From: Marinobacter fonticola
GTDB lineage: Bacteria > Pseudomonadota > Gammaproteobacteria > Pseudomonadales > Oleiphilaceae
Direction of reading: 5' to 3'
NCBI RefSeq assembly: GCF_008122265.1
Contig: NZ_CP043042.1
Span: 1,302,001 to 1,366,000 of the forward strand
DNA: 64,000 bases
A model generated the notes under the pieces. That model ran no database searches. It was not told the DNA's origin and was given only the letters and a program-made list of their open reading frames with translations. Below, in pieces: positions 1-64,000 of the stretch. The position numbers and the translations under genes were made by a program. Each line of letters starts with the position of its first letter. Within the stretch, counting starts at the first letter, position 1.

Positions 1-193
1 CCGTCAGATCCCCGACGGTGATTTCGCCGTCGCTGGGTTGCTCGAGAAAATTGACGCAGCGTAGTAGCGTGGATTTTCCGGTACCGGATGGGCCGATGAT
101 CACCACAATCTCGCCCTGTTCGATCTCCAGATCGATGCCGTTCAGCACGTACTGGTCGTTGAATTTCTTGCGCAGTCCCTTGAGTTTGATCAT
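1..193 (-). CDS. Polar amino-acid ABC transporter ATPase (N-terminal part only)
   Basis: The window edge cuts this gene; only its first 64 codons are present. Reading the minus strand from the ATG at 193 gives an ABC ATPase start: a short beta-strand region, then a Walker A loop GPSGTGKST around residues 36-44, followed by LLRCVNFLEQP, typical of the GlnQ/HisP/TcyN class that drives amino-acid uptake. The start overlaps the stop of the upstream permease by 4 bases (ATGA), which implies translational coupling. With the permease and binding protein it forms an operon in the order binding protein, permease, ATPase. ATP hydrolysis here would power import at the inner membrane. The assignment as an ABC ATPase is secure; the substrate is inferred from the neighbours. 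Confidence 0.93.
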   Translation of the reverse strand, partial: MIKLKGLRKKFNDQYVLNGIDLEIEQGEIVVIIGPSGTGKSTLLRCVNFLEQPSDGEITVGDLT

Positions 194-864
194 CGGCTAT
201 AGGCTCTGTTGAGGCGGATTTCCAGGAAGCGCTGCAGCCACGACAGCAACTCGACTACGATCCAGTACATCACCGCCGCGACGATAAAAGCTTCGAAGTA
301 AAGGAAACTGCCGGCGGCTTCCTTCTGAGTGGCGCCCATCAGCTCCGTGACACCGAGGGTGAAGGCCAGTGACGTGGCCTTGATCATATCGATGAAATAG
401 TTCATGAGCGTGGGTACCGCGATCCGGGTCGCTTGGGGCAGAACGATCCGGCGCATAAGCTGGGCATTGGTCATGCCGATGGAGAGAGCGGCTTCGGTCT
501 GGCTGCGATCGACGCCGACAATGGCGGCGCGGATGGATTCGGCCATGTAGGCCGAAAAGTGCATGGTCAATCCCATGACGGTAGCGGTGATTCCGTCGAT
601 AGCGGTCAGCGAGCTGAAAATCTGCGGCAGGCCATAGTAGAAGAGGAAAAGCTGAACCAGCAGCGGTGTACCGCGAAAGAACGAGATAAATAGAATGGTG
701 AAGTGATTGATGACCGGAATTTTCAGCACCCGGACCACGGCTAGCAGGCCGGCGAGTACCAGGGCCAGCACCATGCCCAGCGTAGCCATTTCCAGGGTCA
801 GGGGAAGATACTGGAGCAGGATCGGTACCAGCTCCAGCATGTACGTGATGTCGAGAACTTGCAT
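190..864 (-). CDS. Polar amino-acid ABC transporter permease (cystine TcyL type)
   Basis: A 224-residue inner-membrane permease of the HisMQ/GlnP family. Hydrophobic segments lie near residues 8-45, 52-80, 90-110 and 185-210. The cytoplasmic EAA loop that docks on the ATPase is visible (EAALSIGMTNAQLMRRIVLP, about residues 124-143). The segment ELMGATQKEAAGSFLYFEAF near residues 175-194 resembles cystine/diaminopimelate permeases of the TcyL/YecS group, so L-cystine is the likeliest substrate, but this is inference. Its start lies 14 bases after the binding-protein stop and its end overlaps the ATPase start, so the three genes are one transcription unit. Confidence 0.92.
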   Translation of the reverse strand: MQVLDITYMLELVPILLQYLPLTLEMATLGMVLALVLAGLLAVVRVLKIPVINHFTILFISFFRGTPLLVQLFLFYYGLPQIFSSLTAIDGITATVMGLTMHFSAYMAESIRAAIVGVDRSQTEAALSIGMTNAQLMRRIVLPQATRIAVPTLMNYFIDMIKATSLAFTLGVTELMGATQKEAAGSFLYFEAFIVAAVMYWIVVELLSWLQRFLEIRLNRAYSR

Positions 865-878
865 CGGCGAATCCCGGT

Positions 879-1658
879 TCAGGGTCTGGTGATATCCGTC
901 CCGAACCAGGATTCGGAGATTTTCTTCAGCGTGCCTTTTTCGCGCAGAGCGTCGATAGCGGCATCGACGTCATCGCGTAGAGCGCGGCCTTCCTCGGTAT
1001 CCGGGAAAGGGTAGGCGTTGCGAATCGTGGAGAAGGTCGGCCCAGCCAGTTCCAGCGGCAATGGCTTCTCTTTGATGATCTGGCTGGCGCTGATACGGTC
1101 CATGACGAAGGCGTCCACCCGGCCTAGAGCGGTATCCTGCTCCAGATTGCTTTCATAGGTGCGGATGTCGATCTGGTCGGCGTAGGGCAGGTCGCGCAAC
1201 AGGGCTTCGAAGTTGGAACCAAGATTCACCGCGACCGTCTTCCCCTTGAGGTCTTCCACGTTGCTAACCTCGTCGTTGCCTTTTTTGGTCACCACCTGGG
1301 CGCCGTCATAGACATAGGGCTGAGTAAAGACATACTTCTTTTGCCGATCCTCGGTGATGGTGATCTGATTCGCCACAGTATCGACGCGGCCGGATTCCAG
1401 CATGCCGAACAAGCCAGAGAAAGCAGCGGTGTGGTAATTCACTTCGCGGCCCAGTTCCTCGGCGATGGCGTTCATGACGTCGACTTCAAAGCCCTTGAGC
1501 TGATCCTTCTCTACAAAGGTAAAGGGAAAGTAACGGCCGGACATTCCGACATTCAACGGTTCCGAACCACCGCTACTCTGAGCCGACGCCTGAGCCAACG
1601 ATAGAGGGCTGATAGCGAGGGTCAGAACGGCGATGACACTGAGTAGCAGGGCTTTCAT
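879..1658 (-). CDS. Periplasmic amino-acid (cystine-like) binding protein
   Basis: A family 3 solute-binding protein (SBP_bac_3). The chosen ATG at 1658 (MKALLLS) sits 7 bases after a GGAG ribosome site; a longer reading from a TTG at 1670 would put that site inside the gene. A signal peptide (hydrophobic residues 3-22, cleavage near AQA-SA) exports it to the periplasm. The mature N-terminus has SGRYFPFTFVEKDQLKGFEV, then the characteristic segment GRVDTVANQITITEDRQKKY and the DAFVMDR motif of the second lobe. FliY/TcyJ-like cystine binders share the Y/F-P-F-T-F start. It opens the operon with the permease and ATPase downstream. Confidence 0.9.
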   Translation of the reverse strand: MKALLLSVIAVLTLAISPLSLAQASAQSSGGSEPLNVGMSGRYFPFTFVEKDQLKGFEVDVMNAIAEELGREVNYHTAAFSGLFGMLESGRVDTVANQITITEDRQKKYVFTQPYVYDGAQVVTKKGNDEVSNVEDLKGKTVAVNLGSNFEALLRDLPYADQIDIRTYESNLEQDTALGRVDAFVMDRISASQIIKEKPLPLELAGPTFSTIRNAYPFPDTEEGRALRDDVDAAIDALREKGTLKKISESWFGTDITRP

Positions 1659-1747
1659 AGTCGTCTCCAATTGAGTGAGCGCAGGTGAGAGGGCGCAGGA
1701 CGTTTTCGGGCCGATATCAGCGTTTTCCCTAAAGCGCCTTGTACTCT

Positions 1748-1801
1748 GAATTCAGGACCAGAGTTGCACCGAATTCACGACCAGAGTTGCTCCAGAGTTG
1801 C
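1748..1801. repeat. Short tandem repeat upstream of the ABC operon
   Basis: Two 20-base units, gaattcaggaccagagttgc (1748-1767) and a copy differing at two bases (1771-1790), repeat with a period of 23. A third partial unit, tccagagttgc, follows at 1791-1801. The array lies 90-143 bases upstream of the binding-protein start on the minus strand. Its placement fits an activator or repressor site, but no regulator gene is adjacent. Confidence 0.5.
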
Positions 1802-1888
1802 ATGGGCTTTTCGGTCTCTTCGCTGCTTCCTATATCCGTCCGGACATCGCGGGTTTCAAGGCCTGCCGTGGGTTGATGCCGTTGGATC

Positions 1889-3739
1889 TCAGAGAACGGA
1901 CCGCTTATGGTGCGCGCTGTATTCCAGCAATGTATCGATTGGAATGGGTTTGCTGAACAGGTAACCCTGCAGCAGGTCGCAGCCCTGTATGGTCAGCCAC
2001 CGTCGTTGTTCCTCGGTTTCGACACCTTCGGCAACCACCTGCATACCCAGGCCGCGGGCCAGGCCGAGGATGGAGAGGGTAATGGCGCAGTCGTCGGCGT
2101 CACCGGGAATCTCGTGAATGAAGGAGCGGTCTATCTTGAGCTTGGAGAAGGGCAGGTGCTTGAGCCGCGAAAGCGATGAGTAGCCGGTGCCGAAGTCGTC
2201 GATGGATAACCGTGAGCCAAGATCGACCAGCCCGTTCAAGGTCGTCTGCAGGCTTTTCGAGTCGCCCTTGATGGCGTCTTCGGTGACTTCGAATTCTAAC
2301 TGATCTCCGCTAAGGCCGAACTCCGCCAGCATTTCCTGAATGCGCAGTGGCAGACGTCCATCCATCACCTGTTCGGACGATAGGTTAATCGCTGTCGTCG
2401 TCATCTCGATGCCTTGTTGTCGAGCGTTGCGCCTGTCTTCGCAGACCCGTCGCAGCACCGATAGACCCAGCTCTTGCATCAATCCGGCGTTGCGGGCTAC
2501 GTCGAGGAATTCCATCGGCGACATCCAGCCTCGTGCCGGATGCTGCCAGCGTACGAGCGCTTCGTTGCTGACGATCTCGGCGTTGTCCGGCTCGACGATG
2601 GGCTGGTAAAACACGTCAAGCTGATTGTGCTGGATCGCGTGGCGTAGCTCGCTCTCCAGTACGAAACGCGAGCGGGCGGTGGAGTGGATATCCTGACGGA
2701 ACGCCTGCATTTGCGCGCGGCCACTCTCCTTGGCGTGGTACATCGCCGCTTCGCCACTGCGTAGCAGTGACTCGGAGTCCAGACCATCCTCCGGGTAGCG
2801 GCAAATGCCGATGCTGGCGGTCATGCGCAGGGTTTGGTCGTCAATGGTCATCGGATCGCTGATGCAATGCTGGATTTGCTGGATCAGATCCTGCAGGTGG
2901 CGCTGTTGCTCATGGTCCCGGACCAGCATTGCAAATTCGTCACCGCCGATGCGCGCCAGCTTGTCCCGTCCGGGTAGGTAAAGACCGCGCAGACGGTTGG
3001 CAATCTCGGCAATCACACGGTTGCCACCTGCGGCACCCATGCCGTCGTTCACAGCCTTTAGCCGGTCCAAGTCGATCCAGATAACGGTAAAGCCGTCGTT
3101 TTCACGCTGGCGCATTTTCCGAATCAGGTGCTGGAGTCGCTCCCGGAAAGACTGGAGGTTGGGGAGCCCCGTCAGATTGTCGTAATGGGTGACGTAATCG
3201 AGCTGCTGCTGGGCGCGAATCCAGGCGTCGTGAGTGTTGACGAGACTGATGGTGTCGGCGATGGCGATTGCAAAGGAAATTTCCGGTAGCGTCCAGGTTC
3301 GCCGCCGCAGCGACTCCAGACAGATCGCGCCGCTGAGCCGCCCGCCGTCGAATACAGGCAGATCCAGCAGCGACTGGATGCCCAGCGGGCGAAAATAGGG
3401 TTCGGCGAATTGGGCGGTGCGGGGGTCGTTGAGGGCATCCCCCGCATCGATCACACGTGCGGTTTTCAACGCCTTGAAGTAGGCGGGATTGTCCGTATCC
3501 ACCAGCGACACCGGCCGATAGTCGTGCCCCTTGTCGAGCAAATACAGCACTTCGCTGTCGATGCGGTCCTGGCCCGCGTTCATCTGCCAGACACTGACCC
3601 GGTCAACGTGAAGCAGGCGACCGGCCAGCGCGCTCAGCGAAGCCAGTTTCCTGCTACGATTCTCGTTGATAAAGTCAGCATTGTGGCTGAGTTTCAGCAG
3701 GGTTTCGTGAAATTCTATAAACGTCTTGTTTTGGGACAT
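1889..3739 (-). CDS. GAF-GGDEF-EAL c-di-GMP turnover protein
   Basis: A 616-residue soluble signalling protein. A GAF sensory domain covers about residues 20-165. A GGDEF domain follows at about 180-345 with an intact GGDEF motif at 265-269. An EAL domain covers about 360-610, with SNEALVRWQHP carrying the EAL motif and DDFGTGYSSLSRL and KIDRSFI later. Both the diguanylate cyclase and the phosphodiesterase signatures look complete, so it could make or degrade c-di-GMP; dual-domain proteins are often biased to one activity. No membrane segment or signal peptide is seen, so the GAF ligand would be cytoplasmic. The gene stands alone and is convergent with nothing nearby. Confidence 0.95.
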   Translation of the reverse strand: MSQNKTFIEFHETLLKLSHNADFINENRSRKLASLSALAGRLLHVDRVSVWQMNAGQDRIDSEVLYLLDKGHDYRPVSLVDTDNPAYFKALKTARVIDAGDALNDPRTAQFAEPYFRPLGIQSLLDLPVFDGGRLSGAICLESLRRRTWTLPEISFAIAIADTISLVNTHDAWIRAQQQLDYVTHYDNLTGLPNLQSFRERLQHLIRKMRQRENDGFTVIWIDLDRLKAVNDGMGAAGGNRVIAEIANRLRGLYLPGRDKLARIGGDEFAMLVRDHEQQRHLQDLIQQIQHCISDPMTIDDQTLRMTASIGICRYPEDGLDSESLLRSGEAAMYHAKESGRAQMQAFRQDIHSTARSRFVLESELRHAIQHNQLDVFYQPIVEPDNAEIVSNEALVRWQHPARGWMSPMEFLDVARNAGLMQELGLSVLRRVCEDRRNARQQGIEMTTTAINLSSEQVMDGRLPLRIQEMLAEFGLSGDQLEFEVTEDAIKGDSKSLQTTLNGLVDLGSRLSIDDFGTGYSSLSRLKHLPFSKLKIDRSFIHEIPGDADDCAITLSILGLARGLGMQVVAEGVETEEQRRWLTIQGCDLLQGYLFSKPIPIDTLLEYSAHHKRSVL

Positions 3740-3998
3740 AGGTGTTAGTTACAGCCTGAGTTCTCGCACGATGGGCACCAAGACACGCACGAACCTGTCC
3801 GAAGATGTGAAAAGTCGTCCCTCTTTTCATTTATAGCAACACATTAATAATGGCAACGCTTGCCGCGTCTGTCCAACGTGGCGGTCGTGCGTACCCTTGA
3901 GTTGGGTCAACCTAAACGTGTAAGCCGTTGATTGTTTATATTCTTTAATGCGTACACCACTGAACGCGTACGCTATGGCGAACCTACCGGAGGTGGAT

Positions 3999-4421
3999 AT
4001 GCCTTGGCATCAGCAGGAAATCAGACTCCAGTCCCGTCCAAGAGGGTTTCACCTGGTCACCGGTGAGGTTCTGGACCAATTGCCGCAGCTGGCCGATATC
4101 CACGTCGGATTGCTGCACCTCTTCATCCAGCATACATCGGCGTCGCTGGCGGTGAACGAGAATGCGGATCCGGATGTGCGCGGCGATCTGGAGCGGCATT
4201 TCAATGTCATGGTCCCGGAGAATGCCCCGCATTACGAGCACACCCTGGAGGGGCCGGACGATATGCCCGCCCATATCAAGAGCGTGCTGATCGGTCCATC
4301 CCTGTCGTTGCCGATCCGCGATGGCCAGCCGGTACTAGGCACCTGGCAGGGAATCTATCTTTGTGAACACCGGGATAGCGGCGGCTCGCGCCGAATTGTC
4401 GCTACGCTTCAGGGGGAATAG
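3999..4421 (+). CDS. YjbQ / UPF0047 family protein
   Basis: A 140-residue member of the YjbQ (UPF0047) family, trimeric proteins that include enzymes with weak thiamine-phosphate synthase activity; the true role is uncertain. Family hallmarks are [22 protein letters not shown] (about residues 42-63), where the His, Thr and Asn cluster, the [15 protein letters not shown] block, and [13 protein letters not shown] near the C-terminus. The ATG at 3999 is preceded by GGAGG five bases upstream; earlier in-frame ATGs at 3948 and 3975 have no such site. The gene is monocistronic and converges on the YgjV-like gene. Confidence 0.92.
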
Positions 4422-4454
4422 GCCGATAGCGTGAGCTTCTCGGAGTGGCAAGAC

Positions 4455-4982
4455 CTAATCGAACGCTTCCGGATAGCGCTGTTTGGCTCGATAAAGGCGA
4501 TAAATGGTGATGGCATTGGTGACGAGCACCAGTACTTCGGCCAGTGTTCCGCCCACTGAACCCACCAAAAGGTGACTGAGCCCCCAAGCCAATGCAGCCA
4601 GGCCCAACAAGACGCGCATTGGAATGCCCCGGAGCAAGAACATGCCTACCGTGCCCAGCACCATCGCAACAATAGCGGGCAGGTCCGCCCAGCCCTGCCA
4701 CGTCACCACGGAAGCGACGCCACTGGCAGCCAGCACCACCGCCATTACCGCCTTGCTGCCCGGATAGCGCCTGGCAAGTCCAATGCGAACGATGACCAGT
4801 CCCGTCAATGCGGCTGCAGTCCAGCTCTCAAAAAACATGAACTGAAGGGCGAACGCTACATTGGCGGAGAGCAGAAGCACCAGCAGCCGGTCATCCTGCT
4901 TGCTGGAAAACGCCAGCACGCAGAGTATCAGCGAAACGAGGCCAAAGAACTGGCCAGCCAATAGGCTATAGTTTTCAAGCAT
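4455..4982 (-). CDS. YgjV-like inner-membrane protein
   Basis: About 175 residues, almost wholly hydrophobic, with five or six membrane segments (residues near 8-24, 32-50, 50-68, 76-98, 98-115, 118-150). The pattern FFGLVSLILCVLAFSSKQDDRLLVLLLSANVAFALQF resembles the YgjV family of proteobacterial inner-membrane proteins, whose function is unknown. The start is taken at the ATG at 4982, eight bases after the amidase stop; a TTG at 5012 would overlap the amidase. Neither has a convincing ribosome site, so it is probably translated by coupling to the amidase gene and transcribed with it. Confidence 0.75.
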   Translation of the reverse strand: MLENYSLLAGQFFGLVSLILCVLAFSSKQDDRLLVLLLSANVAFALQFMFFESWTAAALTGLVIVRIGLARRYPGSKAVMAVVLAASGVASVVTWQGWADLPAIVAMVLGTVGMFLLRGIPMRVLLGLAALAWGLSHLLVGSVGGTLAEVLVLVTNAITIYRLYRAKQRYPEAFD

Positions 4983-4990
4983 GGAGGGGC

Positions 4991-6442
4991 CTATCGCTGA
5001 ATTCGCCGCCAAGGCGCGGCTTGCTCGAGTTCAAAGGCGAGTTCCAGCAGATCCCGTTCGCATCCATGGTGGGCCGAGATGTGGACGCCCACGGGCAAGT
5101 TGTCGGGCGTTGTGCCCATAGGGAGTGAGATGGCGGGAACGCCTGCAGCGTTGGCCAGGGGCGTGAAGCTCACATAGTCGACGAGTCGCTGGAACAAGGT
5201 GTCGAACGGCAGCTCCGGGCTGAGGTAACCGAGTGGGGGCGTGGTATGCGCCAAAACTGGCGACAACACGGCATCCACGCCGAAATTTTCCAGTCCCTGA
5301 GCATAGAGAAACCGTGTCTGGCGCAAACGCCAAAGGGTGGCGGGCAGGCGCTGAAAGCCGGCGGTAAAGCGACTGCTAAGACCCCGGGTAAGCCCGTCAA
5401 CCTTTGTGGGGTCAAAGCCCTTTCCCAGGAATTGTTTGCCACCCTTTCGCATGATGAAGGCCAGGAACGCCCAGTAATGCGCAAAATCCTCGGCGAATTG
5501 CCGGGGCACCGGCACGTCCATCGGAATAATCGTGTGACCCAAGGATTCGAGCAGCCGGGCGGTTGCGTCGACCGTATGGCGGGTGACTTCGTCCGTCCCG
5601 CTCTTCGTATCATTCTCCGTACCACTCGCAGTAATGGATTCCATCACCAGGCCAATGCGTAACCGGCGTTTTGCCGGACCCAGCACTTCGCCGATCGCGG
5701 GCAAGTGCGGATTGTGATAGTGGTGCTCCGCTCCGGCAAAGAACCGGGCGGTATCCCGCACCGAGCGAGTCACGACGCCTTCGCTGATGATGTTGATGGG
5801 CAAGACTCTTCCGGCTTCGTTCGCCACCAGGCGGCCCCGTGTTGGCTTGAGTCCCACCAGGCCGCAGCATGCTGCGGGTATGCGGATCGATCCGCCGCCA
5901 TCATTGGCATGGGCGATGGGCACTACACCGGCGGCTACCAGGGCAGCCGAGCCTCCAGATGACGCCCCGCAGGAGAAAGCCGGGTTCCATGGATTCCTCG
6001 TCGGCTCGGCATGGGCAGGCTCAGTGGATGCGTTGAAACCGAACTCGGGCAGGGTGCTTTTGCCTAAAGGGATAAGACCTTGGGCCAGGAGTTGATGCGC
6101 GAAGGGCGATGTCGATTTTTCCGGTTTCCCGGTGGTTGCGAGCGAGCCATGCCGTGTCGGCTGGCCTGCTATGTTGGTGTTGTCTTTAATCAGCGTCGGC
6201 ACCCCGGCAAAGATGCCATCAATTCGGCGCGACGCTGTGTGCAGCGCATCTTCGAAATCGGCAAATGCCAGTCCGTGGATCAGCGGTTCGACCCGACGGG
6301 CACGCTGAATGGCAGCGGCAACGACATCCCGGGGGCTGAGTTTGCCCTGGCGAATCAACGCGGCAAGCGCCGTGGCGTCATGGTCCGAGAGGGCGTCATC
6401 GGCAAAAGCATGGACCGGTGTGGGTTTTTCCTGGGCAGTCAT
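4991..6442 (-). CDS. Amidase signature family hydrolase
   Basis: A 483-residue amidase (AS family), cytoplasmic, hydrolysing a C-N amide bond. The Ser-cisSer-Lys catalytic triad can be read directly: Lys86 in PTLIKDN, Ser161 in CGASSGGSAA and the nucleophile Ser185 in GGGSIRIPAA. The 24-residue spacing between the two serines equals that of FAAH. Substrate cannot be read from the sequence; 6-aminohexanoate cyclic-dimer hydrolase-like enzymes and general short-chain amidases share this layout. It leads a two-gene unit with the YgjV-like gene and faces a palindromic operator region upstream, suggesting induction by a small molecule. Confidence 0.92.
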   Translation of the reverse strand: MTAQEKPTPVHAFADDALSDHDATALAALIRQGKLSPRDVVAAAIQRARRVEPLIHGLAFADFEDALHTASRRIDGIFAGVPTLIKDNTNIAGQPTRHGSLATTGKPEKSTSPFAHQLLAQGLIPLGKSTLPEFGFNASTEPAHAEPTRNPWNPAFSCGASSGGSAALVAAGVVPIAHANDGGGSIRIPAACCGLVGLKPTRGRLVANEAGRVLPINIISEGVVTRSVRDTARFFAGAEHHYHNPHLPAIGEVLGPAKRRLRIGLVMESITASGTENDTKSGTDEVTRHTVDATARLLESLGHTIIPMDVPVPRQFAEDFAHYWAFLAFIMRKGGKQFLGKGFDPTKVDGLTRGLSSRFTAGFQRLPATLWRLRQTRFLYAQGLENFGVDAVLSPVLAHTTPPLGYLSPELPFDTLFQRLVDYVSFTPLANAAGVPAISLPMGTTPDNLPVGVHISAHHGCERDLLELAFELEQAAPWRRIQR

Positions 6443-6521
6443 GGGGTCAGCCGTTTATCCAGTTAGGAGTGTCCCATCCTCTGTGTCGGGGGCCACCTTG
6501 TCGAGAGGCAGGAGTCACACT

Positions 6522-6596
6522 ATCGTTCTATCGATAGCGAGCTAACGATGATGCACTGTCACTCATGAACGATCAATAACGCACTATCGTTCATGA
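6522..6596. promoter_or_regulatory. Palindromic operator-like sites between divergent genes
   Basis: A perfect 11-base inverted repeat, TCATGAACGAT (6563-6573) and ATCGTTCATGA (6586-6596), separated by 12 bases, lies between the divergent amidase and methyltransferase genes. A second pair of the same core, ATCGTT at 6522-6527 and AACGAT at 6544-6549, lies next to it. GAACGAT/ATCGTTC arms are common in operators of TetR-family repressors, so this is probably a regulator binding region controlling one or both genes. No TetR gene is present in the window. Confidence 0.5.
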
Positions 6597-6704
6597 CTGA
6601 ATGCCATGTCAGGCACCGTTTCGAGAAACATAAGTGGTTGTTCGCAATAGCCAAACGCCATAAGCTGCTCCGCTGCGTGTGAGAGAGAAGGAAACCTATC
6701 CGAC

Positions 6705-7310
6705 ATGAGTTCGGTCGACTTGCTGGTCAAACATTTCTTGGGCATTTATTTCCTGATGATCGGCCTCTATTACACCAGCCGAAGCCTGGGGTTGTACGCG
6801 CGCATGCGCTTCTCGCACATCCACTACGGCATGAAAGGCTCCCGCACCTGGTGGCATCGCCATGTCTTCAACGTGTTCCGTGCCAGCATTCTCGGCGTGT
6901 GCGTCACGCGGATCTTTTTCGATATTGATGCCTGGCTCGGCGTTTTCGATCCGCTTTACCGGTCACCGATCCTGACCGCCGGGGCGGCGTTGTTGTTGAT
7001 CGCCTTCTCGTTGATTGAATACGTGCAGGCCTATATGCATGAGGACTGGCGCTCGGGAATCGACAGCCAGAATCGCGGGCACCTGATCACCACCGGCCCC
7101 TATAACCGTTCTCGGAATCCGTTGTTTATCGGTATTCTCTTGGGGCAGTTGGGCTTTTTCCTGGCGCTGCCCAGCGTGTTTTCGCTGGTCTGCCTGATGG
7201 TTGGCGCCATCGTTATCCTGCGTCAGGCGCAGTCGGAAGAGCTGGCGCTTAGTGAAATCTACGGTAATGAGTACCTGGATTATCAGGCGCGAGTACCCCG
7301 CTGGTTTTAA
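6705..7310 (+). CDS. ICMT-like membrane methyltransferase
   Basis: A 201-residue integral membrane protein with about four hydrophobic segments (near residues 8-30, 58-75, 88-106, 140-172). The C-terminus carries the isoprenylcysteine/phospholipid methyltransferase signature: TGPYNRSRNPLFIGILLGQ around residues 130-148, then a Q-x-EE block (RQAQSEELALSEIYGNEYLDY) and a final RVPRWF. In related enzymes this region binds S-adenosylmethionine. The substrate in bacteria is usually unknown. An AAGGA lies rather far (about 13 bases) before the ATG. The gene is followed within 40 bases by the Nmad3 gene and the two may be co-transcribed. Confidence 0.85.
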   Translation: MSSVDLLVKHFLGIYFLMIGLYYTSRSLGLYARMRFSHIHYGMKGSRTWWHRHVFNVFRASILGVCVTRIFFDIDAWLGVFDPLYRSPILTAGAALLLIAFSLIEYVQAYMHEDWRSGIDSQNRGHLITTGPYNRSRNPLFIGILLGQLGFFLALPSVFSLVCLMVGAIVILRQAQSEELALSEIYGNEYLDYQARVPRWF

Positions 7311-7347
7311 GGTGTCTCCGAATAAGGTGTTTTCGAAACAGTCTTCT

Positions 7348-8226
7348 ATGCTCCAGCCGCGCCGTATTATCTTTAGCCGCAAGGGTTTCGACTCCAGTTC
7401 GGGAGGCTGCCCCAGCCCTATACTGCCGGATGGGCGGTTGCTGTCGTTGCCGATCCCCGATACGCGCTCCCAGGTAACGTTCGCGGATATCGTCCATCAA
7501 GGCGTATCGCTGGGCGATCACGTGGCGGTGCTGACCCGGGAGCGTTGGGACGGCGCGAGCGGTGCCCACATCGACCCCGATCTCAATGCGGATGCCTTGC
7601 CCCGTATGCCGGGCTGGCGGCCTGTTTTCGGACAGAGCGGCGCCGCCCAGGGGCATCTCAAGAATCGGGGCGTCGAGGTTGGCGACCTATTTGTCTTCTT
7701 CGGCCTGTTCCGCCCTGTCATCGAAACCCGGGCCGGCTGGCGATTCGATCCGGGCCAGCCCCCGCGTCATGTCATCTGGGGCTGGCTGCAGATCGGACAA
7801 ATTCAAGCCGTCGATGCACTGGAGAAGGGCGCCTTGGCCTGGGCTCGGTATCATCCCCATTTTGGCTGGCGAGACGATCCTAGCAACACCCTTTATCTTG
7901 CCGCAGATGCACTAACGCTGGGGGATACAGCGCCTGGCCTGCCGGGCGCCGGCTGGTTCGAGCGTCACCGTGCCTCGCTGCAACTTACCGACCGCCGAGC
8001 GTCCCGGCCCGGCGTGTGGGCGTTACCCCGTTGGTTCTATCCACGCAAGGGTCAGGTTCCGCTCACTTATCACGCCAAGCCGGAACGCTGGCGGCGGGAG
8101 ACCCATCGCGTGGTTTTGCAGGCCGTCGCCAGAGGACAGGAGTTTGTACTCGATACGCGCCACTACCCGGAAGCCTTGCCTTGGATCCGGTGTATTATCG
8201 GCTCTAATGCAGGTCGGGCCGGTTAG
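7348..8226 (+). CDS. Nmad3 domain protein (nucleotide-modification associated)
   Basis: A 292-residue protein. Its N-terminus, RIIFSRKGFDSSSGGCPSP (about residues 5-23) followed by ILPDGRLLSLPIPD, matches the hallmark of Nmad3, a domain named from gene neighbourhoods of DNA base-modification systems in phages and bacteria; its biochemistry is not established. Further blocks are GAHIDPDLNAD, FGQSGAAQGHL, GDLFVFFGLFR and VIWGWLQIGQI. The ATG at 7348 lies just before the conserved start; a GTG at 7312 directly after the methyltransferase stop is an alternative. No modification enzyme, phage gene or transposon flanks it, so it is an orphan copy here. Confidence 0.82.
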   Translation: MLQPRRIIFSRKGFDSSSGGCPSPILPDGRLLSLPIPDTRSQVTFADIVHQGVSLGDHVAVLTRERWDGASGAHIDPDLNADALPRMPGWRPVFGQSGAAQGHLKNRGVEVGDLFVFFGLFRPVIETRAGWRFDPGQPPRHVIWGWLQIGQIQAVDALEKGALAWARYHPHFGWRDDPSNTLYLAADALTLGDTAPGLPGAGWFERHRASLQLTDRRASRPGVWALPRWFYPRKGQVPLTYHAKPERWRRETHRVVLQAVARGQEFVLDTRHYPEALPWIRCIIGSNAGRAG

Positions 8227-8377
8227 CATCGATGAACGTGCCTGTTTTTGAAAAACGACTGTCTGGGGATGTCTTTCTTTCGGAAGTGGTTGTTTTTCGG
8301 AAAGTGCGGAAAGTACCTATACGCGCGCTACATAAGTTTCATTAGCTTGCTTGGATGGACTCTAATCGTTTGCGTCG

Positions 8378-9094
8378 ATGACGACCTCAGCGACGACCTA
8401 CCGTCTCGATCCGGCGCAGGTACGCGCCGAATTTCTCCGGCTCCTTCCCATCTCGCTTTTTGTGGTGGCGTTTGGCGCTGCCTTTGGTTTGGCTGCGGTG
8501 CAGAAGGGTATCGTTCCGCTGGAAGCCACCTTGATGAGCGTGCTGGTGTTTGCCGGTGCCTCCCAGTTTGCCGTGCTGGAACTTTGGGGCGAGCAGGTGG
8601 CACTGCTGCCGCTGATCGCGATCACTTTCGCCATTAACTCCCGTCATCTGCTGATGGGCGCTTCTCTCTATCCCATGCTGCGCCAGATGCCGATAGCTCA
8701 GCGATACGGCATTCTACTGGTGCTTACAGACGCCAATTGGGCCGTGGCTGCACAGGACTACCAGAATGGTAGACGCAACCTCGAGGTCATTCTCGGGGGC
8801 GGTTTCGTGCTTTGGGTGGCCTGGCTGATCGGAACCCTGCTGGGCGTCTATTTTGGCGGCCTATTGCAGGAGCCCAAGAGTCTGGGGCTGGATATGGTGC
8901 TGGGCTGTTTTCTTCTGGCGATGGCTCTGGGCGGGCGCAAGAATTCGCGGGTTATCGTCGCCTGGACGGTGGCTGGAGCGGCGGCGATGGCCGCTTACTG
9001 GTGGTTGCCGCCACACACCCATGTCGTGGTAGGCGCCCTGGCTGGCGGCGCGGTAGGTTTTTTCTGGTTGGAGCGTCAGTCCGATGAGCATTGA
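8378..9094 (+). CDS. azlC: Branched-chain amino-acid exporter subunit AzlC
   Basis: A 238-residue inner-membrane protein of the AzlC/YgaZ family, the large subunit of a two-component exporter of branched-chain amino acids (or other hydrophobic amino acids). The family features are visible: ISLFVVAFGAAFGLAA near residues 25-40, MSVLVFAGASQFAVLELW (about 53-70), FAINSRHLLMGASLYPML (about 87-104) and LTDANWAVA. It overlaps the next gene by 11 bases (9084-9094), the usual arrangement with azlD, so the two subunits are translated together. Confidence 0.94.
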   Translation: MTTSATTYRLDPAQVRAEFLRLLPISLFVVAFGAAFGLAAVQKGIVPLEATLMSVLVFAGASQFAVLELWGEQVALLPLIAITFAINSRHLLMGASLYPMLRQMPIAQRYGILLVLTDANWAVAAQDYQNGRRNLEVILGGGFVLWVAWLIGTLLGVYFGGLLQEPKSLGLDMVLGCFLLAMALGGRKNSRVIVAWTVAGAAAMAAYWWLPPHTHVVVGALAGGAVGFFWLERQSDEH

Positions 9095-9398
9095 AACGAC
9101 GCACCTTGGCGTTCTGCTAATTATCGTTATTATGGCGGCGGTAACCCTGGTCACCCGCTGGGGCGGGCCCTTCCTGATGTCCTACGTGACCATCAACCCA
9201 CGGGTCGAGAGCTTCATCAATACCATGGCCAGCTCGGTACTGATCGCCATCCTCACGCCGATGGCCTTCACCGGCGATCTGGGCGCCAGACTGGCGTTGG
9301 CTACCACCGCTATCCTGATGCTGGCGCTCCGTAAACCCCTTCCCGCTATCGCCGGCGGAATCCTCGCCGCGGCTGGCGCGCGCTACGTCTTCCAATAA
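9084..9398 (+). CDS. azlD: Branched-chain amino-acid exporter subunit AzlD
   Basis: A 104-residue protein with four membrane segments, the small subunit (AzlD/YgaH) that pairs with AzlC. It begins MSIETTHLGVLLIIVIMAAVTL and contains TRWGGPFLM (about residues 26-34) and the SSVLIAILTPMAF segment typical of the family. The start overlaps the end of azlC. No promoter is seen between them. Confidence 0.92.
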   Translation: MSIETTHLGVLLIIVIMAAVTLVTRWGGPFLMSYVTINPRVESFINTMASSVLIAILTPMAFTGDLGARLALATTAILMLALRKPLPAIAGGILAAAGARYVFQ

Positions 9399-9503
9399 CA
9401 CCACTTGCCGTTTGAGGTTTGCCGATGTATCTCGGGTCACCGCCGGGCCGGTCGACCGGTGGTAGCATGAGTCTTCATCGTGTGTCGGCAGAGACAAGGC
9501 TCC

Positions 9504-10058
9504 ATGGCGGTAATCTCCGCGATAAGCAGACTGATTCCTTCGCTGGTGCTGGTGGCCTTCATCGGCCTGGTGGCGATGTTGTCCAGCGAACGGGCACCCG
9601 GTGACGCCGCGCGCATTGTGCTGCCGCAATGGCCGGACCAGAACCCGCTGGATTGGCAGGCTGTCGATCGGCTTGTCGCCCGGGTGCCGCTGACGGAGAG
9701 AGGGGCTTTGGTGGTCGATGGGCGGACAATCGCCGCACTGGAAGAGGGCAGCCGGGGAGTAGCGCTGCCCTTGACGCCCGAGCAACGTATGCGCATTGAA
9801 TTCTTGCTAAACAAAGGCCTGCCCGACGCGGGCAACGGGGTTGCGGACCTGTTTTTTCGCTTCCTTCAGTATCGAGCGGCCGAACAGGCCCTAGGGACAT
9901 CTGCGAGTCCGGCCGAGCACGAGCGTCTGCAGGCGCGCTTCTTCGGCCACCAGACCGCTCACTCGCTGTTTCAGCAACAGAACGCGATGCGCAAGGGCCT
10001 GGCTGAGCAGGAGGCTCAACGGCAAGGCGAACCGCCGGCAAGCGGAGGTGTGCGCTAA
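9504..10058 (+). CDS. Membrane-anchored half-length lipase-foldase-like protein
   Basis: A 184-residue protein of no firmly known family. The N-terminus is one hydrophobic anchor (about residues 5-26), followed by a Pro/Asp-rich linker and a helical periplasmic part. The order of segments (GALVVDGRTIAALEEG, then RIEFLLNKGLPDAGNGVADLF, FLQYRAAEQALG, and finally RLQARFFGHQTAHSLFQQQ) follows the first half of lipase-specific foldases (LifO/LimA), where a Y-R-A-A helix and an R-x-FFG..-LF motif recur. At 184 residues it is about half the usual foldase length, and the signature R-x-x-F-D-Y motif is not recognisable. AAGG lies before the ATG. Its stop overlaps the next ATG by one base, so it is coupled to the Lnt-like gene. 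The relation is my reading of motifs, not a search result. Confidence 0.6.
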   Translation: MAVISAISRLIPSLVLVAFIGLVAMLSSERAPGDAARIVLPQWPDQNPLDWQAVDRLVARVPLTERGALVVDGRTIAALEEGSRGVALPLTPEQRMRIEFLLNKGLPDAGNGVADLFFRFLQYRAAEQALGTSASPAEHERLQARFFGHQTAHSLFQQQNAMRKGLAEQEAQRQGEPPASGGVR

Positions 10059-11638
10059 TGTCTCGAAGCCCGTTGGACTGGAAAGCGCATCTGCTGGCGG
10101 TCAGCGCCGGGGTCCTGCTGGCGTTGCCGTACAATAACCGTGAATTATTCCTGCTGACGTGGTTGGGTTTCGTTCCCCTGCTGTTTGCCCTTCAGGGCAA
10201 GACACCCGGCCAGTCTTATCGCCTGGGTCTATCCTGTGGGCTGGGTCTTTACGGGGTCGGGGCCTGGTGGGTTGTCGGCTTTATCGAGCGGCTGTGGTCG
10301 CCGGGCCTGGCGGTCACAGCATCGCTCTCACTGCTGTTTTGGTTCTACAGTGCGCAATTGCCGGCGTTGCTGGCGTCATCCTTGCAATGGCTCCGGCGGC
10401 GGACCGGCTGGTCGGATGTGCTTCTCTTCCCGCTTTTGGTTGCGCTTTTCTTCGGTCACTTTCCGATGCTCTTCCATGCTCAGCTTGGCGAAAGCCAAAG
10501 CGCCTTCCTGGCCGCCTTGCAGCCGGTGTCTCTGACCGGCGTGCTGGGGTTGGATACGGTCATCGCTGTGGTGAATCTACTGCTGTTCCGGTGGCTGTCG
10601 GGCGCTGTGGAAGGCCGGCGCGATCCAATAGGTTGGGGTGCGGCCCTGGTACCGGTAGCCTGGCTGGTCTTCGGTGGTTTCAGCCTAGGCGCCTGGGATA
10701 TGCGAATGACCGATTGGTCGTCGCGGCGAATAGGGTTTGTGCAGGAGAACGCACCGGCCGGTGTCGGCAACAAGCCGCCCGTAGCCGGTTATAGTGAAAC
10801 CTATCCGCGTGCGCTGGCACTCTCCGAGCAGTTGACCGCACAAGGGGCTGAGCTGGTGGTCTGGCCTGAAGCGCGATTCAACCCCTACTTTCTCGAGCCC
10901 CGTGTCGCTGAAGCCTTTCGCCAGGCCGCTCAGACCATGGGCGCAGCGCTGCTGTTCCAGGCGATGGAGCGGGAGAACCGGGTGCGGAGTCGATTGGAAT
11001 TCAATAGCGCGGTACTGATCGATGCCCAAGGGCGAGACCAAGGCCACTACCGCAAGATCAAGCGCGTGGCATTCGGCGAGTATCTGCCGGTCCTGGGGCT
11101 GTTCCCGGAGGCGCGGCGCTGGGTTCGGGGAACGTTTGGCGCGTTCTTCAGTCATGTTTCGGCGGGGCAGGGGCCGGCGCGTTTCTCGCTAGATGGCCTG
11201 CAGGTGGTGCCGTTGATCTGCTACGAAGCGATGTTTCCCTATTTCGTTGCCGACGCGGTGCGTGGCGGCGGTGCCGGCGAACTTGTGGTGACGATGTCCA
11301 ACAACGCCTGGTTTGGCGCCACACGCCAGCCGTACCAGCATCTGAATGCATCGGTATTGCGAGCGGTGGAAAGCCGGGCGCCATTGCTTCACGTGATGAA
11401 CAACGGCCCGTCAGCGGTCATTCTGCCCAACGGCCGGCGGCTGTTTGAATCGGCTTACGGTGAGGAAGCGGGTTATTGGGTCGACGTTCCCATACCGGCT
11501 TCAGGCGCCGACAGCTTCTTTACCAGGCAGCCCTGGCTGTTTCGCGGTGCGCTCTATGGCTTGCTGTTGGTCGTGCTGGTCAAGGCGTTCTGGCCTGTTC
11601 GGGCGCGCCGATCAGCGACGTCGGCACCCGCTTCCTGA
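10058..11638 (+). CDS. Apolipoprotein N-acyltransferase (Lnt)-like protein
   Basis: A 526-residue inner-membrane protein: seven or so membrane segments in residues 8-210, a nitrilase-fold periplasmic domain (about 222-480) and a final membrane segment (about 492-515). The Lnt catalytic residues are readable: Glu271 in VVWPEARF, Lys333 in HYRKIKRVAFGEYLP and Cys388 in PLICYEAMFP, matching E267-K335-C387 of the E. coli enzyme. Lnt adds the third acyl chain to lipoproteins. The genomic setting is unusual: canonical lnt normally sits with corC/ybeX and ybeY, but here the gene lies between two foldase-like genes. It may therefore be a paralogue with a special substrate. The usual VPFGEY reads VAFGEY. 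Its 3' end overlaps the convergent gene by 59 bases. Confidence 0.88.
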   Translation: MSRSPLDWKAHLLAVSAGVLLALPYNNRELFLLTWLGFVPLLFALQGKTPGQSYRLGLSCGLGLYGVGAWWVVGFIERLWSPGLAVTASLSLLFWFYSAQLPALLASSLQWLRRRTGWSDVLLFPLLVALFFGHFPMLFHAQLGESQSAFLAALQPVSLTGVLGLDTVIAVVNLLLFRWLSGAVEGRRDPIGWGAALVPVAWLVFGGFSLGAWDMRMTDWSSRRIGFVQENAPAGVGNKPPVAGYSETYPRALALSEQLTAQGAELVVWPEARFNPYFLEPRVAEAFRQAAQTMGAALLFQAMERENRVRSRLEFNSAVLIDAQGRDQGHYRKIKRVAFGEYLPVLGLFPEARRWVRGTFGAFFSHVSAGQGPARFSLDGLQVVPLICYEAMFPYFVADAVRGGGAGELVVTMSNNAWFGATRQPYQHLNASVLRAVESRAPLLHVMNNGPSAVILPNGRRLFESAYGEEAGYWVDVPIPASGADSFFTRQPWLFRGALYGLLLVVLVKAFWPVRARRSATSAPAS

Positions 11639-12437
11639 GCTGTTCCTGCTGCGCCTTCTTTTCCGCCGGGGATAGGGTCGGGTCCGACTGGATACGCATG
11701 CTCTGCAGAGTGTAACGCGTCAGCGTTTCCTCCTTACCGTAAAGCGCTTCGGTGAGTTCGTCTCCCAAGTGGGTCCGGCGCAGGCGACTGAGTTGTTCGA
11801 AGTTCGCCTCCAGATTCGTCAGCTCGCCGTGGTAGCCAAAGGTGTCTTGGATGTCCCGGTAGGCGTTGCTATAGCGGTAGTAGCGCTCCGCAACGTCCGC
11901 CGCCTGTCGGCCTGCTTCGCCCTGAAGACCGCCTTCGATCAGCGTTTTCAACTCGGCGAGCCGGGCCTCGGTCATGGCGTCGTCCGGTTGTAGGAAGGCC
12001 GCTTCCAAAACGGCCTTGGCCTGTTGGTCAAGTTTGACCTCGCCGGATGCATCCAGATTCAGACGGCTCAGCGCGGTGGCGATGGCATCCAACTCGAACT
12101 GGGCTTGGCCCGGGGGTTCGGGCGAGGGTGGTTGCTCTCCCGCTTGAACCGGCGGCTGGCGGAGCGAGGGCCCCGGTTCGGTCGCCGCCGGGGAGCGCGC
12201 CAGCGCGTCCGGTGCGGGCGCTGGGTTTTCCGGCATGTAAACATCCGGTTGCGGCGATGTGGCCGGTTTGGCGACCGGCTTTTCCGGCGTCGTTGCCTTG
12301 AGCCAGCCCAGCATGCCGGCCATCACGAGCGCGAGCGGTCCGGCTACGGCCAGCGAGAGCTTCAGCGCCCGCAGGCGTTGCTGTTGCTTGTGGCGCTTCA
12401 ACTTTGCTTCGGTTCGGTGGGTATCGGATTGGACCAT
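11580..12437 (-). CDS. Lipase chaperone (LifO)-like protein
   Basis: A 285-residue inner-membrane-anchored periplasmic protein. A basic N-terminus (LKRHKQQQRLRALK) precedes one membrane helix at about residues 31-48. A Pro/Ala-rich linker (about 50-110) follows, then a helical body. Foldase landmarks are the segment LDASGEVKLDQQAKAVL, the AERYYRYSNAYRD helix, and RRTHLGDELTEALYGKEETLTRYTLQ near 232-257; in LifO/LimA these helices wrap a secreted lipase and help it fold. The canonical R-x-x-F-D-Y-F-L-S-A is replaced by KAVLEAAFLQ, so the chaperone is divergent, and it is about 50 residues shorter than usual. It follows the AraC gene by 9 bases and lies downstream of a secreted hydrolase, its possible client. 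It converges on and overlaps the Lnt-like gene. Confidence 0.75.
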   Translation of the reverse strand: MVQSDTHRTEAKLKRHKQQQRLRALKLSLAVAGPLALVMAGMLGWLKATTPEKPVAKPATSPQPDVYMPENPAPAPDALARSPAATEPGPSLRQPPVQAGEQPPSPEPPGQAQFELDAIATALSRLNLDASGEVKLDQQAKAVLEAAFLQPDDAMTEARLAELKTLIEGGLQGEAGRQAADVAERYYRYSNAYRDIQDTFGYHGELTNLEANFEQLSRLRRTHLGDELTEALYGKEETLTRYTLQSMRIQSDPTLSPAEKKAQQEQLRKRVPTSLIGAPEQARTP

Positions 12438-12446
12438 GACGATTCC

Positions 12447-13493
12447 TTAGTCGGCCACTTCACGGATTTGGCTGATGGTGGCTCCCGTCCAGTTCTTCAC
12501 CGCACGGCGCAGGCTGGAGGCGCAGGAGAAGCCGGTCAGTTCGGACACGTCCTCGACGCTCAGGCGGGAAAAACGCAACTGGTGCGAGGCGAGTTCCATT
12601 CTTACTTCGTGCAGGATCTTGCGGAACGATGCATTTTCGTTGGCTAAGCGTCGCGTCATGCTGCGCGGCGTCATGCTCATCTGCATGGCGACTTGGTCGA
12701 GAGTGATTTCAGGCTTGAAGTGTGCCCGAATGTGCCAGCGCACCCGGTCGGCAAAAGTGACGTGGGATGGCATCCGGCTAAGCTCCCGCTCGCACTGCTT
12801 TACAATTCTCTCGAAGGTGCGTTGACGCAATCGGCGGAAGCGTTTGAAGACGAACTCAAGCTGACCCGATATCGTCGATTCCTCGCAGCCGAACGTGATG
12901 GAGCTGCAAGGTAGGGCGCTGTATGGCTCGGCATCTTCCGGTTCCGGGATGGATAGGCGCACATGAACGGAGGGGTCCTCCACCGTCTTGTTCCCGCACA
13001 AATCCCATATACGCAGGCTAATAGCCAGCCGGAATTCGCGGATGAACGCCCGCATGACCGGGTTGCCGTCCTCGGCCGTGGGGTAGTCTAGTGGCTCGAC
13101 AATGCGATTGTCGGCGTCAAGATAGGAGTTGGGGTGGGATGCGGCCATGGTGTAGTAAGGCTGCGCGGTGACCATGTAGCGGCGGAAAGCTTCGGCGGCG
13201 TCCTTAAGGTTGGTGCTGCAATGCACCACGAAACCGACCGGCCCCCAAAAACTCCAGTCGAAGTTCATGCCGACCTGCAAACCCAGGCCCGGCCGGGGTA
13301 AGAGTCTGATGCCATTACCGATGAGTGCATGAAGCTGGTTGTAGCTGACACAGACATCCTGCATATCGAACAGAGCGGGTGAGATGCCGGTGCCTCTCAA
13401 CAGGTCGTTCTGGTTGGCGCCCAGTGTACAAAATGCTTCGATAAAACCCAGTGGGTGGCGGTGGAGGGGAATGAGTTTGCTATCAAAATTCAT
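12447..13493 (-). CDS. AraC-family regulator with arabinose-binding-like N-domain
   Basis: A 348-residue cytoplasmic transcription regulator. Residues about 20-205 look like the Arabinose_bd domain of the OruR/ArgR-like AraC subgroup (LGANQNDLLRGTGISPALFD at the start, GPVGFVVHCSTNLKDAAEAF in the middle). The C-terminal 100 residues hold two helix-turn-helix motifs (ITLDQVAMQMSMTPRSMTRRL and VEDVSELTGFSCASSLRRA). It lies between the hydrolase and the foldase-like gene on the same strand, so it probably controls hydrolase production in response to a lipid or ester breakdown product; that role is inferred from position. Confidence 0.92.
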   Translation of the reverse strand: MNFDSKLIPLHRHPLGFIEAFCTLGANQNDLLRGTGISPALFDMQDVCVSYNQLHALIGNGIRLLPRPGLGLQVGMNFDWSFWGPVGFVVHCSTNLKDAAEAFRRYMVTAQPYYTMAASHPNSYLDADNRIVEPLDYPTAEDGNPVMRAFIREFRLAISLRIWDLCGNKTVEDPSVHVRLSIPEPEDAEPYSALPCSSITFGCEESTISGQLEFVFKRFRRLRQRTFERIVKQCERELSRMPSHVTFADRVRWHIRAHFKPEITLDQVAMQMSMTPRSMTRRLANENASFRKILHEVRMELASHQLRFSRLSVEDVSELTGFSCASSLRRAVKNWTGATISQIREVAD

Positions 13494-13546
13494 GGAGAGC
13501 CTCCCTGGCTGTTAAAGCCTGTTTTGTTGTTTTGGGAGCGCACAAT

Positions 13547-13571
13547 AACCGTGCCCGAAAAGGGCACGGTT
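13547..13571 (-). terminator. Hairpin between hydrolase and AraC gene
   Basis: A perfect 10-base-pair stem, aaccgtgccc / gggcacggtt, closes a 5-base loop (13557-13561). On the minus strand it follows the hydrolase stop by about 64 bases and is followed by TTATTGTG, a weak U-tract. It probably ends or attenuates hydrolase transcription before the regulator gene. Confidence 0.55.
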
Positions 13572-13634
13572 ACGTTGTGTCTGTGCTTGCTGACTCTTTA
13601 GCCGCTAAATCCGGCCATGAAAACGATCTAGCCG

Positions 13635-14450
13635 TTACAGTCCTTTGCGCTCGACGTCCCAGTCGCTTAGGTCACAGACTTCGCACGGTCCGGTGAATAG
13701 GTCGGCGGCGTCGGCGTCATCCGACAGCTGATACAACCACCAGGCTGTGGTGATACCGCGGTAATCGCCCATGCTGCCAACCGGCTCGAAGTGACTGGCT
13801 CCATCCAGAGTAGCCCAGAATACCGGAACATCAACACGGCGATAGACCGGCGCCTGGTTCAGCGTGGGACCGGCCAGGGTGTCTGACGAGCCGGAAAGCA
13901 GCAGCATCGGGGCGGTTTGCTGGTATTGCGATGAGGTTTCGTGCCCCAGGCCTAGAATGTAGGGCTGCACCGGAGCGGTCGCGGTGATGCGATCGTCACG
14001 GGCGGCCATGATGGTGCCGCCACCACCTTGTGAGTGGCCGGAGGCGCCGACGTTGGAGAAGTCCAACTGGTCGGCGTAGCTGGTGCGCTGAAGATACTCC
14101 AGGCAGTCCAGCATTTCCTCACCGGAACCGGCATTGGAGGTATTCGCCGCCGCAACGACAAAGCCCCACGAGGCCCAGTGTTCGAGACCGCCGCCATAGG
14201 TGGACGGCGAACCACCGGTGCCGTTACCCCACAAGATCACCGGGTGGTCGTCCTGCAGGTTGACGGGACGATAGATGGTGCATGAGAAACCACCACGCTG
14301 GCTTGTGGTGGCGAACGGGCCATCTTCGGCATAGGCGGCGAGAGAGTCACCGCCCGGCGTCATTGCCACTGCACTGGTGGACAGAATAATACCGCTTACA
14401 GCGGCTGCAGTTTTTGCAGCCCACGTCGATTTTAGGACTTGCAGTTTCAT
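13635..14450 (-). CDS. Secreted alpha/beta-hydrolase (lipase/cutinase-like)
   Basis: A 271-residue exported esterase. The ATG at 14450 follows a GGAA ribosome site; an upstream in-frame start would only add residues before the signal peptide. Residues 1-29 form a Sec signal peptide ending SAVA. The catalytic triad reads Ser140 (GASGHSQGGGG), Asp190 (LLSGSSDTLAG) and His220 (TLDGASHFEP). GNGTGGSPSTYGGG (about 75-88) supplies the oxyanion-hole region. The layout is that of dienelactone-hydrolase-like secreted cutinases, polyester hydrolases and related lipases; the substrate cannot be chosen among them. Cys256 and Cys259 near the C-terminus (CEVC) and Cys57/Cys116 could form disulfides in the periplasm or medium. 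Downstream lie an AraC regulator and a foldase-like gene. Confidence 0.87.
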   Translation of the reverse strand: MKLQVLKSTWAAKTAAAVSGIILSTSAVAMTPGGDSLAAYAEDGPFATTSQRGGFSCTIYRPVNLQDDHPVILWGNGTGGSPSTYGGGLEHWASWGFVVAAANTSNAGSGEEMLDCLEYLQRTSYADQLDFSNVGASGHSQGGGGTIMAARDDRITATAPVQPYILGLGHETSSQYQQTAPMLLLSGSSDTLAGPTLNQAPVYRRVDVPVFWATLDGASHFEPVGSMGDYRGITTAWWLYQLSDDADAADLFTGPCEVCDLSDWDVERKGL

Positions 14451-14771
14451 TGTTGTTTCCTTCCCTGCTGTCATTTGAGAGTTTTTGGCGTTGTTTTGTC
14501 TCGCAGTTCATACACCGAACGAAACACTTGCGATTCTAGGGAGGTGGTTCGCAGGTCGGCTATGACGGGAAAGGCGGGATTGCGGCAGTGTTGGAAGGTC
14601 AGGTTGCGTATAAAAAGTGTACAGCGACGATCGCCGGCGCTACCGCGGTCGTTAAAGCCGTCCTTGGCTCATTCGGGAGAACCGAATAACTCCTGTTTTA
14701 TACGATTTTCCTTCCTGCTAATCGCGCAGAATGCGGTCTGAGGAAAACGTCGAGTACGTGGGTTGGCGCAA

Positions 14772-15545
14772 TCAATTCGAACTGCGCGCGTCCTTGATGA
14801 CATCGTAGGCATGGCTGATTTCGCGGGTTTTTTCCTCGGCCATTTCCCGCATGCTTTCCGGTAGGCCGCGTCCCGCCAATTTGTCGGGGTGATTTTGACT
14901 CATCAGCTTGCGGTAGGCTTTTTTCAGTTCGGCATCGCTGGCGGATTCGGAAACCCCCAGTACTTTGTAAGCATCGGCGAGTTGCTGGCCGCGAGCGGGA
15001 CCGCCACCGGCCGTGCCGCTACGGGCTCCCCGTAGCATGGCTTCAAGCTGGTCAACCTGGGCCTCGGGGATGCCCAGCTTGCGGGCGATGTGAACCAGCA
15101 TTTCATGTTCGGCCGGATGCACCTCGCCATCGGCGCCCACGGCGGAGACCTGGACCTGCAGGAACATCTGTAGCAGCGCGCTTTGGCCACGGGTCACACG
15201 CAGCAACAGGTTCAGTTCGTTGTCCAGATCGAAGTCGTCCTCTTTGCCGCGGCGGAAAGCGGCCTTTGCCGTTTCACGCTGCTCGCCGGACAAACGAAGT
15301 CGATTGAACAGGGTTTCAGCCACCTGGATCTCATCCTGAGTGACCACACCGTCGGCCTTACACACCGCGCCCATGACGGAGAACGTGCTTTCAAGGAACT
15401 GGGACTGAACCCGGAAAATACCCTGGCGTAGCTTGTGGGCTAGGGCCTTGGCGAGGATGTAGCCTACGATCGCGCCAATGAGCAGGCCGGGAAATCGTCC
15501 GAAGCTGTAGCCGATGAGGCCACCGATAAAAAGTGCGAGGAACAT
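14772..15545 (-). CDS. djlA: Co-chaperone DjlA
   Basis: A 257-residue type III J-domain protein anchored in the inner membrane. Residues 1-35 form a glycine-containing membrane segment ([31 protein letters not shown]), as in E. coli DjlA. A TerB-like helical domain follows (about 50-165, with DGVVTQDEI and [12 protein letters not shown]). The J domain occupies about 190-257 with the HPD tripeptide in [12 protein letters not shown] and an [21 protein letters not shown] helix. It stimulates DnaK ATPase and is linked to envelope stress signalling. The gene is monocistronic. Confidence 0.95.
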
Positions 15546-15908
15546 GCGGGGAATCCTATCGTGTTTTTTGCTATGACAGTCATGACGATACTTGTATAAG
15601 CCGTGGGTATCTTAGCAACGTTTGCCGGTCGATAGCGTATGGAAATGCATTGCGGCGTTCCGCGCCTGTATTGATAGGCGACAGCAGAACGGCCCTCAAG
15701 GCGTGCAGAATCGCCAACAGACTTAACTAGAGGTTTCTTGGCAGCAGTGTACTAATGACTCGGGTACTGATAACCAGTGTACCAGTGGACGGAGGCTCAG
15801 GGGTGGGGCATTTCGGCGACCGTCCGCCCTAACCGGCAAAGGCTTGGGAATTGCGCCCACAGAAATCTACACCGCCGTCAAGGACAGCGGTGCCTGCTAA
15901 CAGGATAA
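15546..15908. other. 363-base intergenic region, no convincing gene
   Basis: I see no start-plus-ribosome-site ORF here. The stretch 15845-15900 on the plus strand has a short open frame ending in TAA just before 15900, but without a start codon or context. Imperfect repeats of gtac appear around 15740-15790. The promoter of djlA should lie at the left end on the minus strand. Confidence 0.4.
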
Positions 15909-17489
15909 TCAAGCTTCCGGGAAGGCGCTCCAGCCGTCGAGCCAGCTTTTCTCCGCGATTGGATTGATGGCCCCCTGAAAGGTAGCCGATTCGTCGAAGA
16001 ATTCGCTTTGGGGCGGCGCGACGGCCTGCATCTGACGCGAGGTCATGATGGGCTGAAAGCTGGGTGAACTCACATTGCGCGCCGACGTCATCATCGCACT
16101 TTCCACGCGGAAATGGTTGTGGTGTTGGGGCGAGCGGATCCAGGCTTTTTCGTCGAAACCGTAGTCGTCGTCCGTATCGCCATGCTCATCGGCACTCTGG
16201 CCAAGATTGCCGGTGCTGGCCACAATGCTGCCGGAGAACGACAAGGTTCCCGCGCCCACCAAGGCGGACACCTCGTCGCGCAGGTCCAAGGCCTCGATAC
16301 CGTAGCTGTCGATAATCATGTTGTGGAAGTGGGCGCCGGAGCCTTCGCGGATGACCATGCCCCGGTGCTTCTTGGCGGACAGCCCGCCGCCGACCATGGT
16401 GACGTTGTAGAAGGTCGGTTCCGAACGCGGGCGTGCATTGTGGTCATCGCCGTTGTTATCGCCCTCGAAGCCATTGTCACCAGCGTCCGGATGCTGCTGG
16501 ATGATCGCGAACTGGACCCGGCCGGTCCAGCCCCAGTCCCAGTCGATCCCGTCGTCGCCTGCGCCGGAGACGACCACATGCTTGAGATCGACCTGACCGC
16601 CAAACATCTCGATACCGTCATCCAGTGACCGGTGAACCTGGACATGCTGGACGATGGTGTTTTGACCGCATCCGCCCAGCGTCAGGCCATTAAGCTCGTT
16701 ATTCTTGTAAACCTCGAAGCCGGCGAATTCGATGCGCGTGTATTGCATCACGCCGCAGCTATCCTGCCGGTCGTTCCCGCCGAACCGGCCGCGACTGTCG
16801 CCTTCGGGCACGCCCTCAATGGCCGCGTTAGGCTGATTGACCGGCGCTTTACCCAGCAGCGCAACGCCGCCCCAATCGCCGCGTTTACGCTGGCCGTTGT
16901 CCTGAGCGCTCGTAAAGACAACCGGAGCGTCCGCGCTGCCGCGAGAGAACAGTTTGCTGTCGCGCGTCACGATCAGAGCGGAACCGCGCTCCCCTTTGAC
17001 CGTCACTCCGTTCTCGATAGTGAGGTTGGCGCCCTGGTCGACGTAGATGGTCTTTTCCAGCACGTAAGTCTTGCCGGCTTTCCAGGTAGTGTCGGCCAGG
17101 ACGTCCTGGCCGACGCGTACCGTTTTGTTTTCGAATGCGGTGAAGCCAACGATAACCGCCGCGGTAGCGACCACGGGTAAAGCCCAGGCCGTTGTCTTGA
17201 ACGCGCGTCCGCGCGGGTTTGCGGACGGTGTTTCAGCCTTTTCGTAGCGCTGGGTGCGGGGGGCCGCCATCAACGGCTCGCCGGTATCCGCCGCGCGAAT
17301 GTCTTTCACCAACGCCTTGAGCTCGGAAGAGCCCGCCGCTTCCACGCGAGTCAGAATATCGTGCCGGTACGGGACGTCGCGCAGAAGGTTGTTGAGATGG
17401 ATGAATTGAACGCCGGGACACTGGCCCTGGTCGACAACCCGCTTGAGGCGCCACAGCATTTCGATGAGCAGAGAAGACTTCGCAGACAT
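15909..17489 (-). CDS. Membrane-anchored right-handed beta-helix protein
   Basis: A 526-residue protein. The ATG at 17489 is preceded by AAAGG with an 8-base gap; in-frame starts at 17525 and 17567 (GTG) lack a ribosome site. There is no N-terminal signal peptide. About 90 cytoplasmic residues come first (SAKSSLLIEMLWRLKRVVDQ, then a His/Asp-rich helix), then a single membrane helix near residues 100-122 (TTAWALPVVATAAVIVGFTAF). A long periplasmic beta-helix follows, seen as repeated short strands with N/G/D turns (YVDQGANLTIENGVTVKG, NTIVQHVQVHRSLDDGIE, VDLKHVVVSGAGDDGIDWD). Acidic stretches such as GFEGDNNGDDHN and DEHGDTDDDYG may bind Ca2+. The beta-helix part resembles surface proteins that are usually secreted, so the cytoplasmic head suggests transmembrane signalling or anchoring. 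Function unknown. Confidence 0.75.
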   Translation of the reverse strand: MSAKSSLLIEMLWRLKRVVDQGQCPGVQFIHLNNLLRDVPYRHDILTRVEAAGSSELKALVKDIRAADTGEPLMAAPRTQRYEKAETPSANPRGRAFKTTAWALPVVATAAVIVGFTAFENKTVRVGQDVLADTTWKAGKTYVLEKTIYVDQGANLTIENGVTVKGERGSALIVTRDSKLFSRGSADAPVVFTSAQDNGQRKRGDWGGVALLGKAPVNQPNAAIEGVPEGDSRGRFGGNDRQDSCGVMQYTRIEFAGFEVYKNNELNGLTLGGCGQNTIVQHVQVHRSLDDGIEMFGGQVDLKHVVVSGAGDDGIDWDWGWTGRVQFAIIQQHPDAGDNGFEGDNNGDDHNARPRSEPTFYNVTMVGGGLSAKKHRGMVIREGSGAHFHNMIIDSYGIEALDLRDEVSALVGAGTLSFSGSIVASTGNLGQSADEHGDTDDDYGFDEKAWIRSPQHHNHFRVESAMMTSARNVSSPSFQPIMTSRQMQAVAPPQSEFFDESATFQGAINPIAEKSWLDGWSAFPEA

Positions 17490-17723
17490 GACCTGAACCT
17501 TTGTCGGTTTGGACCCTTCAGCCATCAAGACGCGCCGGGCGGCATGTTCAACCCGGTGTAAAGGCACAGTGTCTTGTTACGGAAGGGCTTTCGAGTTGAC
17601 AGGCATTGAAGCGAAGGCAGATGACCGGAAGGTTACAAGAAAACATATGCCACAAAAAGTTACATAAATACGCATCCGCATCGTGCACTAGGCGCTGAGA
17701 TTAGGGGTGGACGAACGTGAGCA

Positions 17724-18293
17724 TCAGTCCGAGGCTTGCTCATTCAGATAGCGCTCGATATCGAAGATGTGCACATCGACGGCGGATAGATCTCGCAGGG
17801 AGTCGGCCAACCGCAGCAGGTAGTCCCGGTTCGGCCCGCTGGGGCCCGTCGCGGAGGCAATTTGGCGAGCGATATCGCGCTCGTGGGCGGGACCGAGAAA
17901 GGCCGTGTTTTCCGGGGTGGCGATGTAAACCAAACCCTCCACCTGCTGGCCATCGTCGAAGGTAAGCTGCGTGGTAAAGCGTAGGTAACCGTTTTTCTCG
18001 CGGATATCCAGGTGGTCGAACACCTGGGGCGATATCAGGTAGCCCATGCCGCGGCACAGTGCGCCGGGTTTCTCGATCAGCGTAACAACGCGTCCCGGCG
18101 CCTCAACCGTGCCACGGTGATCGTGGGAGCCTTGCCAGAAGCGACGCTCCCAATCCCGGATGGAGGCCGGTTTGCGTTCAAGATAAGGAAAATCTGCCTT
18201 GAAGATCAGCGAGCCGTAGCCGAACAGCCATACGGATTCGCGACCGTCAAAGCGATGGCGCTGGCGATTGATTTCAACCGTATTCGTGGACAT
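17724..18293 (-). CDS. ChaC-like gamma-glutamylcyclotransferase
   Basis: A 189-residue cytoplasmic enzyme of the ChaC family, which cleaves glutathione to 5-oxoproline and Cys-Gly. The ATG at 18293 gives MSTNTVEIN and places the substrate loop VWLFGYGSLIF (about residues 21-31) at the usual distance. Other family marks are WQGSHDHRGTVEAPGRVV, GMGYLISP and LDIREKNGYLRF, whose Glu fits the catalytic position. The frame is open further upstream, but those residues look non-coding. It would set glutathione turnover, in keeping with other thiol/peroxide genes in the window. Confidence 0.9.
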   Translation of the reverse strand: MSTNTVEINRQRHRFDGRESVWLFGYGSLIFKADFPYLERKPASIRDWERRFWQGSHDHRGTVEAPGRVVTLIEKPGALCRGMGYLISPQVFDHLDIREKNGYLRFTTQLTFDDGQQVEGLVYIATPENTAFLGPAHERDIARQIASATGPSGPNRDYLLRLADSLRDLSAVDVHIFDIERYLNEQASD

Positions 18294-18573
18294 GGCAAAA
18301 GATAGATGCGGAAGTGTAGTCGAAGGCCAGCATAGCATGCTGGCTCGCACGCACATAACGGGAGAGAGCGGGAGAGTGCAGCTCTCTGTGTCCGCCTCCT
18401 GGGAAAAAGCCTGGTCGCCGTTGCTTAACTGGAATGGTCCCACCTGTCTTTGCGGCTCTCACGATGCTGCGTCCTTTGAGAATTGAAGTAGGGAGGCGTT
18501 GGTGGCCGGTTCGCTTCCCGAGCACCGGGCTAGGCGGTATGCTCGATATCGGTCCAACCGCGAGTAAACCGAT

Positions 18574-18753
18574 ATGGGCGATGTCCTTCCTTTCAAACGG
18601 CCGGAAAAGAAGAAACTCCGCAAGGGGCTTTGTCAGCACGATATCCACAAATGGGTGGTCTGCAAGGATAAGCAATTTGACGTCAAAGCCGGCAAGCTAG
18701 TCACCGTTTATCGCTGCGAGCGATGCGGCAAGCAGAAGGTCAAATCGCACTAG
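18574..18753 (+). CDS. 59-residue zinc-ribbon-like small protein
   Basis: A short gene read directly from the sequence: start ATG at 18574, stop TAG at 18751-18753. The product begins MGDVLPFKRPEKKKLRKG, has HKWVVCKDKQFDVKAGKL in the middle and ends with YRCERCGKQKVKSH. A C-x-x-C pair (Cys48, Cys51) plus Cys20 and Cys30 suggest a small zinc ribbon; the protein is strongly basic, so nucleic-acid binding is possible. Similar small proteins (MGDVLPFKRP...YRC.RCG) are common as hypothetical proteins in Pseudomonas and Marinobacter, from memory. It is convergent with the HD-GYP gene, separated by a small tandem repeat. Confidence 0.8.
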   Translation: MGDVLPFKRPEKKKLRKGLCQHDIHKWVVCKDKQFDVKAGKLVTVYRCERCGKQKVKSH

Positions 18754-18754
18754 T

Positions 18755-18781
18755 GCACTGTCAGCGCACTGTCAGCGCACT
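18755..18781. repeat. 11-base tandem repeat, 2.5 copies
   Basis: The unit gcactgtcagc occurs at 18755-18765 and 18766-18776 with a partial third copy gcact at 18777-18781. It lies between the convergent stop codons of the small zinc-ribbon gene and the HD-GYP gene. No hairpin or U-tract makes it an obvious terminator. Confidence 0.5.
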
Positions 18782-18787
18782 ACGATG

Positions 18788-21634
18788 CTATGACTCAGCT
18801 ACCGTGTAGACCTTCACATCCACCTCGTCGATCTGTTGTTCGCCCAGAAATCCCCGGGCGTAATCCAAGTAAACCCCAGACTGCAGAAACAGGTTGAACA
18901 TGGCAGGATCCACATGCCCCTCCCTGGCCATGTTGCGCATGATGCCCAGAGCCTGGGTCAGGGTCTTGCCTTCCTTGTAGGGCCGGTCGACCGCGGTCAG
19001 CGCCTCGAAGATGTCGGCGATGACCATGGCTTTCTCCGGCACGCTCAATGCCTCGCCCGGTAGCTGGCGGGGGTAGCCGGTGCCATCCACCTTCTCATGG
19101 TGGGTGCCGGCCAGGCGCGGTACTTTCGATAGCCGGTCGGGCAGGGGCAATTCATCGAGCATGATGATGGTCTGCACAATATGCTCGTTGATTTTGAAGC
19201 GCTCTTCCGGTGTTAGGGTGCCGCGGCGAATCGTCAGATTGTAGCGTTCGCCATAGTTGTAGGCCGTATCCGGCAGGGCCATATCGAAGCCCCAGCGATT
19301 GCGCGGATCGTCCCGGGCTACGGGCGGTTTGCGGCCTTCATCCCAGGGGACGATGTGCTCCTGCTTATCGGCCAGCAACGTCTCTTCCACCGGCAAGGCC
19401 GGTTCCGGCTCAGCGGTATGGCGTGCCCGTTCATCGTGAGAGAGCCCCAAGCGGTCGCTGAAGTAGCGGAGCCAGCGCCGGTCGCCGATTCTTACCACGC
19501 GTTCGACAGCGCTGTCGTCCATGGCTTCGCCACCGATGTTGGTTTGCGCCAGGAACTGAAAATCCGCCTGAAGTTCCGCCTGCAGCGCGTCTTTTCTTGG
19601 CCGGGCCTGGTCGTCGTCCTCACCGGCCAGGCGGCGATTGAGATAGTCGATCTCCAGGTCGCGATGCAGGACTTCAAAGCGGGTGCGGATTTCATGCAAG
19701 CGGTTGTAGATGGTTTCCAGCTTGGTGGCTTTGTCGACCACGTACTCCGGGCTGGTGATTTTGCCGCAGTCGTGCAGCCAGGCGGCGATATGGAACTCGT
19801 AGCGCTCCCACTCGGTCATTTCGAAGTGGGTGAATGGCCCGCTGCGAGTGTCGATGGCCTTATCCACGATCATCTTGGCGAGCTTGGGTACGCGTTCGCA
19901 GTGACCGCTGGTATAGGCCGACTTGGCGTCGATTGCGTCCGCAATCAGGCGGATGACGCCCTCGATCATCCGCTGCTGGCCTTCGATAAGCTGGCGGGTT
20001 TCGATGGCTACCGCCGCAGAGCCTGCAATTTCGTTGACGAAGCGGATGGTGTTCTCGTCAAGGGCGCCGAAATGCGCCTCGTCGAGATCGATTAACAGTA
20101 CACCCACCAGCTCATTTGTCCGGTTACGCAGAACGGCGTAAACCGCGTGGTCTGTCAGGCGCTGGCGAAGATCGCGGGTGATGTCGGTGTCGGTCTGGTG
20201 CTGCGCTATCCCGTCGATGACCGCTGTGCGCTCTGGCCCAACGGATACGGCAAGTTCCAGCTGTGACAGCGGTTGGCGAAACAGGTAGATCGCGCCGCGT
20301 TTTTCGTTAAGGATGCTGATCAGCTCATTTAGGATACCGTGGAGTAAGGCGTCCAGGTTTTGGGACCGGTTCAGCGTCGTCGAGATGGACTGAAAGCTGC
20401 GGATAGTGCCCGCCATGTCCTCGATCGCCAAGCCCAGGCCGTGAGCCTCGCGGATGCGGGATTCAGTGGATATCGGCGTGTCGAAGCGGAAACGCGATAG
20501 TTCGCCCACCTCGGTGGCCAATTGTTCCAGCGGCTTTCCCAACTGTCGTCCTAACCGCCAACCCAGGACGAGCAGGACCAGCACGAGACCCAGCGCGATC
20601 CAGAGCTGCTGGCGCACGAGGCTCCACGCATCGGCCAGCAGTTCATCGGCGGGAATGGCAATCAGCATTTGCAGGCCGGCGCCGTGCATGGGCCGAAGAG
20701 CCGCGGAGATACCGAACCATTCGCCGTCGGCAATACTGAACTGTCGTGCCTCGGTGCTGACAGGCATGGCCCGCACGCGGTCCAGGGCGGGAACGTCCAA
20801 TTGCTCCAAGTACGCCAGTTGGGGAGTGTGATCGGGGCCTGCCATCATGCGTGAGGGGTCCGGATAAGCGATCACCGTGCCCTCGCGGTCGACAATCGCG
20901 ATCTCGGTGTTGGCCGTCAGCTTCAGCGCTTCAAGTTGGCTGCTTAAGGCCGAGACGGTCACGTCGATACCGGCTACGGCAGGGGTATCCGCCGCTTTGC
21001 GAGCCAGGGTTAGGCCGACAGCGCTTGTGGTGTAGAACACATAGGGATCGGTCAATGCGATGTCGTTGGTGCCGGCCGCTTTTTGGTACCAGTTGTGTTG
21101 CTGCGGGGCGTATCCGGTATCCGGGTTGGCGCGGCGCTCCAGCAAGTCCAGTCGCGAACTGTAGAAATGCAGCTCGGCCTTTAGCTGATTATTCTCGTCC
21201 AGCGTAATGGTCTGTAGAACGAATTGGGTAGCGCCGGGAGCGCCAAGAAACGTGTCGTCTTCGGGCATACGGCGAAGCAGGAAGAATTCACCGTTGGGGT
21301 AGCCCATGTAGGCGGCATCGACGATGTGGTTGATGCGCAGGATATCGGCCAGCACGTCGAGGTGCTCAAGCCGCTCGTCCAGTGTTTCTGCCTGGGCAAG
21401 GGTGCTGCCTCTGAGTAGGAGTAGAGCGGTAACCGGCGGTTCGGTCAGAGAGCGGATGCGGTCGTTTACGGCAAAGACAAGGTCTTCGACCGAATCCGAC
21501 GTGGCTCTCAGCTTGGCGGCCTCCATACCCCGGTGCGCCTGATAGATCAGCGTTAGAGTCAGAATCAGCATGCCCAGCGTAATCGCCAGAGAAGTGAGCA
21601 GCGCCAGGGGATAGCGCTTTGGGTCGCGCGTCAT
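18788..21634 (-). CDS. Cache-HAMP-GAF-HD-GYP c-di-GMP phosphodiesterase
   Basis: A 948-residue membrane sensor. The ATG at 21634 follows AAGGA at 7 bases; two upstream ATGs lack a site. A first membrane helix (about residues 10-33) and a second (about 340-358) bracket a periplasmic dCache-like domain, where FYTTSAVGLTLARKA and AGIDVTVSALSSQLEAL are typical. HAMP and GAF regions follow (about 360-560). The C-terminal HD-GYP domain begins at SGHCERVPKLAKM, has AAWLHDCGKI (HD) and THHEKVDGTGYP (HHE..GYP), and would hydrolyse c-di-GMP. Between these two blocks there is an unusual insertion of about 170 residues rich in charged helices (ETIYNRLHEIRTRFEVLHRDLEI and the region to PRNRWGFD). Ligand unknown. 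The gene is monocistronic. Confidence 0.93.
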   Translation of the reverse strand: MTRDPKRYPLALLTSLAITLGMLILTLTLIYQAHRGMEAAKLRATSDSVEDLVFAVNDRIRSLTEPPVTALLLLRGSTLAQAETLDERLEHLDVLADILRINHIVDAAYMGYPNGEFFLLRRMPEDDTFLGAPGATQFVLQTITLDENNQLKAELHFYSSRLDLLERRANPDTGYAPQQHNWYQKAAGTNDIALTDPYVFYTTSAVGLTLARKAADTPAVAGIDVTVSALSSQLEALKLTANTEIAIVDREGTVIAYPDPSRMMAGPDHTPQLAYLEQLDVPALDRVRAMPVSTEARQFSIADGEWFGISAALRPMHGAGLQMLIAIPADELLADAWSLVRQQLWIALGLVLVLLVLGWRLGRQLGKPLEQLATEVGELSRFRFDTPISTESRIREAHGLGLAIEDMAGTIRSFQSISTTLNRSQNLDALLHGILNELISILNEKRGAIYLFRQPLSQLELAVSVGPERTAVIDGIAQHQTDTDITRDLRQRLTDHAVYAVLRNRTNELVGVLLIDLDEAHFGALDENTIRFVNEIAGSAAVAIETRQLIEGQQRMIEGVIRLIADAIDAKSAYTSGHCERVPKLAKMIVDKAIDTRSGPFTHFEMTEWERYEFHIAAWLHDCGKITSPEYVVDKATKLETIYNRLHEIRTRFEVLHRDLEIDYLNRRLAGEDDDQARPRKDALQAELQADFQFLAQTNIGGEAMDDSAVERVVRIGDRRWLRYFSDRLGLSHDERARHTAEPEPALPVEETLLADKQEHIVPWDEGRKPPVARDDPRNRWGFDMALPDTAYNYGERYNLTIRRGTLTPEERFKINEHIVQTIIMLDELPLPDRLSKVPRLAGTHHEKVDGTGYPRQLPGEALSVPEKAMVIADIFEALTAVDRPYKEGKTLTQALGIMRNMAREGHVDPAMFNLFLQSGVYLDYARGFLGEQQIDEVDVKVYTVAES

Positions 21635-21798
21635 GGTCAGATCCTTCTGCATGTACCGCATCGCCCCTCAATACAGTCACTGTCGGTAAGATCAAGCGTA
21701 GTCTTTCATCTCACTATTGCACAAAGCCGGTACTTGATCATTTGGATCATCGGCATAGACTGCTGATCTGACTACAAGAATAAATAAAGGCAACCTTC

Positions 21799-22815
21799 GT
21801 GCATCTCCTAACTGGCTTCGGTCTCGGCTGCCTTTGTCTGCTGAGCGTCGTTATTCTGCGTGACTTCCGCCACTCCCGGCTTGGCCGCGTGTTCTTGCTG
21901 ATCGTCGTGACCTCGGTGGCTTTCCTGCTCGATCCCTTGATGGACCCGCAGTGGCGCTGGATTACCTCGAACATTCAGACCGCCTTGCCCGGCCTATTCT
22001 GGCTGCTGTGCGAACTCACCTTCGCCCGGCGACCTAAACTGGTTAGCCTCTGGGGCGCTATGGCGGCTTACAGCTTTGTCGCACCGGCGATTGCGCGGCC
22101 ATTCGTCGCACCGGATGATCCGCTGAACCCCGGCGTATTTTTCGGCTGGAGCCTGGGCCGCTACTTCGAGTATGCCATTATGCTCAGGGCTTTCTGGCAC
22201 GTGATTTCCCATTGGCAGGACGATCTGGTGGAAGCCCGGCGCCGGGCGCGATTGGTCGTTTTGCTGGTCGTCGGCAGCGCTGTGGGCTGGGCGGTGGTTA
22301 CGCTGAACATGGGGTTGTCCGGCGAGCTGACGCCGGGAATGGTGACCGGTGTGGCGGCCTTTCTCGCCGCTTTTTTCCTGTTACAAGGACGGCAAGGGGT
22401 GCTCGAGGTGGCCGAACCTGGGACGGCGCCATCGGTCGAGCCCTTAGCGCAACCGTGTGTGGAACGGAGCGCCGATGCGCAGGTTCTTACCCGCATTATG
22501 GACCAAGAATACTACCGCACCGAACGGTTGACTCTGAAAATGCTGTCCGAAGCCTCCGGCATTCCGGAGTATCGCTTGCGCCGGGTGATCAACCAGACCC
22601 TGGGGTACCGTAACTTCAACGATTACATTAACCAGTTGCGTATTGCCGACGCGTCCCGGCGGCTGTTGAACGCGCCGGATATGCCGATCCTCAATGTCTC
22701 CCTGGACGTGGGCTACCGTACTCTCAGTTCCTTCAATCGCGCTTTTCGCGAGATTACGGGTGTGACGCCCACCGAGTACCGGCAGAAGGCCGGCTCGTCA
22801 CTCGCCAGCGTCTGA
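21799..22815 (+). CDS. Membrane-bound AraC-type regulator
   Basis: A 338-residue regulator with seven hydrophobic segments in residues 1-200 and a C-terminal AraC helix-turn-helix pair (about 230-335: LTLKMLSEASGIPEYRLRRVI and NVSLDVGYRTLSSFNRAFREITGVTP). The start codon is GTG at 21799, with AAAGG about 8 bases upstream. Membrane AraC proteins of this form sense signals in the bilayer or periplasm. It lies just upstream of, and on the same strand as, the beta-helix lipoprotein and cytochrome genes, and probably controls them; that is inference from position. Confidence 0.9.
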   Translation: MHLLTGFGLGCLCLLSVVILRDFRHSRLGRVFLLIVVTSVAFLLDPLMDPQWRWITSNIQTALPGLFWLLCELTFARRPKLVSLWGAMAAYSFVAPAIARPFVAPDDPLNPGVFFGWSLGRYFEYAIMLRAFWHVISHWQDDLVEARRRARLVVLLVVGSAVGWAVVTLNMGLSGELTPGMVTGVAAFLAAFFLLQGRQGVLEVAEPGTAPSVEPLAQPCVERSADAQVLTRIMDQEYYRTERLTLKMLSEASGIPEYRLRRVINQTLGYRNFNDYINQLRIADASRRLLNAPDMPILNVSLDVGYRTLSSFNRAFREITGVTPTEYRQKAGSSLASV

Positions 22816-22837
22816 TCAAATTCTCTGATTTCACGTT

Positions 22838-22910
22838 TTGCACAGCGATTACAGGATTTGTTTTCGCTCTTGCAAGCCTTGTGCTGCAATGGATTTCAGG
22901 AATTGCACAG
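22838..22910. promoter_or_regulatory. Possible regulator sites ahead of the beta-helix gene
   Basis: The octamer ttgcacag occurs twice in the same direction, at 22838-22845 and 22903-22910, with cttgcaagc between them at 22874-22882. The region is the 200-base gap between the AraC gene and the beta-helix lipoprotein gene. Direct-repeat half-sites of this kind fit AraC-type binding, but no promoter elements are clear. Confidence 0.3.
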
Positions 22911-23018
22911 TGGCCTGACGGATCTGCATGCTGCTTTCCCTCGCGAGCGCGTCAGTCACTCCCTAAGTTGGTAAGACCCGGAACCCCGGTATAACCACAA
23001 AAAAGGGAGTCGATAACA

Positions 23019-24504
23019 ATGACAAAGCATCAAGCGCTTCAGGCAGGCACGGTTGCCGCCTCGTTGCTGTTGGTCGCGAGCCTGGCCGGCTGCCGCGGCA
23101 GTTCCGATAGCTCCGATAGCGACGGAGGTACGGCATCGCAGTTTCCTGAGGGTGCCCCAGGCGGACAACCTGACACAGAATGCCAAGGAAGCCTTTATCA
23201 ACGCCGAATCCGGCGCGGTGATCGTTTTTCCGGAAGGCCGCTTCGACATGGCCGACACCTTGACGTTCGATGCCGATTCCGACGGGGACGGCACGCCGGT
23301 TAACAACATCACCCTGATGGGTTACGGCAAGGAGAAAACGATTCTGGACTTCTCCGATTCCGCCGGCGGCGACGGCATCTTTGTCCAGAACGGGAAAAAC
23401 ATCACGATTAAGGATATCGGTGTCTACGAGGCGGCCAACAACGCGATCAAGCTGAAAGATACCGACGGTATCCATATCAAGTCGGTGGCGACGGTGTGGG
23501 AAGGTGAGCTGGATGAAGGCAACGGCGCCTACGGCCTTTATCCCGTCGAGTGCCAGAACGTCCTGATCGAGGACTCCTACGTGCGCGGTTCGGCGGATGC
23601 GGGTGTCTATGTCGGCCAATCCAGCAATATTGTCGTGCGCCGTAATGAGGCCGTGGAGAACGTGGCCGGCATTGAGATTGAGAATTCCACCCATGCCGAT
23701 GTCTACGACAACGTCGCTACCGGCAATACCGGCGGTATTCTGGTGTTCGATCTGCCTATCGGCAACGGGCTTTACGGCTCGACGGTGCGCGTCTTCGACA
23801 ATGACGTGACCGACAACAACACCACCAACTTTGCCAACGCGAGCGCCAATCCGGCGGGTGTACACATCGTGCCGCCGGGTACCGGTGTGATCGTGCTTTC
23901 CACCAGCGACGTGGAGATCTACGACAACACGATCACTGGCCATAACACCACATCTGTGGCGATCAGCTCCTTCTATCTTGCGGACGAAAATCTCGGTTAC
24001 TCGAATCCCACCTACCAGCCCGTTATCGACGATGGCTGGAAAGCGGTGCCCCGTAATATCCACGTGCATGACAACGCTATTTCCGACTCCGGAGCGGCGC
24101 CGGAGGGCGCGTTTATCGAGGATATCATCAGCGCCTATGTGGCCAACTACGGTGCCTTCCCGGCGGTACTCTACGACGGCTTGGGCGAATTAGTTGCCAA
24201 TGCCGGGATTGATGCTTCGACCACGGGCGCCCCTTTCGGCCCCGAGGATAGGGTGTGTGCCGAGAATAACGGCGATACGAGTTACGGCCAGGTCTACGGT
24301 ACCGATCCCGCCGATAGCGGTAACTTCGACGGCAGCATGATGCCGCAGGCTCGCCTGTTCTTCGAGGTGAGCCAAAGCGACCTACTGAGCTGCTCGACGC
24401 CTCTGGCGCGCCTGCCCGCATCGTCCGCCACCATTAACGGCACGGCATACGGCTGCGGTTCCAGCGAGTCTGGAGATCCCAGCGCTTCGTCCTGCCTGCT
24501 CTGA
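23019..24504 (+). pseudogene. Parallel beta-helix lipoprotein, frameshifted near its N-terminus
   Basis: The ATG at 23019 follows a strong AAAAAGGGAG site and encodes a lipoprotein signal (hydrophobic residues 9-22, lipobox LAGC with Cys25, then a Ser/Asp linker). About 40 codons in, at TASQF (about 23140-23150), the frame runs out of phase. The rest of the gene continues in the +1 frame from FLRVPQADNLTQNAKEAF to the stop at 24504. One surplus T in the run at 23141-23143 would explain it. The body is a right-handed beta-helix with repeated strands (TIKDIGVYEAANNAIKL, VLIEDSYVRGSADAGVYV, VVRRNEAVENVAGIEI) and matches the TIGR03805 type from memory. This type is known to be encoded beside the SO2930-like cytochrome, as here. 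The frameshift may be a sequencing error, a real mutation or phase variation. Downstream reading alone is uninterrupted, about 460 residues. Confidence 0.8.
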
Positions 24505-24570
24505 ACCATCCCTGTAGCAACGCTGTCTCCGCCCCTGTCTGGGGCGGGGCTCATCGAGGAGTGGAGCGAC

Positions 24571-25779
24571 ATGTTCCTGACGATGTCTTACCGAAATGTG
24601 CTGGGCGGATTAGTGTGCAGTCTGGCTCTCGTGGCCTGCGGTGGCGGTGGGAGTTCTGGCACTGACGACACCGCGGAGCCGGCAAGTCCGGGAAAGGAAA
24701 GCGGTGTTTGCGGCGAACAGGTCGGCGCCGTTAACCAAGCGGCGTTAAATACCGCGGATTGCAAGTTCCTGAGCAGCTACCGCCTGTTTGCCGACAGTGG
24801 CGATCCCACGGCAAAGGCTAACGGCACAGGCACGCCCTATGACCTGACGACGCCGCTTTTTACCGATTACTCGAGTAAGTACCGTTTTGTCTTCGTACCG
24901 GAGGGAACCCAGGCAACCTACGTCAGTCGGGAGGCCTTCGATTTTCCCGTCGGCACGGTGATCACAAAGACCTTTTCGATCCCTGCGGATACCGCTTTTC
25001 GCGGCCCGCAAAACGAAAGCATGATCGAAACCCGCCTGATGATTCATCGCGAGAGCGGCTGGGTGGCCTTGCCGTACATCTGGAATGACGATTTCACGGA
25101 TGCCGAACTACGGGTGGCCGGCGGCACGGTGAATGTAACCACTATCCACAATGGCCAACAAATCGATCTGGCCTACCAGGTACCCGACAAGAATCAGTGT
25201 AAACAGTGCCACCAGTACAGCGATGGCAGCACCACGGGTATCGAGCCTATCGGTCCCAAGGCGCGCTTGCTCAATCGCGACTTCGATTATCCGTCCGGAG
25301 CGGGCAATCAGCTTGAGCACTGGCAGAGAGCGGGGATTCTCGCTGGCGTGCCTGCCGATGTGCATAGCATCGAGACGATTCCCGCGTACAGCGACGCCGA
25401 TGCGACACTGCTATCGGGCCAATCCGATGCAGGCTTGATGGCCTTGGCCAAAGGGTATTTGGACGTCAACTGTGCCCATTGCCATCGCCCGGAAGGCGGC
25501 GCCAGCAACACCGGCCTGCACCTGGAATACTGGCGTGACTACGAAACCGACCCGCGCAAGCATGGCGTATGCAAGAAGCCTGTGGCCTATGGTGGAGGCA
25601 GTCTGAGCTACGATGTCGTTCCCGGCGACGCAGCGAACTCGATTCTGCATTTCCGCATGGCGAGCAACCAGCCGGGGGACAAAATGCCGGAGATCGGCCG
25701 GACAATCGTGCATGACGAGGGTCTGGCGCTAATCGAAGCCTGGATCGACAGTCTGGACGCTACGACCTGCTCATCCTGA
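24571..25779 (+). CDS. SO2930-like diheme c-type cytochrome lipoprotein
   Basis: A 402-residue exported protein. The ATG at 24571 follows GAGGAG; a lipoprotein signal (GGLVCSLALVACGGGG) gives a lipobox Cys near residue 22. Two c-type haem sites are plain: CKQCH (about residue 212) and CAHCH (about 302), and a Met near the C-terminus (GDKMPEIGR) may be an axial ligand. The N-terminal part (YRLFADSGDPTAKANGTGTPYDLTTPLFTDYSSKYRF) matches the TIGR03806 / SO2930 type. It would carry electrons at the outer membrane or periplasm for an unknown donor. It lies 66 bases after the beta-helix gene, with a GC hairpin between, in the association known for these two families. Confidence 0.9.
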   Translation: MFLTMSYRNVLGGLVCSLALVACGGGGSSGTDDTAEPASPGKESGVCGEQVGAVNQAALNTADCKFLSSYRLFADSGDPTAKANGTGTPYDLTTPLFTDYSSKYRFVFVPEGTQATYVSREAFDFPVGTVITKTFSIPADTAFRGPQNESMIETRLMIHRESGWVALPYIWNDDFTDAELRVAGGTVNVTTIHNGQQIDLAYQVPDKNQCKQCHQYSDGSTTGIEPIGPKARLLNRDFDYPSGAGNQLEHWQRAGILAGVPADVHSIETIPAYSDADATLLSGQSDAGLMALAKGYLDVNCAHCHRPEGGASNTGLHLEYWRDYETDPRKHGVCKKPVAYGGGSLSYDVVPGDAANSILHFRMASNQPGDKMPEIGRTIVHDEGLALIEAWIDSLDATTCSS

Positions 25780-25789
25780 CGTTGTGTGG

Positions 25790-25814
25790 GGGGCGCCTGT
25801 CGATAAGGCGCCCC
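25790..25814 (+). terminator. GC-rich hairpin after the cytochrome gene
   Basis: A 9-base-pair stem, ggggcgcct (25790-25798) and aggcgcccc (25806-25814), with a 7-base loop lies 11 bases after the cytochrome stop. It has no U-tract (aaatac follows), so it is a weak or factor-assisted terminator, or an mRNA-stabilising structure before phoD. Confidence 0.4.
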
Positions 25815-26020
25815 AAATACAACGCATAGCCAGTCCTCGCCGAAGGGCTGTTCCTTGTGCTGTGGCCAGACGTCATCTGGCCCGATGGCGCAAGCCGTAC
25901 TATTATTCCCCGAAGTTTCCCTCTCAATACAGTTCAACGAATTGGCAGGAAGACGTCGCCATCGTTCTGTCATCGGGCCAGGCTATTTTCTGGAGCTGAT
26001 TTTTAACATAAGGACTTGTC

Positions 26021-27778
26021 ATGCAACGTTTGACGCGACGTGAATTCTTACGTATCTCGGCTCTCACGGCCGGTACGGTAGCCATTTCTACAGGCCTGTC
26101 AGGTTGTTTTTCTTCGGATTCGGATTCCGACTCCGATAACGATCGTGCCGTCGGTTTTCAGCATGGTGTGGCTAGCGGCGACCCCTTACAGAATAGGGTA
26201 CTACTATGGACCCGAATAACACCCGACGACGATGACAGCTCCGATATACCCGTGGGCTGGGAAGTGGCGACCGATGCCGAGTTCAGTAATCTGGTGCACT
26301 CGGGCGACACTATGGCCCGCGCCGCCAACGATTACACCGTAAAGGTGGACGTATTGGATTTGCAGGCAGGCCAAACGTATTACTACCGCTTTAAGTCTGA
26401 AGGCGACACCGTCTCGCCCGCCGGTCTCACACGGACCTTGCCGGAGGGCGCGGTATCGCAGGTGCGGTTAGCCGTGCTGTCCTGCTCCAACTACCCCGCG
26501 GGATACTTCAATGTCTACGCCGCCGCTGCACAGGAAGCGGAGCTGGATGCGGTCGTCCATCTCGGCGACTACATCTATGAATACGAACAGGGCGGCTATG
26601 CGTCGGGCGATGCCGAAGCCCTGGGTCGTACGTTGCCGGCCGATAACGATACCGAACTGCTGACGCTGACCGACTATCGCAAACGCTACGCGCTCTACCA
26701 CACCGATACCGACCTGCAGGCCCTGCACGCGGCTGCGCCGTTCATTGCCGTTTGGGACGACCACGAAGTGGCCAACGACGCCTGGGAGGACGGTGCCGAA
26801 AATCATACGCCAGGCGAAGAGGGTGATTTTACCGCTCGCAAAACGGCTGCCCTGCAGGCTTATTTCGAGTGGATGCCGGTGCGTCCCGCCAGCGAAGACG
26901 ACCAGCAAACGATCTACCGCAGCTTCCAGTTCGGCAATCTGGTCAGTCTCTATATGCTGGATACGCGGATTATCGGACGCGATGAACAGCTCAGCTACGC
27001 CAACTACCTGACTGGCGACCCGGAGAATCCCATCAACGCCGCCCAGTTCGAGGAGGACGTGACCAATCCCAACCGCACACTGCTGGGCGCGGAACAATTG
27101 GCCTGGCTGCAGAACCAGATGGCGACTTCGACGGCCACTTGGCAAGTGCTGGGCCAGCAGGTGCTCATGGGCCGGATGACATTGCCGGCGGAGTTACTGC
27201 TCAGTATCCAAAACCCTGATCCTGAGGTGTTGTTGCCCCTCTTTGAGGAGCTTGCGACGATCAAGGCCCGCATGTTGGCGAACGATCCGACTTTAACACC
27301 CGAAGAGCGAGCTCGCTTAGACGCCGAGTTGCCCTATAACCTCGATGCCTGGGACGGCTATTACCACGAGCGGGAAGTGGTGCTAGCCTCCGTGCGCGAG
27401 CTCGACAAAAACCTGGTGGTACTGGCAGGGGATACCCATAATGCTTGGGGCAACGATCTCAAGGACATGGCCGGCAATGCCGTCGGCGTGGAGTTCGCCA
27501 CCGCATCTGTCACATCGCCAGGGTTGGAGGACTATCTGGGGTTGCCGGAGGACGCGGTTCCCGGGGCCGAAGAAGCCCTCCAGACGCTAATCGATGATCT
27601 GCAATACACCAACATTAACCAGCGCGGCTATCTGTTGATCACGTTGACGCTCAATGAAGCCCGAGCCGACTGGCGCTACGTCGATACCATTAAGGCTACC
27701 AGTTACAGTCTGGACGCATCCCGCCGGATGTCATTGAAGACGACGCCTGCAACACGTCAGATTCAGGCGGTGTCTTAA
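26021..27778 (+). CDS. phoD: PhoD-like alkaline phosphatase/phosphodiesterase (Tat-exported)
   Basis: A 585-residue metallophosphoesterase. The N-terminus MQRLTRREFLRISALTAG carries a twin-arginine motif, so it is exported folded; SGCFSS after the hydrophobic stretch could also serve as a lipobox. A PhoD N-terminal beta domain covers about residues 42-145 (FQHGVASGDPLQNRVLLWTRI). The metal site is built from SCSNY, VVHLGDYIYEY (Asp), WDDHEVANDAW (about 243-253) and LAGDTHNAWG (about 468-477). PhoD enzymes use Ca2+/Fe3+ and release phosphate from mono- and diesters such as DNA, phospholipid or teichoic-acid derivatives. AAGGA precedes the ATG. No Pho box was recognised upstream. It may belong to the transcription unit of the cytochrome gene or have its own promoter in the 240-base gap. 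Confidence 0.9.
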   Translation: MQRLTRREFLRISALTAGTVAISTGLSGCFSSDSDSDSDNDRAVGFQHGVASGDPLQNRVLLWTRITPDDDDSSDIPVGWEVATDAEFSNLVHSGDTMARAANDYTVKVDVLDLQAGQTYYYRFKSEGDTVSPAGLTRTLPEGAVSQVRLAVLSCSNYPAGYFNVYAAAAQEAELDAVVHLGDYIYEYEQGGYASGDAEALGRTLPADNDTELLTLTDYRKRYALYHTDTDLQALHAAAPFIAVWDDHEVANDAWEDGAENHTPGEEGDFTARKTAALQAYFEWMPVRPASEDDQQTIYRSFQFGNLVSLYMLDTRIIGRDEQLSYANYLTGDPENPINAAQFEEDVTNPNRTLLGAEQLAWLQNQMATSTATWQVLGQQVLMGRMTLPAELLLSIQNPDPEVLLPLFEELATIKARMLANDPTLTPEERARLDAELPYNLDAWDGYYHEREVVLASVRELDKNLVVLAGDTHNAWGNDLKDMAGNAVGVEFATASVTSPGLEDYLGLPEDAVPGAEEALQTLIDDLQYTNINQRGYLLITLTLNEARADWRYVDTIKATSYSLDASRRMSLKTTPATRQIQAVS

Positions 27779-27835
27779 TGCACTGTTCGGCCCTGACCTC
27801 TGTCGCGAACCCTATTGCATTTCCAGAGGATACCT

Positions 27836-28489
27836 ATGCAACTCGTCATCGGTAACAAGAATTACTCTTCCTGGTCGCTTCGACCCTGGTTACTGATGTC
27901 CGCTTCGGGCCTGGCGTTCGAAGAGATTCAGGAATCCCTGCACAAGGACGATATTACGCGGCGTTTGGGGCAGTATTCGCCGACCTGCCGTGTTCCCGTG
28001 CTGATCGATGATGGCGTGACCGTTTGGGATTCTCTCGCCATTTGTGAGTACGTGTCTGAAACATACCTCGATGGCCAAGGTTGGCCATCCGACCGTTGGG
28101 CCCGGGCACAGGCCCGGGCCGTATGCACGGAAATGCATTCGGGCTTTTCCGCTCTGCGCAAGGAAATGCCCATGAACTGCCGCGCGCGCCGGCGGATCGA
28201 ACTGAGCGACGCTGCGAAAGCCGACATTGCCCGTATTGACGCCATCTGGACCGAGTACAGCTCCCGCTATAGCGAGCACGGGCCCTGGCTGTTCGGCTCG
28301 TTCTCGATTGCCGATTGCTTCTTCGCGCCGGTGGCGTTTCGCTTCCTGACCTATGATGTCGAGCTATCCGATAGCGCCCGGCAATACGCTGAACGGCTGC
28401 GCGATCACGGCAGCATGCAGCATTGGCTGTCGGCCGCCAGAGACGAAAAAGAAGTCGTGGCGGAAGACGAGGTGGGTGTTGAGGCCTAA
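27836..28489 (+). CDS. Glutathione S-transferase
   Basis: A 217-residue cytosolic GST. The ATG at 27836 has AGAGGAT five bases upstream; an earlier in-frame ATG at 27815 has none. The thioredoxin-fold N-domain holds the glutathione site: NKNYSSWSLRPWLLM (about residues 6-20, with candidate catalytic Ser), RVPVLIDDGVTVWDSLAICEYV (cis-Pro and the E/D-S pair). The all-helical C-domain follows (FGSFSIADCFFAPVAFRF). Substrate unknown. It converges on the ChaN gene. Confidence 0.9.
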   Translation: MQLVIGNKNYSSWSLRPWLLMSASGLAFEEIQESLHKDDITRRLGQYSPTCRVPVLIDDGVTVWDSLAICEYVSETYLDGQGWPSDRWARAQARAVCTEMHSGFSALRKEMPMNCRARRRIELSDAAKADIARIDAIWTEYSSRYSEHGPWLFGSFSIADCFFAPVAFRFLTYDVELSDSARQYAERLRDHGSMQHWLSAARDEKEVVAEDEVGVEA

Positions 28490-28512
28490 TGATCGAGCTC
28501 GTGCACTGAAGC

Positions 28513-29514
28513 TCAGGGACATTCGATGTCCCGGGCCTTGGCGAATTGCTCGCTGATCGCGGCCTTCATGCGCTCGGGGTTCACGTATTCCGGCGGTAAC
28601 GGTGCAAGCAGGTAAATAGCGTCGCCTTTTTCCAGATCGGCTTGGTCGAAACCGGGCGCGCGGGGATTGTCGACCACGACCGGGCTCAATACGCGAACCT
28701 GGATATCCGGCGCTCGGGCTTTTAGCGCTGCGACAGTCCCCAGGCGGTTTTCGCTGTGGAAAGTGCCGGTCAGGTGCAGTACCTGATGTTCTGGGTGAGC
28801 GTCGAGGGCCTCTAAAATGCGGCTGGCCATGGTGTTGTCCCGCAACACTTGGGCCTTGTAGCGGTTTTCTAGCTGGTTGGAGGCGTTGGTGCTGTGTCCG
28901 CCCAGGGCGCCGAAGAAGCGCTCCCGGTAAGCCGGATCGCTATAGAATGGATCTTCCGGCAGCAACTCCCGTGTTTCCGGAGCGAACGCCCCCAGAGCCT
29001 CTTCGCCTTGACGCCCAACGCAGCGCACCACCGTGGCGGGGGCGTTGGCGGCAATGACCGGCACACCCATAGCGGCGGAAAAAGCCACCAGGGGCCGGTA
29101 AGACGCACGGTAATTATCCCAGGCTTGCGCATCCTCGATCATTTCCGCTTCGCCCAACTCGCCAGCCAGGTAGCGATCCAGTTGCGGCTGATAATCCATG
29201 TTGAATTGCTCCAGCGACAGGATCTGTTGCGGACGGTGCGGGTAGAGGGCCACCTGCATCCGGGCCTGGAGCAGGTGGGCGCCGTTATGCCCATGGAGCT
29301 CGCCGATGATCACGACATCGACATTCTGCCAGCGCTCCGCCAGAGCTTCGGCAGTGATGTATTGACCTGTGTCCGTGTCGATCAGGTGGGTATTGAGCAG
29401 CGAATGCAGAGGTGGTAGCGACCGGGTTGGCGCCGGCTCAACTGTACTGACCGTCGAGCAGCCGGCTAACAGGAGCATTGAAGTGCCGAAACACACTAAG
29501 GAACGGGCAAGCAC
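28513..29514 (-). CDS. ChaN-family lipoprotein (haem-binding-like)
   Basis: A 333-residue lipoprotein. The GTG at 29514 has GGGAG at 8 bases and gives a compact signal VLARSLVCFGTSMLLLAGC with the lipobox Cys near residue 19. The ChaN (Haem_bd_uptake) fold is marked by VVIIGELHGHNGAHLLQARM (about 68-87), ILSLEQFNMDYQPQLDRYL and HLTGTFHSENRLGTVAAL. Campylobacter ChaN binds haem as a cofacial dimer, and the fold is related to TraB/Tiki proteases. Either haem handling or peptidase activity is possible. It is alone on its strand between GST and the zinc exporter. Confidence 0.87.
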   Translation of the reverse strand: MLARSLVCFGTSMLLLAGCSTVSTVEPAPTRSLPPLHSLLNTHLIDTDTGQYITAEALAERWQNVDVVIIGELHGHNGAHLLQARMQVALYPHRPQQILSLEQFNMDYQPQLDRYLAGELGEAEMIEDAQAWDNYRASYRPLVAFSAAMGVPVIAANAPATVVRCVGRQGEEALGAFAPETRELLPEDPFYSDPAYRERFFGALGGHSTNASNQLENRYKAQVLRDNTMASRILEALDAHPEHQVLHLTGTFHSENRLGTVAALKARAPDIQVRVLSPVVVDNPRAPGFDQADLEKGDAIYLLAPLPPEYVNPERMKAAISEQFAKARDIECP

Positions 29515-29668
29515 GTTGGGGACTCCCACAGAGCGAATTCACTTTGGGTTTCAGGAAGCCACTGATTATAGCGGATCGGTGGCGAGCGCTTGACCTTGAA
29601 GTGGTTGCAGGGTTTAGAAATGCAGCATTGGGTTTTCGTAGAATTCGAGCTGCTTAGGAGCCGCACGC

Positions 29669-30595
29669 ATGACGCACAGTCATTCTCATCAGAGCCATTC
29701 CCACGGGCATCACCATGGCCACTCTCACGGGGTGCCCAACAGCCGCGCATTTGCCATTGGCATCGTGCTCAACGTCATTTTTGTGGTGGTGGAAGCGGTC
29801 TATGGCGTGCTGGCGGGTTCCATGGCGCTGCTGGCGGATGCCGGCCATAACCTGAGCGATGTACTGGGGCTGGTTCTGGCCTGGGGCGCGGCTTGGCTGG
29901 CGCAGCGGCAGGCGACCAAATGGCGCACCTACGGACTCAAGAAAACCACCATCCTGGCGGCTTTGATCAATGCGCTGGTACTGATGGTGGCCATCGGTGG
30001 TATCGCCTGGGAGTCCGTACGTCGCTTTTCCAATCCGGCGGATGTAGCGGGCATGACCGTTATCGTCGTGGCGTTGGTGGGTGTGGTCATCAACGCGGCC
30101 ACGATGATGCTGTTCATCGGCGGACAGAAAGATGACCTGAACGTGCGCGGCGCCTTCCTGCACATGGCTGCGGATGCTGGCGTGTCATTGGGTGTCGCGG
30201 TTGCCGGGGGGCTTATCCTGTGGACCGGTCAGGCGTGGATTGACCCGATAGTGAGCCTGGGCATAGTCATCGTCATTCTGGTGGGCACGTGGGGTTTATT
30301 GCGTGAATCCCTCAACCTCAGCCTGGACGCGGTACCGGCGGGCATCGATCCCGATGCAGTGCGCCAGATGTTGATTGACCTGCCAGGGGTCGAAAATGTC
30401 CATCACATTCATATCTGGGCGATGAGCACCACCGAAAACGCCCTGACGGCGCATTTGGTCAAACCCGATCCCGAAGCGGACGATGCCCTGCTGGAAACGT
30501 TGGAGCGGCGGTTGCGCGAGGAATTTAACATCAGCCATGTGACTGTCCAGTGGGAGCGCGACATGAGCGGTTGTCCGATGCCGGAGCCGTGCTGA
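29669..30595 (+). CDS. Zn2+/Cd2+ cation-diffusion-facilitator exporter
   Basis: A 308-residue CDF protein (CzcD/ZitB type) exporting Zn2+ and related ions from the cytoplasm in exchange for protons. The N-terminal 22 residues are His-rich (HSHSHQSHSHGHHHGHSHG), a metal-collecting tail. Six membrane helices follow; the transport site residues are in LLADAGHNLSDVLGL (helix 2) and LHMAADAGVSLG (helix 5, HxxxD). The C-terminal cytoplasmic ferredoxin-like domain contains HHIHIWAMSTTENALTAHL. TAGGAG precedes the ATG. No metal regulator is adjacent. Confidence 0.94.
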   Translation: MTHSHSHQSHSHGHHHGHSHGVPNSRAFAIGIVLNVIFVVVEAVYGVLAGSMALLADAGHNLSDVLGLVLAWGAAWLAQRQATKWRTYGLKKTTILAALINALVLMVAIGGIAWESVRRFSNPADVAGMTVIVVALVGVVINAATMMLFIGGQKDDLNVRGAFLHMAADAGVSLGVAVAGGLILWTGQAWIDPIVSLGIVIVILVGTWGLLRESLNLSLDAVPAGIDPDAVRQMLIDLPGVENVHHIHIWAMSTTENALTAHLVKPDPEADDALLETLERRLREEFNISHVTVQWERDMSGCPMPEPC

Positions 30596-30613
30596 TCGTT
30601 CGCGCGTAGCCGC

Positions 30614-31981
30614 TTAACCTACCGGGAATTCAGTCTTCGCGTAGCGTACGTGCAACTTGCGCCGCATGGTAAGGATGTAGCCCAGGGTTAGCGGGCCGAC
30701 CCGGCCAACCACCATCACAACCATGATAATGATCTGTCCCGGAGCGCCGAGTTCGCCGGTGGTACCCCGGGATAGACCCACCGTGCCAAAGGCGGAGACC
30801 ACCTCGAAAGCCAGGTCGAGGAAACCGGTGCGCATGGTGATCGCGAGCCCGAAAACGCCCAGGAAAATGGTCGCCATAGCGATGGTGGTAATGGCAAGCG
30901 CCTTGATAACGGCTTCCTGGGTCAGGGAGCGCTTGAAGAGGGTGGCGTGGAGATTGCCCCGCAAAAAAGAGCGCGTTGCGGCGATAAGGATCACGAATGT
31001 CGATAGTTTGATGCCGCTGGACGTGGAATTAGGCGCACCGCCGATAAACATCAGCAGCAAGAACATGACGCAGGTTCCCGACGTCAGCGCGCTGATATCC
31101 AGGGTGTTGAAGCCGGCCGTGCGCGGAGTGGTGCTTTGGAACCAAGCGGCCAAAAGTTTATCGCCCCACCCGCCCAATGCGCCCAGGGTATTGGGGTTGC
31201 CGTACTCCAGCAGCAGGAAAATCGCGGTTGCCGCCAGGTTAAGAATGACAGTGGTGACCAAAATCAGCTTTGAATAGACCGAAAGGGCCGAAAAACTGCG
31301 CTTTTCCACCACCTCCTTGACGACGATATAGCCCAGCCCGCCGACGATAAACAGAGCTGAAACCGTCAGCGTAATGCCCGGGCTGGAGACGTAGCTCATA
31401 AGGCTTGAGGAAGACAACGCAAAGCCGGCGTTGTTGAAGGCGGAAATGCTGTAAAACAGCGCGTGGTACAAGCCGTCGCCCCAGCCTTTTTCCGGCACAA
31501 AAAAGCCAGCCAGAATCAGCAGTCCGATGGCTTCGCTGATCAGAGCAAAGGCGGCGATGGAGGCGCCCGCCTTGCGGGTGGTCTTGATGGAAATTTCGTT
31601 CAGCGCCTCCTGCGCGAACAATTGTTGCTTTAGCCCCAACCGGAAACCCAGAGCCACAGCGGTGAGCACGGCGAAGGTCATTAGCCCCAGGCCGCCGAGC
31701 TGGATCAGCGAGAGAATGACCACTTGCCCGAAAACCGTGAACTGGCTGCCCGTATCGACCACCACCAGGCCCGTGACCGTAACGGCGGACGTTGCCGTGA
31801 ATGCCGCCTCCAGCCAGGTAACGGGTACGTGGGTAGCCCAGGGCGTCTTCAACAGGCAGGTGCCGATGGTGATGAGCACCAGAAAACTCTCGATCAGCAG
31901 GCGCGGTGGGCTGGTGCGGCGCGGGCCCGACCGTGAGGAACGAGGGTGCCTGGGGAAAAAGGCAGGTCGCCAGTTACTCAT
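30614..31981 (-). CDS. K+ uptake protein TrkH/KtrB family
   Basis: A 455-residue K+-translocating membrane subunit of KtrB size. Four M1-P-M2 repeats are seen, with selectivity filter regions such as AVTVTGLVVVDTG (about residue 66), SISAFNNAGFALS (about 182), TTPRTAGFNTLDI (about 286) and SAFGTVGLSRGTTG (about 391). Filter glycines are present in each. The segment GGAPNSTSSGIKLST near 315-329 is the conserved linker of the third repeat. The gene overlaps the preceding TrkA-type gene by 4 bases (ATGA, 31978-31981), so the subunits are made together. Confidence 0.93.
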   Translation of the reverse strand: MSNWRPAFFPRHPRSSRSGPRRTSPPRLLIESFLVLITIGTCLLKTPWATHVPVTWLEAAFTATSAVTVTGLVVVDTGSQFTVFGQVVILSLIQLGGLGLMTFAVLTAVALGFRLGLKQQLFAQEALNEISIKTTRKAGASIAAFALISEAIGLLILAGFFVPEKGWGDGLYHALFYSISAFNNAGFALSSSSLMSYVSSPGITLTVSALFIVGGLGYIVVKEVVEKRSFSALSVYSKLILVTTVILNLAATAIFLLLEYGNPNTLGALGGWGDKLLAAWFQSTTPRTAGFNTLDISALTSGTCVMFLLLMFIGGAPNSTSSGIKLSTFVILIAATRSFLRGNLHATLFKRSLTQEAVIKALAITTIAMATIFLGVFGLAITMRTGFLDLAFEVVSAFGTVGLSRGTTGELGAPGQIIIMVVMVVGRVGPLTLGYILTMRRKLHVRYAKTEFPVG

Positions 31982-32637
31982 ACTCGGTCGGCGAGTTTGC
32001 GAAATTCGGTCAGGGTACCGGCAAGGACAATCTGGTCGTCCTTGCGCAAGACAAAGTCGTTCGAAGGATTGATGGTCGTGTCTGAGCCGCGCTTGACCAA
32101 TAGCAACTTGACTTCGGCCTCGGTTTCGCCGGCCAGATCGGCAAGCGCGGTGCCGTCAAGACTGTCGGTGGCGAAGATCTCGACGATAAACTCGTCGTCA
32201 CCGAGATCGATGTAGTTATTCACCATCGGGTAGTTGAGTTCCTGCGCGACACGTACACCCATCTCGAACTCGGGGCCGATGATCCGGGTCGCGCCGATTT
32301 TGTCGAGAATCCGGTGATGCTGGCTGGTGATTGCCTTGGCCCAGACTTTCTCGATACCCAGGTCCAGCAGTTGCATCGTGGCCAATATGGCGGCTTCGAA
32401 GTCCTCGTCGATTGCCACCACGCCGATGTCGTATTGGCTCACGTCGAGTTCCTTGAGGGCATGCTCGTTGGTCACGTCGGCAATGACGGCATGGGTGATC
32501 GTCTCCGCCAGGCGGTCGACCCGGCTTTCATCGATATCCACTCCCAGTACGTCATGTCCAAGGCGGGTCAACTCCTTGGCGATGGTTTCACCGAAAACAC
32601 CTAAACCAATTACAACGACCTGCTGTCGCTCAATCAT
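31978..32637 (-). CDS. K+ uptake regulatory subunit TrkA/KtrA
   Basis: A 219-residue cytoplasmic RCK protein that gates the partner K+ channel subunit. An ATG at 32637 has AAGGA at 6 bases; the longer frame upstream lacks a site. RCK_N Rossmann motif VVVIGLGVFGETIAKEL (residues 7-23), then GVDIDESRVDRLAE with the acidic end of beta-2, and the RCK_C domain from about residue 135 (EIFATDSLDGTALADL...VLRKDDQIVLAGT). One RCK unit, not two, points to a KtrA-type octameric ring. It binds nucleotides (ATP/ADP or NAD(H)). Confidence 0.93.
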   Translation of the reverse strand: MIERQQVVVIGLGVFGETIAKELTRLGHDVLGVDIDESRVDRLAETITHAVIADVTNEHALKELDVSQYDIGVVAIDEDFEAAILATMQLLDLGIEKVWAKAITSQHHRILDKIGATRIIGPEFEMGVRVAQELNYPMVNNYIDLGDDEFIVEIFATDSLDGTALADLAGETEAEVKLLLVKRGSDTTINPSNDFVLRKDDQIVLAGTLTEFRKLADRV

Positions 32638-32888
32638 GGCGCGTCCTTGTTCCTGGGTCTCGCTCGGGTCGAGCAGTGCGGAGTTTGATGTTAGCAAATT
32701 CTGAATACGCTTGTTTTAGGATGCGCTTTCGAGACCGAGTCCACTGCTGCCGCCCAGGCCCTCGGCGGTCGAAACTTGATAGACCGTAATGCGTTCGGCT
32801 TTTTTGCGCTTGATGGCCGGCGCCGGAGGGGTGCACTGTAGTTACCGATGACGGATGCAATGCCTATTCACTGAACAGGAGGTTATTC

Positions 32889-33488
32889 ATGGCTAAGGTT
32901 CTTGTCCTGTACTACTCCTCATACGGTCACATTGAAACCATGGCTAACGCCGTGGCGACCGGTGTTCGCAACGCGAATCTGGAGGCCGATGTCAAACGGG
33001 TCCCGGAAACCGTGCCGGAAAATGTGGCTAAGGATGCAGGCTTCAAACTGGATCAAGAAGCGCCCATTGCCCAGGTGGAAGACTTGGCAAACTACGATGC
33101 TATCGTGCTGGGAACGCCGACGCGCTTCGGCCGTGTCAGCAGTCAGATGGCAACATTCCTCGATCAGGCCGGCGGACTCTGGGCCAAAGGGGCGATGGTC
33201 GGCAAGGTCGGTAGCGCGTTCACCTCCTCCGGCAGTCAGCACGGCGGCCAGGAAACGACGCTATTTTCCATGATTACCAATCTGCTGCACTTCGGCATGA
33301 TCATCGTCGGCCTACCGTATAGCCACAAAGGACAGATGACCCTGGATGAAATCGTGGGCGGTGCGCCCTATGGCGCAACGACCATTGCGGGTTCCGATGG
33401 CGCGCGCCAGCCCAGTGAAATCGAGTTGGAAGGCGCGCGGCATCAGGGCGAGCTTGTTGCACGGACTACTGCACGACTGTTTGACTAA
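32889..33488 (+). CDS. wrbA: NAD(P)H:quinone oxidoreductase WrbA
   Basis: A 199-residue flavodoxin-fold protein that reduces quinones by two electrons, avoiding semiquinone radicals. [21 protein letters not shown] (from residue 2) is the FMN phosphate loop; [19 protein letters not shown] and [19 protein letters not shown] are the WrbA signatures; [21 protein letters not shown] is the later block. The ATG has an excellent AGGAGG site. Length equals the family norm. Confidence 0.96.
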
Positions 33489-33744
33489 GTCCGCTAAGGA
33501 GCTTCTGAAAAGTCCATTCTGCGGCGAATCGCTGTGTTGCGCGGTGCTTGTGGCAAGCCCGGTCAGACATTCGTCTTCGCAGAGATGGCGGAGGAGTTGG
33601 TCGTGGAACACTTGAGTTTGTTGGTGGCGAAGTAAAAATGAGGCCTCATCACTGATTACGAAGCTGTCACAGTGATTGCCGGGCGCCCCGGGTCGGCTAA
33701 GCTGAACGTATCGAAAGCATCGACATGGAATAGGGGCGTTCGTC
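33489..33744. other. 256-base intergenic region, nothing identified
   Basis: Between wrbA and the subtilase pseudogene. A short open frame on the minus strand here has no start or family resemblance. The base composition resembles coding DNA, so decayed gene or element remains are possible, but I cannot name one. Confidence 0.3.
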
Positions 33745-34535
33745 ATGAGCAAGAAAGCCGGGACCACAGCAACCGGGACAAAAAAAGACCTGTCCAGAGA
33801 GCCCATCTTCCGCCTGCCGCCCTATACCGTGCACAACATTTTCGTTGGCCTGTCGGAGATTCAGGACTGGGGCCTGAAACTGCTTAATATTCCGTCGCTG
33901 TGGCGCATCTCCGAGGGGGAGGGTGTCAAAGTCGCGATTCTCGACACCGGTGTGTCCCTGAATCATCCGGATCTCACCGGCTCCATCCCGGCGGGCAACT
34001 ACAAGGACTTCACCAACAGCCCTCACGGTATTGCCGATCAGCAGGGGCATGGCACCCATTGCGCGGGGATTGTCGCCGCGCGCAAAAACAGCCGCGGGGT
34101 GGTCGGTGTTGCGCCGAAGGCCGAGCTTCTCATTGGCAAGGTGCTGGGCGACGATGGCTCCGGTACCGGCGAGAATATTGCTGCCGGCGTCAATTGGGCG
34201 GTGGAGCAGGGGGCCGACATTATCTCCATGAGTCTTGGTGCACAGATGGATGTCCCGATGATTCACGCACCTATCCGCCTAATGCCTACGTCAAACTCAG
34301 CGGCACCTCGATGGCAACGCCCTTCGTCGCTGGTGTCGTGGCGCTCATGCTCTCCAAACACCGCAAGTATGGTGGCGACACGCCTCTCAATACGCAGGCC
34401 GATGTGGAGAAACACCTATCCATGATGGCCATCGACCTGGGCGCGCCCGGCTTCGATCCTCAGTTTGGTTGGGGGCTGGTCAATCCGGGTAGCCTATTGG
34501 CGGACATGAAGGCGAATGGGAAGGGGCCATGCTAG
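33745..34535 (+). pseudogene. Subtilisin-like serine protease with internal deletion
   Basis: The N-terminal two-thirds is read from the ATG at 33745: a short pro-like region, then the catalytic Asp block (KVAILDTGVSLNHPDL, about residues 62-77) and His block (GHGTHCAGIVAA, about 100-111). After SMSLGAQMDVPMIHA, at about 34268-34272, the gene jumps into another frame. The C-terminus continues there as TYPPNAYVKLSGTSMATPF, with the catalytic Ser in GTSMATP, to the stop at 34533-34535. Roughly 90 residues expected between SMSLG and the Ser block, including the oxyanion Asn (AAAGNEG-type), are missing. So a deletion of roughly 270 bases plus a frame change has destroyed the gene. No signal peptide is seen. 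The stop codon is supplied by the palindromic element that starts at 34532. Confidence 0.88.
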
Positions 34536-34801
34536 TGTCCCTTAACAAAAGTTCGTCGCCTGTCAGCGCGGCTGTGCGGCTGCCCGACAAGGCGCGCGAG
34601 CGCAGGACTGGCCGTAGCCAATTCAAGTGAGTGCAACGCGGTCGGGCAGCCGCACAGCCGCGCCCGTAGGGAGCCCCGCAGTTCTACCCTGACCGCGTTG
34701 CGCAACTTGAAAAGGGAATAACCCTTCCCTGCGGTACGCGCCTTGCCAGGGTAGAACTGCGGAGCTCTGACGGGTGACGAACTTTCGTTAAGGGGCACTA
34801 G
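34532..34801. mobile_element. 270-base MITE-like palindromic element
   Basis: The ends form a 35-base inverted repeat (34532-34566 and 34767-34801) with 31 matches, both ending in CTAG. Inside are two perfect nested inverted repeats: a 23-base pair at 34566-34588 / 34641-34663 and a 16-base pair at 34676-34691 / 34747-34762. There is no ORF of note. Terminal repeats, small size, no transposase and CTAG at each edge (possible target duplication) fit a non-autonomous miniature transposable element or a repeat family moved by a transposase elsewhere in the genome. The left end overlaps the stop codon of the subtilase pseudogene. Confidence 0.75.
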
Positions 34802-34921
34802 AACTCTCGGGCGTTTCTATTTTTTATCGGAAAGGTTATTAAGAGCCTCATCGAGACGGCCATCAAACAGGTCATCACGTACTCGGGCATCAAGTATGCG
34901 TTCATGAAGGGAGCGTCGTTC

Positions 34922-36070
34922 GTGAAGTGTGCGTTTTTATCCAGTGCGCTGTGGTTCATGGCCAATATCGCCGTGGCCGAACCGCTCGATTGTGCGGCTC
35001 CGGTGACGACCGTCGATATCAATCGCTGTACCGGACAGACCGTGGAACGGGCTGAAGCCACCCTCGATAAGTATTTGCAGGCCAGCCTTCGGCGCAATGC
35101 GGAGAATAGCGAACTCACCGATCGGATCAATGCCTCGCAAACGACCTGGCAGGCCTATCGTGAGGCCCACTGTGGCGCAATCTACGAGGCCTTGAAAGAC
35201 GGTACGCTTCGTGGGACGGCGGCCGGTCAGTGCCAATTGAGGATGACCCGCGAACGCATCTATGAGCTTTGGCAGAGTTGGCTCACCCTTGGCGATGCCT
35301 CGTCGCCGGTGCTGCCCGATCCCAGCGTTCGGGAAGCGGCTTTCCAGCTGGACCTGACCGACGATCAGCTCGCCGAAGTCGGGCAGAAAATATTCCAGAA
35401 CGAGTGCGCCGGCAACGTCGATTGTCTGGTTCACTGGAATCGGGGCGAAGCCTTCCCGTCCCTCGGGATCGGTCATTTCATCTGGTACCCCACCGGGGTG
35501 GACGGTCGTTTTGTGGAGAGTTTTCCGGATTTGGTCGCTTTTATGCAGGCTCGGTCCGCTGACTTGCCTGGCTGGCTGACGCGGCTTGAGCCGCTCGATG
35601 CCCCCTGGCCGGATCGTGAGGCTTTCATCGCGGCGCAAGGAAGCGAAAAGATTGAAGGCTTGCGTCGGTTTTTGAACCGGACCAAGCACCTGCAAGCGGA
35701 ATTCATGTTTCGGCGGGCCGAGCGCTCCATGACCCGGGTCGTCGAGGCGGCCCCCACCTCCGAGCAGGCCGCCATCAGCCAGCGGTTGAAGGCGTTGGCG
35801 GCAACGCCAGGCGGGGTCTACGCCTTGATCGACTACGTGAACTTCAAGGGCGAAGGGCTTTCTGCCAGCGAACGTTACGATGGAGAAGGTTGGGGCTTGT
35901 TGCAGGTGCTCCAGCACATGCCGGAAACACAGACCCGCGCCGCTGTGGACCTTTTCCGGCAATCCGCTGCGGAAGTGCTGACTCGCCGTGCCGAGAACGC
36001 CCCACGGGCGATTGAAAAGGCGCAGTGGTTGCCGGGATGGTTGAAGCGTGTAGAGACGTATCGTGAGTGA
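34922..36070 (+). CDS. LprI-type domain fused to an uncharacterised C-terminal domain
   Basis: A 382-residue exported protein. The GTG at 34922 is 8 bases after AAGGGAG and gives a clean Sec signal (VKCAFLSSALWFMANIAVA-EPLDC); an ATG at 34904 has no site. Residues about 20-115 are an LprI/DUF1311 domain with conserved Cys (DCAAPVTTVDINRC, AHCGAIYEAL, GQCQLRMTRERI); LprI of Mycobacterium inhibits lysozyme. The second part (about 150-380) has NECAGNVDCLVHWNRGEAFPS, LGIGHFIWYPTGVDG, YALIDYVNFKGEG and GEGWGLLQVLQHM. These blocks recur in unnamed proteins of Pseudomonas and relatives (from memory) and recall lysozyme-like folds, where an N-terminal Glu is catalytic. That last link is inference. 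The frame is open upstream to the element's right edge. Confidence 0.72.
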   Translation: MKCAFLSSALWFMANIAVAEPLDCAAPVTTVDINRCTGQTVERAEATLDKYLQASLRRNAENSELTDRINASQTTWQAYREAHCGAIYEALKDGTLRGTAAGQCQLRMTRERIYELWQSWLTLGDASSPVLPDPSVREAAFQLDLTDDQLAEVGQKIFQNECAGNVDCLVHWNRGEAFPSLGIGHFIWYPTGVDGRFVESFPDLVAFMQARSADLPGWLTRLEPLDAPWPDREAFIAAQGSEKIEGLRRFLNRTKHLQAEFMFRRAERSMTRVVEAAPTSEQAAISQRLKALAATPGGVYALIDYVNFKGEGLSASERYDGEGWGLLQVLQHMPETQTRAAVDLFRQSAAEVLTRRAENAPRAIEKAQWLPGWLKRVETYRE

Positions 36071-36200
36071 ATTGTCGTCCGCCGCAACGGACTTTCTTTT
36101 CTCTTTCTTCCGTTTACGACTTTTCGCTTACGTCATTTCGGCGCAGGGCATGCGAGTATCTCTGTAAGCAACTGGATGCGCATGGCGGAGATAAAACAAG

Positions 36201-37142
36201 ATGATGAGAGTAATTGCCTTCGGCGAAGCACTGATCGATATGCTCGCACTGCCGGGTGAAGGCCAGCGTCGTTTCCTGGAACAGCCCGGCGGCGCACCGG
36301 CCAACGTGGCCGTGGGTGTGGCCAAACTGGGTGGTCAGGCAAGCTTCGTTGGGCAGGTGGGCAACGACATGTTTGGCGATAAACTGGCGCGCGCCATGCG
36401 AGGTTACGGTGTGGATACCTCGCCGTTGCTTCAAACCGATGACGCATTAACGGCGCTGGCCTTCGTCAGTCTGGACGATAAGGGCGAGCGCAGCTTTGCT
36501 TTTTATCGCCATGGTAGCGCCGACCTGCTTTACCGGGTCGAGCACTGCCCGCCGGGCATATTCAGCCGCCCGGCTATTTTTCACAGCGGCTCGAATACCC
36601 TGACTGAGCCGGATATCCATTTCACCACACTCGCCCTGATGCAAAAGGCACGGCAGGCCGGTTGTCTGGTGAGTTTCGACGTCAACTATCGTCATAACTT
36701 ATGGACCGCCGGCGCGAATGCCCGTGAACCGATCTGGGACGCTATGGTCGCCGCCGATATCGTCAAGCTCAGCCGGGAGGAGTTGGATGCGCTCTACGGC
36801 AACGAGGACAAGCTCGTTCGCGAGCTGCTGGAGGCCGGCGTTCGGCTGATTCTGGTGACCGATGGCGGCAACCCCCTCAACGTCCATTGGTCGGGCGGCA
36901 GCACCCAGCTGACGCCGACCAAGGCGCAGGTCAACGATAGCACTGCGGCCGGCGATGCCTTTGTAGCCGGACTGCTGTATCAGCTGGCAGATCAGGATAT
37001 CGTGCCCGCCACGTTGGACCGGTGGATCGAAGACGAAGCCCGCCTGGGCAAAGCGCTCACTTTTGCCAACAAGTGTGGAGCGGTTGCCGTGTCCCGGTAC
37101 GGGGCGTTCGATGCCTTGCCGAATCGGGAAGAGGTGAGGTGA
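36201..37142 (+). CDS. PfkB-family sugar kinase (fructokinase-like)
   Basis: A 313-residue ribokinase-fold kinase. GGAPANVAVGVAKLGG (about residues 31-46) is the PfkB signature 1, with GQVGNDMFGD after it, typical of fructokinases. The ATP/catalytic signature near the C-terminus reads NDSTAAGDAFVAGLLY (about 236-251); the usual GAGD is AAGD, with Asp243 as the catalytic base. Start ATG at 36201 or 36204 (double Met). It would phosphorylate fructose or a similar hexose using ATP. No sugar transporter or hydrolase is adjacent. Confidence 0.9.
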   Translation: MMRVIAFGEALIDMLALPGEGQRRFLEQPGGAPANVAVGVAKLGGQASFVGQVGNDMFGDKLARAMRGYGVDTSPLLQTDDALTALAFVSLDDKGERSFAFYRHGSADLLYRVEHCPPGIFSRPAIFHSGSNTLTEPDIHFTTLALMQKARQAGCLVSFDVNYRHNLWTAGANAREPIWDAMVAADIVKLSREELDALYGNEDKLVRELLEAGVRLILVTDGGNPLNVHWSGGSTQLTPTKAQVNDSTAAGDAFVAGLLYQLADQDIVPATLDRWIEDEARLGKALTFANKCGAVAVSRYGAFDALPNREEVR

Positions 37143-37310
37143 TAAGCGCTTGGGCCGTTGAATGGGCCAGTTTGCCGGTTCGCGGGTGACATGGATTGAA
37201 AGTGACTGGCAGATTGCGGAATGCGCGTGTGGCGCTATGCTTAGGAGCGTGTGGCTTGGAAAAACGTGGCGTTAGCGCTACAGATGAATGGAACAATCGG
37301 GAGATTTGCG

Positions 37311-37781
37311 ATGCGCCTATACCTTATCCGGCTTTCCGGCCTTCTCTTATTGAGCCTTTCACTTTTGTGCGCACCGGCAGCGCTCTGGGCGGCCGAAGGG
37401 CTCGTCACCGTCAAGAGTAGCCACAGCGTCAACGACACGGCCGACAAACTTAAAGACGTCCTTAACGCGAAAGGTATGACCGTGTTCAAACGCATCAATC
37501 ATACCGACGGCGCCAAAGGTGTCGGCCTGGATTTGCGTCCCACTGAACTGATTGTCTTCGGCAACCCCAAGGTCGGCACCCCGCTGATGCAGTGTGCCCA
37601 GTCCGTTGCCATCGATTTGCCGCAGAAGGCCTTGGTCTGGGAAGACGCCGACGGACAGGTCTGGTTGGGCTACAACGATCCACAATACTTGAAAAAGCGC
37701 CACAATATCGAAGGCTGCGACGAGGAAATGGAAAAGATTGAGGCGGCTTTGCGTAGTTTGGCCAAAGCAGCGACACAGTAG
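37311..37781 (+). CDS. Exported DUF302 protein
   Basis: A 156-residue protein. The ATG at 37311 has GGGAG 7 bases upstream; earlier ATGs at 37251 and 37287 would bury the signal peptide. Residues 1-27 form a Sec signal (LSGLLLLSLSLLCAPAALWA). The rest is a DUF302 domain (SSHSVNDTADKLKDVLNAKGMTVFKRINH, LRPTELIVFGNPKVGTPLMQ, DLPQKALVWEDADGQVWLGYNDP), a swapped-hairpin fold of unknown function often seen in periplasmic proteins. The C-terminus is helical. Confidence 0.88.
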   Translation: MRLYLIRLSGLLLLSLSLLCAPAALWAAEGLVTVKSSHSVNDTADKLKDVLNAKGMTVFKRINHTDGAKGVGLDLRPTELIVFGNPKVGTPLMQCAQSVAIDLPQKALVWEDADGQVWLGYNDPQYLKKRHNIEGCDEEMEKIEAALRSLAKAATQ

Positions 37782-38184
37782 CTAAATAGAAGAGTTAATT
37801 GCGTATTGCACTTAGGTGTTGAACGCGGGGGTTGTATCAAGGAAGAAAGAACGTGAGCAGGGGAATTATTGATTGCTGAAATGAACTAGTAATGAAGGGA
37901 GTACATTGGGGCAGGCTCGACGGCAATTGTCCAACCCACCCCTGTTTTTATCTTTCTAGGTCACCGGTATTTAAGATAAGCCCTCGCATTGAGATTAGGG
38001 CTTGGTTCGGTTCCTGAAATCCACTCGCTTATTTGGCGAAGCGCGATCCACCGGTGAAGAACCTTATACCTTCTTTTCCCTTTGGCTGCGGCCTGCTACG
38101 GCGCCTCTGGGGGATCGGTCGGTATTCTCTCTTGCTTGCTTGCGTTCCTGCATTACCTTGGTCAGGCCCAAGGTACGTCTGTGT
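37782..38184. other. 403-base intergenic region with one hairpin
   Basis: No gene is convincing here; an open frame beginning at 38002 lacks a ribosome site and overlaps the minus-strand small gene. A 7-base stem, aagccct (37978-37984) / agggctt (37997-38003), lies downstream of the minus-strand DUF1127 gene and could end its transcript, though the following bases are only weakly U-rich. Composition is more AT-rich than the surrounding genes. Confidence 0.4.
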
Positions 38185-38340
38185 TTAGTCGAACTTCCAA
38201 AACGGTTTGCTCAAGCGGTCCTCTGCTTGCTCGCGAGAATAGCCGACATCCAACAGCAGGCGTTCGTCCATCCGACTTACTAAATAAGCAAAGTCTCTTT
38301 TCTTTCTCCACTTGCTAAAAACACCAGCAACTCGCTTCAT
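38185..38340 (-). CDS. DUF1127-like 51-residue protein
   Basis: A small gene read from the minus strand: ATG at 38340, perfect AGGAGG seven bases upstream, stop TAA at 38185-38187. The product starts MKRVAGVFSKWRKKRDFA, then has YLVSRMDERLLLDVGYSRE and ends KPFWKFD. The block L-x-x-M-D-E-R-L-L-x-D-V-G-Y-S-R matches the DUF1127/YjiS pattern (L..L.D..L.DIG.SR). DUF1127 proteins are small basic proteins that in alpha-proteobacteria bind RNA and affect phosphate and sRNA metabolism. A good sigma70 promoter and a tandem repeat lie upstream. Confidence 0.82.
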   Translation of the reverse strand: MKRVAGVFSKWRKKRDFAYLVSRMDERLLLDVGYSREQAEDRLSKPFWKFD

Positions 38341-38379
38341 GTATACCTCCTATTAAAGGGTTTTATTTAATATGGCGGT

Positions 38380-38408
38380 ATGATAGTGCGAGCGAGCTTT
38401 CTTATGAA
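38380..38408 (-). promoter_or_regulatory. Sigma70-like promoter of the DUF1127 gene
   Basis: On the minus strand, -35 TTCATA (38403-38408), a 17-base spacer and -10 TATCAT (38380-38385). The leader to the ATG at 38340 is about 33 bases and carries AGGAGG. The 25-base tandem repeat begins 17 bases upstream of the -35. Confidence 0.55.
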
Positions 38409-38425
38409 TACCAGGAAACACCTAT

Positions 38426-38475
38426 TCAGGATAAATCAGACTTGTATCGGTCAGGGTAAATCAGACTTGTATTGG
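38426..38475. repeat. Two tandem 25-base repeats upstream of the DUF1127 promoter
   Basis: Units 38426-38450 and 38451-38475 are directly adjacent and share taaatcagacttgtat plus flanks; they differ at two positions only. Being just upstream of the -35 of the small gene, they could be activator sites. Confidence 0.7.
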
Positions 38476-38673
38476 CGTGAAGCGAGCATAAATAAAGCAA
38501 TAAATTGCTAATGCATTATTGGAGTAAATTCAATTCGTAGAATCACGAACAATAGAGTTGGTGTTGGTCCGGTTTACTCGATGGCATTGCTATGCAGGAA
38601 AATGGTTTGAATGGCTTCTGGGCGTTCTCAGATAGCGTAAAGCTCCGCGTCCATGCGGAGTAATAGGGCCTCA
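38476..38673. other. AT-rich intergenic stretch
   Basis: Between the tandem repeat and the FnIII gene end. A 6-base stem ctccgc (38643-38648) / gcggag (38655-38660) lies just past the stop of the minus-strand FnIII gene and may be its weak terminator. No gene seen. Confidence 0.35.
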
Positions 38674-39141
38674 TTAGTTAATGCTCACCGTTAAGGCTCT
38701 GGATGGCCGGCTCTCGAGCCCCTCGGTGTCGACCGTGGAGATAGAGAACTCATAAGTGCCAGGCCGGAATCCCGACAGCGAAAAGCTGGTGTCGCTCGCG
38801 CTGTGGACCGTGATGGTGCTGTAGCGTCTCTGGTCCCGGAGCTTGTAGTAGATCCGGTAGCCTTCTATATCGCCCATGTACAACTTGGATCCATCGGCAC
38901 GGGTGGCCGGTGCGTTCCATTGCAGTTGGGTGAATTGCGCCCGCCGCGTTGACGTACTACGGCTACGCTGGACGTTAGCGCTTGCCTCGCGTCTGCTGAC
39001 GGAATCGGTCGTTTGGCTGCGGGAGTAAGACCGGGAATCGGCCTGGGCGGTGGGGGCGTTCAAAACTGCGATTTGTGCTGAGCAAAGGGCTACTGTAAAC
39101 AGCAAGGCGCGTCGCGCCGCTGAAGGTTTTTTGTGTTTCAT
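38674..39141 (-). CDS. Exported fibronectin type III domain protein
   Basis: A 155-residue protein. The ATG at 39141 has AAGG six bases upstream. Residues 1-33 form a Sec signal (ALLFTVALCSAQIAVLNAPTAQA). A Ser/Arg-rich linker (about 35-70) follows, then one FnIII domain (about 70-155): QLQWNAPATRADG, YMGDIEGYRIYYKLRD, SFSLSGFRPGTYEFSISTVD and ESRPSRALTVSI. FnIII modules mediate binding at the surface; no catalytic partner domain is present. Single gene. Confidence 0.85.
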   Translation of the reverse strand: MKHKKPSAARRALLFTVALCSAQIAVLNAPTAQADSRSYSRSQTTDSVSRREASANVQRSRSTSTRRAQFTQLQWNAPATRADGSKLYMGDIEGYRIYYKLRDQRRYSTITVHSASDTSFSLSGFRPGTYEFSISTVDTEGLESRPSRALTVSIN

Positions 39142-39443
39142 GATATGCCTTGTCGTATCTTCTGAGTCCACTGGCGTGGACTTCTTTTATATTAGAGGTA
39201 CAACGAGACCTGACTCTCACCCTCGGTTACAACCGCGGCTATTATGCGGAGCAAGAAACCCTGAACAAGTGTCCATTTTATAAGCCCAAAGAAAAGCACA
39301 ACAACATTACCATTAAGAAATTTTTGACCGGCCGTCGGTAAAAATTTAGATGTCCGGCTGCTCAGGTTGGCCGCAAGGTAGGGCTTAAGCCACGCGTGGC
39401 GAAGTTGGCTATTTATTGTCCGCTATAGCGCATCAGGAAATTG
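39142..39443. other. 302-base intergenic region
   Basis: AT-rich. A perfect 12-base palindrome gccacgcgtggc lies at 39389-39400. A 63-codon open frame on the plus strand (39150-39341) has no ribosome site or family resemblance. No terminator for the minus-strand kinase is clear. Confidence 0.35.
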
Positions 39444-40361
39444 CTACAAATTAATTTTAGTTGCCGCAGGTTGGGGGATTGTCGCCAGCATGGCATGCAG
39501 GCGCTTTCGGTCCAGACCCGGCGCGACCAATGTTCGGTCCTCCACGCAGAGAGCCCCGCAGGCTGCGCCCAGCTGCATGCAGGTTTGGAGAGGCTGCTGA
39601 TTGATGTACCCATAAAGGAAGCCGCTGAAGAATGCGTCGCCGGCACCGTTGGTATCTTCGATGTGCTCAATCGGGTAAACCGGCTGCTCAAGCCAATGGC
39701 CGCTGCTGTCGAGCAGGGTGGCGCCGTGACGGCCATGGGTGCATACCACCAGCGCTTTGCCGCGTTCAATCTGCTGAGTCATGAATGCCCGGTAGTCCGG
39801 CAACTTGTCGCTGGATAGGAAAATCACGTTAGCGGCGTCGATGAAAGGCTGATGGTAAGGGTTTCGGCCATCGTAGTCGTGGAGGTCGGTCCAGATGGGC
39901 TTGCCCGCCGCGCGGGCCATCTCCAGCGCCGGTCGAGCGTAGGCGAGAATGTTCACCACAGCCAGGTGGCACTGGCTTAGAGCGATCTCGACGTCGCACC
40001 AGTCGATCTTGTCGGGCATCGCCGGGGGCGTGACGAAAAGCGAGATGCGGTCGCCGTCAGTATTCATCAGATTGACGTGCTGTTCCGTGCCGGCTTCAGT
40101 TTCTTCGACCAGAAGGGTAATGTTTGGATGCTTCAGGGCGTCGCGGATGAACTGGCCTTCCGCGTCGCGACCCAGTAATGTGTGCAGCGTCACCGGAATA
40201 TCCAGCGCCGCCAAGTTGACGGTTTTACCCGCTCCGGTGCTACCGAGACTGCGATAGCCCGCCCGAGGCCAGATCGTCTGGGGTGCAGGGGAGGGAAATT
40301 CGTCGAGCTGGATGATCGTATCGACGGATGCGCCGCCGATCACGGTTATTGGCATGGTCAT
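39444..40361 (-). CDS. PfkB-family sugar kinase
   Basis: A 305-residue ribokinase-fold kinase, unrelated in close sequence to the fructokinase-like gene 2 kb away. The ATG at 40361 has GGAAGGG six bases upstream. The substrate-binding region GSTGAGKTVNLAALDIPVTL (about 41-60) departs from the usual GG.xxN.A, and the ATP signature reads DTNGAGDAFFSGFLYGY (about 241-257) with catalytic Asp247. Substrate unknown; ribose, nucleoside or aminosugar kinases are options. Confidence 0.88.
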   Translation of the reverse strand: MTMPITVIGGASVDTIIQLDEFPSPAPQTIWPRAGYRSLGSTGAGKTVNLAALDIPVTLHTLLGRDAEGQFIRDALKHPNITLLVEETEAGTEQHVNLMNTDGDRISLFVTPPAMPDKIDWCDVEIALSQCHLAVVNILAYARPALEMARAAGKPIWTDLHDYDGRNPYHQPFIDAANVIFLSSDKLPDYRAFMTQQIERGKALVVCTHGRHGATLLDSSGHWLEQPVYPIEHIEDTNGAGDAFFSGFLYGYINQQPLQTCMQLGAACGALCVEDRTLVAPGLDRKRLHAMLATIPQPAATKINL

Positions 40362-40543
40362 AGGGCGCCCTTCCAAAAACTGAAATCTTACGGCAGTAGA
40401 GTCGAAGCTGAATCCTCCGGCGTGCTAAGCCGCGAAAAGCGGGTTAGGGGGTGAGAAAGCGTGATTTATGCCAGGGTTTTGGATTTTCCGGGCAATCAAT
40501 AATTTCCGTAACTGGCTGTAAAAGAAGCTGTTCCTTTCGTTAT

Positions 40544-40580
40544 ATAGAGCGGCTCTATAGGTCATTTAAGTATAATCAAT
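40544..40580 (+). promoter_or_regulatory. OxyR-like site and promoter of ahpC
   Basis: ATAG (40544-40547), 7 bases, CTAT (40555-40558) matches half of the OxyR consensus ATAG-N7-CTAT-N7-ATAG-N7-CTAT; the second half is degenerate (TTAA, CAAT). A perfect -10 TATAAT lies at 40571-40576 with no good -35, as expected for an OxyR-activated promoter. The ahpC start is about 70 bases on, behind TTAGGAGA. Confidence 0.6.
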
Positions 40581-40644
40581 TTTATCCGCTGGGGAGTTGT
40601 GGTTATCTTAGCGGCTCCAGACAACTTTTTAGGAGAAAGTGTAA

Positions 40645-41208
40645 ATGGGCGTGATCAATAGCGAGATCAAACCGTTCAAAGCAACCGCATTCAAAGCGGG
40701 CGAGTTCGTCGAAATTTCCGACGCCGACGTTAAGGGCCAGTGGGCGGTCTTTTTCTTCTATCCGGCCGACTTTACCTTCGTTTGCCCCACTGAGCTGGGC
40801 GACGTCGCCGACAAATACGAAGAGCTGCAGAAGCTGGGCGTAGAAGTGTTCTCAGTGTCTACCGACACTCACTTCACTCACAAAGCGTGGCACGATAGCT
40901 CCGAAACCATCGGCAAGATCCAGTACTACATGGTTGGCGATCAGACCGGCACCGTCACCAATAACTTCGGTGTCATGCGTGAAGGCCAAGGTCTGGCGGA
41001 CCGCGCGACCTTCCTGATCGATCCGGACGGCGTTATCCAGGCGATGGAAATCACCGCTGAAGGCATTGGCCGTGACGCGGAAGATCTGCTGCGCAAGGTT
41101 AAGGCCGCTCAGTACGTGCGTAACCATCCGGGCGAAGTTTGCCCTGCCAAGTGGAAAGAAGGCGAAGAGACCCTGTCTCCGTCTCTGGACCTGGTCGGCA
41201 AGATCTAA
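40645..41208 (+). CDS. ahpC: Alkyl hydroperoxide reductase subunit C
   Basis: A 187-residue typical 2-Cys peroxiredoxin that reduces H2O2 and organic peroxides. The peroxidatic Cys is in [13 protein letters not shown] (about residue 47-49) and the resolving Cys in [13 protein letters not shown] (about 167). Arg in [11 protein letters not shown] completes the active site. Start supported by TAGGAG. AhpF, the reductase partner, is encoded 306 bases downstream past a strong hairpin. An OxyR-like promoter precedes it. Confidence 0.97.
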
Positions 41209-41233
41209 GCTTCCCCATAAGGTGAAGCTGAAA

Positions 41234-41258
41234 GAAAGGCCCGCTCTGCGGGCCTTTC
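41234..41258 (+). terminator. Hairpin between ahpC and ahpF
   Basis: A perfect 11-base-pair stem gaaaggcccgc / gcgggcctttc with a tct loop, 26 bases after the ahpC stop. It lacks a long U-tract. It probably terminates or attenuates part of the transcript so that AhpC is made in excess of AhpF. Confidence 0.65.
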
Positions 41259-41514
41259 GCGTATGTGGGCATCCTGGGATGAGGGACATCCTGCTAAGGG
41301 GATACCCGGCATATGTGGAATGCCTCTCGTATTTTGGAATGCCTAAGAACCTCGGATTAAGTCGATTGGCTTGTATAGCAAGTGGCTATTAAACGTTTAA
41401 GTCTAATTAATTTGAGCCTTGGCGGGTTCATCCTTATCTTTGCTTATAACTTATTCGTCAAACCACTCGGTTTTTAAGTCACTCAGTTTCGCGTTACGCA
41501 AGGGGAAAAAAGAC
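41259..41514. other. ahpC-ahpF intergenic region
   Basis: No ORF of note. AT-rich from about 41350 to 41500, where a separate ahpF promoter could lie (for example tataac near 41445), but no clear pair of elements is seen. Confidence 0.35.
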
Positions 41515-43101
41515 ATGTTGGATGCCAATATCAAAGCGCAATTGGAAGCCTATATGGATAAGCTGCAGCAGCCGATCGAGCTGGTTGCGGCGTATGACGA
41601 TGGCAAGAAGTCCCAGGAGCTCAGACAGTTGCTGGAAGAAATCGAGCCGATGTCCTCGAAGATCAGCCTGCGCACCGAAGAATCGCAGGATGTTCGCCGG
41701 CCGTCTTTTGCCATTAACCGTATCGGTTCCGATATTGGCGTTCGTTTTGCCGGTATTCCCATGGGCCACGAGTTTACCTCGCTGGTTCTGGCCTTGTTAC
41801 AAGTTGGCGGTCATCCATCCAAGGCCTCTCAGGAGGTCATCGAACAGGTTAAGGACCTGGATGGCGAGTTTGAATTCGAGACTTATTTCTCCCTCTCCTG
41901 CCAGAACTGTCCGGACGTCGTGCAGGCGTTTAACCTGATGAGCGTGCTAAACCCGAAGATCAAGCACACGGCTATCGACGGTGCGCTGTTCCAGGACGAA
42001 GTCGAGCAGCGTGAAGTGATGGCCGTGCCGAGCGTTTACCTCAACGGCGAATCCTGGGGCCAGGGCCGCATGACGCTGGAAGAGATCGTCTCCAGGCTGG
42101 ATACCAAATCCGACGAGAAAGAAGCCGAGAAGATTAACCAGAAGGATCCTTTCGAAGTGCTGGTGATCGGTGGCGGCCCGGCGGGCTCCTCTGCCGCCAT
42201 CTATGCTGCGCGCAAGGGCATCTCGACAGGTATTGCCGCAGAGCGCTTCGGTGGCCAGGTGGCGGACACCATGGGCATCGAGAACCTGATCTCCGTGACG
42301 TACACCGAAGGCCCGAAGCTGGTGGCCGCCATGGAACAGCATGTCAAGGAATACGACGTCGATATCATGAACATGCAGCGCGCGGAGAAGCTGATCCCGG
42401 CGGCTCGAAAGGGCGGGTTGCATGAGGTGCGCTTGAGCAATGGCGCGTCCCTGCATGCGCGCAGCCTAATTCTGTCCACCGGTGCGCGCTGGCGCCAGAT
42501 GGGCGTGCCGGGCGAGGAAGAGTACCGTAACAAGGGCGTGGCCTACTGCCCGCACTGTGACGGCCCGCTGTTTAAGGGTAAGCGCGTGGCGGTGATCGGT
42601 GGCGGTAACTCGGGTGTCGAAGCGGCTATCGACCTGGCCGGTATCGTTGGTCACGTCACCCTGATTGAGTTTGGCGCCGAGATGCGAGCGGACGACGTGC
42701 TGCAGAAGAAGCTGCGTAGTCTGAAAAACGTGGAAATCATTACGTCGGGCCAGACCACTGAAATCACCGGCGAGGGCGGCAAGGTAAATGGCCTAAACTA
42801 CAAGGATCGCAACACCAGCGAGGAGCACCACATTTCTCTGGAGGGTGTCTTCGTACAGATCGGTCTGATGCCGAATACCGAGTGGCTCAAGGGCGATATC
42901 GAGCTGAGCCAGCACGGTGAAATCATCGTCAACGATCGCGCGGAGACGTCAATTCCGGGTGTGTTTGCCGCAGGCGATGCGACAACCGTACCGTACAAGC
43001 AGATCGTCATTTCCATGGGCGAAGGCTCCAAGGCGGCTCTCAGCGCCTTCGACTTCCTCATCCGCAACTCCGTCCCTGAGGACGAAGAAGAAGCGGCTTA
43101 A
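41515..43101 (+). CDS. ahpF: Alkyl hydroperoxide reductase subunit F
   Basis: A 528-residue flavoprotein that passes electrons from NADH to AhpC. The ATG at 41515 (MLDANIKAQ) follows AAGGGGAAAAAA; the frame is open further upstream but non-conserved. The N-terminal double-thioredoxin domain has the C-x-x-C disulfide in [12 protein letters not shown] (about 128-135). The FAD domain has [19 protein letters not shown] (about 215-233), and the second disulfide is [13 protein letters not shown] (about 345-357) next to [17 protein letters not shown] (NAD site). The C-terminal FAD motif is [10 protein letters not shown]. Complete. Confidence 0.97.
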
Positions 43102-43123
43102 GACGGGCCTAGCGGACAGCAAA

Positions 43124-43159
43124 CCCACCATCCGGTTTGCGGGTGGTGGGCTTTTTTAT
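43124..43159. terminator. Rho-independent terminator after ahpF (possibly bidirectional)
   Basis: Stem cccacca (43124-43130) / tggtggg (43144-43150) with a loop containing tccggtttgcggg, followed by cttttttatt. It lies 22 bases after ahpF. The converging gene ends at 43156, inside the T-run, so the signal may serve both directions. Confidence 0.8.
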
Positions 43160-44274
43160 TCCTGCGGCTCCTCTGGCTGATCGCCGTTCTGTTCCACGTC
43201 CGATGGATTGACGCTGCCCTCAAGATTCGCTTCGAAAGCGCTGATAAACGCGTTGCGCAAGATATTAAGCACGGCGCTCAATGTTCCGGTATCCGGTGAT
43301 TCAATTTGCCCGTCGATAGGAATGCGTGTCGCGAACTGGTCCCTGGGCTGATTTTCCAGCAGCTCGGCAATGCCTCCTACCAGCCCCTCCCAAGCAGCTT
43401 GAAACAGGTTGTCGCCCTGTTCTTTCACGTCTTTACGCCAGTCGAACACGTCGATGTCGCGCAGCAGGGGTTTGACGTAGCCGGTAATCCGACCGTCTTT
43501 AGCCGCCAGTTCCGTTACCAAATCCAAACTGCCGGCCTCGATGTCGATCGGGGTATAGGCCATCACCAACTGGTCGATGGCGTCCATTTCCAGGTTCACC
43601 AATTTGCCATTGAAGTTGAAATGGGCCTGTTCCCGATAGGGATCCATCTGCATGCTGATCGTCAGCTCGCCTTTTTGCATGGCCTTGGCTTGGAGCTCCA
43701 GGTTTGCCGCTAAAGAATCGGAGAGCTCCCGGCTATTGGTGAGATTGGTTAAGGTACCTTCGATCTGGGTCAGGTAGGCATCGACCGGCGGTGAGGCATC
43801 GGGCTTGCGAAAATGGAACTCGCCGTCGTGGATTTCGACACGATCAAGCCGAAGCGGAAACAAATCCCGCACCACTTGACGCCAGTCCGCCTGCTCCCCG
43901 GTCTGTTGAACGCCCTCCGACGATGCGCTGTCTTCGACAACGATATTGAGTAACGGCTGATGAAAGGCCAGCTCCCCCACCAGCTTGCCGCGGAGCAGGG
44001 CGGAGGTCAGCAGGGACAGGTCTACTTTACGTGCGCTGAACAACGGGGCAAATACTTCGCCGGTGGCTTTATCGATCTCAACGTTATTAATGACATAGGC
44101 GCCGCGCCATAGCGCAAGATCGATATCGCCAACCTGACCGCTATAGCCCTCGGCGCTGTCCAGAGTGCGGTTAACGTAGCGCTGTAGTACTTCCGGCAGT
44201 GCAGCTCGCATGGCGATAAGAACAATGGCGAACGCGAGCAATACCCAGAGTACTTTCCGTTTACGGTGTCGCAT
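43156..44274 (-). CDS. DUF748 / AsmA-like inner-membrane-anchored protein
   Basis: A 372-residue protein with an N-terminal signal anchor (VLWVLLAFAIVLIAM, about residues 8-22) and a large periplasmic region. LPEVLQRYVNRTLDSAEGYSG and VGDIDLALWRGAYVINNVEI are typical of DUF748 (AsmA-like) proteins, which are beta-rich lipid-binding bridges between membranes. Later segments (IEIHDGEFHFRKP-like, LRLDRVEIHDGEFHF) repeat the short beta-pattern. The C-terminus is acidic (QNGDQPEEPQE). Likely role: envelope lipid or outer-membrane homeostasis; not established for this member. Confidence 0.85.
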   Translation of the reverse strand: MRHRKRKVLWVLLAFAIVLIAMRAALPEVLQRYVNRTLDSAEGYSGQVGDIDLALWRGAYVINNVEIDKATGEVFAPLFSARKVDLSLLTSALLRGKLVGELAFHQPLLNIVVEDSASSEGVQQTGEQADWRQVVRDLFPLRLDRVEIHDGEFHFRKPDASPPVDAYLTQIEGTLTNLTNSRELSDSLAANLELQAKAMQKGELTISMQMDPYREQAHFNFNGKLVNLEMDAIDQLVMAYTPIDIEAGSLDLVTELAAKDGRITGYVKPLLRDIDVFDWRKDVKEQGDNLFQAAWEGLVGGIAELLENQPRDQFATRIPIDGQIESPDTGTLSAVLNILRNAFISAFEANLEGSVNPSDVEQNGDQPEEPQE

Positions 44275-44309
44275 AGGTTTTGAACCTGTTTAGGCGGTTA
44301 ACCTACTTA

Positions 44310-49220
<4,911 letters not shown>

Positions 49221-49389
49221 TTCTGAGGCATACTCGCATTAGGCTATGTTGAGAGGCGTATGCGAGACTGATGCATCGGTGGCCGTAAGGATAGCTGAAA
49301 CGCTACCGAAGGTATGGTGTAAATTCGACACCGGGGTGATATCCAGGGCGTATTCGGAGAGCCCGCGACGAATGCAAGGATAATGATCG

Positions 49390-50454
49390 ATGTCTCGAAG
49401 AACAGAAGTCAGGGTAGGCGTTATCGGATTCGGGCTCGCCGGATCCGTGTTTCACGCGCCGCTAATTGATGCAGCTAACGGGATGCGCCTGGCGGCCGTC
49501 GTCACGTCCAGTCCCGAGCGTGCCGGGGAAGTCCGGCAAGCCTATCCGGAGGTGACCGTCTACGACACCGCCGGCCAGCTGTGGCATCACGCGGACACGC
49601 TGGACCTGGTCGTTATCGCCTCGCCTAACCGAACCCATAAACCTTTGGCCATGGCGGCTCTGCAAGCCGGCCTTGGGGTGGTGGTCGACAAACCATTGGC
49701 CGCCCACGCCGACGATGCGCGGGAGCTGGCCGAGGAGGCCGAGCGCTTGGGGCTGTTTCTGACGGTGTTTCAGAACCGCCGTTGGGACAGCGATTTTCTT
49801 ACCCTGCAGCAGTTGATAGCCGAGGGTGCGCTAGGCGAGGTGCGCCGTTTCGAATCCCGTTTTGAGCGCTGGCGTCCGGAGCCCAAGCCCGGCTGGCGCC
49901 GGTCGGGTGCCCCGGAAGAGGCCGGCGGCGTGCTCTATGACTTGGGCGCCCATCTGATCGATCAGGCGCTGGTCCTGTTCGGGCCGGTCAAGTCGGTCTA
50001 TGCGGAACTGGATCGTCGCTATCCCGATGCCGAGGTGGACGATGACTCTTTCGTGGCCCTGACGCATCGCAATGGCGTACGTTCGCACCTATGGATGAGC
50101 AGCGTTGCGGCCCAGTGCGGCCCACGCATGCGCGTACTCGGCAGTCGCGCGGCCTACACCAGTTTTGGTTTAGACGGCCAGGAGAGCGCTCTGCGAGACG
50201 GTGTGCGGCCTGGTCAGAACAGTTGGCTGGATGCCATTCAGGATGGCCAAGGCTATCTGTCAGCGGGAAGTGAGGAACGCGCGATTCAAAACGACCCAGG
50301 CGATTATCTGCAGTTCTATGAGGCCGTCGCCGCTGCGTTGATCGAGGGCCACGCGCCCCCGGTCGATCCATTGGATGCCGTCGCTGGCCTTGAGATTGTT
50401 GCGGCGGCACAGCATGCATCGGCAGAACGCCGGGTGATTGAACTCTCGAAGTAG
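49390..50454 (+). CDS. Gfo/Idh/MocA-family oxidoreductase
   Basis: A 354-residue NAD(P)-dependent dehydrogenase. Rossmann motif VIGFGLAGSVFHAPLIDAANG (about residues 10-30), then VVIASPNRTHKPLAMAALQAG and VVVDKPLAAHADDA (about 98-111), the EKP-type lysine block. The C-terminal catalytic domain begins at FQNRRWDSDFLTLQQL and has GVLYDLGAHLIDQAL (about 179-193), with His as likely acid-base residue. E. coli YdgJ and scyllo-inositol dehydrogenases share this layout; substrate unassigned. Monocistronic or followed by the EEP gene 58 bases on. Confidence 0.9.
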   Translation: MSRRTEVRVGVIGFGLAGSVFHAPLIDAANGMRLAAVVTSSPERAGEVRQAYPEVTVYDTAGQLWHHADTLDLVVIASPNRTHKPLAMAALQAGLGVVVDKPLAAHADDARELAEEAERLGLFLTVFQNRRWDSDFLTLQQLIAEGALGEVRRFESRFERWRPEPKPGWRRSGAPEEAGGVLYDLGAHLIDQALVLFGPVKSVYAELDRRYPDAEVDDDSFVALTHRNGVRSHLWMSSVAAQCGPRMRVLGSRAAYTSFGLDGQESALRDGVRPGQNSWLDAIQDGQGYLSAGSEERAIQNDPGDYLQFYEAVAAALIEGHAPPVDPLDAVAGLEIVAAAQHASAERRVIELSK

Positions 50455-50512
50455 CGTAAACTCACGCCGGATGTTCTTGTGTCTGACAGGCCGTGGTTGA
50501 CTGGAGTCTGGA

Positions 50513-51577
50513 TTGCTAAGTCTTATTCTTTTCGCTGCCGCGCTAATTGTTGCTGCTCTCACCGTATTGGCGCGTCTGCCGTTTTACGATTGGTGGATAC
50601 GGGCCTGCGATTTTCCACGTCTGCAAATCGCGGCTCTTGCCTTGATTATTCTCGCGCTGTCGCCGTTAGCCTCGGCGCCCTATCACTGGCTGACGGCGAT
50701 CGTCAGTGGCGCCGTGCTGGGCTGGCAGTCCTATCGTATCGCTCCCTACACGCGACTCTGGCCGAAACAGGTCAAGGACGCCGAGGGTGGAAACGAAGAA
50801 CGCTGCATTAGCCTGCTGATCGCCAATGTGCTCATGCCCAACCGTAAATCAGAGGGCCTGATGCGGCAGATCCGGGAATGCCAGCCGGATGTGGTGCTGA
50901 CCCTGGAAAGCGATCACTGGTGGGAAAACGAGCTGGACTCGGCCATTGCCAGCGATTATCCCCACGCCGTGCGGATTCCTTTGGATAATCTTTATGGCAT
51001 GCACCTCTACTCTCGGCTGAAGTTGGAGGAGACCGAGGTGGAATGGCTGATCCAGGACGACATACCGTCGATCCACACGTGGTTGCGGCTGGCGAATAAT
51101 TCTCGTGTGAGGCTGCACGCCTTACATCCTCGGCCGCCAGCGCCCAGCGAGAGCGAAGAGTCGCTCTGGCGCGACGCGGAGTTGCTGTTGGTGGGCAAGC
51201 AGATCCACCGGGACGGCGACCCCACCTTGGTTGTCGGCGATCTGAACGATGTGGCCTGGTCGCGCACGACGCGCACCTTCTGCCGGGTCAGTGGCATGCT
51301 AGACCCCCGCCGTGGCCGCGGTATGTTCAGTACCTTTCACGCCAATTACCGCTTGATGCGGTGGCCATTGGACCATGTCTTTGTCAGCGAGGAGTTTACT
51401 CTCAAGAACATGCGCCGGCTGGAGGCTTTCGGTTCGGATCATTTCCCCATTCTCGTCACGCTCTGTTTTCGTCCCAGCCGCGCCGACGAACACGAGAATC
51501 CGGAAGCGGATGCAGACGAGTGGGAAGAGGCCGAGGAGGCGATTGAAGAGGCGCGCTCCCGCGATCAGGAGACTTGA
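50513..51577 (+). CDS. Membrane-anchored endonuclease/exonuclease/phosphatase-family protein
   Basis: A 354-residue protein starting at TTG (50513), with GGAG 6 bases upstream. Two to three membrane segments occupy residues 1-75 (LSLILFAAALIVAALTVLA, LALIILALSPLASA, WLTAIVSGAVLGW). The rest is an EEP domain: LLIANVLMPNRKSEGLM (about 101-117), DVVLTLESDHWWENEL (Glu of metal site), TLVVGDLNDVAWSRTTRTF (about 237-255, GDxN) and GSDHFPILVTLCF (SDH). EEP enzymes cut phosphodiester bonds in nucleic acids or lipids. With the domain anchored at the membrane, a periplasmic or membrane-lipid substrate is possible. An acidic tail (ADEWEEAEEAIEEA) ends the protein. Confidence 0.87.
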   Translation: MLSLILFAAALIVAALTVLARLPFYDWWIRACDFPRLQIAALALIILALSPLASAPYHWLTAIVSGAVLGWQSYRIAPYTRLWPKQVKDAEGGNEERCISLLIANVLMPNRKSEGLMRQIRECQPDVVLTLESDHWWENELDSAIASDYPHAVRIPLDNLYGMHLYSRLKLEETEVEWLIQDDIPSIHTWLRLANNSRVRLHALHPRPPAPSESEESLWRDAELLLVGKQIHRDGDPTLVVGDLNDVAWSRTTRTFCRVSGMLDPRRGRGMFSTFHANYRLMRWPLDHVFVSEEFTLKNMRRLEAFGSDHFPILVTLCFRPSRADEHENPEADADEWEEAEEAIEEARSRDQET

Positions 51578-51687
51578 TCGGGGCCGGGGTATTCAGGTTA
51601 TATAAGAGGTGAAGGCAGGTTCGGAAGCGCCGCCGGGGCTCATTCGGACCTGATATCCGATCATTGATGGCAAACAGTGCACTAACA

Positions 51688-52044
51688 ATGGCGATTTCAC
51701 TCAAACGTGCCTACGAACCCGCATCGAGCCGAGATGGCGAACGCATCCTTGTAGATGGCATCTGGCCGCGAGGCGTTTCCAAGGAAAAGCTGGATATCAA
51801 GGAATGGCTCAAGGAGATTGCGCCTTCCAGTGAGCTGCGGAAGGCCTTTCACGCCGGAGAGATGACTTGGGGTGAATTCCGCAAAACTTACATGAGCGAA
51901 CTCAAACCCTATCGCGACACCCTGCGCAAAATCGCTAAAGAGTCACGGGAACGTACCGTGACGCTGGTCTTCAGTGCCGCCAATACCGAGCACAATAACG
52001 CGGTGGTGTTGAAACAGTACCTCAACATGCTGCGGGGGAAGTAG
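51688..52044 (+). CDS. DUF488 family protein
   Basis: A 118-residue cytoplasmic protein. The ATG at 51688 (MAISLKRAYEPASS) gives the conserved start; an ATG at 51667 is also in frame, and neither has a clear ribosome site. Family blocks are GERILVDGIWPRGVSKEKL (about residues 17-35), WLKEIAPSSELRKAFHAGEM and VTLVFSAANTEHNNAVVLKQYL. Function unknown; the family is near-ubiquitous. The usual VDRLWPRG reads VDGIWPRG, losing the Arg. Confidence 0.88.
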   Translation: MAISLKRAYEPASSRDGERILVDGIWPRGVSKEKLDIKEWLKEIAPSSELRKAFHAGEMTWGEFRKTYMSELKPYRDTLRKIAKESRERTVTLVFSAANTEHNNAVVLKQYLNMLRGK

Positions 52045-52075
52045 GGCTGCGGCCCAGGAGTTAATCAGAGGCTCC

Positions 52076-53083
52076 CTAACTCTGAATCAGTTGCCGAGAG
52101 AAAACCTGCAACTGATCCAGCCCTTGAATATCGTCTTCGAACAACGGCAGGCGCAGCAGCGGAATATCGCCCAGGCGCTGCGTGATGCCGTCCAACTGTC
52201 GCTGCTGGCGTTCGCGGCGATGGGTCCAGAAGTCGCTGTCGTCAGTTTCTGGCAGCAGGCGATTGATAATGGCGCCTGCCACGGGTACCGACGCGCTCCT
52301 CAGCGAATTTACCGCTCGTTCCGTCTCCAGAATGGGCAGGCGCTCGGGCGTGAGCACGAACAGGAAAGCCGTGCAATCGGCATCGTTGAGCACGCGCCGT
52401 GTCCGCTGGAACAGACGCTGGCGAGCCAGCAGGGTTTCGGTGAGTTCGCGGCTGCGTTGATCCATGCCCTCTAAGGCATGCTCTTCGGGGTTGCTCATCG
52501 GATTGTCGATGCTGCGCCCCGGCGTGAGATGGGCGAGAGCCTTACCTAGCTTTTCAGAGCGCTTATTGTGCTTGAGCAGACCATCGGTCCAGGCTGCCAT
52601 GATTTCGGGGAGACTTAACAGCCGCAAAGTATGACCGGTCGGGGCGGTATCGAAAATGAGCAGGTCGTAGTCTTTCTCGCTGTCGTCAATCAGCCGCGAA
52701 ATGCGTTCCAGCAGTGCGGCCTCCTGAGCGCCCGGCGACTGACTGCTCAGCCGAAGCTGACGTTGCAGCTCCTGGAGCTGATCCGGCCCGACGTAACGGC
52801 GCATTTGGGCGAAGACCCGCTCCAGATAGGCGTCTACCTCAGTGTCGGGGTCCAGCTCGAGCGCCATCAGGTTGGGCCAGAGCATGGTGGGCGTATTGCC
52901 GATGGGCCGGTCAAAGACGTCCGCCAGACTATGGGCGGGGTCCGTGGAGATAAGCAGCACCCGACGCCCGGCATCCGCCGAGGCTAGGGCCAGGGCGGCG
53001 GCGACCGTGGTCTTACCGACGCCTCCTTTGCCGCCCACCATTAGTAGGCGTTTTTCGGCGATCAGTCGCTGGATGTCGAGCAT
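52076..53083 (-). CDS. ArsA/Get3-family ATPase in the cstA operon
   Basis: A 335-residue soluble ATPase. The P-loop GKGGVGKTT (residues 18-26) is the deviant Walker A of ArsA/Get3, followed by LISTDPAHSLADVF (switch I type) and LLIFDTAPTGHTLRLLSLP (about 138-156, switch II/A-loop). No arsenical regulator or pump is nearby, and the Cys triad of ArsA is not seen, so arsenite transport is unlikely. Members with this context sit with cstA and a small CC-ending protein (memory); a Get3-like role in insertion, assembly or regulation of CstA is a guess. The ATG at 53083 comes 7 bases after the stop of the CC-ending gene. Confidence 0.9.
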   Translation of the reverse strand: MLDIQRLIAEKRLLMVGGKGGVGKTTVAAALALASADAGRRVLLISTDPAHSLADVFDRPIGNTPTMLWPNLMALELDPDTEVDAYLERVFAQMRRYVGPDQLQELQRQLRLSSQSPGAQEAALLERISRLIDDSEKDYDLLIFDTAPTGHTLRLLSLPEIMAAWTDGLLKHNKRSEKLGKALAHLTPGRSIDNPMSNPEEHALEGMDQRSRELTETLLARQRLFQRTRRVLNDADCTAFLFVLTPERLPILETERAVNSLRSASVPVAGAIINRLLPETDDSDFWTHRRERQQRQLDGITQRLGDIPLLRLPLFEDDIQGLDQLQVFSRQLIQS

Positions 53084-53090
53084 TCAGTCC

Positions 53091-53369
53091 TCAGCAGCAG
53101 CGCATATTATCCAAGGGCGAGCGTTCCATCCCCATCCGTTGGTGCCAGTCATGGAAGCGCTCCAGTAGGAGAGGCTGAAGCTCCAGGGTATACCAGCTTG
53201 CCGGATTGGGGATGCCCATCATTTCGCCGAACACCAGCAGCATGAACAGGTCGTCCTCGTCCCGCTTGGCGCGGGCCACGGCCGCTCTGTAAGGCGCATT
53301 GTAGTATTCGGCGCCCGCGACGCTCACCCGCCGGTACCAGTATTTCAGCTGCGAAAAGGTCTCTTTCAT
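53091..53369 (-). CDS. Small Cys-Cys-ending protein (cory-CC-star type)
   Basis: A 92-residue protein that ends in two cysteines immediately before the stop codon. It begins MKETFSQLKYWYRRVSVAG, continues AEYYNAPYRAAVARAKRDED, has DDLFMLLVFGEMMGIPNP (hydrophobic) and ends ERSPLDNMRCC. This matches a small family known from databases as cory-CC-star, found beside cstA, as I remember it. GGAGG lies 5 bases before the ATG. The two terminal cysteines could bind metal, form a disulfide or be lipid-modified. It lies between cstA and the ArsA-like ATPase, co-transcribed with both. Confidence 0.82.
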   Translation of the reverse strand: MKETFSQLKYWYRRVSVAGAEYYNAPYRAAVARAKRDEDDLFMLLVFGEMMGIPNPASWYTLELQPLLLERFHDWHQRMGMERSPLDNMRCC

Positions 53370-53436
53370 AACGACCTCCGAGTATGTGGAGGCGACGCCC
53401 GCTGCGTTAAACGTCGCCTAGTGCCCCGGTTAACCA

Positions 53437-55116
53437 TCAGGACGCGTCAGCGCTTTCGCTTTCCCGTTTGAGCCGCCGTAGCGAGGCGATACATTCCAGG
53501 GTTACCAGTATCGCGGCTACCAGTACCACAAGGTCCAACGTCAGCAAGAACCAGTCGCCCTTGGTGTAGAAGCCTTTGAGTTGGATCAGCAGCGCATACA
53601 GTGTCATCACCAGCAGGAAGATCAGGGGCACGACGGTGAAGACCGTCGGTGCGCCGCGGCGGACCAGCATGACGGTCACAACCAAAAGGGTCAGCCCGGC
53701 TAACAGCTGGTTGGAGGTGCCGAACAGCGGCCAGATCAGCAGTCCGCCGGACCCGTCCGCCCCGCCGGCGCCAAAGGCGAGCAGCAGGCAGGTGCCTACC
53801 GACAGGAGCGTGGCGGGTACGGGTTTGGCCATCCATTTGAAGTTATAGATTTCACCCCATTCCTGGAAAATATAACGCTGCAGACGCAGGCCCGTGTCCA
53901 TGGTGGTGCCGGCGAATAGCGCCGCCATGACCGTCAGCATGGTGCCGGCCACTTCCGCATTCAGCCCCGTGCCCTGGCTGAGGATGGTCGCGCCGCCATT
54001 GACGAACGCCAGCACGCCCCCCTGACCGAACGACGTATAGACCGCCTGCCAGTCGGCCAGCGAGGCGAAACCCGCGGTAGCGGCAATGATGGCCGCCAAC
54101 GCCAGTGCGCCTTCGCCGGTGGCGCCGAAGTAGCCGACGAAGCGGGCGTCCGGTTCGCGGCGTAGCTGCTTGGACGTCGTGCCGGAGGATACCAGGCCGT
54201 GAAAGCCGGAGATTGCACCGCAGGCGATGGTCACGAACAGCAACGGGATCATCGATGGCGTGCCGGCCGGCAGATCCTGGTTGATCATGGGGGCCACAAT
54301 CGTGGGGTTGCCAATCAGCACTGCGGCATAAAGCGCGATCAGGCCGACGAACAGCTGCAGGCCGTTGATGTAGTCCCGAGGCTGGAGCAGTACCCAGACC
54401 GGTAACAGCGATGCGACCGCGGCATAGCCGAACAGAATCAAAATCCAGGCGGCGTTGTCGGAGAGGCCGCCGACCTGTTCCGGCAGGGAAACCGGCACCG
54501 AAGGTCCCATGTAGATCAGAACGTACAGCGCAACCACGCCGATGAGTGAAACCAGCGGCAGGCTCAGCTTCGCCCGGTAAATCAACTGGCCGATAACCAG
54601 TGCGACGGCGATGGCGCCCCAGACGGGAACCACGGATCCCGGGTTATTGATCAGCAACTTGGCGATAACGACGCCAAACACCGCGTTGACCATCAACAGC
54701 ACCAGGAAGATAACGATGCTGAAGATCGAGCGGGCTCGGGTACCCACCACTTCGCCGGTGAGGGTGCCGATCGATTTGGCCTTGTTGCGCACACTGGCCC
54801 AGATGGCCCCGAAATCATGGATGCCCGCGAAAAAGATGGTGCCGATAGTGACCCACAGGAAGGCCGGCAGCCAGCCCCAAATCACGGCGATTGCCGGGCC
54901 GACAATGGGCGCCGCTCCCGCCACGGAGGTAAAGTGATGCCCCCAGAGTACGAACTTGTTGGTGGGCACGAAATCCACACCGTCCTCAAACTCGTGGGCC
55001 GGCGTGCGGAAATTTTCGTCAACTTTGTAGATGACTTTGGCGATAAAACGGGAGTAGACAAAATAGCCCAGGGCCATCCCGCTCAGCCCCAATATAAGCA
55101 GCAATATGGCACTCAT
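53437..55116 (-). CDS. cstA: CstA-family carbon starvation transporter
   Basis: A 559-residue inner-membrane protein with about 16 hydrophobic segments, of the shorter CstA type (E. coli CstA is about 700 residues). HHFTSVAGAAPIVGPAIAVIWGWLPAFLWV (start about residue 60), FAGIHDFGAIWASVR and AISGFHGLVSSGTTSKQL are CstA blocks. CstA proteins take up peptides or pyruvate when carbon is scarce. AGGAA six bases before the ATG. The gene leads an operon with the CC-ending protein and the ArsA-like ATPase; its leader has large inverted repeats. Confidence 0.94.
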   Translation of the reverse strand: MSAILLLILGLSGMALGYFVYSRFIAKVIYKVDENFRTPAHEFEDGVDFVPTNKFVLWGHHFTSVAGAAPIVGPAIAVIWGWLPAFLWVTIGTIFFAGIHDFGAIWASVRNKAKSIGTLTGEVVGTRARSIFSIVIFLVLLMVNAVFGVVIAKLLINNPGSVVPVWGAIAVALVIGQLIYRAKLSLPLVSLIGVVALYVLIYMGPSVPVSLPEQVGGLSDNAAWILILFGYAAVASLLPVWVLLQPRDYINGLQLFVGLIALYAAVLIGNPTIVAPMINQDLPAGTPSMIPLLFVTIACGAISGFHGLVSSGTTSKQLRREPDARFVGYFGATGEGALALAAIIAATAGFASLADWQAVYTSFGQGGVLAFVNGGATILSQGTGLNAEVAGTMLTVMAALFAGTTMDTGLRLQRYIFQEWGEIYNFKWMAKPVPATLLSVGTCLLLAFGAGGADGSGGLLIWPLFGTSNQLLAGLTLLVVTVMLVRRGAPTVFTVVPLIFLLVMTLYALLIQLKGFYTKGDWFLLTLDLVVLVAAILVTLECIASLRRLKRESESADAS

Positions 55117-55171
55117 CGTAAGTTCCTGGCTTTGATGGGTTATGCGACCGGTTCACTCATGGAACCCTGAC

Positions 55172-55280
55172 AAGTCCATTGACGATTCTGCCGGAGCTGG
55201 CCTGGGCGGTGGTGCGCCATGGATGGCCTGGAATGCCGGAATCGTCAATAGACTTACCCCCCGCTCTCCAGGGGGGGTAA
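55172..55280. promoter_or_regulatory. Structured leader upstream of cstA
   Basis: A 17-base inverted repeat with one mismatch (55172-55188 / 55239-55255) and a second perfect 9-base pair, ttacccccc (55254-55262) / ggggggtaa (55272-55280), lie in the 277-base gap before cstA. The decamer caatagactt at 55246-55255 recurs at 55317-55326. Such structures may control cstA by attenuation or protein binding, or be remains of a repeat element. Confidence 0.55.
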
Positions 55281-55393
55281 CGAAGGTTCAATGGTCGGCC
55301 CTCAGCCGTTGATTTTCAATAGACTTTCTGAGCATAGATCAACCGGTAAAGATGCGATAGCCGTCCGCTTTACGGTCAGGACTCGCCTTACGG

Positions 55394-56467
55394 TCAGGAG
55401 GCGGTGGTGACCGCTTCTACCACATCTGTGACTTCCGGGCCGACAACCTGATTGCGCCCCCGGGTTTTAGCCACGTATAGCCGCTGGTCCGCCCGGGCCA
55501 CCAGCGTGCGCAAGCTATGGCCATCCGTGCCCAGTTCAGCGGTGCCGAGACTCATGGTCAATGGAATGGTGATATCGCCCAGCCTGAGCGGATTGGCCTC
55601 AAGCGTCGCGCGTAATGTTTCGCAAAGGGCGAGGGCGTGGTGGCTGCTGGTCGAGGGAAGTAGGGCGCCGAATTCCTCGCCGCCGAGGCGACAGGCTAAA
55701 TCGGTGGCCCGCAAACGCTGGCGCAGGAGGTTCGCGACGTGGATCAGCGCTTCGTCACCCACGTCGTGACCGTAGCGGTCGTTCACGTCCTTGAAATGGT
55801 CCAAATCCAGCACGATGACCGCAAGCGGCCTCTTTTCCCGGCGGGCGCGCGCTTCCTCTTGCGCGTAGCGTTCTTGCAGCATCGCGCGGTTGGCCAGTCC
55901 GGTCAGCACATCGGTGCGGGCCAAATGCAGTAATTTAAGGGCGGTGCGCTCTCGGCTGACTTCATAGACATTGGAGAAAACCAGTAGGCACAGGGTCAAG
56001 ATCACCATATTCGTTATGGGGACCGGCTGCATAAGTTCCACTGAGTCGTGGTATTTCATCAGAAAAATGGAGCCGGCGCCCACGATGAAGACAACGGCAA
56101 TAGCGAGCCCCACACGGCGACCATGCAGCAGGTGGGACAGTAGTGGAACCAAGAGTACCCAGCCAAAAACGGTGATGGATGTTCGATCCGTGGACATCGC
56201 GAACATCATGGTCGAGAAAAAAGGCAGGGAAAACGCACAGATCCAGCGCTGAAGATGTTTGGTGTGGCGCACCTTGAGCATCAGGAAGATGGAATAGGCC
56301 ACCATACCCAGCTCTACTGCTGCGAGCGGAATGTTGTCGTTCAGGATATTGAGAACAGCGAAGAGGACACCGCAAACGGCGGTTAACCAAAGCAAGGCTA
56401 CCAGCACCGCCTTGCGATGAGGCTGGGCAAGCTTGTGCCGGGTTTCAGGGGTGTTGTCCATCGGCAA
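55394..56467 (-). CDS. Membrane diguanylate cyclase (GGDEF)
   Basis: A 357-residue cyclase making c-di-GMP. Five or six membrane segments fill residues 18-170 (VLVALLWLTAVCGVLFAV, IPLAAVELGMVAYSIFLML, WICAFSLPFFSTMMFAM, VFGWVLLVPLLSHLL, VGLAIAVVFIVGAGSIFLM, MVILTLCLLVFSNVY), a MASE-like sensor. The GGDEF domain (about 180-340) has the active motif RLGGEEFGALLPS and the inhibitory RxxD site RATD five residues before it. No EAL domain, so it is a cyclase. Single gene. Confidence 0.94.
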   Translation of the reverse strand: MPMDNTPETRHKLAQPHRKAVLVALLWLTAVCGVLFAVLNILNDNIPLAAVELGMVAYSIFLMLKVRHTKHLQRWICAFSLPFFSTMMFAMSTDRTSITVFGWVLLVPLLSHLLHGRRVGLAIAVVFIVGAGSIFLMKYHDSVELMQPVPITNMVILTLCLLVFSNVYEVSRERTALKLLHLARTDVLTGLANRAMLQERYAQEEARARREKRPLAVIVLDLDHFKDVNDRYGHDVGDEALIHVANLLRQRLRATDLACRLGGEEFGALLPSTSSHHALALCETLRATLEANPLRLGDITIPLTMSLGTAELGTDGHSLRTLVARADQRLYVAKTRGRNQVVGPEVTDVVEAVTTAS

Positions 56468-56651
56468 TCACTAATTCGCCTAATATTTCAGCGTGAAAAC
56501 TATCGGACAGCGGCCCCGAAAACAAGGAATACGATACTTTAAATTGTCATAAGTTGTTGAAAAAAATTCCGAGACGGTTTGTTGATTCGATTGTGTCGTG
56601 TCATACCGAAAGGCTGCACTCGCATGAGAGGTCGAGTGCAGCCTTGTCAGT

Positions 56652-57617
56652 CTAGAACGCGGTTGTCACGAGGTAGACGGTATAAGCGATGTAGGCGGTT
56701 ATCAGTAATGCGCCTTCGAAACGGTTGATCCGTCCCTGGCCCCGAAAACCATAGCCAATGACGAACAGTGACAGTGTCAGCGCCGACATCACCATGATGT
56801 CTCGCCAGAAGACCTCCGGTCCCACACTCATCGGGTGAATGATGCCGGCGATGCCCACCACCGCCAGCGTGTTAAACAGGTTGGACCCTAATACGTTACC
56901 AAGCGCCAGGTCATGCTCGCCTTTGCGGGTGGCGATGATCGAGGAAGCCAGTTCCGGTAACGACGTACCGATGGCAATGATCGTCAGACCGATGACGAGA
57001 TCGCTGACGCCGAATGCGCTGGCGATCTCCACGGCACCCCAGACCAAAATTCGGGAGCTGATGACCAGTAACACCAAGCCAGCAATTAACCAGAGCAAGG
57101 CACGATTGAGCGGCATGGTGTGGGTGGCCAGCTCCTGTTCCATTTCGCCGCCGAGGGTATCGGTTTTCTGGCGCATACCCTGAAAAATCGTCCAGCCCAT
57201 GACGCCTGCAAACACCACGAGCAGAACAATGGCTTCGAGGCGGGTGACGTTACCGTCCCAGAGCTGCCAGGCGGCCAGTACCGTCACCAGAGTCAGCAGC
57301 GGCAATTCCTTGCGTAAAATCTGTGAGTGCACGGCGATGGGAGCGATAACGGCCGTCAGGCCCAAAATCAGCGCGATATTGGTGATGTTGGAGCCGTAGG
57401 CGTTGCCCAGCGCGATACCCGGGTTGCCCTGAGAGGCCGCCAATGCGGACACCACCATTTCCGGTGCCGACGTGCCGAAGCCCACCACGACCATGCCAAT
57501 CAGTAGCGGCGGCATCCCGAAATGCCGCGCCGTGCCGGTAGCGCCATCGACAAAACGATCGGCGCTCCAGACCAGGAGCGCCAGCCCAGCAATCACGGCG
57601 ATAAAGGCAAGGGTCAT
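56652..57617 (-). CDS. Ca2+/cation antiporter YrbG/CaxA family
   Basis: A 321-residue CaCA-superfamily exchanger. The ATG at 57617 (MTLAFIAVIAG) gives the usual family length; the frame is open upstream for 70 codons but is not homologous-looking. The two inverted alpha-repeats carry VVGFGTSAPEMVVSALAASQ (about 42-61), GNAYGSNITNIALILG, and IAIGTSLPELASSIIATRKG (about 217-236), GNVLGSNLFNTLAVVG. The acidic Glu residues of these repeats bind Ca2+ or Na+. An exporter of Ca2+ in exchange for Na+ or H+. Confidence 0.92.
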   Translation of the reverse strand: MTLAFIAVIAGLALLVWSADRFVDGATGTARHFGMPPLLIGMVVVGFGTSAPEMVVSALAASQGNPGIALGNAYGSNITNIALILGLTAVIAPIAVHSQILRKELPLLTLVTVLAAWQLWDGNVTRLEAIVLLVVFAGVMGWTIFQGMRQKTDTLGGEMEQELATHTMPLNRALLWLIAGLVLLVISSRILVWGAVEIASAFGVSDLVIGLTIIAIGTSLPELASSIIATRKGEHDLALGNVLGSNLFNTLAVVGIAGIIHPMSVGPEVFWRDIMVMSALTLSLFVIGYGFRGQGRINRFEGALLITAYIAYTVYLVTTAF

Positions 57618-57933
57618 AAACCAGTTCCATTGTGAAATGACGAAATTAACCAGACGGGGCACTCGTGTGCCGACTGGGACTTTAGCGATATACGGGGAGA
57701 AATTCATGATGTTTTGTATCATTGAGATACACCGTAGCAGTCGCGGAATCGGTGGGTACGAGATACATAACGCTATCGACGCAAGGCGGGACGCATCAAG
57801 GACTCCCTGGCGCATGACGATTAGGGCGGCCACGGTGGGAGAGCAATCAGGGTCGGGCGCTCATAGGCGTAAGTGAGGGACGGACCCCGCCGGATCAACG
57901 CTGGCGGGGTCTTGGACAGCTTGCTGTTCTGAA

Positions 57934-59214
57934 TTACTGGCCGCAGGCGATGTCCAGTGCCTGCTCGATATCTTCGAGAATATCCTCAATATGCTCGATG
58001 CCGATGGACAAGCGCACAAGATCCTTGCTGACGCCGGCGCTTTTGAGCTCCTCGGCGTTGAGCTGCCGGTGCGTCGTGGAGGCCGGGTGGCAGGCCAGGG
58101 ACTTGGCGTCGCCGATGTTCACCAGCCGGTAGATCAGCTTGAGTGCATCGATAAAACGGGCGCCCGCTTCAAAACCGCCCTGGATGCCAAAGCTCAGAAT
58201 GCCCGACGCCTTGCCGCCGCAGATTTTCTCGCAGGTTTCGTTGTAGGGGCTGCTTTGCAGGGCCGCGTAGTTGACCCACTCAACCTTGGCGTGGTTTTCC
58301 AGGTAATTCGCTACTTTCTCCGCATTTTCGCAGTGCCTTTCCATGCGTAGCGCGAGCGTTTCAAGTCCTTGCATGATCAGGAAGGCGTTAAACGGCGAAA
58401 GCGCGGCGCCGGTACTGCGCAGCGGCACTACGCGGCAACGACCGATAAAGGCGGCTTCGCCCAACGCTTCGGTGTAGATCACGCCGTGATACGACGGGTC
58501 CGGCTCGTTGAGCATCGGGAACTTGGCTGCATTGGCTTTCCAATCAAAGATGCCCGAGTCTACGATGACGCCCGCTACGGCCGTGCCGTGGCCACCGGCA
58601 TACTTGGTCAGCGAGTGGATCACGATATCCGCGCCATGCTCGAACGGGCGACATAGGAACGGCGTGGCCACGGTGTTGTCGACAATCAGCGGAATGCCGT
58701 GGCTATGGGCAATTTCCGCCCAACGCTCGATGTCCACCACGTTGCCAGCGGGGTTGCCGATGGACTCGCAGAACAGGGCCCGGGTGTTGTCGTCGATGGC
58801 CTGTTCCACCGCGTCGAAATCATCGTGTTGCGTGAAGCGGCATTCGATGCCCTGGTTGGGTAGGGAGTGGGCGAAAAGATTGTAGGTGCCGCCGTAGAGC
58901 TGGCTGGTGCTGACGATGTTGTGGCCGGCGTGACAAATCGTTTGCAGGGCATAAGTGATCGCGGCCATACCCGAGGCCACAGCCAGCGCACCCACGCCGC
59001 CTTCGAGCTTCGCCATGCGTTCCTCGAGGACGGCGTTGGTGGGATTCATGATCCGGGTGTAAATGTTGCCTTCAACCTTCAGATCGAACAGATCGGCGCC
59101 GTGCTGGGTGTCGTCGAAGGTGTAGGAGGTGGTTTGGTAGATCGGCGTGGTTGCGGCATGGGTCGTCGGGTCGCCCTTGAAGCCTGCATGCAGTGCCAGA
59201 GTTTCCGGTTTCAT
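57934..59214 (-). CDS. metY: O-acetylhomoserine sulfhydrylase
   Basis: A 426-residue PLP enzyme making homocysteine from O-acetylhomoserine and sulfide. ATG at 59214 with GGAA 9 bases upstream. The N-terminus ETLALHAGFKGDPTTHAATTPIYQTTSY is the MetY/MetZ pattern. The PLP lysine is in VIHSLTKYAGGHGTAVAG (about residue 206), and SIGNPAGNVVDIERWAEIAH and ACHPASTTHRQL (about 378-389) complete the site. No SAM riboswitch or MetJ box was recognised upstream. Single gene. Confidence 0.94.
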   Translation of the reverse strand: MKPETLALHAGFKGDPTTHAATTPIYQTTSYTFDDTQHGADLFDLKVEGNIYTRIMNPTNAVLEERMAKLEGGVGALAVASGMAAITYALQTICHAGHNIVSTSQLYGGTYNLFAHSLPNQGIECRFTQHDDFDAVEQAIDDNTRALFCESIGNPAGNVVDIERWAEIAHSHGIPLIVDNTVATPFLCRPFEHGADIVIHSLTKYAGGHGTAVAGVIVDSGIFDWKANAAKFPMLNEPDPSYHGVIYTEALGEAAFIGRCRVVPLRSTGAALSPFNAFLIMQGLETLALRMERHCENAEKVANYLENHAKVEWVNYAALQSSPYNETCEKICGGKASGILSFGIQGGFEAGARFIDALKLIYRLVNIGDAKSLACHPASTTHRQLNAEELKSAGVSKDLVRLSIGIEHIEDILEDIEQALDIACGQ

Positions 59215-59368
59215 AGCTGTGCTTCCATTCCTGATGTCTTTTTGTCGTGTGTCTTTTTTGTGTGCAAAGGGATCTGTTGTTGCAACAGAACCTGTTTTTT
59301 GGCTTGTTGTAGAGCTGTTGTTGAAACCTGATGGTAAAACCAATCAGTTGTTAAAAAAGGAACTTGAG

Positions 59369-59553
59369 TATAGACCGCTCCTGGTCAAAGCGTCATTGCC
59401 TATGATCGTCCGTAGCGATCCGAAACAGAAATTTACCGGCTTTGCTTACCTCATGATTTATATCGGAGGCCTATAAACTCAAGCAGTGACCGATTGCGCG
59501 GCCCGGTTTGGGGCTGTGTGTTCTGACTCAACCCGGCTTTGGCCGGGTTTTTT
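59369..59553 (+). ncRNA. Candidate small RNA with orphan terminator
   Basis: A good rho-independent terminator (8-base stem aacccggc 59530-59537 / gccgggtt 59542-59549, then tttttt) has no protein gene on its strand upstream. A weak promoter (-35 TTGTTA 59348-59353, 15-base spacer, -10 TATAGA 59369-59374) would begin a transcript near 59380, giving about 170 bases. The region has no ribosome site that leads a clear ORF. It faces away from metY. This is a prediction from promoter plus terminator only. Confidence 0.35.
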
Positions 59554-59716
59554 ATAGGGGAGCTAATGGGGTAGCTACCAAGAGCAGCTACTAAGAGCGG
59601 TACCACTGCGGGGGAAGTCCGCTCCGGGAGGAAACGGCTCGTTCTTCGATAGGCAACTTGGCTCGTGTCTTGCTGCCCAACCGGTAAGTCAGTTTTCGTC
59701 GTGGTAGGGAGTGTTT

Positions 59717-60217
59717 ATGGTATACGCCTCAGATCAAGGCCAGATACGGGAACACGCCATCACCCCGGTGGATTCCATTACCCAGCTGCAGGCCGAGCAC
59801 CGTTATATCCGCCGGCTGTTCGGGCAGCTGGCCCATCATCAGCAGAGTCATGACCTAACCGGGCTGCTGCAGGCTATTTGCGACCAACTCACGGTTTACC
59901 TGATCCTCAAGGAAGAAGTCTTTTACCCCGGCATGCGTGCGGCGGCGAATGCCGAACAGCGCGCTCAATTGGACGAATCTCTCGTCGAACACTACGCGCT
60001 CAAGGTTATTCTGGATACGCTGGATGGCCAGGCGCCGGGCGATCTGCTGTTCGGAGCCAAGGTAAGAACGCTCAAGCGGCATTTTGTACGGCATGCCAGC
60101 TACGAGGAAGAGGCCCTGTTTCCGGGGCTGCTGCCCCTGAGCACCCAGGATTTCAGCCAGCGTTTATACGATCGCCGCCGGGAGCTCGTGGCGGATATGC
60201 GCCAGCATCGGCTTTGA
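59717..60217 (+). CDS. Hemerythrin-like domain protein
   Basis: A 166-residue four-helix-bundle protein. ATG at 59717 with GGGAG five bases upstream. Metal-ligand positions typical of HHE domains are seen: QLQAEHRYIRRLF (His, about residue 28), LKEEVFYPGM (E-x-x-F-Y-P, about 69-78), EHYALK (about 95-100) and RHFVRHASYEEEALFPG (about 122-138). It would bind a di-iron centre for oxygen or nitric-oxide sensing or stress resistance. An upstream GTG at 59711 is also possible. Confidence 0.9.
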   Translation: MVYASDQGQIREHAITPVDSITQLQAEHRYIRRLFGQLAHHQQSHDLTGLLQAICDQLTVYLILKEEVFYPGMRAAANAEQRAQLDESLVEHYALKVILDTLDGQAPGDLLFGAKVRTLKRHFVRHASYEEEALFPGLLPLSTQDFSQRLYDRRRELVADMRQHRL

Positions 60218-60305
60218 GGCTTTCAAGTATTTGCGCACTAGCGTCGTAGATTTTTGACGAGCCGTGGCACAATCTCTAGCTCAACATGCGGCTCACAACA
60301 TGCAT

Positions 60306-60333
60306 AAAAAAGGCCCGACCGGTTGGCGGGCCT
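60306..60333 (-). terminator. Rho-independent terminator of the CBS gene
   Basis: On the minus strand, stem aggcccg (from 60333) / cgggcct (to 60311) is followed by six T residues (the A-run at 60306-60311). It lies about 30 bases after the CBS-domain stop. Confidence 0.8.
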
Positions 60334-60361
60334 CGTCATGCGTTCCCTGCGAATGACGTTA

Positions 60362-60784
60362 TCAAGCGGCCTGGCTATGGGCCGTGATGCCGGCGAAGAC
60401 GTTCTTGGCCGTATCGGCTTGAAGGTGGGGCACCATGTCGCCAATGCTGACAACGCCCACCAGCCGCTTGTCTGCGTCGACCACCGGCATACGCCGAACC
60501 TGCTTCTCGCCCATGTTCTGAGCGACGGCCTCGACGTCTGTATCTTCAAAAGAGTAGAGCACATCGTCAGTCATGATCTCGGCTACTGTCGTCGTGCTGA
60601 CGTCTTTACCCTGGCCGACGCCCCGAAGCACGATATCCCGATCTGTGACGGACCCGGCAAGCTTGTCATCGCCAATCGGCAAGAAGCCAATGCCCCGCTG
60701 GGCCATTTGGGCTGCGGCATCCTTCAGGGTGGTGGATGGCGTAACCAGTTGTACGTCTGAATTCATGATTTCCCTGATGTTCAT
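60362..60784 (-). CDS. CBS-domain pair protein
   Basis: A 140-residue protein made of two CBS motifs (about residues 1-60 and 68-130). Typical blocks are LVTPSTTLKDAAAQMAQRGIGFLPI, GSVTDRDIVLRGV and QVRRMPVVDADKRLVGVVSIGDM. CBS pairs bind AMP, ATP or other adenosyl ligands and act as energy sensors; stand-alone versions often regulate other proteins. The terminator downstream and single-gene context give no partner. Confidence 0.92.
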   Translation of the reverse strand: MNIREIMNSDVQLVTPSTTLKDAAAQMAQRGIGFLPIGDDKLAGSVTDRDIVLRGVGQGKDVSTTTVAEIMTDDVLYSFEDTDVEAVAQNMGEKQVRRMPVVDADKRLVGVVSIGDMVPHLQADTAKNVFAGITAHSQAA

Positions 60785-61280
60785 AGCAACACTCCGTCAT
60801 GCTCTGTCATGAATGGGCCGATTAAAGGACGGAGACCGCCCCAAAATAAAGGCACTGCACTACAGATAAAGCGAAGACCAGGCCAATTATGAATACATGA
60901 AACCTTTGTCAGCTTTGGGCACAAAGCGGCCTGGAATCAGGGGGAAGGCGATAGCGATGATGAGGGTGGTTTAATACGTTAGCTTGCTGATCCCGCAGAG
61001 ATTTTGCGTCGGTAAAAACTACAAGCAGTTTTGCAAAGTTTGCAGGCTATGCTCACCTTATTGGGGGCGCCCCTAACCTGGGTTAATGTGGATTGGCCGA
61101 AGCTGGCTTTAGTTTATATGTTAAGTCCTGTGTTCAAAAGTAGCCTACCATTCACCGTAAGGGCGTGAACGACGGATAGAGCCGGGCATGGCTTGAGTTA
61201 GCCTGGCAGTAGCAACCATCAAGTCACATTCCGCACGACAAGCAGTTTCCAGTTGGACGGAGATGCAAGGAGCGTGAAGG
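60785..61280. other. 496-base intergenic region with small palindromes
   Basis: Lower GC than the neighbouring genes. Two small palindromes occur next to each other: ggggcgcccc (61064-61073) and taacctgggtta (61074-61085, arms taacc/ggtta). They lie about 200 bases upstream of the sigma54-activator gene and could be its operator. No ORF with a ribosome site seen. Confidence 0.35.
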
Positions 61281-62711
61281 ATGAGCGTGATTAAGGAATC
61301 CAAACTGTCCTCTTTATCAGCGGGCACGCCGGGAAATGAGTGCCCGGTATCCGCAAACCATGTACTTGTATTGGCGCATTCCGGCGAAGCTATCCACCTT
61401 TCCGAGATTCCCGATACTCAAAACTGTACAGCGACATTCACCCAAAACGCCGGCTATGCCCTCCAGGTCTTGCGAGAGCTACGACCAGGGATTGCCATTC
61501 TCAGTGTCGGGCGCGGTACGGCGAGCGAGCTTTCGATAATCGAAGAAGCAGCGAAACTGGGTGCTAGGGTGGTGGTGACGGGACCGGACGAGCGAGGCCT
61601 TTTTGCCCAGCAGTCTCGGGCTAGAGGGGCGTTGATCTATCTGCAGAATCCAGTGGACACCGCCGACATCTGGAGCGCCTTGAGCGAGCTGGGACAGACG
61701 TCGGATCGTATGATAAATCGCTCAGGCGCATGCGCTTCCCCAGCGTCGACGGGGGAAGATACGGTGTGGGACCTGTTGCATAGCGAGTCCGACACCATGC
61801 AGCGAATTGCCGAGCAGATCCGCAAAGTCGCGCCAACCACCGCAACGGTCATGCTGACCGGTGAAAGTGGCACTGGCAAGGAAGTCGTAGCGCGCGCTAT
61901 CCATGATCACAGCGACCGCCGGGACAAACCTTTCCTGCCGGTCAACTGCGGCGCTATGTCCCCCCAGCTCATCGAAAGCGAACTTTTCGGGCATGACAAA
62001 GGCAGTTTCACCGGGGCCGTCAAGGATCATCAGGGCGTTTTCGAACGGGCGCATGGCGGTACGCTGTTCCTTGACGAGATCACGGAGATGCCCATTGAGT
62101 TACAGGTGAAACTGTTACGCGTGCTGGAATCTCGCGAGTTTGTGCGTGTCGGCAGTCATCGAGTCCGAGAAACGGATGTGCGGGTCATCTGCGCCTCCAA
62201 CCGCAAGCTGGAGCGGGAAGTGGAAGCCGGCAATCTAAGGTCCGACCTGCTGTACCGGATCCAGGTGTTCCCGATTGTGCTACCGCCACTGCGCGCGCGG
62301 GGGGACGACATCTCGTTACTGGCCAACTGCTTTCTCGACGAACTCAACGCCGAAACAGGCCGTCGCACGCAGCTTTCCCGGGACGCGCTTAATGCTCTGA
62401 AAAACTACCCGTGGCCGGGCAATTTGCGTGAACTAAAGAATGTTATGCAGCGGGCTCACATCATGGCCGACGAGTGGATTCGTGCTGACGATTTGCCGGA
62501 CGCCATTTGCCACCCACTGACGGCCGACGCCGGCGGTGGCCCTAGCTTGACGGTCAACATCGGCACGTCTGTAGCAGAGATGGAGAAAAATCTGATCCTT
62601 GCCACCCTGGAGCGAGTCCACGGCCGTAAAGATCGAGCTGCGCATCTACTCGGTGTCAGTCTGAAGACCCTTTATAACCGGCTGCGCGACTATGAACGGG
62701 ACGGTTCATAA
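61281..62711 (+). CDS. Sigma54-dependent activator with degenerate receiver domain
   Basis: A 476-residue activator. Residues about 25-140 look like a response-regulator fold ([43 protein letters not shown]), but the acidic pair, the phosphoacceptor Asp (Ser instead) and the switch Lys are all missing. The AAA+ domain (about 165-390) has Walker [10 protein letters not shown], the sigma54-contact loop GSFTGA (variant of GAFTGA), Walker [10 protein letters not shown] and the arginine finger region [16 protein letters not shown]. The C-terminus is a Fis-type helix-turn-helix ([21 protein letters not shown]). Without a phosphorylation site it must be controlled otherwise, by ligand or partner. 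FleQ and VpsR, which bind c-di-GMP, are comparable in outline. Confidence 0.9.
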
Positions 62712-62759
62712 TCGGAGCCGGTTGGGGAGCGGGAGCGTTCATCGCCTCCAAACCGGGGG

Positions 62760-63653
62760 CTAAAGCTGCTTGCTGCCTCCGGTCACGCCATAGATTTCAC
62801 CGGTGACGAAACTGGCCGCCGGTGAAGCCAGGAATACATACACCGGGGCCAGTTCTGCCGGCTGGGCTGGGCGGCCGAACAGGGTGTTGCCGCCGAAGCT
62901 CTCAACCTTGTCCGGTGGAAACGTCGAGGGAATCAGCGGTGTCCATACCGGTCCCGGTGCCACGCCGTTGACCCGCACCCCTTGCTCAATCGCCTGCTCG
63001 GCCAGGGAGAGGGTGAAATTGGCGATTGCCGCTTTCGTGGCCGCGTAGGGCGCCAGGTGCACGCTCGGTTTGAACGCCTGGATCGAGGTGGTATTGATGA
63101 TGCTGCCGCCGGGAGGGATGTGTTTCAGGGCGGCGCGGCATAAATAGAACAGGGCTTCGATGTTGGTGCTGAACGCACGGTGGATCTCGTCGTCCGGAAT
63201 CTCTTCCAGTTTGTTATAGCTCATCTGGAAGGCGGCGTTGTTCACCAGGATGTCGAGGTGGTCGAATTCGTCGATGACGCGCTTGATCACGTGATCGCAC
63301 GCATTGCGATCGGTCTGGTCCATTTTGATAACCAGCGCCTTGCGTCCCGCTGCCCGCACCAGTTCGGCGGTCTCTTGGGCATCCCGATCCTCGTCGAGAT
63401 AGGTAAACGCGACATTCGCGCCTTCTCGGGCATAGGCCAGTACGACGGCCTTTCCGATCCCGCTGTCACCTCCGGTCACCAGGGCGGTGTAGCCTTCAAG
63501 CTGCGCGTTGCCGCGATAGCTCTCCTCGCCATGGTCGGGGAACGGGCGCATGTCGCCCTCTTCTCCGGGCACCGACTGCTGTTGGCTGGGATACTCGGGT
63601 TTGGGATACAGTTCGCGTGGATCCTTGAGCAAAGTACGACGAGACGGGTTCAT
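62760..63653 (-). CDS. SDR-family oxidoreductase (YghA-like)
   Basis: A 297-residue short-chain dehydrogenase. The ATG at 63653 has GGAGG at 9 bases. An N-terminal extension of about 50 residues (RTLLKDPRELYPKPEYPSQQ, MRPFPDHGEESYRGN) precedes the Rossmann fold, as in E. coli YghA and spore-type GsiB-like enzymes. NAD(P) site ALVTGGDSGIGKAVVLAYA (about 57-75), NNAAFQM, catalytic INTTSIQ and YAATKAAIANF (Y-x-x-x-K). The cofactor motif ending and TYLDEDRD suggest NADP(H) or NAD(H). Substrate unknown; aldehydes and stress metabolites are options. Confidence 0.9.
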   Translation of the reverse strand: MNPSRRTLLKDPRELYPKPEYPSQQQSVPGEEGDMRPFPDHGEESYRGNAQLEGYTALVTGGDSGIGKAVVLAYAREGANVAFTYLDEDRDAQETAELVRAAGRKALVIKMDQTDRNACDHVIKRVIDEFDHLDILVNNAAFQMSYNKLEEIPDDEIHRAFSTNIEALFYLCRAALKHIPPGGSIINTTSIQAFKPSVHLAPYAATKAAIANFTLSLAEQAIEQGVRVNGVAPGPVWTPLIPSTFPPDKVESFGGNTLFGRPAQPAELAPVYVFLASPAASFVTGEIYGVTGGSKQL

Positions 63654-63802
63654 ACTCGATGACCTCCTTCCTGAAGATGACTGATCGCGCCGTGCATTGG
63701 ACCACCGGGCGGCCCTTGACGTATGACACTCGGGCGATGGCCGGGATAACCCGCGCCATTTAAAATAAGCCTGCCATTTTTGCGAACCGGGGACTATAAC
63801 CC

Positions 63803-64000
63803 ATGACAAGACACACCCGATTTTCCGAGGACTTGCCGGTACCTGCCGACGATGGCGCCTGTGTTCACCTGGATGGTGCGGCGATACCCGCGGTTGCGTT
63901 GCCCGGCACCCACGGTGAAACGATTGATCTCTCGGCCCTGAGCGGCCTGACCGTGATTTATTGCTATCCGCGCATCGGCGATCCAAATACGCCGGCCGCT
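63803..64000 (+). CDS. Peroxiredoxin-like protein (partial, cut by window end)
   Basis: Only the first 66 codons are present from the ATG at 63803. The product reads MTRHTRFSEDLPVPADDG, then HLDGAAIPAVALPGTHGETI and VIYCYPRIGDPN. The pattern D-L-x-x-L-x-G-L-T-V-I-Y-C-Y-P-R-x-G is seen in AhpC/TSA-type peroxiredoxins, in which the active Cys follows a few residues later. The promoter region is shared with the divergent SDR gene. Confidence 0.82.
   Translation, partial: MTRHTRFSEDLPVPADDGACVHLDGAAIPAVALPGTHGETIDLSALSGLTVIYCYPRIGDPNTPAA

Follow-up and report, generated by a model that had tools for sequence, protein, structure and literature searches.

The locus around a second apolipoprotein N-acyltransferase (Lnt) gene, lnt2, may be a module that serves specifically to mature a secreted alpha/beta-hydrolase, in most cases one of the PETase/cutinase type: two shortened homologues of the lipase foldase LifO (A and B) would keep hold of the client while Lnt2 would acylate either this client or a partner. 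We place this reading a little below even odds, at about 45%. The linkage of the genes is read directly from the sequence; the chemistry, namely acylation and folding, is inferred. The features are listed in Table 1, where positions are those of the window, i.e. the whole stretch of 64,000 nucleotides that was analysed.

Table 1. Features of the lnt2 locus and their positions in the window.
Feature	Position	Strand	Description
Gene A	9504..10058	+	184 aa, single-pass; LifO-family half-foldase (MD1 and first EHD helices)
lnt2	10058..11638	+	526-aa apolipoprotein N-acyltransferase paralogue; triad E271-K333-C388
Gene B	11580..12437	-	285 aa, single-pass; LifO family, without MD2
AraC-family regulator	12447..13493	-	PF12625 and PF12833; just upstream of B, same strand
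Hairpin	13546..13572	.	11 bp, terminator-like; between hydrolase and AraC genes
Hydrolase	13635..14474	-	Predicted secreted PETase/cutinase-type hydrolase, PF12740; proposed client

A preliminary description of this DNA had placed a protein with the Lnt triad between two single-pass LifO-like proteins, and all three genes proved real, with E271, K333 and C388 kept. The two junctions it gave also hold. The start codon of gene A is the ATG at 9504, though a GTG in the same frame at 9480 may serve instead, and the gene's TAA ends at 10058, where the ATG of lnt2 lies within TAATG, producing a 1-base overlap; the stop of lnt2 ends at 11638, and the convergent 3' ends of lnt2 and gene B share 59 bases. 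Across 23 rows, the A-Lnt2 junction is an overlap or a gap no longer than 24 nt in 19 (the duplicate L156 among them), and in the remaining 4 the first Lnt2 start codon falls 143-163 nt inside A and is probably not the true start. The hairpin is terminator-like by consensus match only, the region 9300-14700 having 9 terminator-like sites against 6.1 expected from shuffles.

The grouping is not peculiar to this genome. A contig search by two peptide patterns returned at least 80 loci, of which L060-L071 were assigned to Lnt2 and the remaining 68 to other Lnt; a protein search with the A family gave 5 matches only. Among 26 distinct Lnt2 loci, A lies directly upstream on the same strand in 22, a B-type protein is present in 20 and a polyester hydrolase occurs within 8 kb in 19; these counts leave out the duplicates L156 (genome of L062) and L055 (genome of L164) and keep in the denominator L158 and L061, contigs of about 3.3 kb with incomplete neighbourhoods, the A row of L061 being a short and doubtful frame. 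The next real family at these loci is AraC, found in 7 of 26 by BLAST clustering and in 8 of 26 by profile, which added L164. The arrangement of A upstream of Lnt2, recurring in 22/26 loci, is not a matter of chance, and the conservation of gene order that had been put forward for checking is thereby borne out. Taken together, A, Lnt2, B and the hydrolase recur across Gammaproteobacteria in several genera, mostly of marine bacteria. Individual loci vary the pattern: the hydrolase gene is 44 nt upstream of lnt2 in L064, lnt2 is convergent with another alpha/beta-hydrolase gene and a full-length LifO in L066, A and B are present with the hydrolase on another contig in L153 and L155, and in L069 Lnt2 is present and hydrolase, A and B were not found. 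Hydrolase and B stand together without an adjacent Lnt2 in L057, L059 and L207, and of the 64 places where the hydrolase is unlinked, 20 were examined, 19 of which had no B neighbour. A phage origin was rejected, no relative being confirmed in viral contigs, as was a plasmid origin, since all 282 plasmid records fell below 60% identity; the 20 matches listed were at about 27-32%, nearly all named lnt.

Lnt2 matches both LNT_N (PF20154) and CN_hydrolase (PF00795) in Pfam and scores 200.2 bits against TIGR00546, over the equivalog cut-off of 132.9. The three triad residues are invariant in 29/29 aligned relatives, the triad has a frequency of 1.00 both in 37 Lnt2 rows and in 98 other Lnt rows, and E341, E390 and W418 are also kept. 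Several canonical Lnt sites are altered, among them position 445, where the arginine of 98% of canonical rows is a histidine. This combination of a retained active site and changed canonical positions is consistent with another substrate. In a tree that includes the near-identical pairs L066/P0057 and L153/P0028, one branch (SH-aLRT 100, stem 1.06) separates 37 Lnt2 rows from 33 other Lnt rows; Lnt2 thus forms a clade of its own and does not group with canonical Lnt. Nor is it the sole lnt of the genome. Seven CN_hydrolase loci were found there at E <= 0.001, and the second lnt that the preliminary description had suggested looking for near corC is present at 3.02 Mb, with 296.1 bits against TIGR00546, corC adjoining and a ybeY-like frame seen upstream by eye.

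The relation of both small proteins to LifO, which had been proposed from the order of their helices, was recovered by profile methods. Gene B scores 63.1 bits against Lipase_chap (PF03280; cut-off 25.7) over profile positions 3-94 of 192 only. Its protein in the window ends where the match stops, at position 94, so that the MD1-EHD-MD2 folding domain is incomplete and lacks MD2; the B proteins of L062, L065, L154 and others retain an MD2-like tail. Gene A alone had no Pfam match, PF03280 included, and Foldseek alone gave it no significant LifO relation. As a family, by contrast, 10 of 21 A members match PF03280 at E <= 0.01, hhalign aligns the A and B families with a probability of 99.7 (E 2.7e-26), and the A-family profile retrieves the solved lipase chaperones 9g8u (E 4.4e-9) and 2es4 (E 9.7e-5), which establishes LifO homology of gene A by profile. 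A hydrophobic N-terminal stretch (mean hydropathy >= 1.6) is found in 20 of 21 B proteins, L066 included, and in 19 of 22 A proteins; gene B has a predicted N-terminal membrane helix (AF2 helix 9-48). The frames of A and B are open and the models are confident in the helical parts.

The foldase motif RXXFDY(F/C)L(S/T)A, placed in MD1 of LifO in the portions consulted of PMC7046727 and PMC13381987, occurs at the aligned site in none of 42 distinct A and B proteins; by family, the counts are 0/23 rows for A and 0/21 for B, each counting the duplicate L156 and the latter setting aside the full-length LifO of L066. The looser F[DE][YF] appears in 19 of 26 reference LifO-like ORFs and, elsewhere in the protein, in 5 of 23 A rows. 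Pfam and the models also indicate that the MD2 half is missing from both A and B of the window. With neither the motif nor, in this genome, the MD2 half, A and B can be called homologues of foldases but not demonstrably foldases; both absences had been overlooked earlier.

The proposed client is predicted to be a polyester hydrolase of the PETase/cutinase type from its match to PF12740 (56.2 bits, cut-off 28), its solved relatives and the nucleophile motif, which is present in 20/20 linked hydrolase ORFs. Its best PDB relatives are 9k0h ('Alpha/beta hydrolase', 316.1 bits), 9w68 ('PETase', 315.9) and 2fx5 ('lipase', 283.5); the NCBIfam equivalog BdeA gave 47.4 bits, far under its cut-off of 520. 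A signal sequence was seen by eye, and the protein has no lipobox pattern. This gene and the AraC gene had gone unnoticed in the preliminary description. A lipobox in the hydrolase was considered and rejected: none was found at the end of the signal sequence in 20 linked hydrolases (one of them, L161, incomplete at its start), the pattern occurring in 3 of 20 and each time early in the hydrophobic stretch. The linked hydrolases are thus not normal Lnt substrates. In one hydrolase clade, the Pro/Gly-rich linker that follows the signal sequence is longer in Lnt2 genomes: crude distances are 24-35 for 11 distinct linked copies, and 26 and 28 for two copies that Lnt2 genomes carry unlinked, as against 18, 19 and 19 in three genomes without Lnt2 and 13 in L059, which lies in an Lnt2 genome away from Lnt2. 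With cut sites guessed and controls few and of one family, this difference is suggestive only, and by eye the other hydrolase clade has none. Ple628 and Ple629, relatives of the linked hydrolases, were produced from constructs without signal peptide, and the words 'chaperone' and 'foldase' are absent from the part of the paper's text consulted (PMC9350882), so a foldase seems not to be obligatory.

Lnt2 and the hydrolase also occur together at the level of genomes. Among 390 genomes drawn once from the order, 11 had Lnt2 and 48 the hydrolase, all 11 being within the 48 (Fisher p 3e-11; by genus 6/6 vs 17/142, p 1e-6), with a hydrolase profile that was built from linked copies, to which 7 of the 11 Lnt2 genomes supplied rows, and that therefore favours these counts. 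The 4 Lnt2 genomes outside the profile (G194, G239, G297 and G335) were also hydrolase-positive, G335 weakly. The two genes lie within 6 kb of each other in 8 of the 11, and 37 of the 48 hydrolase genomes have no Lnt2. In one draw of 369 genomes of the class, Lnt2 and the hydrolase were present in the same 3 genomes, the host genome included; both draws are samples of larger groups.

The recurrent grouping of Lnt2, a shortened LifO-like pair and an esterase suggests a machinery that matures or anchors such esterases. Because the client has the same alpha/beta-hydrolase fold as lipase, A and B would bind it at the periplasmic face, as LifO does with lipase. B may be the core client binder, since it also adjoins hydrolases without Lnt2, and A, coupled to Lnt2, would bring the client to the acyltransferase. 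Lnt2 would then take an acyl chain from phospholipid via C388 and hand it on to either the client or a partner in the membrane, and acylation, the least certain step of the module, would tether the client or ready it for export. The earlier proposal of a specialised acyltransferase with foldase-like partners is well placed given the LifO relation, the other lnt and the conserved order; it had missed the likely client and the regulator, and the partners it named lack the foldase motif. A more specific version, in which Lnt2 N-acylates lipobox-less secreted esterases presented by a membrane-anchored half-foldase pair and so constitutes a new Gram-negative route of protein lipidation, we regard as unlikely.

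A less probable account than the maturation module confines the locus to export: A and B would be holding chaperones that pass the hydrolase on to the type II secretion system, while Lnt2 would acylate A, B or a docking envelope lipoprotein, not the hydrolase. Such a scheme would suit a client without a lipobox and the hydrophobic N-termini of A and B; the genome has a type II secretion GspG gene that scores over its cut-off, and specific membrane-associated chaperones for type II substrates are reported for Acinetobacter in the title of PMC4713064. However, a lipobox is not consistently present in A and B themselves (the pattern is in 1/22 A and 2/21 B), and no lipoprotein-like family was prominent, by eye, among the clusters of the Lnt2 loci. 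It is distinctly improbable that Lnt2 acylates a lipid or another inner-membrane amine as an envelope adaptation, the genes being together only through joint AraC switching on polyester or oil use: the AraC genes and the altered canonical Lnt positions around a kept active site fit this, yet it leaves unexplained why the linked helpers are LifO homologues and why A and Lnt2 are so tightly coupled. That Lnt2 redundantly duplicates the lipoprotein N-acyltransferase, with A and B as remnants of foldases in decay and a neighbourhood assembled by accident of history, is very unlikely, for all its equivalog score and the motifless, halved A and B, given the invariant triad, the separate clade with its long stem, the same gene order in several genera, and open A and B frames with confidently modelled helices.

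Most studies of PETase-type enzymes treat them as secreted catalysts that act alone, and we know of no PETase/cutinase-type hydrolases that come with chaperone or acyltransferase genes. Our literature search found no paper linking PETase to a lipase chaperone or to apolipoprotein N-acyltransferase, a polyester hydrolase to a foldase, or a cutinase to a lipase chaperone, and, among the papers listed, no description of an Lnt2/half-foldase/esterase machinery. If a chaperone pair and a dedicated acyltransferase do accompany marine PETase relatives, native anchoring, maturation and export may differ from those of the recombinant enzyme, and under the lipidation reading such marine bacteria would in nature carry their PETase-type enzymes as lipidated proteins anchored at the surface. 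The module would then offer a testable handle on the natural biology and production of these enzymes, and would add to the known functions of LifO and Lnt, both textbook families.

Among known systems, PETase/cutinase-type hydrolases (PF12740; PDB 9W68, 2FX5, 6SBN, 7VMD) are close relatives of the two linked hydrolases that were compared with PDB. The Acinetobacter type II chaperones are likewise dedicated, membrane-associated and devoted to exported enzymes; unlike at the Lnt2 locus, no acyltransferase is mentioned in the part of that source consulted (PMC4713064). With LifO/Lif/LimA (PF03280; PDB 2ES4, 9G8U), A and B share the N-terminal membrane helix, linker, MD1 and early EHD helices, a likeness that is homology by profile and by fold, and in the window an esterase gene precedes gene B on the same strand; A and B differ from LifO in having no RXXFDY(F/C)L(S/T)A and, in the window, no MD2 half, in being two separate proteins, and in that their clients would be polyester hydrolases and not classical lipases. 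Lnt2 has in common with Lnt (TIGR00546; PDB 5N6H, 5VRG) the LNT_N and CN_hydrolase domains, the triad and neighbouring catalytic residues, whereas its separate clade, its changed conserved sites, its position as a second copy away from corC and its linkage to LifO homologues and a hydrolase set it apart.

The positions at which the preliminary description had placed the Lnt-like gene and its two neighbours, A and B (shortened homologues of the lipase foldase LifO), were borne out when the coordinates were rechecked. A and the Lnt-like gene have one base in common, within TAATG, while the last 59 bases of the Lnt-like gene are shared with B. The identical 59-base overlap occurs in two collected loci of the same genus, L053 and L054.

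Genes of the locus and its surroundings (window positions)
Feature	Position	Strand	Remarks
Presumed AzlC/AzlD-like pair	8378-9398	+	upstream of A
A	9504-10058	+	184 aa
Lnt-like gene (Lnt2)	10058-11638	+	526 aa
B	11580-12437	-	285 aa
AraC-family regulator	12447-13493	-	same strand as B, adjoining
Alpha/beta-hydrolase with signal sequence	13635-14474	-	same strand as B; PF12740 match
J-domain-like protein (by eye)	14772-15545	-	adjoins hydrolase; hydrophobic stretch at N-terminus

The Lnt-like protein contains LNT_N and CN_hydrolase domains and scores above the equivalog cut-off of TIGR00546 (lnt). Its gene is not the only lnt. The genome holds seven CN_hydrolase loci, and a canonical lnt (TIGR00546, 296.1 bits) lies at 3.02 Mb, adjoining corC and with a ybeY-like frame, recognized by eye, upstream. 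This makes the window gene a paralogue, which we call Lnt2. Among the best 120 of 396 matches, its close relatives are set off from other Lnt by a score gap, 88 scoring at least 227 bits and the next 168. In a tree of 70 rows, built with a short search and 33 of the 98 other Lnt rows available, a single branch (SH-aLRT 100; 1.06 changes per column) parts these 33 from 37 Lnt2 rows. The triad E271-K333-C388 is invariant in all 29 aligned relatives of Lnt2, whereas position 445 is R in 98% of canonical rows and H in every Lnt2 row, and position 449 is T in 84% of canonical rows and N in 95% of Lnt2 rows. Judging from sequence, we infer that Lnt2 is active and that its acceptor has changed.

We assembled 26 distinct Lnt2 loci (the window; L053, L054; L060-L071; L153-L155, L157-L164). 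By iteratively built profiles, A lies upstream of Lnt2 in 22 of them, B is present in 20, and a hydrolase is found within 8 kb of Lnt2 in 19 (20 ORFs). On BLAST clustering, AraC was the next real family (7 loci); another cluster, spanning 14 loci, proved to be an antisense shadow of Lnt2. Two layouts prevail, one convergent (window, L053, L054, L060, L063, L071) and one co-directional, B-A-Lnt2 (L062, L065, L068, L070, L153-L155, L157, L159-L163); in L067, B is on the opposite strand, 1.7 kb off. The exceptions are informative. A hydrolase gene precedes Lnt2 by 44 nt in L064, where a search found neither A nor B; no A, B or hydrolase was found near Lnt2 in L069; and in L164 A and a hydrolase are present, a B being encoded at another site of its genome (G016). 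In L066 (8016-9985), from an Ectothiorhodospiraceae genome, Lnt2 runs convergent to a different alpha/beta-hydrolase gene plus a full-length LifO gene; the esterases served by Lnt2 may therefore belong to more than one class.

The solved structures closest to the window hydrolase are 9k0h (alpha/beta hydrolase), 9w68 (PETase), 9hl5 and 2fx5 (lipase), the last of which we take to be the P. mendocina cutinase. The hydrolase linked to Lnt2 in L154 belongs to another type, with 7z6b (cutinase), Ple628, Ple629, 6sbn (polyester hydrolase) and PET hydrolases such as 5xjh as solved relatives; the remaining linked hydrolases align with one type or the other. PETase-type hydrolases stand in tandem beside the module in L154 (12724-14961), recalling the tandem Ple628/Ple629 pair. 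Four of the 26 loci (window, L053, L054 and the distant L064) have a homologue of the J-domain-like protein in the vicinity of Lnt2. The AzlC/AzlD-like pair is equally placed in L053 and L054, and clustering found none in the other Lnt2 loci.

Of 390 genomes drawn from the order, 11 have Lnt2 (E <= 1e-60) and 48 have the hydrolase (E <= 1e-30). All 11 fall within the 48 (Fisher p 3e-11; by genus 6/6 vs 17/142, p 1e-6, both values ignoring relatedness of genomes). Among 369 genomes drawn from the class, the same three, M. fonticola included, carry both genes. Profile rows came partly from counted genomes (7/11 and 3/3, respectively), which inflates these figures; the four order genomes without a row in the hydrolase profile were still positive, G335 weakly and away from Lnt2. 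The two genes are at most 6 kb apart in 8 of the 11 genomes; they lie on different contigs in G239 and G297, and G335 has Lnt2 on a contig of 3.3 kb.

Lnt2 is absent from 37 of the 48 hydrolase genomes. Among 20 examined loci of unlinked hydrolases (out of 64 such places), none had Lnt2 alongside and one, L207, had a B-like neighbour. L057 and L059, chosen for their B-like gene, are also hydrolase and B pairs with no adjacent Lnt2. Thus, the smaller unit may be hydrolase plus B, with A and Lnt2 as an addition. Another LifO-related ORF of M. fonticola (L009; G000:C1:3312556, minus strand; 369-aa frame), with a weak match, below cut-off, to positions 118-190 of PF03280, adjoins an SGNH-type hydrolase, recognized by eye.

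The client hydrolase would most likely exit by Sec; GspG of type II secretion is also encoded in the genome. A and B, for which a membrane anchor is predicted, would bind the client as LifO binds lipase. Holding and delivery is a more likely role for them than obligatory folding because Ple628 and Ple629 were produced from constructs without a signal peptide and the text of the paper describing them mentions no chaperone or foldase. Acylation of the client, or of a partner, by Lnt2 would follow. A lipobox was not found at the signal-sequence end of the client hydrolases, so the ordinary Lnt reaction on the client is unlikely, leaving a non-cysteine amine, or else a different protein, as the target of acylation.

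Searches of the open-access literature, which includes few subscription papers, preprints and patents, showed no account of A and B paired with Lnt2 among the papers listed. The components are of known kinds; their combination appears to be new.
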